Below, piece by piece: positions 1-38,640 of a stretch of DNA of 38,640 nucleotides. The position numbers and the translations under genes are program-made. This DNA comes from a virus, in IMG/VR virus record IMGVR_UViG_3300031576_000172, positions 1 through 38,640 of that record; one strand, 5' to 3'. The stretch's first letter is position 1; each line of letters starts with the position of its first letter. A model generated the notes under the pieces. It ran no database searches, was not told the DNA's origin, and saw only the letters and a list, made by a program, of their open reading frames with translations.

Positions 1-127
1 TGGCCTTGGCAAGTTGGTTAGGGTCGCGTGGCCGCGTTTTGGTCTTGTTCTTCATGTCCCAATATACTATCTTTTTCTTGCCCGGTCAAGCATGAAGAAA
101 TGAATCCCGTGACCGCCACTATCAAGG
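1..127. repeat. Left copy of 127-bp terminal direct repeat
   Basis: Bases 1-127 are identical to 38514-38640. A 127-bp exact end overlap is what a k=127 assembler leaves on a circular contig, so I read it as circularity (or terminal redundancy) rather than as two biological repeats. The repeat contains promoter P1 and the start of the 81-aa gene, so both are present twice in the window but once in the genome. Confidence 0.95.
61..89 (-). promoter_or_regulatory. Promoter P1, sigma70-like (left copy)
   Basis: On the minus strand TTGACC (84-89), a 17-nt spacer and TATATT (61-66) match the sigma70 consensus at 5/6 and 5/6. Only five bases (GGGAC) separate the -10 from the ATG of the 81-aa gene (ATG at 53-55; complete copy at 38323-38568). 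A start site 6-8 nt after the -10 would fall on the start codon, so the message would be leaderless. It should drive the small-gene run on the right side of the map after circularisation. Confidence 0.7.
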
Positions 128-132
128 CGTCA
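95..132 (-). terminator. Possible intrinsic terminator after the 122-aa gene
   Basis: The stop codon of the 130-498 gene opens an inverted repeat: TGACGCC (126-132) pairs with GGCGGTCA (110-117) with one bulged G and an 8-nt loop. A moderately T-rich stretch (CATTTCTTC) follows. It sits between the end of the methyltransferase operon and P1, where a terminator is expected. The U-tract is poor, so this is tentative. Confidence 0.4.
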
Positions 133-498
133 TATAGGGTTCCAAGCGAAAGTGAAGTTAGAGAGTTTGTTTATGCGAAGATTTCGCCGTATTTCTACAG
201 CGATGCGGATACAAGTATAATCGACGAAGTGTTCATCAAAGCTCCCGGAACAAATATATTTTTCAGCTATCGGTGTCATTGTCTCAAACATGGCATACCT
301 GGAACAAACAATCGGGTGCTTGATCGGGATCCGCTCTTCGCTCCAGAAGTGCCCCTGCTCATCGATGTAGTTCCCCGACGGGAAGCGCTCGGCCCCCAGC
401 CGGACGAGCTCTTTTGGCAGGACCGGAACCTTGCCGCCCCGATCGGACAAGACCCACCCGATCGTTTCCGGACAGTAGTCGCAGGGACGGGTGTTCAA
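130..498 (-). CDS. Hypothetical 122-aa protein with N-terminal CxxC
   Basis: Not recognised. It starts at TTG (496-498), which overlaps the stop of the cytosine methyltransferase as TTGA, so translation is probably coupled. The N-terminus has a Cys pair (C6, C9) followed by a compact segment typical of small phage zinc-ribbon proteins. The last third is much more AT-rich and reads less like a conserved protein, so the C-terminus may be degraded. It is the last gene before the probable terminator and P1. No function can be assigned. Confidence 0.5.
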   Translation of the reverse strand: MNTRPCDYCPETIGWVLSDRGGKVPVLPKELVRLGAERFPSGNYIDEQGHFWSEERIPIKHPIVCSRYAMFETMTPIAEKYICSGSFDEHFVDYTCIRIAVEIRRNLRINKLSNFTFAWNPI

Positions 499-1973
499 AA
501 CTTCTCCTCCTCCCTTATCGCTTTGAAGATTTCCGCCGCGACTTGCCAGACAATCGAATTCCCCAGTGCCTTCAATCGGGCAACTCTGTCCATGTTCATG
601 CGACTTTTTGCCGTCTGAGTGACCAATGCCACTTCATGTGACAGGTGTGGCAGAGAGTCTGCAAATTCTCCAGCGCGTTGTTCTTGATATTCCCATCTCT
701 GTGATGCACGTCCAGTCTTTTTGTCGATCCACACATTTCGCAAGAAGGCTTCCTGTGCTTCTGCGCTCTCAAATGGAAGGTTGTCTTGTCCTGTGGTTCT
801 AACAAAGTGTTCCCACAAGACTGCGAACAATTCTTCCGGCTGATATACCTTGTCGAGTCCTCCAATACTTTGCCGAACCGCTTCCTGTTGAATGTAGCTC
901 CACAGGTAGGGCATACCTTGTCGGGTAATTCTCTTTGCGGTCTGCCCATTCAATCCTCCTTGATTCCTGTGAATCCAATCGGATAGCCCATGAGGTATTC
1001 CACAAAGGCGGGTTGCAACTTCATACCAGTTTTCTTCCCAGCCTGACCTTTCGTCACCCCAACTTCTATCAGACTGTCCAAGGTGTCTCTTGCTTTTGAG
1101 TTTCCATGTCCCCTGTAATCCCTTACTGCCGGAGTTGGGAGTATCACCCCTTCCATCTGCTGTGCGAGCGTGCCCGTTGGTTGGCTGTCGCCCCGTGGCT
1201 TTCTTCCCTCCATGAGTTGCGAGGATGGAGTTTTGAGAAGTCCTATCACTTGACCCGTCAAGTGGCTCTTGCCCATCATCCCTGGATGCTCGCCGTAGAT
1301 TGCGCGGGGAGTGTGAAGCAGTGCCGGGATTTCTTGCGGAAGTGGAGACCTCTTCCCCGCCTTGAATTTTGCACTGCGACCCTTCGTTCCCGTATTGGTC
1401 ATTGTGCCCAACAATCCAGATTCTATCCCTCCGGTGTGGCGCACCTTTGGCACAAGCTGGAATAACAACCGGCGAGACTTGATAACCAAGACCTTCGATT
1501 TCTTTGAGGATTTGCTCGATGACCGCACCCATTTCTTCAAGGTCAAAGGTTTCACTCTCCACGTAAGAGTCGCCAGTCGGCTCGTCCAGACTGAAGATGC
1601 CAGGAGGGTTTTCAATACAAATCCAACGGGGCTTGCACTCGTCAATAACGCGGAACACTTGAGGCCAGAGCCAACGGTCATCCTTCTTGCCTTTTCGCTT
1701 CCCGGCAACACTCGCTGGTTGACATGGAACTCCGGCTGTGAGAAGGTCAACTGCCCCTCGATACTTTCTCGCATCGAATGTTTTGATGTCACCATGAATC
1801 GGTACCTCCGGCCAGTGTTTCTTCAAAACCCTCTGACAGAACTTGTCGATTTCGACAAATGTGAGTTGATGATGTTCCTTTCCCCATACCCAATCCGCTG
1901 CGAGCCCAAAGCCATTCAAGCCGGTGAAAAGCGGGATGTGGTTCCATTGCGTCGAGTTCGTTCCCCACTTCAA
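495..1973 (-). CDS. dcm: DNA (cytosine-5) methyltransferase, Dcm-like
   Basis: Transfers a methyl group from S-adenosylmethionine to cytosine C5. Visible motifs: I (PLFTGLNGFG, ~14-23), IV with the catalytic Cys84 (AGVPCQPASVAGKRKG), VI as ENPPGI from E121 (most relatives have ENV), VIII (GAPHRRDRIWIVG, ~177-189) and X (RLKALGNSI, ~466-474). Between VIII and X the sequence is polar and low in complexity up to ~residue 340, then more ordered. That stretch is where two other open frames lie (950-1795 and an HNH gene at 596-949). The start is TTG overlapping the RusA stop (TTGA), with GGTGGAG about 6 nt upstream. No cognate restriction enzyme is present, so protection from host restriction is the likely role. 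The target sequence cannot be told from this reading. Confidence 0.9.
   Translation of the reverse strand: MKWGTNSTQWNHIPLFTGLNGFGLAADWVWGKEHHQLTFVEIDKFCQRVLKKHWPEVPIHGDIKTFDARKYRGAVDLLTAGVPCQPASVAGKRKGKKDDRWLWPQVFRVIDECKPRWICIENPPGIFSLDEPTGDSYVESETFDLEEMGAVIEQILKEIEGLGYQVSPVVIPACAKGAPHRRDRIWIVGHNDQYGNEGSQCKIQGGEEVSTSARNPGTASHSPRNLRRASRDDGQEPLDGSSDRTSQNSILATHGGKKATGRQPTNGHARTADGRGDTPNSGSKGLQGTWKLKSKRHLGQSDRSWGDERSGWEENWYEVATRLCGIPHGLSDWIHRNQGGLNGQTAKRITRQGMPYLWSYIQQEAVRQSIGGLDKVYQPEELFAVLWEHFVRTTGQDNLPFESAEAQEAFLRNVWIDKKTGRASQRWEYQEQRAGEFADSLPHLSHEVALVTQTAKSRMNMDRVARLKALGNSIVWQVAAEIFKAIREEEKF
596..949 (-). CDS. HNH endonuclease overprinted inside dcm
   Basis: A 117-aa protein coded entirely inside dcm in another frame. 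Two Cys4 zinc sites are visible: C13/C16 with C41/C45, and C70/C73 with C100/C103. The second frames an HNH core (DVHHRDGNIKNNALENLQTL, H82-H83 then N90-N91, then H104 and H108). That arrangement is typical of phage HNH proteins and very unlikely in a chance frame. The ATG at 949 has a perfect AAGGAGG five bases upstream, placed inside dcm. It directly follows, in the same register, the stop of the 950-1795 frame. Likely a DNA-nicking or homing-type nuclease. How one DNA segment satisfies both dcm (residues ~342-459) and this protein is the main oddity. Confidence 0.75.
   Translation of the reverse strand: MGRPQRELPDKVCPTCGATFNRKRFGKVLEDSTRYISRKNCSQSCGNTLLEPQDKTTFHLRAQKHRKPSCEMCGSTKRLDVHHRDGNIKNNALENLQTLCHTCHMKWHWSLRRQKVA
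950..1795 (-). CDS. Second open frame through dcm (281 aa), uncertain
   Basis: This long open frame shares its register with the HNH gene and runs antiphase to dcm. Its first half covers dcm motifs IV-VIII and may be open only because the other frame is constrained. Its second half lies where the dcm frame is polar and repetitive, and it reads better as protein: LPTPAVRDYRG around residue 210 and LQPAFVEYLMGYPIGFT near the C-terminus resemble tails I associate with phage Dcm-type proteins. Its stop (950-952) abuts the HNH ATG. The start is unknown and no convincing Shine-Dalgarno was seen. Either a true overprinted gene, the C-terminal domain of an ancestral methyltransferase displaced by frameshift, or a shadow frame. 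Confidence 0.35.
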   Translation of the reverse strand: MVTSKHSMRESIEGQLTFSQPEFHVNQRVLPGSEKARRMTVGSGLKCSALLTSASPVGFVLKTLLASSVWTSRLATLTWRVKPLTLKKWVRSSSKSSKKSKVLVIKSRRLLFQLVPKVRHTGGIESGLLGTMTNTGTKGRSAKFKAGKRSPLPQEIPALLHTPRAIYGEHPGMMGKSHLTGQVIGLLKTPSSQLMEGRKPRGDSQPTGTLAQQMEGVILPTPAVRDYRGHGNSKARDTLDSLIEVGVTKGQAGKKTGMKLQPAFVEYLMGYPIGFTGIKED

Positions 1974-2416
1974 AGTCGCTCCACCAGAATGTCGACCCTC
2001 GGCTTCTCGGCGTAGAACTTCCGGGCGAGGAGTGCTACCACGCGGGCATCGTCGACGTAGACGGTTTTGTTCATCGCATCGAGTAGCAGCTTGGCGTAGT
2101 TCTCGGCATCAGGTTTGGTGATCGGGAAGATCCTCCGCTCGATCGCCAACTGTCGTTTCTTTGCGCTGAAGGATTTCGGGATCATCCGGTAGATGTCGAT
2201 CGTCACCTGGAGCGGTCCGTCGAAGAGCGGACGTCCCTTCATCGCCTCGAGAGCCGTCCACCGGCAGGCAGTTTTGTATTCGCGTGGTCCGGCTTTCTCG
2301 TAGAGCCGGGCGTGTCCTCCCCGGGTCGTTGCGCCGGGTCTGCCCCACGGGACAGCATCGCCGCCGATCGCCAGCTTCAGGCCGTTCATCGCTTTGCCCG
2401 GAAGTTCTTGTCTCAT
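1970..2416 (-). CDS. rusA: RusA-like Holliday junction resolvase
   Basis: A 148-aa endonuclease that would cut four-way junctions during recombination or packaging. The signature is clear: KPDAENYAKLLLDAMN (~101-116) followed by VDDARV (121-126), giving the conserved acidic residues D103, D113, D122 and D123 and the lysine-rich surround of the RusA fold. I chose the ATG at 2414-2416 because it overlaps the upstream stop as TGATG; longer upstream extension reads as a shadow. Its stop overlaps the TTG of dcm. It belongs with the ATPase and coiled-coil genes of the P5 operon. Confidence 0.9.
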   Translation of the reverse strand: MRQELPGKAMNGLKLAIGGDAVPWGRPGATTRGGHARLYEKAGPREYKTACRWTALEAMKGRPLFDGPLQVTIDIYRMIPKSFSAKKRQLAIERRIFPITKPDAENYAKLLLDAMNKTVYVDDARVVALLARKFYAEKPRVDILVERL

Positions 2417-2664
2417 CAGTTCGACCCCCTCTTCGGTAACAGCTGTTCCGGCCAGACCTTGAGCCGGGCCGCCATCATGCTGTCGAGAAACCGATCCGTA
2501 GCCTCGCCTGTCCGGAACGACACAATGACCGGGCGGGTGAAGCCCGGCACCTGGAGCGCGATATGAATCTCGGTTGCCTCCTTCTCCTCGGGTCCCCATA
2601 GCCTGAGTTCGTACTGCTCGGCGATGAAGGCCCGGGCCTGCAGTGGTTTCGCTGGTCGGCTCAT
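2416..2664 (-). CDS. Hypothetical 82-aa protein
   Basis: Not recognised. A small soluble protein with no membrane segment or Cys pair. Its middle alternates hydrophobic and polar residues as in a beta sheet (ATEIHIALQVPG). Its ATG overlaps the stop of the 71-aa gene (ATGA) and its stop overlaps the RusA start (TGATG), so it is translated as part of the recombination operon. An accessory role in recombination is guessed from position only. Confidence 0.65.
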   Translation of the reverse strand: MSRPAKPLQARAFIAEQYELRLWGPEEKEATEIHIALQVPGFTRPVIVSFRTGEATDRFLDSMMAARLKVWPEQLLPKRGSN

Positions 2665-2876
2665 TGGTTCCCCTTCCCGAGCAACGCCTTGTAGCCCGTG
2701 CCCTTCAACCGCTCATCGATCGGGATCTGAAACATGATCGCCACACATTCCTTTTCCCCCTCGGCGCCGGCGTAGGTCTTCGAGATGTGCTCAGCTCCGC
2801 ACCGAACCAACTGGGCTTCAATCAGGCTGATGGACCGGTCGGCCGGTACTTCTGTGGTGTAGCCCTTGATGTGCAT
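2661..2876 (-). CDS. Hypothetical 71-aa phage protein, recombination operon
   Basis: A small protein starting MHIKGYTTEVPADRSISLIE. The pattern TTEVPADRSISLIEAQLVRCGA followed by a beta-strand-rich second half resembles a small family that I associate with phage recombination or ssDNA-handling clusters, but I cannot name it. AAAGGAAC lies ~11 nt before the ATG. It precedes the 82-aa gene by an ATGA overlap. Confidence 0.65.
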   Translation of the reverse strand: MHIKGYTTEVPADRSISLIEAQLVRCGAEHISKTYAGAEGEKECVAIMFQIPIDERLKGTGYKALLGKGNQ

Positions 2877-2916
2877 TTTTCGTCAGTTCCTTTCTGAAAA
2901 ACAACGCCCCGATCGC

Positions 2917-3117
2917 TTATCCGTTGTTTTGGGGGAGTGGAGATTGGAGATCTCCCATTCTGGTTTGAACCAGCACCCGTCCTCGGGACCACAGACTGGG
3001 TGGATAAGCGCGAGTTGCCGGGTTTCGCAGGGGTGTTGACCAGGGCTGTCCGGCTGGGATGCTCGCGCAGGCACGGGCGTTCGCCTTGTCAGGTTGCACA
3101 GCCCCCGGGGGTTTCAT
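2917..3117 (-). CDS. Possible 66-aa ORF in a 237-bp gap
   Basis: The only argument for this ORF is its ATGA overlap with the stop of the coiled-coil gene. The composition (Pro, Arg, Ser) is not convincing, and a second frame (2883-3074) is equally open. The DNA between 2877 and 3113 also contains a palindrome-like GGAGATTGGAGATCTCC and a TTATCCACC motif, so it could be regulatory or structured RNA rather than coding. Confidence 0.25.
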   Translation of the reverse strand: MKPPGAVQPDKANARACASIPAGQPWSTPLRNPATRAYPPSLWSRGRVLVQTRMGDLQSPLPQNNG

Positions 3118-3914
3118 CTCTGGTTCACCAGCGTGGTTTCCTGGTAGAACTCAATGCCCGGGATCATCAAGGCTCCCTCCTTGTTCTTGGCCGCCGCCTC
3201 GAGGGTCGGGATGTTGGGCATCAAAAAGACCTGGAGCCGCTTGTCGGAGCCGGCCGCCATCACAAGAAGGTCCTTGTTCTTCACCAGCGCCCTCCAGCGT
3301 CTCTTTTCGTACTGGCCTTCGACCTTTGGGATATCTGCCTGAACCGTAATCGGCACCGCCTGGACGGCATCGGCCTGCTGGGTCAGGTTCTCGGCCTGCT
3401 TCTGCTTCCCGGCCGCCTTGAGTCGATCGGCCTCGGCCTGGAGGCGGTCCCTTTCGGCCTTCGCCCTGACCTCCTCCTCTTGCCGGAGCCTGGCCTGGAG
3501 TTCGAGCCGCTTGCGCTCCTCATCCTGCCGGTACCGAACCATCGCCAGGTTGGAGTTCCACTCCAGTTCGTCGAGTCGATCGGTGATGGACGTTTCAGCT
3601 GCCGTGATGGCCTTCCAGGCGGCGTGCGCCTTGGTCTTCGAGTCCCGGAAGAACTCCACCACCTGAGCCTTCCGCTCCTTGACGTCCTTGACGAAAAGTG
3701 CCAGCCGTTCGTACTGGAAGGATGTCGTGACGACCAACCCTCGGGAAGCCATCACCCGGACTTCGAGATCCAGGATATCGGTCTTGGATTTCGGGTCGAG
3801 CTTGATCGGCTCGACCGCCCCAGAGAATAGCTCCAGGGCGGTGAGCGGCGTTGGTTTCAGGGGATCGCTCGCTTCGGAAAGAGGAGCCGAATGGTCGACG
3901 CTGTAGCTTTTCAT
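3114..3914 (-). CDS. Coiled-coil protein of recombination operon
   Basis: A 266-aa protein with a long charged helix (~residues 130-200, rich in E, K, R, A, Q) flanked by globular ends. The N-terminal half (~55-120) also looks helical. The size, coiled coil and position next to a RecA-like ATPase match phage proteins of unknown function often found beside single-strand annealing or nuclease-inhibitor genes; the link is positional. Its ATG overlaps the ATPase stop (ATGA). No signal peptide or membrane segment. Confidence 0.8.
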   Translation of the reverse strand: MKSYSVDHSAPLSEASDPLKPTPLTALELFSGAVEPIKLDPKSKTDILDLEVRVMASRGLVVTTSFQYERLALFVKDVKERKAQVVEFFRDSKTKAHAAWKAITAAETSITDRLDELEWNSNLAMVRYRQDEERKRLELQARLRQEEEVRAKAERDRLQAEADRLKAAGKQKQAENLTQQADAVQAVPITVQADIPKVEGQYEKRRWRALVKNKDLLVMAAGSDKRLQVFLMPNIPTLEAAAKNKEGALMIPGIEFYQETTLVNQR

Positions 3915-5290
3915 GCGGCCTCCTTCTTCAGTTCCTCGCGCCGGTTCGAGCAGACGAGCGAGATCTCGTCGTACTCATCGGTCGTCAGGTCGCCGGTCCC
4001 GTACAGGCCTGCCGCCTCCCGGGACACCTTCTCGGTCGCTTGCGTGGTCTTCGCCGTCCGTCCTGCCTCGAGCAGTTGCCCGTACTTTGGCGAATGTGGG
4101 TCCTGCTCGGGTTCGGCCGTCGCCTCCTCAGCAGCGTCATCGAAGAGCGGGACCCCGATCGGTTCCTCGGTCAGGAGTTTGAAGTTCCGCACGTAGGGCA
4201 GGCGGTCAGGGGTAGCGATTTTCGCCCAGTCCTTCAGTAGCCGCTCGATGTTGATCCGTGCGATCCGCAGTTGCTCAGATGCCATCTTCTCGAGTTCTTT
4301 CGAGGAGAGGGTCCCGACAAACTTCTGCAGGATCTCGTTCCGGATCTGCTTGTCCTCCTTCGAGGTGCCGAGCGCCGCCAGTTGAAAGGCACCCTGGATT
4401 TTCTCCACCTCGATCTCCCGCTCCTGCTTACGCTGGACCCAGCGGTGATCCTCGCTTGGCGCCAGGTTGTGGCCCGATCCGGGGCCAGCCACATCCCCAA
4501 CGGGAACCTCCATCAGGAATTTCACCACCGGGCGGAAGTTCTCATACTTGGGGTTGATGAAGGTCTTCCCATCGATGAGGCTCGATCGGTCTTTCAGGAT
4601 TTGAGCTTCCCGGCTCTGGACCATCTTGCCCTTGATGATCTTCTGGGCCAGTTGCATCCAGACGTTGATGTCCGGCTCGAAGGGTGTTTCCCCGGCCAGC
4701 TTCATCTTGACGCCCGATTTGATGAATTGTTTTTTCGTCGAGCCATCCTCCTTCTCCTGCTCCTCCATGTCGTAGGTGAAGCCGCCCCGGCCCGTGAAAA
4801 CGATGTTCCCCTGAGCCTCGACGAAGCGATCGGAGAAGGTTTCTTGCCATGCCGGCAGGATCTTGCCCCAGTGCTCGAGTGACATGAACTTGATGTTCCC
4901 GTTGGCCGCCTTGTAGTCTCGGACGTATTGATACCAGATCTTGGAGAGTGAGTCGACAAAGAGGAAGTCCACCTCTCCTCTCTGGAGCAACGTCATGGCG
5001 TCCAGCAGATCAGAGAGCGCCGTTGTTTCTTTCAGGAATGTCGGGATCTGCTGCTTCTTGAAGAAGGGCTCAAGGAAGCGTGCCCCCTTTTCGTTGTCGA
5101 GGATCAGGACGGGTTTCTTTAGTCCCATGTCCTTGTAGGCGCCGGCGCAAAACTCCGAGCCCGTCCTCGATTTTCCGGAGCCTGCAAAGCCTCCGAAGGA
5201 TGCCTTGACAAACCGGTTCTTCGCCGCCAGTGGCGTGGCGAAGATGGCCAGTGTGAGTCCTGCGCGGCCGGTGACAACTGTCTGTTCCAT
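3911..5290 (-). CDS. RecA/Sak4-like phage ATPase
   Basis: A 459-aa nucleotide-binding protein. Walker A is GFAGSGKS (~34-41), and a hydrophobic strand ending VDFLFVDSL (~115) is Walker B. A further strand (GNIVFTGRGGF, ~170) fits sensor-type residues of RecA-like ATPases. The C-terminal ~200 residues are helical and charged. By context (RusA, coiled-coil protein) it is probably the Sak4-like recombination ATPase of the phage, acting on DNA in the cytoplasm. It is the first gene after P5, with AGGGAAGGACTCAAGCT before the ATG. An alternative is a packaging or replication accessory ATPase. Confidence 0.8.
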   Translation of the reverse strand: MEQTVVTGRAGLTLAIFATPLAAKNRFVKASFGGFAGSGKSRTGSEFCAGAYKDMGLKKPVLILDNEKGARFLEPFFKKQQIPTFLKETTALSDLLDAMTLLQRGEVDFLFVDSLSKIWYQYVRDYKAANGNIKFMSLEHWGKILPAWQETFSDRFVEAQGNIVFTGRGGFTYDMEEQEKEDGSTKKQFIKSGVKMKLAGETPFEPDINVWMQLAQKIIKGKMVQSREAQILKDRSSLIDGKTFINPKYENFRPVVKFLMEVPVGDVAGPGSGHNLAPSEDHRWVQRKQEREIEVEKIQGAFQLAALGTSKEDKQIRNEILQKFVGTLSSKELEKMASEQLRIARINIERLLKDWAKIATPDRLPYVRNFKLLTEEPIGVPLFDDAAEEATAEPEQDPHSPKYGQLLEAGRTAKTTQATEKVSREAAGLYGTGDLTTDEYDEISLVCSNRREELKKEAA

Positions 5291-5346
5291 AGCTTGAGTC
5301 CTTCCCTGGAATGTGTTTTTTGATTGTTGGTTTGTGCTACTGTGAA

Positions 5347-5375
5347 ATGGTAATCCATTCTATAACGAAAGTCAA
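5347..5375 (-). promoter_or_regulatory. Promoter P5
   Basis: Minus-strand TTGACT (5370-5375), 17-nt spacer, TACCAT (5347-5352). The -35 overlaps the stop codon of the ParB-like gene. The core around CGTTATAGAATGG (about 23 nt) is nearly identical to P4, and the leader shares AACCAACA and TCCAGGGAAGG (5302-5312) with the P4 leader. It should transcribe the ATPase-to-dcm operon. Confidence 0.65.
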
Positions 5376-6853
5376 GCACTCTTTTTCTTCGCGGCCCACT
5401 TGACTGGTTTCGCGGCCTTCTCCTCCTTCGGCAGCTTGATGCCTCCGACCTTGCAGAAGGCCCGAACGTTCCAGTTCTCGTACTGGTAGTAGGTGCCGAT
5501 CAGGAGTCCGATGATCAGCTGCCGGATCCCGGTCACCTTCCGGGCCTCGAGTTCCTTCCGGACCGCTCCGGCATGATCCCGCCCGCCATACTGTTCCTTC
5601 TTGGCCTCGAGTCCCATGACCTGGACCGCTGCCTGGGCCCCGAAGTGCTGCAGGCTCTTGATCTCCTCGTCGGCCAGATACTGGACGGCTCCCTTCTCGT
5701 TCGTGATGGCCTTCGGGTTGATGACCAGTTCCTTCAGCAGGATCCCGTAGCGCTGTTTCCGGACCTTCTTCTCCTTGCGCTCCTTCTTCTCGGTCGGGGG
5801 CATGGCTCGGTGGCTGGTCGGGACGTAGTCACCCTTGAGTGCCACCTTCATGGTTTTGCCCGTCCGATCCGGGTGTTCGCTGTCGAAGACGACCCCAATC
5901 GATTGACGGTTCAGCTTCTTGATGTTGGCCGATGGGATCTCCTGGTACTCTCCCTGGCCGAGCGCCTTGATGCCATCGATCATTTGAGTCTGCGGGTAAT
6001 AGCCGATCCGGTTGATCCCCACCACCTTCTCTTTCGGATGCTGGGCCTTCACCTGGTCGACCGCCCGGCGGAAGTGGCTTTTGAGTTTCGAGAGGAAGCA
6101 GGCGTCATCCAGACATTCATCGGCCTTGGCGCCATCGAAGAGGTCGATCGTGCCAGTCAGTGTTTTCTTCGGACAGGTGGTGCAGGCTCCTGCCGCCTTG
6201 ACGAGCTCGGCATCCTTCCAGGACCAGGGCGCCGAGGAGAGCGGTGTCCGGCCTTGGTTCAGGTGGTTGTCGATAGAGTGGATGTCCATAAGGTCGCTTC
6301 GGTTTTGACCGATGGTCCGGTCCTGGGTTTCGGCCGGATAGGGAGCCATTGCCTCCGCCACCGAGAGTGCCATCTTGCCGGCCCGGAGCAGCTCCTGTCC
6401 TTTCGGGGTCAGCTTCGTCAGCTGCAGTCGACGCCGGACTGTTGCGATCGATTGTCCCAGCACGGCCCCGACTTCCTTGAGCCCGGCATCGCCAGGGAGG
6501 CTCTTTAAGATCTGCTCCGCCACCCGGGCTTCGTCCAGTGGATGGAGGTTGGACCGGACGGTGTTGACCACCAGTTGGAATTCTTCTTCCGTCTTCGGTC
6601 CTGCGATCAAAAGGATGGGGACTTCTTTCAATCCCGCCGCTTTCGCTGCGAGATATCGGCGCCGGCCGTCGAGGATGTGGTAGGGCGTGGCCGCCGTGTT
6701 GATCTGCCGGATCACGATCGGCAGCAGGATCCCGGTCTCCTTGACCGAGGCGTTCAGAATCTCCTGGGCTTTCTTGTCGACCACGGTCCGGATGTTACCG
6801 TCGCCGTCGAGGAGCCCGATCGGTACCGTGATGGCGTTCGTCGTAGAGCTCAT
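5372..6853 (-). CDS. parB: ParB/Spo0J-like protein with zinc-binding insert
   Basis: A 493-aa protein. The N-terminal ParB/sulfiredoxin-like domain (~10-105) shows HILDGRRRYLAAKAAGLKEV and the NLHPLDEA helix start. A helix-turn-helix follows (~120-150, VGAVLGQSIATVRRRLQL). A Cys cluster (CTTCPKK ~225, CLDD.CF ~245) suggests a zinc site. The C-terminal half is basic and of unknown fold. Family members bind DNA, many with CTPase activity. In phages they serve partition, regulation or methylation control; no ParA is present here, so partition is doubtful. ATG overlaps the upstream stop (ATGA), with AGGGAAGG nearby. Last gene of the P4 operon. Confidence 0.85.
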   Translation of the reverse strand: MSSTTNAITVPIGLLDGDGNIRTVVDKKAQEILNASVKETGILLPIVIRQINTAATPYHILDGRRRYLAAKAAGLKEVPILLIAGPKTEEEFQLVVNTVRSNLHPLDEARVAEQILKSLPGDAGLKEVGAVLGQSIATVRRRLQLTKLTPKGQELLRAGKMALSVAEAMAPYPAETQDRTIGQNRSDLMDIHSIDNHLNQGRTPLSSAPWSWKDAELVKAAGACTTCPKKTLTGTIDLFDGAKADECLDDACFLSKLKSHFRRAVDQVKAQHPKEKVVGINRIGYYPQTQMIDGIKALGQGEYQEIPSANIKKLNRQSIGVVFDSEHPDRTGKTMKVALKGDYVPTSHRAMPPTEKKERKEKKVRKQRYGILLKELVINPKAITNEKGAVQYLADEEIKSLQHFGAQAAVQVMGLEAKKEQYGGRDHAGAVRKELEARKVTGIRQLIIGLLIGTYYQYENWNVRAFCKVGGIKLPKEEKAAKPVKWAAKKKSA

Positions 6854-7083
6854 GCTTTTTCCTTCCCTGTTTTGTGTTGGAGTTTTGCCCGTTCCCGGGC
6901 GATGAATGTTTCGATCGTTCGCTTGGTCTTGGCGCTCATGATCCCGTAGCAGTGGCAGCAGATGTAGGTGCCGGCCGGGATCCCGAACCGCTTGGCCATC
7001 TGCCTGACCGTGAGGTCGAGATCGAGAGCCAGCTGTCGCATCCGGGATTGAGTTTCTGGTTCCGCTTGGTTCTTCTTTCTCAT
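6850..7083 (-). CDS. Small helix-turn-helix protein, 77 aa
   Basis: A short basic protein with a helix-turn-helix-like stretch (LTVRQMAKRFGIPAGTY, ~24-40) followed by a CxxC (CCHCYG). The ATG at 7083 was chosen because GAGGATAGAC lies just upstream and the longer extension is Arg/Pro-rich shadow. Its stop overlaps the ParB-like start. Probably a DNA-binding regulator of the early genes, or a zinc-stabilised minor protein. Confidence 0.6.
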   Translation of the reverse strand: MRKKNQAEPETQSRMRQLALDLDLTVRQMAKRFGIPAGTYICCHCYGIMSAKTKRTIETFIARERAKLQHKTGKEKA

Positions 7084-7091
7084 GTCTATCC

Positions 7092-7487
7092 TCAATGTGT
7101 AATGTTCATGCAGTGGAGCAGGCAGTCCCCCATCATCAGGGCAGCGGCGGCGGCCAGGATGGCGACCCCGATGTCGGCCCACGGGACCAGATATTCCCGG
7201 AGGTCCACCTCGGCGGCGATGTCCATGTCAATCGGCCAATGGGCAACGACTTCAAACTTGAAATCCTGGTAGTTCACCTGGGCGGCTCCGTCCGGGAGGC
7301 CGAGCTCCCGGGCCTTGGCGAGGAGAAGGGCCAGCGCCAGCTGGGCTGGTCCTGAGCCGGCGTAGCCCCAGCAGAAGCCGTCCGGTGAATGGTTCGTGAT
7401 CTTCTGACTTGCCTGCGGTGAGACGGCCTGCCCGTTCAGCTTGACGATCCTGCCCTCGACGAAACATCGGATGTGGTCCATGGTCAT
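7092..7487 (-). CDS. DUF6166-like protein with C-terminal membrane helix
   Basis: The core (KLNGQAVSP, then ITNHSPDGFCWGYAGSGPAQ and the YQDFKFEVVAHWP strand) matches the DUF6166 pattern I know from phages and plasmids, function unknown. What is odd is the C-terminus: after ~residue 100 a hydrophobic Ala-rich helix (about 18 residues) predicts membrane attachment. Its first codon overlaps the stop of the 61-aa gene (ATGA). Confidence 0.75.
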   Translation of the reverse strand: MTMDHIRCFVEGRIVKLNGQAVSPQASQKITNHSPDGFCWGYAGSGPAQLALALLLAKARELGLPDGAAQVNYQDFKFEVVAHWPIDMDIAAEVDLREYLVPWADIGVAILAAAAALMMGDCLLHCMNITH

Positions 7488-7669
7488 TCCTTCTCGATGG
7501 TGATGGTGAATTGGTCACCCTCTTGGGTCTGAAGGGTGATGAAAGTCATACCTTCCTGCTCCGGGTTTAAGATCCGGACGTGCTTGATAAAATCTGTCGG
7601 TGAAACCTTGAGTCCCTGGAGCCATCGGTCCAGGTCGGCGATGAGTTTGGCTGTCTTCTCGTCCATCAT
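7484..7669 (-). CDS. Hypothetical 61-aa acidic protein
   Basis: Not recognised. Start chosen at ATG 7667-7669, with GGGAAGGAA about 5 nt upstream and a TGATG-type overlap with the 52-aa zinc-ribbon gene. The N-terminal half is helical (KLIADLDRWLQGL); the C-terminal half is beta-like. It is translated between the zinc-ribbon and DUF6166-like genes. Confidence 0.65.
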   Translation of the reverse strand: MMDEKTAKLIADLDRWLQGLKVSPTDFIKHVRILNPEQEGMTFITLQTQEGDQFTITIEKE

Positions 7670-7824
7670 GTCAGTTCCTTCCCGGCGCACATCTTGCAGA
7701 GTGGTTGATTCGCCTCTCGGCCACCGTACCAGTATGCGACTTGCTTCGTCTGATCGCAGCCCACACAAAGGGCGACGGCATCCCGGCGTTCGATGTGGCT
7801 CGGCTTTTCTTGCTTGTCGCTCAT
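7666..7824 (-). CDS. Zinc-ribbon protein, 52 aa
   Basis: This gene is short. ATG (7822-7824) has a consensus AAGGAG seven bases upstream. The protein starts MSDKQEKPSHIERRDA and carries two CxxC knuckles (LCVGCDQ at ~19-25 and CKMCAGK near the C-terminus), a compact zinc ribbon. The stop overlaps the next start. Likely a small DNA- or protein-binding early factor; the partner is unknown. Confidence 0.7.
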   Translation of the reverse strand: MSDKQEKPSHIERRDAVALCVGCDQTKQVAYWYGGREANQPLCKMCAGKELT

Positions 7825-7855
7825 ATGGCGCTCCTTGGGTGATGAATGGTGTAAA

Positions 7856-7987
7856 TCAGAACTGGATCATGAAAACAAGACAACCGTGGCGGATGGTCAC
7901 GCCTTCAAGCACGACCCTCCCGTTGTTGAGCCCGTCCTTGCCAACGTAGGTGTGCTCTTCAAGAATGTTGTAGGTGAGAGGTATCAT
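7856..7987 (-). CDS. Small early ORF, 43 aa
   Basis: First open frame after P4. The ATG (7985-7987) has GGGAAGGG about 11 nt upstream within the conserved P4 leader. The protein starts MIPLTYNILEEHTYVGKDGL and looks like a small beta-rich domain with a hydrophobic C-terminus. No family recognised. Confidence 0.55.
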   Translation of the reverse strand: MIPLTYNILEEHTYVGKDGLNNGRVVLEGVTIRHGCLVFMIQF

Positions 7988-8029
7988 TTGACTTTTCCCT
8001 TCCCTGGAGTGTTGGTTGGTTTTGCTTCC

Positions 8030-8060
8030 ATTATATAACCATTCTATAACGGAATGTCAA
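8030..8060 (-). promoter_or_regulatory. Promoter P4
   Basis: Minus-strand TTGACA (8055-8060) with TATATA at 17-nt spacing (8032-8037) or TATAAT at 19-nt spacing (8030-8035). The plus strand shows two near-direct copies, CCATTATATAA and CCATTCTATAA, and an inverted CATTC/GAATG pair spanning the spacer, so an operator could overlap it. It should drive the 43-aa to ParB-like operon. Confidence 0.75.
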
Positions 8061-8096
8061 GCAAAATCGAACGCAATAATCCCTTTGCCGGGCGTG

Positions 8097-8160
8097 GGTT
8101 TTCTTCGCTCCCCCGGTGGGAGCCAGTGGGTTGGGGTGGTGGTGGCGGGGTGGGTGTGGT
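8097..8160 (-). terminator. C-rich rut-like stretch plus hairpin after amidase
   Basis: Right after the amidase stop the minus-strand RNA is very rich in C and poor in G for about 40 nt (many CCACCC runs), then forms a GCTCCC/GGGAGC hairpin (~8107-8123). There is no U-tract, so an intrinsic terminator is unlikely; the composition is that of a Rho utilisation site. The opposite strand has four G-runs (8128-8154) that could form a G-quadruplex. It separates the late operon from P4. Confidence 0.4.
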
Positions 8161-8727
8161 TTAGAGGCTGTCCCGGAAGGCGTCCATGTCGAGGTGGAGG
8201 CCGGGACAGCTTTTGAATTGCGGGATGCCGGCATCGTTCTTGATCCGCCAATCGTAGCCGGCCAGGAGTCCGGCCTCCCGGTGGCCGATCACGTGCGCGG
8301 GCGTGATGGTCGGGGCGACCCACATCAGACCGTCGCAAAGCCGGCGGAGCTCCTTCAGGAGGCCCTCGTCGGGTGGAGTGAGATCGAAGTTCCCACACAG
8401 CATGACGCCCCAACTTAATCCGTTCATGTTCTTCTCCTGGCAGTGAGCGCCTCGCTGCTCGAGGCTCCTCCCCATCAGGATCTCGGGCCGTCCGTTGATG
8501 CGTTCGATCCCGAAATGGTATCCGATATCCGACCATCCCTTGCCGAGGTGATAGTTCCGGATGGCCTGCCAATCGACGACGGCGCCATCGAAGGTCAGCG
8601 AGTGATGCACCACGATATGGGTTCTGGTCAGGGGCGGCGTCTTACTTCTTCCTTTCGGCGATCTGCTCCTCGAGTTCCTCGAGAGATTCCGACCGGATCT
8701 CGGCCGTGTCGGTCGGCACTGAATCAT
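8161..8727 (-). CDS. N-acetylmuramoyl-L-alanine amidase (endolysin)
   Basis: An Amidase_2/T7-lysozyme-type enzyme that cleaves the MurNAc-L-Ala bond of peptidoglycan at lysis. Seen: IVVHHSL with first zinc His (H41/H42), the GWSDIGYHFGIE segment with the catalytic-type Tyr70, HVIGHRE (H149), and KSCPG (C174) as third ligand. About 150 residues of domain, no signal peptide and no separate wall-binding domain, so it needs the holin. The start is uncertain: the only in-frame ATG upstream of the domain (8727) overlaps the 145-aa gene by 86 nt and adds an Arg/Ser-rich tail of ~30 residues. Confidence 0.9.
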   Translation of the reverse strand: MIQCRPTRPRSGRNLSRNSRSRSPKGRSKTPPLTRTHIVVHHSLTFDGAVVDWQAIRNYHLGKGWSDIGYHFGIERINGRPEILMGRSLEQRGAHCQEKNMNGLSWGVMLCGNFDLTPPDEGLLKELRRLCDGLMWVAPTITPAHVIGHREAGLLAGYDWRIKNDAGIPQFKSCPGLHLDMDAFRDSL

Positions 8728-9079
8728 GCACCACTAGGATGACGCCTGGTCGATCCTTCGCTTTGAAGAGGTGCCAGCGTGGGTCGATCTGCCTTGGCTT
8801 TGACTCGTCAGCGAAGGCCTCAGAAACCAAGCTGTATCCCACCGCCTGGCCCTTGAAGCCTTTGAGGATTTCACTTTTCTCCGTGAACCAGATATCCTTG
8901 ACCCAGCCGGAGCCGAGCGATCCTTCGATGCCGAGTGCCATCATCCAGAGGAGGAAACATTCCTTCTTGTTCCGCCACATGAAGAGTCGGACCTTGTCCA
9001 GCATGATGAAGCAGTGGCTGGCCCTCGTCGGGTCCGGGATGTCAAGGTGTTGGCCGTTGTCGTAGTCGATCTGGGACAC
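8642..9079 (-). CDS. Hypothetical 145-aa protein in lysis cluster
   Basis: Not recognised. It starts at GTG 9077-9079. The protein is soluble, with an aromatic, possibly sheet-forming middle and an acidic coiled C-terminus (ESLEELEEQIAERKK). It lies between the holin-like and amidase genes and overlaps the amidase start region, so coexpression at lysis is likely. Function unknown. Confidence 0.6.
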   Translation of the reverse strand: MSQIDYDNGQHLDIPDPTRASHCFIMLDKVRLFMWRNKKECFLLWMMALGIEGSLGSGWVKDIWFTEKSEILKGFKGQAVGYSLVSEAFADESKPRQIDPRWHLFKAKDRPGVILVVHDSVPTDTAEIRSESLEELEEQIAERKK

Positions 9080-9092
9080 TGTCAGAGCGAGG

Positions 9093-9740
9093 TCAACAGG
9101 TCGGGCCTGTCCCCGACAGCATTAGTCGGTGGACGTTCTGGTTCAACACCGATCTCCGGGCGCTGATCGATGCGTGGTAGGTGGCGGCGATCGATGGCTC
9201 CAGTGGCCAGAGCAAATATTCGAGTCCCTTGAGTTTGAGGCCGGGATTGAACTGCCAGAGTTCGCCGGCGATCTTCCGGCAGAAGACAACTGCCCCGATC
9301 CCAACGACCGTCTTCCAGAGGCTGTCCGACGGCGACCATTCAACCAGGCTGTAGCTGCCGGCGAAGCCACCGCCAGAGAAGAACTCGACAGTTGATCCGT
9401 TTCCATCCGGTGCATCGACCAAGCGGCTGAAGGCGAGATTCACTTCGGGGAAGTCGAAGACGGTCTGCCGAGTTTGAGCAGACGCCGGGGATGAATATCC
9501 TGCCGCTCCGAGGGCACAGCCGATAAGGATGGGTGCGAGAAAGGATTTCATGCCACCTCCAGAGGCAGCCTTGTTGACCCCTGCCCTGAGAAAGCCCAGG
9601 CCAAAGAATCCGAGCAGTCCGTCGACGGCGGCGATGACGCTGTTCTCCGGCTCCCACCATCCGGCAACGACGCCGACGTTGAACACCGCCCCAAGGATCA
9701 CGGCGATGTATGTCTTGTAGCCTTCCAGTTTTTTCAACAT
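9093..9740 (-). CDS. Holin-like protein fused to an exported domain
   Basis: A 215-aa frame from an ATG with AGGAGGAACC directly upstream. Residues 1-63 match small phage holins: MLKKLEGYKTYIAVILG, a GWW turn, then a second hydrophobic segment. Residue 64 is an internal Met (9549-9551) with GGAGG four bases upstream. From there the sequence reads as a Sec signal peptide (MKSFLAPILIGCALGAA then PASA-Q). The frame may therefore give two products: a full-length protein and a shorter exported one, in the style of dual-start holins or two fused genes. The C-terminal ~120 residues are unrecognised. It lies between the coiled-coil membrane protein and the amidase cluster. Confidence 0.65.
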   Translation of the reverse strand: MLKKLEGYKTYIAVILGAVFNVGVVAGWWEPENSVIAAVDGLLGFFGLGFLRAGVNKAASGGGMKSFLAPILIGCALGAAGYSSPASAQTRQTVFDFPEVNLAFSRLVDAPDGNGSTVEFFSGGGFAGSYSLVEWSPSDSLWKTVVGIGAVVFCRKIAGELWQFNPGLKLKGLEYLLWPLEPSIAATYHASISARRSVLNQNVHRLMLSGTGPTC

Positions 9741-9760
9741 GGTTCCTCCTGTTGTTTTGT

Positions 9761-10078
9761 TCATCGACGATTGATCTCCAATTTGAGCCGCCGCTCCATT
9801 GCGTCAGCATCCTCGTCTGAGAATTGCTGGCTTACGCCCTTATGTAGATTGGCGCGTTGCTCTTCCAGTATGCGAAGTTGCCTTTCTTGCACATCGGCAA
9901 GACGCTCCAGGATTTTTGTTTGCTCCTCTATCGCCTGTCGCACTTCATATCGATTCCCGCCGGTTGTCACGTCTATCAGACCCGGAACTGCGGCGACGAG
10001 TTGTGAGATCACCATGATCAATGCGGCTATAATCCACATTGCGTTGACCTTCTTGCCGTTTGGGAGTTCGATTGCCAT
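9761..10078 (-). CDS. Membrane-anchored coiled-coil protein, possible i-spanin
   Basis: A 105-aa protein with one N-terminal membrane helix (~13-33, MWIIAALIMVISQLVAAVPG) followed by a long heptad-rich helix (~50-95). That topology fits an inner-membrane spanin or a hemolysin XhlA-type lysis helper. A strong GGAGGAG sits before the ATG, inside the end of the upstream 34-aa gene. No lipoprotein partner with a lipobox was found nearby, so the spanin call is tentative. Confidence 0.55.
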   Translation of the reverse strand: MAIELPNGKKVNAMWIIAALIMVISQLVAAVPGLIDVTTGGNRYEVRQAIEEQTKILERLADVQERQLRILEEQRANLHKGVSQQFSDEDADAMERRLKLEINRR

Positions 10079-10084
10079 CAGAGT

Positions 10085-10189
10085 TCACTCCTCCCCGGGG
10101 AAGGCCGGTTGCGCTTGTGCAAGGGCGCCGATGGAAAGAGCAAGGGCGAGCACGGCGGCTACTGTGTGTTTCACGACCGCTTCTTTCAC
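10085..10189 (-). CDS. 34-aa signal-peptide-like mini gene
   Basis: GTG (10187-10189) overlaps the pectate lyase stop as GTGA. The product is almost only a signal peptide: basic start, ~15 hydrophobic residues, then GALAQAQPAFPGEE. It has no Cys, so it is not an Rz1-type lipoprotein. It could be a small membrane peptide of the lysis module (antiholin or pinholin-like), or the stump of a lost exported protein. Translation coupling to the lyase supports expression. Confidence 0.5.
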   Translation of the reverse strand: MKEAVVKHTVAAVLALALSIGALAQAQPAFPGEE

Positions 10190-11865
10190 ATGAGGTAGCG
10201 TGGTTCGATCGGCAGTCCCGCCATTCGGAGCGTCAAACAGTGGTGCATATAGTGATCCATGTACGTTCTGCCGTCCGATGTGAATACTGCCGACTGCGTG
10301 ATTGAAGTCGTGGTCCCTCCAAAATAAACTTCCCAAACATCTGGGAGCCCATCGGAGTCCGTGTCCGTCAGCGGCGTTCCAGCCGTCATCGTCGGCCAAC
10401 CAACCGGCGAAACCGGCACGACAATGTCTTGCTCGACGTGACCAACCGACGATCCCGCAACGAGCGGAGTCCCAAACTGCGTATTGAATATGAGAAAACA
10501 GCCCGGCCCACCTGAGCCAATATCGTTGTTTTGAATCGACGAGAGATCAACGACCCTCGCCTGACCCGCGCCAGGACCAGAGTCAACAACATAGTTAAGC
10601 GCCTGATAGCGATTCGACGATGACCCAATTCCCGTTATAGAAATCTTGACTGAGTCTGCCGTCGGGCCCCTGCCCCAGTGAAGAATCGTCCCATAAGGAA
10701 AATTGATTTTCCTCGCCGTCACGCCATTGATGACTCTGCCCACAGCGCCTATCTCTTTGACTGAGGCAATGGCGGCGGAGTCTATCGCTGAGCGCGGCCA
10801 CGGCCCGACCTGGTTCAATAACAAATTCCCGGCAACCGTATCAGCATCCCAGTCAGTTCCGGTCTTGCCCATCAAGGGCTGCGTGGACTGATTCACGCTT
10901 GGTAGAGCCGTGACCAACCAGTCGTCCCCTGTATCGGTCAACCGATTGTAGCCCCTGTTTCCCTCAGCATACACGAGTTGCCCGGTCATGGAGCCGCCTC
11001 CGGTCGTGAGGATATATTTGTTCGCAGGTGTGTCTGCGCCGGGCTTGAAATAGTTCCGCCTGAATTCCAATGACGCAGGCGATGCCGCTCCGCCTCCAAT
11101 CGCTGTTGTTGCCTGGTAGTTGTAGACGTAGTTATCGTTAAACTCTGCCCTGCCTGCGCCAACCATACGGGCGTTTCTGTCCAGATTGTGAGCAAGGAGA
11201 TTTCTGATGAACGATACCGAATCCCCCCCCGTCATATGCCAGAGCAATCCCTTCGAGTGCTCAATCTCAGGGTGAATGCTGCGGGAGAGCGCATAGGCTA
11301 TGATCGTATTGGTGATGCTCAACCTGCCGCCGCCATCCCCGGCCGCGACATTCTCATCAATTCCCCAAACTGTAGAGCCGTGGTCAATGATAATGTTCCA
11401 GACCGAATCAGGATAGGCCTCCCCGGCTCCCATCTGTATACAATCCCTTGCGTCCGAGCGCACACCCGCTATAATGTCATCGCCCATCGCAACTCTGACG
11501 TTCTGCAAGATGACTTCAGGAGCGATGATCTTGAACGTGACATTCTTGAGCAAATTCCCCGATCCTGGCACACACTGATCGGGTACGGTCAGGTTTCTCT
11601 TTGAGACCGTGATGAGGCCGCCGAGGGAGTTGAAATCAAACGTCCCGCCGTTCTGCGCTATGACGATCCTCTTGCCAGATGAATCTTGGCACGCCGCCTT
11701 GAAGAGCGCCGCCGTCGTAGGACGGATAACCCTTCCGCCCCTTCCGCCCTTGGCAAAGCGTCCGAACCCCTCCGCCCCGGGGAAGGCAAGAAGTGGAGCT
11801 TGCGAGAACGCATGCGCCTCAATAACTAAGGCCAGTATCAAAATCCACTTTACTTTATGAGCCAT
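10186..11865 (-). CDS. Secreted pectate lyase-like polysaccharide lyase
   Basis: A 559-aa parallel beta-helix enzyme of the pectate lyase type, expected to cleave polygalacturonate by beta-elimination with Ca2+. A Sec signal peptide (1-~21, ending HAFSQ) leads to AFPGAEGFGRFAKGGRGGRV (~27-46), the usual start of this lyase group. IIIDHGSTVWGIDEN (~residue 150) and DRNARMVGAGRAEFNDNYVY (~230-250) fit the calcium site and helix turns. Near the C-terminus DTDSDGLPDVWE is a calcium-binding loop. No virion-attachment domain is seen. GAGGAGAAA precedes the ATG, and the start overlaps the upstream gene by 16 nt. Likely exported by the infected host, to digest plant or biofilm polysaccharide. Confidence 0.85.
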   Translation of the reverse strand: MAHKVKWILILALVIEAHAFSQAPLLAFPGAEGFGRFAKGGRGGRVIRPTTAALFKAACQDSSGKRIVIAQNGGTFDFNSLGGLITVSKRNLTVPDQCVPGSGNLLKNVTFKIIAPEVILQNVRVAMGDDIIAGVRSDARDCIQMGAGEAYPDSVWNIIIDHGSTVWGIDENVAAGDGGGRLSITNTIIAYALSRSIHPEIEHSKGLLWHMTGGDSVSFIRNLLAHNLDRNARMVGAGRAEFNDNYVYNYQATTAIGGGAASPASLEFRRNYFKPGADTPANKYILTTGGGSMTGQLVYAEGNRGYNRLTDTGDDWLVTALPSVNQSTQPLMGKTGTDWDADTVAGNLLLNQVGPWPRSAIDSAAIASVKEIGAVGRVINGVTARKINFPYGTILHWGRGPTADSVKISITGIGSSSNRYQALNYVVDSGPGAGQARVVDLSSIQNNDIGSGGPGCFLIFNTQFGTPLVAGSSVGHVEQDIVVPVSPVGWPTMTAGTPLTDTDSDGLPDVWEVYFGGTTTSITQSAVFTSDGRTYMDHYMHHCLTLRMAGLPIEPRYLM

Positions 11866-12599
11866 TTTCTCCTCGCTGGCGCCGCTGCCGATGGCGGCTG
11901 TACCTCAATTAAGAGCGCAGAATTTGACGACGCCCCAAGCGTTGACCAATCATGTGTCTGATCCGTCGAATACTGGGACTGTCCGAATGTCGCGCTTGAT
12001 CCCGTGGAGTTGCCCTCATGAAGTTCGGTTTCTCCTGATCCATTCAAAATCGTGATCGCTGCTCGATCTGAGATACAAGAGAATGATTTACTGTTTGCCA
12101 GCAGGGATGATGCGAGCGAGATAGTCTGGGTTAGACCAGTTCCCGTCACCGGAGTTGCTGTCTGCCGCACCGGAGTCGTTGTGCTATACCCCGATGCGAT
12201 TTCCTCAACTGATCCGTAGGAACGATTGGCCGTGCTGCTGAAGTTCCACGTGACTGTGCCTGAGCCGGGCGAACCCGTTATCGTAGCATAAGCGATGCCA
12301 ACTTCTGACCCTCCCGTAGCTTCCCATGTTCCTGAAAGAATTGTCCACGCCCCGACATTACTTAGCGTTGTCGTGACAGAGCTGATGGATCTGTCAGCCG
12401 TGGCTCTCCACGCGATCCACGCGATCAAGAGCGCATTAGATGACGGCGTGATCGACGGCGTTGTCGCAACCGTGTGATTGGCCCCATTGGCAACCGCCGT
12501 CAAATGCGTCGGATTCGCAACCTGAGCGGAGCACGTCAGAGCGACGCCCAGCAGGAGCAGGAGCACTCCCCCTGCTATTGCGACACGGAAGAATGTCAT
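11850..12599 (-). CDS. Exported beta-sandwich protein
   Basis: A 249-aa protein from ATG 12597-12599. A strong signal peptide (about residues 1-26, a run of Leu/Val then SAQ) precedes an all-beta, Ser/Thr-rich domain of ~190 residues (ANHTVATTPSITPSSNALLI, later GSGTVTWNFSSTANRSYGSV) resembling jelly-roll domains of environmental surface proteins. The single Cys lies in the signal region (LTCSAQ) and could be a weak lipobox. A GTG nine codons upstream is an alternative start. Its place between fibre and lyase suggests a carbohydrate-binding partner. Confidence 0.65.
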   Translation of the reverse strand: MTFFRVAIAGGVLLLLLGVALTCSAQVANPTHLTAVANGANHTVATTPSITPSSNALLIAWIAWRATADRSISSVTTTLSNVGAWTILSGTWEATGGSEVGIAYATITGSPGSGTVTWNFSSTANRSYGSVEEIASGYSTTTPVRQTATPVTGTGLTQTISLASSLLANSKSFSCISDRAAITILNGSGETELHEGNSTGSSATFGQSQYSTDQTHDWSTLGASSNSALLIEVQPPSAAAPARRKWLIK

Positions 12600-12606
12600 G
12601 CCGTTA

Positions 12607-15195
12607 TCACCAGTCTGTGGTTTCACCGTACTGGACTTTCTTATATGACATCAAAACCTTGACCAGTCTTGCCGTTGCCGTGTGTGTATCCGATGCGTCA
12701 TCACCATCACGCCAAATTCGAATTTGAAGGGTTGCCCCGATCGCCGCCGTGCCCGCAGGTGTTGGTTGAAGCGCAGAAGTTTCATACCAGATATTTGCCG
12801 TCGTAGGATTATGTGTTGTCGTTGCCGCCGTGCCTTGTGCCGCGACCCATGAGTCTGTCCCGTGTCTCAGATACCTTGCCGATATATCCCATTCCACAAC
12901 ATTTGAGGCGTGACCTGTACCTGAGTAGTAGACAATCTTGAACTTCGGGGCAGTCGAGCCGTCCCAGTCCTCCGGCATCATCACGTGGCCTGAGAGATAA
13001 TTTTCTGCCGAGGCCGAGAATTCGAGTTGGTCGAGCGTCCAATCGTTCGTATTGTCGGCGTCATTCGCCAGCGCGGTTGCGCCCGTTAGGTCGCCCGCCG
13101 CTGGGTTGAAGAAGCCCGCCGGGAGTTCTATGATTTTGAAAACATCAGGGATGGAGAGGGTTGGATTCCCCGCAACACCGTCGCCGTTTGTGACTGTGAT
13201 TTCCTCAGCCGTGCCCGTGACCGTCCTGACCGCCCAGGTATCGGTTGCCGTTCTCGTCGCCATGCCGTTCGCGCCCAACCCCTCAACGCCGAGAAGGTCG
13301 TTGGCAAGAACCGGTGTCGGGTTCCCAGCGATACCGTCCCCGTTCGTCCAGGTCAGACCAGCCGTGGCGTTGGCAATTGAGCGCACGAGATAAGTCTCTG
13401 ATGCAGATCGTACCATGATGCCTGTGGTTGAGATGGCTTCCAAGGCAGCGAGATCGTTGGCAAGAACGAACGTGGGGTCGCCCGCTACGCCGTTGCCTGC
13501 CGTGATTGTGAACCCCGCCGCCGGCGCGACGATTGACCTTGATGCCCATGTCTGCGATGCTGTTCTTACAGCAAACCCGTTGGCCGACAAGGTTGCGATG
13601 TCCCCGCTTGCGTTTGCCGCGGTGTATGTGAGGTTCGAGGCAAGGCCGGGCACGGTGAAGATTCCAACATTCGAGGCGTCAGCATCATAGACTCTCATGT
13701 TGTAACCGGCCATAATTTCCAAGCCGTTATCCGTGAACTCAACCGGGAAAACCTGGGTCGTGCTGTTGTTCGCCGTTACCCCGAATTTGAGCTTCCCCCC
13801 CAGCGCGGTTGCTGTGTGAAGCTGGGTCGCATTGAACTGAATCGATACCGATGGGGTTGCCGGAAACGCCGTCCCATTGTATGGGCGCGTACCGAGGACA
13901 AGCATGCTCTGGCCAGAGGCCACGCCTGCGGGCGTTCCAACCGATCCACCGTAGGGTTTTGAAATCAGTCCGGTGTTTGCAGCGTAGGCGCTGATGTAAA
14001 AATAATTCACCCCGGAATTCCTCACTGCATGAATCGCTGCGTCGGTTTCGAGTCCTGTGGCAATCCCGATGCCGATTGTCTTATTCGTGTTCTCCCAAAA
14101 GAAAGCATCCGCCATTGTTGTGGTCGTGGGAAAGTACGGAACCCAGCTTGTCGTGACGGTTGGAACGGTTCTGTTCGCCCACGAAGGCGTTGTGCCACCT
14201 TGTAAAAAGTGAGCGGTCGTCCCCGCTGCAAGTTTTGTCGGAACCCCGCCTGCGATGTAGAACATATCTCCCGCCGTTGCGGTGGCGAAACCGAATCCGC
14301 CGTTGCCAAACGGCAGCGTCCCAGTGATGTGAGATGTCAGGCTCACCAGCGCACGGGTAACGACCTGGCCTGAGAGCGTGATGTAGTCCGGGCTGCCTGC
14401 GAGCGTGATATCGCCTGAGTTCGTCCCGGTCAAACTGAGAAGGGTTTTCGCCTGAGCGACCGTCATGGCGATGGCGGAAACCACTCCTCCGGTATTGTTG
14501 CCCAGGAAGGTGCCGTCCGCAATCGTGGCAATGTTGCCGAGTGGCAGCTTCCCGGTGATATCGCTCGTGCTGAGATCGGGGGGGTCCTCTCCATAATCCG
14601 GCACAATGTTGAATTCATCGGCTGGGGATTCCGTAACATCGAAGCCCTGACCAAAGTCCAGAGTATTGGCATCGGTTCCGACCGTGGCATCGCTTTCCTG
14701 AATGGTTCCGACACCGCCAGCCCCGGAAGGTAGCGAGATCCGTTTCGTTTCATACGCCGCGTAATAGACCGAGATGTCGCCGCTCGTGGTCAGAGACCGG
14801 GCCTCGAGCTTGAAGGTATCGAGCACCGTGCTCGTGATCCTGAGCCAGCTCCCGGTGTATTGGCCTGCGACGATCCCGGAAACCGAAACTGTATTGATGA
14901 TCGTCGGCGTAACGGATCCGATCTTATTCCTGAATCTTACCTCATGGGTTCCGGCCTCCGAGGTCTTCAACCCCACCACCAGCCGCATCGAGTCGACGGT
15001 TTCGTTGTTGAAGGACGCCGTGAAGGTGATGTTCAATCCGCCCTGCTGGGTCAGGACAGACGTCCAGCTGGAGTTTGAGTTCTGAACTTCCGCCGACCGG
15101 ATCCCGATGTAGATGGGCTCCCGCTTGATGAGCATGTTCTGGCCGAGGGTTGTGCCGACGGCAAAGAGGATGAGGGGGAAGAGGAATCGTTTCAT
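12607..15195 (-). CDS. Large tail-fibre-like protein with signal peptide
   Basis: An 862-aa protein. The N-terminus MKRFLFPLILFAVGTTLGQ is a textbook Sec signal peptide. The body is Gly/Thr/Asn-rich, with at least three tandem ~45-residue fibre repeats around residues 550-690 (units like ATRTATDTWAVRTVTG followed by TNGDGVAGNPT) known from tail fibres. The last ~170 residues look like a beta-sandwich tip ending RIWRDGDD..DTHTATARLV. GGGAGATCTG precedes the ATG. It follows the tail hub genes, as a receptor-binding fibre should; yet fibres are assembled in the cytoplasm, so the signal is unexpected. Confidence 0.8.
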   Translation of the reverse strand: MKRFLFPLILFAVGTTLGQNMLIKREPIYIGIRSAEVQNSNSSWTSVLTQQGGLNITFTASFNNETVDSMRLVVGLKTSEAGTHEVRFRNKIGSVTPTIINTVSVSGIVAGQYTGSWLRITSTVLDTFKLEARSLTTSGDISVYYAAYETKRISLPSGAGGVGTIQESDATVGTDANTLDFGQGFDVTESPADEFNIVPDYGEDPPDLSTSDITGKLPLGNIATIADGTFLGNNTGGVVSAIAMTVAQAKTLLSLTGTNSGDITLAGSPDYITLSGQVVTRALVSLTSHITGTLPFGNGGFGFATATAGDMFYIAGGVPTKLAAGTTAHFLQGGTTPSWANRTVPTVTTSWVPYFPTTTTMADAFFWENTNKTIGIGIATGLETDAAIHAVRNSGVNYFYISAYAANTGLISKPYGGSVGTPAGVASGQSMLVLGTRPYNGTAFPATPSVSIQFNATQLHTATALGGKLKFGVTANNSTTQVFPVEFTDNGLEIMAGYNMRVYDADASNVGIFTVPGLASNLTYTAANASGDIATLSANGFAVRTASQTWASRSIVAPAAGFTITAGNGVAGDPTFVLANDLAALEAISTTGIMVRSASETYLVRSIANATAGLTWTNGDGIAGNPTPVLANDLLGVEGLGANGMATRTATDTWAVRTVTGTAEEITVTNGDGVAGNPTLSIPDVFKIIELPAGFFNPAAGDLTGATALANDADNTNDWTLDQLEFSASAENYLSGHVMMPEDWDGSTAPKFKIVYYSGTGHASNVVEWDISARYLRHGTDSWVAAQGTAATTTHNPTTANIWYETSALQPTPAGTAAIGATLQIRIWRDGDDASDTHTATARLVKVLMSYKKVQYGETTDW

Positions 15196-15198
15196 TTT

Positions 15199-15828
15199 TC
15201 AGATCTCCCGGCATGGAATGGAAAGTGTCGCGCCCGCAAGATACCGACTGTTGGTCACAGGGTCAAGTTGTGCCGAGGCCAGCACGTGCACCAGGTAATC
15301 TTCTCCGGCCTCCCCGTTCTCCAGCCGGAGCTCAAGCGTCCGGCCATCCACCACGTGGCCGGCCTTGATCGAGGTGATGACGTCCTCGGTAAGATTTCGT
15401 TCCCGGTAGGCATGGAAGATGCAGTCGGCCGCCACGAGCGAGAGTCCGGCCGGGATCCGGTCCTCGTAGTTGATGAGATACGACTGCCTGCTTTGCGCGG
15501 GCAGGATCCGGCCCGGGACTGATCGGGTCCCGCACAGTACGCGCTTGACCTGGATGATGGTCTGCCCCTGGGCGGTTTCGGCCTGGGCCTCAACGTGGTA
15601 TTGGATCCCGGCCGTCATCTCGTGGAGCGAGAGCCGGAGCAAATGCCCAGACCGCCCGGCTGCATCCAGGACCGTGAGCCGGATGTCTTTTTTCATATCG
15701 TCGGCGATGTCGTAGATCTTGGTCTGCCAGCTTCCGATTTCATCGCCCCGCACCAGGTCATCGGTGAAATCGAAATCGACGGGGAGCCGTTCATCGGCCC
15801 TTATCCAACTATGGAGAGTGGGGATCAT
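15199..15828 (-). CDS. Minor tail/structural protein, 209 aa
   Basis: Two similar beta domains appear in tandem (roughly 1-100 and 110-205), each ending in a segment that reads as an Ig- or fibronectin-like strand set (YHVEAQAETAQGQTI; YLVHVLASAQLDP). It sits between a conserved small tail protein and the fibre, which suggests a baseplate or fibre adaptor. ATG overlaps the upstream stop (ATGA). No enzyme motif. Confidence 0.65.
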   Translation of the reverse strand: MIPTLHSWIRADERLPVDFDFTDDLVRGDEIGSWQTKIYDIADDMKKDIRLTVLDAAGRSGHLLRLSLHEMTAGIQYHVEAQAETAQGQTIIQVKRVLCGTRSVPGRILPAQSRQSYLINYEDRIPAGLSLVAADCIFHAYRERNLTEDVITSIKAGHVVDGRTLELRLENGEAGEDYLVHVLASAQLDPVTNSRYLAGATLSIPCREI

Positions 15829-16241
15829 GTATCCTGGAAAACTCCGTTGGTTGGATCAAAGTCCACAGTGAAGCTCTCCCCCACTCCAAGAGTGATCGAG
15901 GCCCCGGCATCGTAGGATCCAATCAGCTCATCATTCGTTGCCGTGTCGTTGTAGAGCACGGCGTACCGAAATGCCGCCATTGAGCCACCTGAAGCCGTGA
16001 ACACGACGTCAGTGACGACGAGCTTATATAATCCATTGGTTTGCAACGAGCTTGTGATTGTCGTCGCGGTTCCGCCCGCAGTGTAGCCATTGCCTGCTGC
16101 TATCTCTGTGAGGTCGGCCTTGACCGTGTTGGTCACAACGGGAGCAACGAGGGTCAGCATGACCTTCAAAGTATCAGAGCCGAGATTGTGTTTCTTCTCT
16201 GCCCTTGCCTCAACGAACGAGTAGAACTTTGTGCCGACCAT
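15825..16241 (-). CDS. Small conserved tail-associated protein
   Basis: A 138-aa beta-rich protein. The segments AEKKHNLGSDTLKVMLTLVA, AAGNGYTAGGT, FTASGGSMAAFRYAVLYND and GESFTVDFDPTNG form a pattern common in proteins next to phage tail-tip genes. Function unknown, presumably virion structural. AGGGAGAATTC lies directly before the ATG. Confidence 0.75.
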   Translation of the reverse strand: MVGTKFYSFVEARAEKKHNLGSDTLKVMLTLVAPVVTNTVKADLTEIAAGNGYTAGGTATTITSSLQTNGLYKLVVTDVVFTASGGSMAAFRYAVLYNDTATNDELIGSYDAGASITLGVGESFTVDFDPTNGVFQDT

Positions 16242-16250
16242 GAATTCTCC

Positions 16251-17411
16251 CTATACTCTGATGATTTTTCCGATTGCCGGGACAAGGGTCCCCACGCCGA
16301 CAAATGGAGCCACGGCGTATGCTGAGTGGATTATATCCGTGTTTTGTAATGTTCCCACCCCCACCATTGTCTCTGCTGAGATGAGAGCGATGTCCGACCT
16401 GTATGGCGTTTCAAGGAAACTGATGTGATAGGTCAGCATCCTCGGATTGAACACGATATCGGTCACGACAAACACTGCCTTCGAGGACAAGCCCGCTGAC
16501 CCTGCAATGCTTGCCGTGAGTTGTGGCAGAAGCGTGTGGGTGATGATGCAGACGTCGCCGAGTTCGATGTCCGATGTGGTCTGGTTAGAATTGTTTTCGA
16601 GCTTCTTCAAGGGGAGGTCCGCCTCGATCCGGTACCTCTGTAATGCGTGCCAGTCAGACATGCGCTGGAACAGATACTCCGCTGTGGCTTCGTTCCTAAT
16701 ATAGCGTGCGTCGTGAATCAGCCGGTAGGTTCGGGCATACTTTGTCCTGGACGTAGAGAGCATTGCAGAGTGAGAAGCAAAGCCGTCCCTGTAGCCGGAC
16801 CTGATATCAGGCGTAGAGTCCAAGGTGTCGTTGTCCGCCGAAACCTCAATCTCCTTGTCAAATGAGTTCTTGGCGTAGTTGTACCTGTACCGGAGGATGA
16901 TCTCGTTCGCTATTTGGTCAGGTGATTGACGGTAGACCATGAAGTTGTCATTGCCCAGAAAATCCTCTTCCGTGAGAATGAAATCCTTGACGGTCTGAGT
17001 CGTGACATAGACCGCTTTGAACTTGCCAGCCGATCCGACGTAAAGAACAAGTCCGGCCTCAATGCAGATTTCGTCTATCTTCGTCAGCGCAAATTCCTGT
17101 GTGTTCCAGGAAAACGCGGTCTTGTGATCCGATGGAAACCGAGCCGCTACGGTATCGAAGTTCGCAACGTCGATCTGCGTAGATGTGAGCGTAAGTTCAT
17201 CCCTCAGAATGGATTCGATCTGATACAGTGGATTCGTAATCAAGTCACCTGCCGAGAACGCATTCGACCTGCCACCGTCGTCAATCCATGACCCAAACAT
17301 CCGACCTTTCGCCGACACGAATATCGTCGCCGGGGATTCCTGCGATACTTCATAGGGGTCGGGTTCGGCGTTGACAATCTCCCGACGTGTGCCAAAGTTC
17401 CGGCGTGCCAT
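16251..17411 (-). CDS. Tail tip/hub protein, C-terminal part
   Basis: A 386-aa protein with alternating beta strands and no catalytic motif that I recognise. It includes a stretch (residues ~60-190) that reads like tail hub proteins (LTKIDEICIEAGLVLY, IANEIILRYRYNY). It starts within the stop of the preceding tail gene (TGATG), and the two together have the size of one larger hub protein, so a split gene is possible. Position between tape measure and fibre supports a baseplate/hub role. Confidence 0.65.
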   Translation of the reverse strand: MARRNFGTRREIVNAEPDPYEVSQESPATIFVSAKGRMFGSWIDDGGRSNAFSAGDLITNPLYQIESILRDELTLTSTQIDVANFDTVAARFPSDHKTAFSWNTQEFALTKIDEICIEAGLVLYVGSAGKFKAVYVTTQTVKDFILTEEDFLGNDNFMVYRQSPDQIANEIILRYRYNYAKNSFDKEIEVSADNDTLDSTPDIRSGYRDGFASHSAMLSTSRTKYARTYRLIHDARYIRNEATAEYLFQRMSDWHALQRYRIEADLPLKKLENNSNQTTSDIELGDVCIITHTLLPQLTASIAGSAGLSSKAVFVVTDIVFNPRMLTYHISFLETPYRSDIALISAETMVGVGTLQNTDIIHSAYAVAPFVGVGTLVPAIGKIIRV

Positions 17412-18871
17412 CAGCCACGCCCTCCACGACCGGCCCGGATGCTTTTCCTTGCCGCATTCTTTCCGTAACGGAGAGCGATCACACTTTTGAACACGACAAC
17501 AACGTGATGTATCTGGGCGTTTGCTCCGCCTCCAAGAAAACCGTAGGCAACATTTTCCGACATATACGACCAGTTGAAATCATCGAACCAGTCCGGGCCA
17601 GGGGGAAAAATCGTTGAATGAAGAGTTGAGACCGTGAAGCCGTTCGGGAATGTGTCAAGTGGTGCACCCGCCGCGGTGTCGTCGTCAATGAATCGCATCT
17701 GCATCCTGTTGTACGTACCCGATGCCCCGGAGATGAGTCCATAGAGTGCCATCACCTGAAGCGACGGCACATCCTCAAAAGTTATTCCGCGGAGCGTTCC
17801 CTCGCCTTGTTTTGACAAACCGTAGAAAAGATTGCCAGTGCCTCCCATAACGTAAGCCGTGAGTGCATCTTTGTCCTTGGCGTAGTCGAATTGATTTGTT
17901 GAGGATTCTATCGCCGTCGTGATGTCGGCCTGCTCGGCATCAGGAACCAGATACCACGTCGCAACAAACTGTTTGAGGATATCTACCCCGCCATAGACGG
18001 AGTTGATGAAGGCGATATCGGTGGAATCTATCTCTCCCAGAACGTCATTCCCAAACATGAACCCCGCCCCGAATGAGAAGAGGGTATGAGATGCAATCGT
18101 ATGTGTCGGCGCATCGGAATCGAAAGCAGACTTTGCAAATGATGTGACGACCGTCGGCGCAAGATCGTACTCCTCGAAATGTTTGTGCAGCATCCCATAC
18201 CCACCGACAACAAGCTCGCTCTGATAGGTTTGGAAATCCCCATAGAGCAGCGGCAGCGGCTTCCCGATTGATTCTTCCAATGCTCTGGGATGACTGGCCT
18301 TCGTGATGAGCTTCTTTGGCAAGAGTGCATTGGCGACGTGCATCGACACATCGACGCAACTGAACACGAGCCGGGCGTAATGGTAGGGCTCGATGTTATC
18401 CACCATGAAGGTTCCGATCTGCACCATGTCGCCCAGACCCGTGCCAGTTGAAGTGTCAACAAACCCCATGTAGATGCTGACGGTCTGATGGATGAAATTT
18501 TCCGCGTCAAGCTGTACGTTCATCTGTTCCTGATTCAGAATCGTAAACGAGAAGTTTGAGATTTGTCCCACGCCTCCACCGAAACGGGACAGGTCAACAC
18601 CCCACTGGATTTCAGAAATCCCGTCCTCATCCTGCCCGTCGATCTTGCCTGCGATTTGTCCTGCGTCCTTCGTGAGCGCGACGTGCCCACCATCGGCAGC
18701 CGTCGTATTCCAGAGTGTGAATGATGCCTTCGATGTCACCCAATACCGAGTCTTAACATCGGAGACGAGCTTGATGGCAAAGAACACATCCTTCCCAGAT
18801 TCTATGTCTGAGAGGAATTTTGCAGGTGGAGTTCTCAACTTGAGTACCTGAATCTCATCTGTAAATCCCAT
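17411..18871 (-). CDS. Tail tip/hub protein, N-terminal part
   Basis: A 486-aa protein from ATG 18869-18871 (an ATG at 18901 is the longer alternative; neither has a clear Shine-Dalgarno). The middle holds a recognisable tail pattern: a VSIYMGFVDTSTG strand, the ARLVFSCVDVSMHVANALLP segment, and EESIGKPLPLLYGDF, found in minor tail or hub proteins that accept substrate-binding domains. The C-terminus is basic (RKSIRAGRGGRG). It overlaps the upstream gene by ~37 nt and the downstream one by 1 nt. Confidence 0.7.
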   Translation of the reverse strand: MGFTDEIQVLKLRTPPAKFLSDIESGKDVFFAIKLVSDVKTRYWVTSKASFTLWNTTAADGGHVALTKDAGQIAGKIDGQDEDGISEIQWGVDLSRFGGGVGQISNFSFTILNQEQMNVQLDAENFIHQTVSIYMGFVDTSTGTGLGDMVQIGTFMVDNIEPYHYARLVFSCVDVSMHVANALLPKKLITKASHPRALEESIGKPLPLLYGDFQTYQSELVVGGYGMLHKHFEEYDLAPTVVTSFAKSAFDSDAPTHTIASHTLFSFGAGFMFGNDVLGEIDSTDIAFINSVYGGVDILKQFVATWYLVPDAEQADITTAIESSTNQFDYAKDKDALTAYVMGGTGNLFYGLSKQGEGTLRGITFEDVPSLQVMALYGLISGASGTYNRMQMRFIDDDTAAGAPLDTFPNGFTVSTLHSTIFPPGPDWFDDFNWSYMSENVAYGFLGGGANAQIHHVVVVFKSVIALRYGKNAARKSIRAGRGGRG

Positions 18872-19194
18872 GCGTCGTGCTGGTTCTTCCTCGGTGTCCA
18901 TGAATTCGAAATCCAGTACGCATTGACCGAGGCCCCTACGGCATTACCGAGGTCAACGTGAGAGTCCGGCGTAATCACAAGTGTCGTTGCCTGTGCCGCA
19001 GCGAGCGCAGTATAAAGTGAGCTTATCAATGCCGTTGATTTCGACACGAGATTGATTGTGAATTCGAGATCGGCATCCCGGAACTTTTTTATCTTGACCG
19101 ATCCTCCCCATGCCACGCCGATCGATCGCTGAAGGATTCTCTCAGGGGTTTCCGGGAGCGCCATTGCGCCGACACTGACACCGGCTATGATCAT
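18835..19194 (-). CDS. Distal tail-like protein, 119 aa
   Basis: A small beta-rich protein directly after the tape measure, where siphoviruses encode the distal tail (Dit-like) protein. Seen: MALPETPERILQ near the start and SVKIKKFRDADLEFTINLVS, compatible with a Dit N-terminal barrel. The assignment rests mainly on order. Its ATG overlaps the tape-measure stop (ATGA). Confidence 0.6.
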   Translation of the reverse strand: MIIAGVSVGAMALPETPERILQRSIGVAWGGSVKIKKFRDADLEFTINLVSKSTALISSLYTALAAAQATTLVITPDSHVDLGNAVGASVNAYWISNSWTPRKNQHDAWDLQMRFRYSS

Positions 19195-20372
19195 GCCGCC
19201 AATCCCAGCCGTGCGTTCTGACGCGTTACCCTTGCCTGTGCATTTCTCACTCTGGGATTGCCGAGGGCTTTCTCGATGCGAAGGTCGGTACCACCGGAAT
19301 CACCTCCGCCAAAATTAAAGATGCTCGCTATCCCTGCGCCAGGGAAGGCAAACTTCAACAGACCGAAGATGAATTGGCTACCCAAGATTTCAACCAACCG
19401 CTGCGCGAACTGCTCAAGCAAACTGTTGGCTTCTCCGAACACATCATTAAACGCACCGCCGAGGGAATCCCTCAAGGTATCGCCGAGGGAGAGGATCCCG
19501 ACCTGCAAAACCGCGTTTTCCTTCTGCCACGGCACAATGAATTCGCTCTGTACTTCTCTTTGTCTGCTCCTGGACGATAGCGATGCCAGCCCGCCTGGCA
19601 CCTTCACGGGCGAGAGGACGGGGTGCAGGATGTTGTTGACCCGCTCCCGTTCCTGAGCGGCCGCATTCTCAATCGATAGCGAGAGGTTCGACTGAAGGGT
19701 CGTCTGCTGATAGAGCAAATTGACTTCTTTCATCATCGCATCAACCCGGGCATTCTCGACCGCCAGGGCATCCTTGTCGAGCTTCAGCACCACCTCCTTG
19801 TGCCCCTTCGCTGCCTCGGCGTAAGCAAATTCTTTTGTAAGAGCAATTTGCTCTTTATCCGCCACATCCTCAGCCGACGGGGCAAAGAAGGACCACAGCC
19901 CACGACTCCGTAGGGAGACACCCCTCTTCTCTTTGATGAGTTTTGCATCGAGGCGTGCGCTGTCAGCCTCTTGCTTCAGCTTTGCAAGATATTCCTTAGC
20001 GCTGATTCGACCGAGCTTGTATTGCAACTCCGCGATGGATTCTAACTGCGCGGCATACTTTTTCGCTTCTTCTCTTGCGGAGATGAAGTGTGAAATGAGA
20101 AGACCCATCACCGCGACGGCGGCAGTGGCGGGATTAATAAAGCCCCCGAGCGCCGAGGCGATTCTCCCAATAGGACCGGGGATCCCGGCGGCAGAGAACG
20201 CCACCGAGGTCAGAGCGCTGCTCATCTTGCGGGACGATGTGGTAACGACCGCCTGACCGCCCTCGACCGACTTCTGAGCAGCGGCCGCTTCGAGCAGCTT
20301 CCGGGTAACCTCGTCGGTCCCCTCCTGCCCCATCTTCAGCACGATATTGAAACGTGCGACTTCGGCGCCCAT
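19191..20372 (-). CDS. Short tape measure protein
   Basis: A 393-aa protein placed right after the tail assembly chaperones. It is mostly helical and Ala/Glu/Lys-rich (residues ~95-290), with a hydrophobic segment (~75-95, INPATAAVAVMGLLISHF) and a C-terminal FGLLKFAFPGAGIASIFNFG typical of tape measure tails. The length of this protein sets tail length at about 0.15 nm per residue, which would predict a tail of only ~60 nm. Start ATG overlaps the chaperone frame stop (TGATG). Confidence 0.75.
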   Translation of the reverse strand: MGAEVARFNIVLKMGQEGTDEVTRKLLEAAAAQKSVEGGQAVVTTSSRKMSSALTSVAFSAAGIPGPIGRIASALGGFINPATAAVAVMGLLISHFISAREEAKKYAAQLESIAELQYKLGRISAKEYLAKLKQEADSARLDAKLIKEKRGVSLRSRGLWSFFAPSAEDVADKEQIALTKEFAYAEAAKGHKEVVLKLDKDALAVENARVDAMMKEVNLLYQQTTLQSNLSLSIENAAAQERERVNNILHPVLSPVKVPGGLASLSSRSRQREVQSEFIVPWQKENAVLQVGILSLGDTLRDSLGGAFNDVFGEANSLLEQFAQRLVEILGSQFIFGLLKFAFPGAGIASIFNFGGGDSGGTDLRIEKALGNPRVRNAQARVTRQNARLGLAA

Positions 20373-20755
20373 CAGAAGAGTCCTGCTGTAAAAATGTCGT
20401 TAAGCGAGGGCTGGATGTCGGCCCAAAAGAAAGGTTGAGCCCCATAGGGACCGGGGAAAACTTCGTGTGGTGCCTTGCTGTAGAATCGGTACACTCGGAT
20501 CACCTGCAGTGTGAATTCATCCGCCAGCCAGGAAGGGTCGATCTGCAGAGCCAGAAGAGCGTCCTTGAATTTCCATTCCACCGCTCCTTGTTTGCAAATC
20601 TCCTGGTACTGTTCCAGGAGCCGGAACACCTCTCCGGGTGTCGTGACCCAGACCGGCTCTTGCGCTCCCTTCATCACCACCACCCCAGATGCCAACTTGG
20701 TGGTCCGGTCCCGGATCTCGAGCCCGCCCATCAAGGCTGAGGCAACGACGATTAT
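20372..20755 (-). CDS. Tail assembly chaperone GT extension (-1 frame)
   Basis: This frame is best read as the extension reached by -1 frameshifting from the 20752-21108 gene, as in lambda gpG/gpGT. After the shift, codons ATA ATC GTC continue as IIVVASALMGGLEIRDR and run 127 residues to the stop, giving a 245-aa fusion. The open frame extends upstream to 20821, but that part is shadow of gpG. Members of this class chaperone the tape measure during tube polymerisation, and the tape measure starts inside this stop codon. Confidence 0.8.
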   Translation of the reverse strand: MIVVASALMGGLEIRDRTTKLASGVVVMKGAQEPVWVTTPGEVFRLLEQYQEICKQGAVEWKFKDALLALQIDPSWLADEFTLQVIRVYRFYSKAPHEVFPGPYGAQPFFWADIQPSLNDIFTAGLF

Positions 20756-21108
20756 TTTTTTTTCTCGATATCTCCCGGGTTGACATTCAGAACGTAATGG
20801 ACCGCCACCGACGGAACGCAACCGTTCTTGTAGAGCAGGAGTACCAGGTCGTCAGGAAGCTCTTTCCCGTCCGGCGTGTCCTTCAGCACCACCTGGAGGG
20901 GCGTACCGGTTTCTCCCTCGATCGCTCCAGGAAGATCCTCGACCACGTAGCGGCAAATGTCGAGGTCAGTTCCCGCCATCATCTTGGGGATCTGTTGGTT
21001 CGACGGATATTTGAACTTGACCTTGAGCATCCCCTTCGGTACGCCGTCGGCACCCTTGATCGGAACGTCGACCGGTTCGATGGAGGGGAATTGTCGGTAG
21101 AGTTTCAT
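20752..21108 (-). CDS. Tail assembly chaperone (gpG-like), 118 aa
   Basis: A small acidic protein between major tail protein and tape measure. AGAGGACCG precedes the ATG. The C-terminus NVNPGDIEKKK then stop is reached by ribosomes that do not slip on the A-tract; a minority would continue in the -1 frame. Function from family: binds and solubilises the tape measure and recruits tube subunits. Confidence 0.8.
   Translation of the reverse strand: MKLYRQFPSIEPVDVPIKGADGVPKGMLKVKFKYPSNQQIPKMMAGTDLDICRYVVEDLPGAIEGETGTPLQVVLKDTPDGKELPDDLVLLLYKNGCVPSVAVHYVLNVNPGDIEKKK
20755..20763 (-). promoter_or_regulatory. Programmed -1 ribosomal frameshift site
   Basis: Nine consecutive A on the coding strand (plus strand T 20755-20763) read as GAG AAA AAA AAA TAA, containing the canonical A_AAA_AAA heptamer one codon before the stop. 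A one-base slip back bypasses TAA and joins the frame that ends at 20374. Position and gene order match tail chaperone frameshifts in most siphoviruses. Confidence 0.8.
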
Positions 21109-21122
21109 CGGTCCTCTTGTGT

Positions 21123-28743: not shown

Positions 28744-29489
28744 GCCGCAAACAGTTCCATTTGTGCCAATCTCCTGACCGCGATTTCACAATACCTCTCT
28801 GAGATTTCAATGCCAATGGCCTTGCGTCCCAGTTGCTTAGCGGATACCAGTGTTGTGCCGGAACCGCAGAAGGGGTCAAGTATAATTGAGGCTTCATTTG
28901 AATAGGTCAGTACTAAGTACTTGAGCAGTTCAGTTGGTTTCTGGGTTGGATGCAGACCTTCTTGCGAGTTCGGAAACTCAACAATACTTGACGGGTAAGA
29001 TTCGTCGATGGGGATTGTCCGCTTCCGCTCATTTGGCATCTTCCCATAGTTGCTTGATTCGCCCGGCTGTGTGGGGGTTTGCCTCACATTGGCAGGCGGC
29101 TTCTTTCTCATCTGTGGGTTGAAAATCATGGAGCCACAGCCAAACACAAGGATATCTTCGTGTTGACGCATCGGCATTTTACTCACATTGAGATGTCCGG
29201 TTGACTGAGTTTTCTTCCAGATATCAGACCACTTGAAGTTCTCAAGATTACTGACAATCATTTGTGCGCTGAATGGGTTTCGACAGGTTAGTACCGTTGC
29301 CCCACCGCAAACCCGGTCAACCTCTTTCCACCATACCCGCAGGTCAACTACTCTATCCCATTCATTCTGCGTTATCCCATACGGCGGGTCAGTCAGCACG
29401 AGGTCAACCTTCTCCGTGAGTTGTGGGAGGATGTCCCGACAGTCACCGCAGTACAACGTAATCCCGTCCTGCTCGTAATAGGGGGTCAT
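28740..29489 (-). CDS. DNA adenine/N4-cytosine methyltransferase, beta class
   Basis: A 249-aa amino-methyltransferase. DPPY (34-37) is the catalytic motif IV, and DPFCGSGTT (205-213) is the SAM-binding motif I; this order is the beta class. HPTQKP (~180-185) is the usual linker before motif X-I. It probably protects phage DNA from host restriction. It is inserted between a small portal-associated gene and the morphogenesis gene, and by eye it is more AT-rich than these neighbours, as expected of an acquired moron. Overlaps both sides by 4 nt. Confidence 0.9.
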   Translation of the reverse strand: MTPYYEQDGITLYCGDCRDILPQLTEKVDLVLTDPPYGITQNEWDRVVDLRVWWKEVDRVCGGATVLTCRNPFSAQMIVSNLENFKWSDIWKKTQSTGHLNVSKMPMRQHEDILVFGCGSMIFNPQMRKKPPANVRQTPTQPGESSNYGKMPNERKRTIPIDESYPSSIVEFPNSQEGLHPTQKPTELLKYLVLTYSNEASIILDPFCGSGTTLVSAKQLGRKAIGIEISERYCEIAVRRLAQMELFAA

Positions 29490-29755
29490 TTCTTCATCAG
29501 TTCCTTAGTCGCATCAGCCCCAGCCTTGGCGATCCCGACGATCTCGGGCGCCATCTCCTTGCCGATCTTGCGCGCAACGCCCCGCATGATGGCGGGGGCC
29601 GCCTGCCGGAATTCCTGGAGTCCCTTGATGCCGAGGCGTTGAACAACAGCCCGAACGTCAAGGAGCGAGGTCTGCGATCGTTTCCGGATTTTGTCCTGGA
29701 TTGTCTGCCGCTCCTGGAGGTGTTGCTCCAGGTGTTGCTGCTGGTCCTGTTCCAC
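29486..29755 (-). CDS. Small helical protein after portal, 89 aa
   Basis: The start is GTG 29753-29755, with GGAGG nine bases upstream; the longer open frame is Arg/Ser-rich shadow of the portal gene. The gene overlaps the portal 3' end by ~98 nt in another frame. The protein is helical and basic, with Gln-rich start (EQDQQQHLEQHLQERQ) and RKIGKEMAPEIVGIAKAGAD at the end. No family recognised. Confidence 0.65.
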   Translation of the reverse strand: MEQDQQQHLEQHLQERQTIQDKIRKRSQTSLLDVRAVVQRLGIKGLQEFRQAAPAIMRGVARKIGKEMAPEIVGIAKAGADATKELMKK

Positions 29756-31259
29756 TGTCCCGTTCCTCCAATATGGCCATGACTTGTTCTTCTGTGACGA
29801 TGCCGCCCTGCAGCAGCGGCCGGTTGATCTTGATGTTCTTTGCCAGCTTGTCGGCCGCCGCCTTGTCGTCCAGATCGGGGTTCTCCTCCTTGACGAGGTC
29901 GACGTATGACCGGACGTAGTTCTTGAGGTCATTGTTCCGGGCAGCAATCCTGTCGGTGACCGAGGGCCGCATGGTCGGCTCCGGGAAGTCGGCAATCAGC
30001 TTTCCCTCCTCAACCTTCAGCACTCCGTATCCGCCCTTCTTTTTGTACTGCAGGACCTTCTCGTGGAGCGGTCGTTCGATCGTTTCGGTATAGGTTTCGA
30101 CCAGGGATTTCCGGTCATCCAGGTCCCGGATCCCCATGATTTCATACGAGACCCCGGAGGCGGCCCCGCCTTCAATCTTCCACTGGACTGTGACGTTGAG
30201 CGCTTGACCGGCCATCTCGGTTTTGAACCGGATGGCGTTGATCAGTTGCTCGAAGTCCCCCTGCATATCCAGAACGTCGATCGAGGCGGCCTGTCCTCCC
30301 TCGATGCCAGGCTCGGCCGTGATAGCCCGGGATTTTCCAAACACCAGTTCGCTGACTTGCGCGCCCTTCCCGATCACCTTCAGGGTTTTGAATCCGTTCC
30401 TCAGCACCGATTCGTTCAAGGCGACCATCGCGACGTCGATCCCCTGGTTCGCCTGGACGAGCGAGACGCGGGGGAGCGAGAAGGTTTCCGAGATCGGGAT
30501 CTTCCTGCAAGGGAAAATAAACGGCAGGGCTTTGTACGGGTTCTCCTCCCGCTCCACCATGTTGCCTTCGGAGTCCGCATGCGGGATCTCGGCGCCCTCA
30601 GGATCATAGTGGGTGATGTATTCCGGGTCGTAGCGGATCCATACTTGCGCCCCTTTCGTCGACCCGCTCTTGACCCGGAGCGCGCTCGGATAGATGATGC
30701 CCCAGGGTTCGATCCCGACTGGATCATCGTCATCATAGATGGGCCAGTATTCGGTCAGCACCTGGAATCGGAGCACGGGGTTCGCTTTGTCCTCCCGGGT
30801 GTCGACAAAGACACCGAGCGCAATCTGCGACAAGAGTTGCGTGTAGGCATCCACCCGCTTTGAGATCGAGAACCACTTCGAGCGCTCGAGGAGATCCGTG
30901 TAATCCTTGGCATCCTTGGCATCGCCCTCTTTGGTCATCACCTTCCGGACCGGCTGCTCGGAGTAGAGCCGGCTTTTCATGTCAATCAGCTGCTCGGTCA
31001 CCGGCGCGTGTTCGAGCACCAGCTTCTGTGGGAGCTCCATCGCGTTAGTTTCGGAGTTCCAGGTTTTGAAGAACTCGAGCAGATAGGCATCCAAGCCTCC
31101 ATCCTGGGTCAGCACCCGGCCGTGGTAGAAGTCGAGGCACATCGCCCTTCTGCTCTGGATCAGCTTCATGGTGGCGAGCTCCGCCAGCCGGAGGTTATCA
31201 TCCATCAGGGTCTTGGAGAGCTTGGTAAACAGGGGCGAGGTTGGTTCAGAGTCGGCCAT
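29658..31259 (-). CDS. Portal protein
   Basis: A 533-aa protein directly after terL. The N-terminal helices, SRLYSEQPVRKVMTKEG (~95) and the IGKGAQVSELVFGKS region resemble SPP1 gp6/DUF4055-type portals. It forms the dodecameric channel for DNA packaging. I chose ATG 31257-31259, 2 nt after the terL stop; a GTG six codons earlier is possible. The C-terminus is Pro/Gly-rich (PGATPPGAADNPGQN), a flexible tail typical of portals. Confidence 0.85.
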   Translation of the reverse strand: MADSEPTSPLFTKLSKTLMDDNLRLAELATMKLIQSRRAMCLDFYHGRVLTQDGGLDAYLLEFFKTWNSETNAMELPQKLVLEHAPVTEQLIDMKSRLYSEQPVRKVMTKEGDAKDAKDYTDLLERSKWFSISKRVDAYTQLLSQIALGVFVDTREDKANPVLRFQVLTEYWPIYDDDDPVGIEPWGIIYPSALRVKSGSTKGAQVWIRYDPEYITHYDPEGAEIPHADSEGNMVEREENPYKALPFIFPCRKIPISETFSLPRVSLVQANQGIDVAMVALNESVLRNGFKTLKVIGKGAQVSELVFGKSRAITAEPGIEGGQAASIDVLDMQGDFEQLINAIRFKTEMAGQALNVTVQWKIEGGAASGVSYEIMGIRDLDDRKSLVETYTETIERPLHEKVLQYKKKGGYGVLKVEEGKLIADFPEPTMRPSVTDRIAARNNDLKNYVRSYVDLVKEENPDLDDKAAADKLAKNIKINRPLLQGGIVTEEQVMAILEERDSGTGPAATPGATPPGAADNPGQNPETIADLAP

Positions 31260-31261
31260 CG

Positions 31262-32569
31262 TTAGGCTGCCTTCCACTTTGAGGGTTTGACGACGGGGAA
31301 TTCATAGTTGTGCATGAAGTCGACGGCGCTCGAAGCGTGGGTCCGGTCACCTTGTTTCTCCCGGTCCTCGAGGTGTTTCTTCTCGACCATCTCGTAGTCC
31401 TTGCCGAGCTCGATGCATTGGGGATGGTACGCAAATCTAACCGTCCCGTCAAGTGCCCGCATCCGGGAGTTGGTGGCGTTGAGCCGATCAAGGATCCGTG
31501 GATTCGGCTTGATCCGGATCTCGACGTTCCAGTCCTTGAACTCCCCCTTGATGATCTCCCAACTGGAGGCGATGGCCGACAGGCTCCGGGCCTTGCCGTG
31601 CTGGTAGTCACCGTAGATGATGATCTTCCATTTGAACGCCCGCTCCGGCCCCAGTATCTTGGTGAGCCGTTCCTTCATCGCCACACACATGCGCCAGACA
31701 TCGGTCCTGTGCTGGAGGAGCTCCGAGAAGATGTAGGTCCGCTCCGGTTGGATCTGCCCGATCAGCCAGATGCAGGGATCAAGGTTGAAGTCGAGGCAGA
31801 GGATCAGGGGAAGGGTTTCCTTCAGTGGGAATTCTTTCCGGTGGACGTCCCGGTCGTGATACGTGTAGGCGAGCCCTTCGTAGGTTTCGAATGACCCTTG
31901 ATATTCCTGGGCATAGGTCCGGGCATCGGTCGTCGCCTTGATGCGTGTGATCTCCCGGGGGTCCATCACGACGTCGGAGAACCAGCTGTACTCGCCCCAG
32001 TCGGGATCCTGCCGGTGCTGGTCCAGGAGTTCGTAGAAGTGGTTACGCCCTTCCGGCACCCCGACGAACCAGCACCACCCCATCGTGTCGGCCAGTGCCG
32101 GCTCGACGTGCTCGAGCCAAACGTCCTTCCTCATGTCGGCGTATTCGTCGAGGCCTCCTCCGTGCCAGCGCGGCTTGCCATCGAAACGGGCCGGCTTGTC
32201 GAATCCTATCCCCCAGAGTTCGGAGCCGTTTTTGTAGTAGATGCAGAGCTCGGTTTCGGAGATATTGCGGATCGCCCATCGGGGGGAGAGGGTCTTCAAG
32301 TCCGTCCAGGCGATCCGCTTTAGCTGGTCCCGGGTCGGGGCGCCGTAGAAGAGGCAGTTGCCTTCGATTCCGACTGCGTTAGCGACCAGCGTTCGTTTGA
32401 GGATCTCCGTTTTGAACGACCGCCGTCCCGCGTGCGCTATCTTGAATCTCTTCTGTTCGTGGCGGTAGCGCAAGATGGCCGGACACTGCTCTGCCTGCAC
32501 CGGCAGCGGAAACCATCGCTTCGGCAACAATCCCACTAATGCGCTCGAGTGCTGTGGGGTCAGGATCAA
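31262..32569 (-). CDS. terL: Terminase large subunit
   Basis: A 435-aa packaging motor. Walker A is GRRSFKT (48-54), Walker B LDEYAD (140-145). The RNase H-like nuclease has D260 (ILCLDFNLDP), D321 (IIIYGDYQHG) and D417 (SSAVDFMHNYEF). Translocates DNA into the prohead and cuts it. The start at ATG 32569 overlaps terS by 191 nt; a GTG eleven residues later is an alternative, but the overlap stays long because the motor domain begins by residue ~18. By length it is close to the usual size. Confidence 0.95.
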   Translation of the reverse strand: MILTPQHSSALVGLLPKRWFPLPVQAEQCPAILRYRHEQKRFKIAHAGRRSFKTEILKRTLVANAVGIEGNCLFYGAPTRDQLKRIAWTDLKTLSPRWAIRNISETELCIYYKNGSELWGIGFDKPARFDGKPRWHGGGLDEYADMRKDVWLEHVEPALADTMGWCWFVGVPEGRNHFYELLDQHRQDPDWGEYSWFSDVVMDPREITRIKATTDARTYAQEYQGSFETYEGLAYTYHDRDVHRKEFPLKETLPLILCLDFNLDPCIWLIGQIQPERTYIFSELLQHRTDVWRMCVAMKERLTKILGPERAFKWKIIIYGDYQHGKARSLSAIASSWEIIKGEFKDWNVEIRIKPNPRILDRLNATNSRMRALDGTVRFAYHPQCIELGKDYEMVEKKHLEDREKQGDRTHASSAVDFMHNYEFPVVKPSKWKAA

Positions 32570-33026
32570 AGTCTGGATTGTTCCTCCATCCCCGGCGGTT
32601 CTTCAGCCAGATGAATCCAGCCGCGACGTCCGGCGGCCAGTGCCTCATCGTGTCGTGCGTGATGATCTTCCCCTCGTGAAGGAAGACGTGGGTTTCCTTG
32701 TGATCGTATCCGGTGGCCCGTTGGTAGAAGCGCGTCACGACATTGATGTCGGCTTTCAGGAAGCCGCGTTTTATGGCCGCCAGAAACTCTTCGCGGGTTT
32801 TCTTGTAGGTCCTCAGCGTTGCGTCGGCGATCCCACAGGCAAAGGCGATTTCCTCTTGTGTGAGTCCGAGCCCGCCGAGTCGTTCGACCTGGGCGATGTC
32901 GATGGTAGGATACTTGGAGGGCCGTCCGTTGGCCCGTTTTGGTTCCGAGGGTTTTCGAGGATTCTCCTTCCCGCGTTTCGGTTTTCGTCGTCGAGACGTC
33001 GCGGGTGTTGAGCGTCGTTCTGTCAC
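32379..33026 (-). CDS. terS: Terminase small subunit
   Basis: A 215-aa protein with a basic N-terminal tail, then a helix-turn-helix (LGLTQEEIAFACGIADATLR, ~54-73) that would bind the packaging site, then TRFYQRATGYDHKETHVFLH, typical of TerS. The start is GTG 33024-33026; the promoter P2 -10 ends only 9 nt upstream. The last ~63 codons overlap terL in another frame; that tail (ALPPRTEEIQDSARGTAVV) is low in structure. Confidence 0.85.
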   Translation of the reverse strand: MTERRSTPATSRRRKPKRGKENPRKPSEPKRANGRPSKYPTIDIAQVERLGGLGLTQEEIAFACGIADATLRTYKKTREEFLAAIKRGFLKADINVVTRFYQRATGYDHKETHVFLHEGKIITHDTMRHWPPDVAAGFIWLKNRRGWRNNPDFDPDPTALERISGIVAEAMVSAAGAGRAVSGHLALPPRTEEIQDSARGTAVVQNGDPQTNAGR

Positions 33027-33035
33027 TCACGGGGA

Positions 33036-33064
33036 AAGATACCTCAGCGGGAGGCGATTGTCAA
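33036..33064 (-). promoter_or_regulatory. Promoter P2, before terS
   Basis: Minus-strand TTGACA (33059-33064), 17-nt spacer, TATCTT (33036-33041). A start 6-8 nt past the -10 would fall at ~33028-33030, giving a transcript that starts within about 5 nt of the terS GTG, so the mRNA would be leaderless or nearly so. It should be the head/packaging promoter. It sits inside a 25-codon open frame (33044-33121). Confidence 0.7.
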
Positions 33065-33117
33065 ACCCTTTTTCGCCAGCCACTCACAGGCGGCCTTGAA
33101 ATCAAGTAGGGGTTGGA

Positions 33118-33294
33118 TCATGGGGGCTCATCCCCAGTCAAGATGTGTTCATTAACAAGATGGGCTGTTCGTTCATCAATGCACTTCTCTCGCCAGTACT
33201 CAAGCTCTCCCTCTCTACCAATCAACACTGCTTCTTGACGGAGAGTGCGCTCAGCAATAGGACGGTAAAACTTATCCAGTCTTATATTGCATCT
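33118..33294 (-). CDS. Orphan coding-like frame without clear start
   Basis: Between the coiled-coil gene and P2 a frame of 58 sense codons reads like real protein (RLDKFYRPIAERTLRQEAVL, later GELEYWREKCIDERTAHLVN). It opens after a TGA and has no ATG; GTG TTG at ~33236 is the only good start. It lies in the same register as the upstream 33307-33702 gene, separated by two TGA stops, so a broken C-terminus is possible. A 25-aa ATGA-coupled frame follows. Confidence 0.35.
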   Translation of the reverse strand, partial: RCNIRLDKFYRPIAERTLRQEAVLIGREGELEYWREKCIDERTAHLVNEHILTGDEPP

Positions 33295-33306
33295 TCAAGC
33301 CCAATA

Positions 33307-33702
33307 TCAAATTGGGCAGAGATTTCTTCCGGTATCTCCGGCTTGCCATTTGTCAAGCAACCATGCGAGGCAAGAAGTATCTGGACTACCTTTCTTCAGT
33401 CTCTCCACCTCAGATTCGTACTTTTTCCTGAGATTGAGCACGTCCTGATATGATGCAGAGAAACCATACGAATCCTTTGACAACTCCTCTCCATAGCCAA
33501 GTGCTGCAACTCCACAACCCGCAAGCCGGACTCGCTCTTGTTCCAACTCTTTTTTCAGTCTCTCCACATCAGCAAGGGCTTCTTTGGTGATGGTGAGAAG
33601 AAGTTGGGTCACGAGAAACTTCGACTGTATTGGGTCGGTCCAGTCAATACGCAGGGCTTTGAGTTGCCGTTCAATCCTTTTCTCCGGTTCAGTGGTCGTC
33701 AT
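33307..33702 (-). CDS. Coiled-coil protein, 131 aa
   Basis: Not recognised. The frame starts MTTTEPEKRIERQLKALRID; ~45-65 is a coiled coil (ADVERLKKELEQERVRL), another helix at ~95-105. AGGAGATACCGACCCC precedes the ATG. Last well-formed gene of the P1 run before the promoter of the packaging genes. The C-terminal ~15 residues lie where a second frame also reads like protein, so the true end is uncertain. Confidence 0.6.
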   Translation of the reverse strand: MTTTEPEKRIERQLKALRIDWTDPIQSKFLVTQLLLTITKEALADVERLKKELEQERVRLAGCGVAALGYGEELSKDSYGFSASYQDVLNLRKKYESEVERLKKGSPDTSCLAWLLDKWQAGDTGRNLCPI

Positions 33703-33735
33703 GGGGTCGGTATCTCCTGTCCTTTCTTTTTAGCT

Positions 33736-33882
33736 TCATTTTCTCTCCCATCTTTTGAGTGCATCCATCGCACTCAATTTTGGAACGACAGTAGATGAAT
33801 ACTGTCCAGTGGTTGCACTGGCAATAACACGAACAGCACAAAAGTAAGCTAACCATCTTGGCATAGCCCAAGCAAGTTTCAT
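33736..33882 (-). CDS. Small phage protein, 48 aa
   Basis: ATG 33880-33882 has GAGAAG seven bases upstream. The product starts MKLAWAMPRWLAYFCAVRV and has ASATTGQYSSTVVP then SAMDALKRWERK, which resembles a small family I have seen in phages, function unknown. The stop overlaps the ATG of a 16-codon frame. A longer Cys-rich frame over the same bases (33689-33871) is rejected as shadow. Confidence 0.6.
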   Translation of the reverse strand: MKLAWAMPRWLAYFCAVRVIASATTGQYSSTVVPKLSAMDALKRWERK

Positions 33883-33941
33883 TTGCAGCTTCTCTTTTAC
33901 TTTATTCATTCCTTCACCTTTCTCTTGATTCGTTCATGACG

Positions 33942-34391
33942 TTACACCAAGCTAAGTCGTTCAACACCTTCTCCTAATCCATTAGCATCAGGTTCCTCCT
34001 TTCTCCTGATAAGAAACCAACTTTCAATTTTTGTGATTCCATCTCCACTCGGATGCGGGTCATATGCAAGTTCTCCATTCCTATAAATCACAGCATGCCC
34101 CCTCGTCACATAAGTTCGTGGGCTTGTCCCCTTCACAATAACGAATCCATCAACACCTCGATAGCTTTTTAGTTTGGCAATGCCGTGGCGTTCTGGATAG
34201 CCGCTTCCTTCGCATTCATATCCTTGCGACTGGAGAAGGGTGTAAAACGACTCAAACCAATGCTCGTCATGCCCAAAGTCCGGCACAGATGCGAGTGGCA
34301 GTTCGAGCAAAGATGCAACGCATGCCTCAAGGCAATTTCCGTGAATCTTGCCATCTGGTGTTGAGAAAACTGTTTGCTGAACTGGTTTCAC
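33942..34391 (-). CDS. Cysteine-peptidase-like small phage protein
   Basis: A 149-aa protein. NCLEACVASLLELPLASVPD (19-38) with C20 is the start of papain/C39-like folds in phage proteins, and GHAVIYRNGELAYDPHPSGD supplies H99 and D111, so a Cys-His-Asp triad is possible. Role unknown. The start is GTG overlapping the upstream stop (GTGA). Part of the small-gene run of lower GC. Confidence 0.65.
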   Translation of the reverse strand: MKPVQQTVFSTPDGKIHGNCLEACVASLLELPLASVPDFGHDEHWFESFYTLLQSQGYECEGSGYPERHGIAKLKSYRGVDGFVIVKGTSPRTYVTRGHAVIYRNGELAYDPHPSGDGITKIESWFLIRRKEEPDANGLGEGVERLSLV

Positions 34392-34663
34392 TTCCCTTCC
34401 GGCTTTCCGGCTGACTGGCGGATGGCGACAACGAGAAATCTTTCATCGAGAATCCCCAAAAGTTCATCAATGGCTTTCAGGGCTGTAATCCCATCGGGCG
34501 GTAAGTGCCGAGCAAGGACATCCTGAGACTTGCGAACCGCCTGAATGAAAATGTCATCCTTCTCCCTCTGCTCGGCTCGTATTGCGGACTCAAAATCAGC
34601 GACGAGTTGCGGCTTCGACCAAACCTCAAGTTGCTCTCTCAGTTCTTCCACTTTAGGCATCAT
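34388..34663 (-). CDS. Hypothetical 91-aa helical protein
   Basis: Not recognised. Helical throughout, starts MMPKVEELREQLEVWSK; ends in a basic tail after DELLGILDERFLVVAIRQSA. ATG overlaps the stop of the next-upstream gene (ATGA), and its stop overlaps the peptidase-like start. Confidence 0.55.
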   Translation of the reverse strand: MMPKVEELREQLEVWSKPQLVADFESAIRAEQREKDDIFIQAVRKSQDVLARHLPPDGITALKAIDELLGILDERFLVVAIRQSAGKPEGK

Positions 34664-34920
34664 GGCTTTTCTCCGTTCAGGACGCGGGTGATATGCTGTT
34701 CGGCAACGTCAAAGTCGAATAGGGAGTTCTCAAAATTTGATTCTCGCAACCATTTCAAAGCCTCCAATGCCATTTCCAGAGCCGCTATCAGTCTCGGCAC
34801 ATCGGTTTCAACCAATGGATAGCATTCGGTCTCAGTGTAATTCCTAACCGCCCTCTCCGCCCTGTCCTTCATCTCAGTGAGAATCGTTTGTAGCATCACA
34901 TCCTTCTCTTCCACTTTCAT
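34660..34920 (-). CDS. Hypothetical 86-aa acidic helical protein
   Basis: Not recognised. Acidic and helical (RLIALEM... type segment VPRLIAALEMALEALKWLRE). Starts 4 nt after the Cys-rich 53-aa gene, and its stop is in the ATGA overlap with the 91-aa gene. Function unknown. Confidence 0.55.
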   Translation of the reverse strand: MKVEEKDVMLQTILTEMKDRAERAVRNYTETECYPLVETDVPRLIAALEMALEALKWLRESNFENSLFDFDVAEQHITRVLNGEKP

Positions 34921-34923
34921 GGG

Positions 34924-35085
34924 TCAGTCCTCAACTTTCTCATAGGTTGCTTCAAAGATGTCGGGGGCTTGCAGGGATAGTACGGCACACAAAGGGCAGC
35001 ATGTGTTTCTACAGAATGGTGATTGGATTATTCCAGAACCCGACGGAGAACACTTTCTATGTAAGTGTATCTTCCTGAATTTCAT
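34924..35085 (-). CDS. Cys-rich mini protein, 53 aa
   Basis: ATG 35083-35085 follows AAGGAGGAGAA and overlaps the upstream stop (ATGA). The product has CSPSGSGIIQSPFCRNTCCP then LCAV, five Cys that could hold a zinc ion. Function unknown; a small nucleic-acid or protein adaptor is a guess. Confidence 0.55.
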   Translation of the reverse strand: MKFRKIHLHRKCSPSGSGIIQSPFCRNTCCPLCAVLSLQAPDIFEATYEKVED

Positions 35086-35288
35086 TTCTCCTCCTTGTCT
35101 GCTTTTGCAACGATCAACCGTTTTATGTGCGTCCATTGCCAGTAACCCGACGGGAAAACAACCTTGTAGAGATAGTCTTTGATTTCCTCGACCGTTCCCA
35201 CGTGCTGTTCCCGGTCATGTTCTTCCCGCACGTCAACTTGAACCTTGTCGCCAATGCCAATGGGCCTTGTTGCCTCAATATGTCTCAT
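35082..35288 (-). CDS. Small SH3/KOW-like protein, 68 aa
   Basis: A beta-rich 68-aa protein (GIGDKVQVDVREEHDREQ, then VEEIKDYLYKVVFPSGYW) whose strand pattern resembles a small barrel that binds nucleic acid or protein. The family is not named. Its ATG overlaps the stop of a possible 39-aa frame (ATGA). Confidence 0.55.
   Translation of the reverse strand: MRHIEATRPIGIGDKVQVDVREEHDREQHVGTVEEIKDYLYKVVFPSGYWQWTHIKRLIVAKADKEEK
35086..35107. repeat. 22-bp direct repeat, copy 1 (carries an RBS)
   Basis: The plus-strand 22-mer TTCTCCTCCTTGTCTGCTTTTG is exactly repeated at 35928-35949. On the coding strand each copy supplies AAGGAGGAGAA directly before a start codon (ATG here, GTG at the other site). 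It probably records duplication or recombination of a ribosome-binding cassette. Confidence 0.85.
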
Positions 35289-35404
35289 GCTTTCCCCTCT
35301 TGGTCTGGTATCGGTAAGCAGTGTTTATCCTGCTCGTTCTCGTTCGCCCTCCCGCCTTGAACACCAACGGTCTCTGAGGGATATTCGTGCCCAATTAGAA
35401 CCAC
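35285..35404 (-). CDS. Possible 39-aa ORF
   Basis: GTG 35402-35404 lies inside the end of the upstream gene; the frame reads IGHEYPSETVGVQGG then NENEQDKHCLPIPDQ and ends in an ATGA overlap with the 68-aa gene. The overlap argues for translation. The start is doubtful because AAGGAG directly abuts the GTG; ATT, eight bases on, may be used. Confidence 0.35.
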   Translation of the reverse strand: MVLIGHEYPSETVGVQGGRANENEQDKHCLPIPDQEGKA

Positions 35405-35652
35405 TCCTTCCCAGGTTCGGTGCGACCCATGTGTACCATACCCTGAGTCCGTCCGTCGTGGAATGGGACTACTATCGTTCCATCATCCCTGTGTGAGTGT
35501 TGTTCCAACCGATCAAGGGTAGACCGGATTGACCTGATACTGTCGTCGGCTCCCTTAATCACGCTCCGCATCCGTTCAATCTTCTCTTCAATGGAAAGCT
35601 CTGACCAGTATTTCTCTCGTCCGGCAAAGTCTTTTTGGATGTTCTCGCCCAT
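35395..35652 (-). CDS. Hypothetical 85-aa protein, charged helices
   Basis: Not recognised. Charged and helical for ~55 residues (KIERMRSVIKGADDSIRSIR), then a beta-like end with several His/Arg. It begins shortly after the HTH-like gene. Confidence 0.55.
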   Translation of the reverse strand: MGENIQKDFAGREKYWSELSIEEKIERMRSVIKGADDSIRSIRSTLDRLEQHSHRDDGTIVVPFHDGRTQGMVHMGRTEPGKEWF

Positions 35653-35653
35653 G

Positions 35654-35896
35654 TCATTTACTCCCTTTTAATAGTTCCTGAACTGAGTGCGGTGATTTGA
35701 AATTCATTAGTCTCATGATCTGCCGGATGCTGTAACCTTCCTTCCTCCTCGCAACGGCAAAGTCCCGGCGGTGCTTCTGAGTCCTTCCGTGAAACGGCAT
35801 CGCCTTATAGCCCGATGGGTGCAGTATCGCAACGAGTTCGCTGAGGCGTCCGCAGCCATCAAGAACACTGACCACAAGTTCTTTGATTTCATCCAT
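35654..35896 (-). CDS. Helix-turn-helix-like small protein, 80 aa
   Basis: Starts at ATG 35894-35896 (a GTG directly before is the alternative). Residues ~45-78 (RRDFAVARRKEGYSIRQIMR, then NFKSPHSVQELL) read as a helix-turn-helix with basic surface, so a DNA-binding regulator is likely. A 12-codon leader frame with the strong repeat-borne RBS (35928-35949) precedes it and overlaps its start. Confidence 0.6.
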   Translation of the reverse strand: MDEIKELVVSVLDGCGRLSELVAILHPSGYKAMPFHGRTQKHRRDFAVARRKEGYSIRQIMRLMNFKSPHSVQELLKGSK

Positions 35897-35927
35897 CACG
35901 CCTTGAAAGGTTCTTCTGGTTCTTCAC

Positions 35928-35949
35928 TTCTCCTCCTTGTCTGCTTTTG
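35928..35949. repeat. 22-bp direct repeat, copy 2 (carries an RBS)
   Basis: Identical to 35086-35107. On the coding strand it sets AAGGAGGAGAA before GTG, which opens only a 12-codon frame, so the Shine-Dalgarno may feed the HTH gene by reinitiation. Confidence 0.85.
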
Positions 35950-35978
35950 GGTACTCCCTGACTCGCAAATCACTCCGG

Positions 35979-36347
35979 TCAGTCAAGCACCAGTCCGTTG
36001 CGTGTGACGTTGGCGTAGATGCTGGAGTAGAGGAGTACCAGCTTGGCGCCCTGTTTCCGGCTCTCGCACCGGATGAAGTTCGCCGGCAGGACGTCGGGGA
36101 TCTTCCAGCCCTCCTGTTCGAGCTCCTCCATAGCCCGCTTCCTGTTATGTCCGTCCAGAATCCAGTGGGTCTTCCCGTCCTGCCAAATGTTGAAGGGCTG
36201 GACGAAAGAGTTCTGGGTCAGGGAGCGCTTCAGCTTCTGGAAGGCCTCGGCGTCGATTTTCTTCAGGCCGCCTTGGAGCCACTGGAGTTGCCGCCACCGG
36301 ACCATTGAGGTTTTCTGTATCCGGTTGGCGATCATCTGCTCGGTCAT
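35979..36347 (-). CDS. Short ParB-like protein, 122 aa
   Basis: The ParB/sulfiredoxin-like domain only: SLTQNSFVQPFNIWQDGKTH and WILDGHNRKRAMEELEQEG give the GHxR-type box. Relatives usually continue into a methyltransferase or a helix-turn-helix; here it stops at VTRNGLVLD, so it is a stand-alone domain or a truncated gene. ATG overlaps the upstream stop (ATGA). It lies next to the DnaA-box cluster, so origin binding is plausible; the genome encodes a second, larger ParB-like protein at 5372. Confidence 0.75.
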   Translation of the reverse strand: MTEQMIANRIQKTSMVRWRQLQWLQGGLKKIDAEAFQKLKRSLTQNSFVQPFNIWQDGKTHWILDGHNRKRAMEELEQEGWKIPDVLPANFIRCESRKQGAKLVLLYSSIYANVTRNGLVLD

Positions 36348-36556
36348 GGTGAGTTGTCCTTCTGCCACGGCGGCTCCTCCTCCCGGAGCAGTTCCCTGAT
36401 CGGTCCGACCGGAACCTCCTCGCGGTTCACTTCGTTGAGGCATTCCCGGCAACAGGACCAGCGGCTCCCCTGCCAGTAGAGGGCCGTCTCGGCCTCTCCG
36501 GTGCAGTGGCTGGTCCGGATCTGGCAGTTGTCCACAGCTATGTTATTAACCATCAT
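36344..36556 (-). CDS. Cys/His-rich small protein beside origin
   Basis: A 70-aa protein with C11, H17, C18 and then SCCRECLNEV near residue 35, a plausible zinc site. No Shine-Dalgarno precedes the ATG; TATATT lies ~11 nt upstream, so a near-leaderless message is possible. It overlaps the short ParB-like gene (ATGA) and one DnaA-box-like motif. Confidence 0.5.
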   Translation of the reverse strand: MMVNNIAVDNCQIRTSHCTGEAETALYWQGSRWSCCRECLNEVNREEVPVGPIRELLREEEPPWQKDNSP

Positions 36557-36750
36557 GCTAATTACTTAATATAAAGAGAGTTATAGGGAGTGTGGATATG
36601 TTGATATCTTTGTTGACAACAGACTTGCCAGGAAACGAGATGTGGGTAAGTAAAAAGTTGTCCACCGTCAGGTGTGGCATCCCGTGTCCCTCGGGCTCTC
36701 GTGTCGGGTTCTCCACAGCGCGTTCACAAGTTTTGCCGTGGTTATCCACC
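36528..36750. other. Candidate replication origin (DnaA-box cluster)
   Basis: Five motifs within 223 bp match the DnaA box TTATCCACA at 7-8 of 9 bases: TTGTCCACA (36528), TGTGGATAT in the opposite orientation (36591), TTGTCCACC (36658), TTCTCCACA (36709), TTATCCACC (36742). The stretch 36537-36660 is strikingly AT-rich against its flanks. A weak open frame (36558-36749) crosses it but looks spurious. With no replicase or helicase genes in the window, recruitment of host DnaA here is a plausible strategy. Confidence 0.5.
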
Positions 36751-37458
36751 TGCCGCCTCGGTCTTCGGGAAGCCGCCCTTCGGTTCGTAGAAGCCCCGAC
36801 CCGCGCGCTGGATCAGGATCTCGTGGCCGTCCTTGCCGACGCAATTGGCCGAGAGCCCAACCGAGATGATGAGGTGTGGGTCCTTGTGTTTGTCCCGCTC
36901 CATCACCTCCCAGTATTGCCGTTTCATGAAGGTGGCGATTTCTGCGATCGAGACCGCTCGCCGAATGGCTCGGCTTGCACGGAGAGCGGCTATGGGCGCC
37001 AGCCCGTGGATGCTCGTCGGTAGTTCCTTCGATTTTTCCGCGTTCGCCTCTCTTGAGGCATCCTCGTGCGTTTCGGGGGTGCCGGGATCGCCGCCCTGGA
37101 GGTTGAACTTCCGGGTCGGGCTGCGGTGCTTCGGGTCTCGCTTGGAGCGGGCAACCCTCTTCCGCTTCTGACCTGGTCCCTTCCTTCCTCGCGGGTCTGG
37201 ATTGGGAATCGCTGGGAGGTCTGATCGGGATGGTAAGGCAGCGATCTCCGGTGGACCTCCAGCACCACGGGTCTTCTCGACTATGCAGCCGATCGTTTCA
37301 TCGCCAAGAGCGGCTGTGATTTGCGGCAGAAACTCTTTTGCAAAATGCGTCCAGAGGCTTCCCTCGTGGAAAAGAGACCGACTGAGAGAGGAATATACCT
37401 CGACGACAATCAGAGCGTCGCGCCGCGTCTCGATCTTGATTTGGTCGGTTTGGCTCAT
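36742..37458 (-). CDS. Basic 238-aa protein upstream of origin
   Basis: Not recognised. Start ATG 37456-37458 with GGGGA upstream. The N-terminal ~80 residues are a mixed fold (QTDQIKIETRRDALIVVEVY), the middle is very basic and unstructured (~90-125, RGRKGPGQKRKRVARSKR), and the C-terminal ~75 residues have helices (RRAVSIAEIATFMKRQYWEV) that could bind DNA. Its end overlaps the first DnaA-box-like motif. By position it could be an origin-binding or replication protein; this is inference. Confidence 0.6.
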   Translation of the reverse strand: MSQTDQIKIETRRDALIVVEVYSSLSRSLFHEGSLWTHFAKEFLPQITAALGDETIGCIVEKTRGAGGPPEIAALPSRSDLPAIPNPDPRGRKGPGQKRKRVARSKRDPKHRSPTRKFNLQGGDPGTPETHEDASREANAEKSKELPTSIHGLAPIAALRASRAIRRAVSIAEIATFMKRQYWEVMERDKHKDPHLIISVGLSANCVGKDGHEILIQRAGRGFYEPKGGFPKTEAAGG

Positions 37459-37478
37459 CGGTTCCCCGAAACAACAAT

Positions 37479-37586
37479 CCCCACCTTGAGCGAGGATCAT
37501 CCGCCGCCTCTTATTCCAGGGAAGGAGTAAGGGGGGATCGGGCCCGGAGGCCCGGCCGACGACGAACGACCCCGCTCAAGGTGGGG
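37479..37586. repeat. 14-bp inverted repeat with internal hairpin
   Basis: CCCCACCTTGAGCG (37479-37492) recurs as its exact reverse complement at 37573-37586. Between the arms lies a perfect small hairpin, CGGGCC-CGGA-GGCCCG (~37539-37554). This 213-bp non-coding gap between the transposase remnant and the 238-aa gene is probably a leader or operator region; the arms could also bind a dimeric regulator. An unmatched TTGACA (near 37650) lies upstream without a good -10. Confidence 0.5.
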
Positions 37587-37671
37587 TGATGATCTTCCTT
37601 GGAATTTCATTTCGTGCTCGGCTCAATGGTCAGGCTTTGGTGGCGCAATGTCAAGAACATTCGGTAGTGTC

Positions 37672-38298
37672 TCAGTTTGATTTACTCGTTTCCAGTAACC
37701 GGGCTATATCTTCAACCGTCCACAAATGGTCAGTAACCTTCGCTTCCATTGCCGGGGTGACCCGCAAACTCTTATGGATTCGGACGAAATTGTAATACAT
37801 GAAATGCAAGGCAACAGCGTGCGCATGGTTCTCGACCTTCTTGGAGAAAGCATTGGTCAACCGGGTAAACCTTCTCATGTTCATTCGCATGGTCAGGTTT
37901 TGCCGTTCAATGTAACTCGTTGAAATGTGCTTCGTGCTTTCAATCCGTCCGTTGTTAACTGGACTCTGTTCGCCAATCGTGAAGCAACGTCCTGCATGAA
38001 CACATGAGCATAGGCCGAATCCCGATTGCCAACCAACCATGAGATTGCCAACTTTGAATCAGCAATCAATCGCCGTCCATGTCCAGATTGAACCAATACC
38101 AAATTCACCCCGGAATTTCTCCGGTACGTTCTTGTCTTTGGAATAAATGAAGCTCCATATCTCGTCACACTGAACACGCTTGGAAGCTACATTCCGTACA
38201 TGCTCATCGTGGTACGCTTGGCACGCTTCGCCAACCTCAACAAGCAACTTTGTGACCGTATTGATGGAGCAATCGGCCAAACGTGACGTTGCCCGCAA
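37672..38298 (-). pseudogene. IS1-family transposase remnant
   Basis: Three frames together spell an IS1/InsB-type DDE transposase: RVQCDEIWSFIYSKDKNVPE (frame 1), DSKLAISWLVGNRDSAYAHV and ANRVQLTTDG (frame 2), then STKHISTSYIERQNLTMRMN and FSKKVENHAHAVALHFMYYN (frame 3). The first break is one inserted T after AIDA (near 38060). At TTDG the sequence jumps to STKHIS, so roughly 60-70 central residues including part of the active site are deleted. The first ~20 residues are also missing. I see no terminal inverted repeats. Dead and probably old. Confidence 0.85.
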
Positions 38299-38322
38299 GC
38301 ATAAAGTTCAGTTTACACTTGT

Positions 38323-38568
38323 TTATTTCTTCTTGTTATTCCAGCGTTTATTGGCGGCTTTTCTCGCAATCATTGACCGCTTTCGTGGGGATAATGCCCT
38401 TGCTCTGGCATTCCCCCCAGCAAGTCCACCCATTCTACCCAATGCGACGGCATAGGGGTTTTTCCCCGTGTCGTGGAGGATTTCCTCCGTTTCACCCGTC
38501 GCAAGGGAGACGATGGCCTTGGCAAGTTGGTTAGGGTCGCGTGGCCGCGTTTTGGTCTTGTTCTTCAT
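38323..38568 (-). CDS. K/R-rich small protein, 81 aa (conserved motif)
   Basis: First gene after P1, ATG 38566-38568, probably translated from a leaderless message. The N-terminus is basic (MKNKTKTRPRDPNQL); a middle PYAVALGRMGGLAGGNARA then RKRSMIARKAANKRWNNKKK repeats the GGxxGGxARA...RxxIAxxAAxxRW motif found in many bacterial small proteins of unknown function. Possibly nucleic-acid binding. The start codon and promoter are duplicated at 53-89 by the terminal repeat. Confidence 0.75.
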   Translation of the reverse strand: MKNKTKTRPRDPNQLAKAIVSLATGETEEILHDTGKNPYAVALGRMGGLAGGNARARALSPRKRSMIARKAANKRWNNKKK

Positions 38569-38640
38569 GTCCCAATATACTATCTTTTTCTTGCCCGGTC
38601 AAGCATGAAGAAATGAATCCCGTGACCGCCACTATCAAGG
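38514..38640. repeat. Right copy of 127-bp terminal direct repeat
   Basis: Identical to bases 1-127. Joining the ends would close a circle of about 38,513 bp and rebuild the P1/81-aa gene context without duplication. Confidence 0.95.
38574..38602 (-). promoter_or_regulatory. Promoter P1 (right copy)
   Basis: The same promoter as at 61-89: TTGACC (38597-38602), 17 nt, TATATT (38574-38579), five bases before the ATG of the 81-aa gene. This copy is in its functional context upstream of 38323-38568. Confidence 0.7.

What the first reader, a model, noticed from the sequence alone, without database searches (positions are those of the whole stretch)
596..949. HNH nuclease gene overprinted inside a cytosine methyltransferase gene
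A full two-zinc HNH protein (C13/C16, C41/C45, C70/C73, C100/C103, H82-H83) is encoded entirely within dcm in another frame. Its ATG has a perfect AAGGAGG inside dcm, while the dcm frame resumes its conserved motif X just after the HNH stop. Both frames read as protein: the dcm stretch ADSLPHLSHEVAL corresponds to the HNH stretch NLQTLCHTCHMKWHW. My impression is that similar SLxxLSHE segments occur in other phage Dcm proteins, which would make the overprint an old, shared arrangement in which nuclease and protecting methylase cannot be separated by recombination.
Basis: partly seen in the sequence, partly recalled or inferred. Interest (0 to 1): 0.8.

Follow-up and report, generated by a model that had tools for sequence, protein, structure and literature searches.

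The report
Homing nuclease hidden inside phage methylase
Inside this phage's DNA-methylase gene, read one base out of step, lies a complete small DNA-cutting enzyme; comparison with dozens of relatives shows that it is a real gene that moves between phages, while the methylase is kept readable straight through it.

Summary
On the minus strand a 117-aa two-zinc HNH gene (596-949) lies wholly inside a C5-cytosine methyltransferase ORF (495-1973), in the +1 frame, behind a perfect AAGGAGG. It is not a chance ORF. All 42 hits (41 phage loci plus the window) at E < 3e-27 in an HNH-only comparison sit inside such a gene, always +1. In 37 distinct cases the methylase frame has 0 stops where synonymous shuffling predicts 170; free-standing HNH genes show no such depletion. 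The arrangement is therefore shared and selected. The HNH is not inseparable from the methylase: most relatives lack it, empty and filled alleles 88-90% identical exist, two phages share 588 identical bases spanning the HNH between diverged flanks, and HNH and methylase identities do not correlate (rho 0.10). It behaves as a homing-type mobile gene. The kind is published (ShiLan domain, 2025), but with a different methylase class, HNH family, frame and site. New points: ribosome-binding sites, a ~48-nt target duplication, and insertion at the end of a second overprinted protein. That protein carries methylase motif IX and resembles the small subunit of M.EcoHK31I. The duplication leaves both methylase polypeptides intact. 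Expression, cleavage and homing are untested.

The parts
495..1973 (-). C5-cytosine methyltransferase, frame A (alpha-like polypeptide: motifs I-VIII and X); the TTG start is the mechanical ORF start, the true start is uncertain
   Evidence: PF00145 1e-34, phrog_363 5e-62, M.HhaI 9e-12 in the PDB
596..949 (-). HNH endonuclease (117 aa, two Cys4 zinc sites, HH-N-H), frame B (+1 relative to Dcm)
   Evidence: AlphaFold2 mean pLDDT 86.9
955..961 (-). Shine-Dalgarno AAGGAGG of the HNH, inside Dcm
   Evidence: 7-nt match, dG -10.9; 78% of 36 family starts have a >=4-nt match against 22% of control ATGs
950..1795 (-). second overprinted ORF in frame B (beta-like; phrog_1008), ending with TGA directly before the HNH ATG; its own start is not settled
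   Evidence: the family-level frame-B constraint is
953..1018 (-). LQPAFVEYLMGYPIGFTGIKED, frame B: motif IX-like C-terminus of the beta-like ORF
   Evidence: compare LNPAHSRWLMGFPPEWD in relatives
975..1010 (-). RLCGIPHGLSDW, frame A reading of the left flank of the insertion
537..578 (-). Dcm motif X RLKALGNSIVWQVA, frame A, right flank of the insertion
1719..1727 (-). Dcm catalytic PCQ (motif IV)
1422..1445 (-). Dcm motif VIII region GAPHRRDR
966..982 (-). possible left copy of the duplicated target (17 nt, 76% identical to 563-579); weak, may be chance
563..579 (-). possible right copy of the duplicated target

Best explanation
The HNH is a homing-type mobile endonuclease gene that has inserted into phage C5-methylase genes, without an intron or intein, and survives by being readable through. 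It sits just before the codons of methylase motif X. It is started by its own ribosome-binding site, in many relatives directly behind the stop of a second methylase polypeptide (beta-like, carrying motif IX) in the same frame. The inserted stretch is a whole number of Dcm codons and avoids T before AA/AG/GA, so the methylase frame continues to motif X as a poorly conserved, probably loop-like segment. The target is duplicated (about 48 nt): the left copy completes the beta-like protein, the right copy completes the alpha (Dcm) protein, and both copies differ from the intact target. Inferred cycle: HNH cuts an empty dcm allele during co-infection, repair copies the insert and some flank, and filled alleles are immune. 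Shown: the overprint, frame maintenance, start signals, empty sites, and recent transfer between diverged genes. Inferred: translation, cleavage specificity, homing, self-immunity, methylase activity with the insert.
For: All 42 hits at E < 3e-27 (41 loci plus the window) lie in Dcm in frame +1. Stops in the Dcm frame: 0 against 169.6 expected, T3 before AA/AG/GA codons 0/897 against 753/2492 elsewhere (P=7e-117), free-standing HNH controls 1189 against 1236. L012 and L013 share 588 identical nt spanning the HNH, with flanks mostly 40-80% identical; L088 and L249 are 98-100% identical over most of the HNH against 37-50% in part of dcm. Empty alleles L253-L262 are 88-90% identical to filled L249, which carries 424 extra nt plus a 47-nt overlap. 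HNH versus Dcm identity: Spearman 0.10. SD at starts. Left and right copies preserve frame B and frame A respectively. No intron family found. A published parallel, the ShiLan domain.
Against: No expression, cleavage or homing data. The window's own subfamily (window, L003, L007, L087, L100) has no nucleotide-level empty allele here; mobility is inferred from sister subfamilies. The family HMM was trained on overprinted members, so 42/42 is partly circular, although the first scan used only four sequences and HNH residues. A domesticated role cannot be excluded.
Confidence: 0.83

Rival explanations
1. A nested restriction-modification pair: the HNH is a restriction enzyme and the Dcm around it protects the phage, the overprint locking them together.
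For: Small two-zinc HNH restriction enzymes exist (PacI is in the PDB list, at a very weak score); an active C5-MTase around a nuclease is suggestive; some PADLOC hits are to defence nucleases (ZorE).
Against: Most Dcm relatives lack the HNH. HNH and Dcm are not co-inherited (rho 0.10). PacI matched only at E=1.3, TM 0.19. The same HNH family sits at a different place in an unrelated Dcm of a Staphylococcus phage (before its motif IX).
Confidence: 0.08
2. A spliced element: the HNH rides in a group I intron or an intein removed from the dcm transcript or protein.
For: HNH homing genes are common in phage introns; the target copy at the 5' end recalls intron ends, as discussed for ShiLan.
Against: No Rfam match in the window or in 8 invaded loci; a removed intron would not need its host frame kept open, yet stops are 0 against 170 expected; the insert is in-frame with the host gene.
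Confidence: 0.04
3. The HNH frame is a relic or is not translated; the Dcm frame alone matters.
For: No expression data; annotators usually call only one frame.
Against: HNH residues invariant over 26 divergent sequences; HNH third positions are the fast ones; SD enrichment at its start.
Confidence: 0.03
4. A domesticated dual gene: the insert's Dcm-frame peptide or the HNH now serves the methylase (for example a DNA-binding arm or packaging nuclease), and transfer is ordinary recombination.
For: Modest amino-acid constraint in the Dcm frame.
Against: Patchy presence, short scar-like alleles such as L169/L171/L251/L266, low-confidence fold of the insert in the Dcm frame.
Confidence: 0.08

Closest known systems
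[quoted passage not shown] Gosselin 2023 PMC9957025, Arsenault 2025 PMC11855218)
   Same: HNH gene hidden out of frame in a phage DNA methylase, no stops in the methylase frame, no intron or intein, patchy homing-like spread, target-like sequence repeated at the 5' end of the insert.
   Different: ShiLan gp65 is an amino-methyltransferase (TDPPY), its HNH is a different type in the third frame with a GTG start and no RBS, at another site. Here: C5-MTase, two-Cys4 HNH, +1 frame, ATG with SD, insertion before motif X.
Intronless homing endonucleases of T4-like phages (reviewed in PMC2988022, title and abstract only)
   Same: Free-standing phage nuclease genes that spread into empty alleles with flank co-conversion.
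   Different: From general knowledge those lie beside, not inside, a host gene; here the gene is inside and the host frame is kept readable.
M.EcoHK31I, natural two-polypeptide C5-MTase (PMC3404938)
   Same: Motifs I-VIII and X on the large polypeptide, motif IX on the small one, as in frames A and B here. That its small polypeptide is read from another frame of the same gene is from memory of Lee 1995, not checked.
   Different: No HNH described; membership of the window's pair in that family was not tested by direct alignment.
M.AquI, two-polypeptide C5-MTase (PMC3404938)
   Same: Split-type loci L011, L015, L020, L098 carry I-VIII in one ORF and motif IX and X in the overlapping one.
   Different: The window keeps motif X in the frame of motifs I-VIII.

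Membership tests
C5-cytosine DNA methyltransferase | PF00145 domain with PCQ, ENV/ENP and motif X | tested here: met
   PF00145 1e-34; motifs located; invariant in 15 sequences
HNH endonuclease | HNH domain with conserved H, N, H and zinc Cys | tested here: met
   PF01844 at cut-off in the window, 25 of 26 members match; invariant C/H/N
Out-of-frame homing HNH in phage methylase (ShiLan kind) | HNH wholly nested in a methylase ORF in another frame, methylase frame open | tested here: met
Out-of-frame homing HNH in phage methylase (ShiLan kind) | Patchy distribution decoupled from the methylase | tested here: met
   (for the family; not for the window's own subfamily)
ShiLan domain proper | Same host methylase class, HNH type, frame and site as ShiLan gp65 | tested here: not met
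   amino-MTase, different HNH, third frame
Homing endonuclease | Cuts the empty allele and is copied into it | not testable with these tools
   only indirect evidence
Group I intron | Conserved intron RNA | tested here: not met
   no Rfam match
Type II restriction-modification pair | REase and MTase co-inherited | tested here: not met
Type II restriction-modification pair | REase and MTase share a recognition sequence | not testable with these tools
   needs cleavage and methylation assays
M.EcoHK31I-type two-frame C5-MTase | Motif IX on a separate polypeptide read from another frame | tested here: inconclusive
   frame-B coding pattern is strong in relatives and motif IX resemblance is visual; no Pfam match for split-type B ORFs

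The most novel reading that the evidence does not exclude
The host gene is already doubly coded: a two-polypeptide C5-methylase whose motif IX subunit is overprinted in frame B. The HNH is a third coding layer placed exactly at the end of that subunit, with a target duplication in which one copy is kept for the subunit's frame and the other for the main methylase frame, and with HNH translation coupled to the subunit's stop. This is a mobile gene adapted to damage neither of two overlapping genes.
Probability: 0.55. Interest if true: 0.78.

Novelty: new variant of a known kind. Interest (0 to 1): 0.62.

Why it matters
Fully nested genes with two functional frames are rare and hard to prove in phages with double-stranded DNA; here frame maintenance is shown with a large controlled effect. 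The family answers part of the open question in the ShiLan work (how hidden nucleases are translated) with visible ribosome-binding sites and stop-start junctions. It also supplies empty, filled and scar-like alleles for a direct homing test. Automatic annotation keeps one frame per stretch, so the nuclease or the methylase parts are routinely lost.

Tried and rejected
Single-sequence scans with the window HNH found few relatives; the profile scans were needed. Relatedness to the ShiLan HNH was considered and rejected on sequence. Foldseek gave no significant PDB match for the HNH model (best E=0.026), so no specific nuclease family is claimed. Dcm in frame A modelled poorly with a shallow alignment (pLDDT 54; catalytic part mostly 80-93, middle and insert mostly <50), so nothing is built on it. 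Codon-position rates alone do not separate overprinted from free-standing HNH genes clearly; the stop-avoidance test does. Reading the overprint as chance was rejected. A conserved start for the frame-B ORF could not be settled. The weak repeat in the window is not relied on.

Full report
WHAT IS THERE. The window is a 38,640-base virus record; PHROG matches to a terminase large subunit and a RusA-like resolvase fit a tailed phage. At its start, on the minus strand, lies a C5-cytosine methyltransferase ORF (495-1973, frame A). Frame B (+1) holds two ORFs in a row: 950-1795 (281 aa, phrog_1008) and, after its TGA, the HNH gene 596-949.

RELATIVES. A profile from four HNH proteins found 80 IMG/VR loci. 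The best of these lie inside a Dcm ORF in the other frame; the weaker ones are free-standing. A second scan and a profile comparison gave 42 hits (41 loci plus the window) at E < 3e-27, all inside a Dcm ORF and all in frame +1. Weaker hits (E > 3.6e-20) are mostly free-standing. The profile was built from overprinted members, so the clean split is partly circular, but no search step required a Dcm. Two isolated-phage groups carry it: Komagataeibacter phages phiKX1/phiKX2 (phiKX1: Dcm frame unannotated) and Staphylococcus phage CUB-EPI_14 (only the Dcm annotated). In the latter the HNH lies before motif IX, a different site.

BOTH FRAMES ARE HELD OPEN. With codons shuffled among identical amino acids of the HNH, 169.6 stops are expected in the Dcm frame of 37 sequences; none occurs. 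T at the third position before codons starting AA, AG or GA: 0 of 897, against 753 of 2492 elsewhere (P=7e-117). In 93 free-standing HNH genes the figures are 1189 observed and 1236 expected. The third frame of the overprinted genes is not depleted (129 against 111). Amino-acid similarity in the Dcm frame exceeds the shuffled null (z=10), and the third frame, which shares the free base, also exceeds it less strongly (z=5). Fourfold sites diverge less than in free-standing HNH genes at equal identity, yet the HNH third position is still the fastest. So the HNH is the main coding frame there, and the Dcm frame is kept readable with weak sequence demands.

START SIGNALS. In 36 family starts the upstream match to the ribosome is stronger than at other ATGs in the same genes (median -6.2 against -3.0 kcal/mol, P=5e-8; a >=4-nt match in 78% against 22%). 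17 of 36 starts follow the frame-B stop directly. The window has the strongest site, AAGGAGG.

MOBILITY. Two scans with Dcm N-terminal parts, together with the earlier window-Dcm scan, gave loci of which 6 were invaded and 140 not; 114 of the latter have motif X in the ORF. L249 (filled) and L253-L262 (empty) are 88-90% identical over about 960-1400 nt to the left in most cases and continue to the right. The filled allele has 424 extra nt, and the matches overlap by 47 nt in the empty allele: an insert of about 471 nt, 157 codons, with a roughly 48-nt duplicated target. The junctions are visible base by base. L012 and L013 share an uninterrupted identical run of 588 nt, from 152 nt before the HNH to 67 nt behind it, between flanks that are mostly 40-80% identical. 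HNH and Dcm identities over 253 pairs do not correlate (rho 0.10, P=0.11). Some alleles (L169/L171, L251, L266) have short insertions at the same site without the HNH, which look like scars (inference).

THE SECOND OVERPRINTED PROTEIN. In 85 uninvaded Dcm genes the stretch between motif VIII and motif X has 6 frame-B stops against 166.5 expected, while frame C has 605 against 517. Codon-position divergence in close pairs is 0.09/0.05/0.21 in the N part (frame A coding), 0.22/0.06/0.06 in the middle (frame B coding, since A1 is B3), and 0.14/0.13/0.32 from motif X on. Given frame B as coding, frame A has 0 stops against 284 expected. Both frames are therefore coding there, frame B dominant. Frame B ends in LNPAHSRWLMGFPPEWD, which resembles motif IX of C5-methylases (by eye). 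PMC3404938 states that in M.EcoHK31I the large polypeptide has motifs I-VIII and X and only motif IX is on the small one. The same division is seen here. That the small polypeptide of M.EcoHK31I is read from another frame of the same gene is my recollection and could not be checked. For the window alone the frame-B opening is not significant (P=0.08); the claim rests on the family.

THE INSERTION SPARES BOTH. Scored against profiles from uninvaded genes, the right copy fits frame A (motif X) better than the left in 38 of 39 invaded loci, and the left copy fits frame B better than the right in 27 of 39. In L249 neither copy matches the intact target, which would protect a filled allele from its own nuclease (inference).

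ALTERNATIVES. No intron family was found in the window or eight relatives. A restriction-modification lock is disfavoured by independent inheritance, though it cannot be tested for specificity here. The HNH model is confident (pLDDT 86.9) but has no significant PDB neighbour, so its target type is open.

KNOWN OR NEW. The kind is published: the ShiLan domain and Applejack gp54/gp55 (PMC12613952). ShiLan gp65 is an amino-methyltransferase with a different HNH in the third frame, so the present family is an independent case. I found no paper describing it in the open library searched; subscription journals and preprints were not covered.

Noticed in passing
window 950-1795 (-); L254, L256-L262 and other uninvaded loci: Phage C5-methylase genes of this group carry a second, strongly constrained protein in the +1 frame between motif VIII and motif X (phrog_1008), resembling a separate motif IX polypeptide.
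   Followed up: partly
L011, L015, L020, L090, L097, L098: Split-type genes: the N-terminal methylase ORF and a long overlapping ORF with motif IX-like and X parts; the HNH is +1 relative to the latter.
   Followed up: partly
L169, L171, L251, L266: Short insertions at the HNH site without an HNH, possibly scars after loss of the nuclease.
   Followed up: partly
L001 (Staphylococcus phage CUB-EPI_14) 3001-3483: The same HNH family in an unrelated C5-methylase at a different site (before motif IX), also +1, with a GGAGGAG-type site before the ATG.
   Followed up: partly
L002 (Komagataeibacter phage phiKX1): The public annotation calls frame-B pieces as hypothetical proteins and leaves the 548-aa methylase frame unannotated.
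   Followed up: no
window 10186-11865 (-): 559-aa protein with a PHROG match to pectate lyase (2e-28), perhaps a tail-associated depolymerase.
   Followed up: no
window 5372-6853 (-): ParB-like partition protein near the methylase.
   Followed up: no
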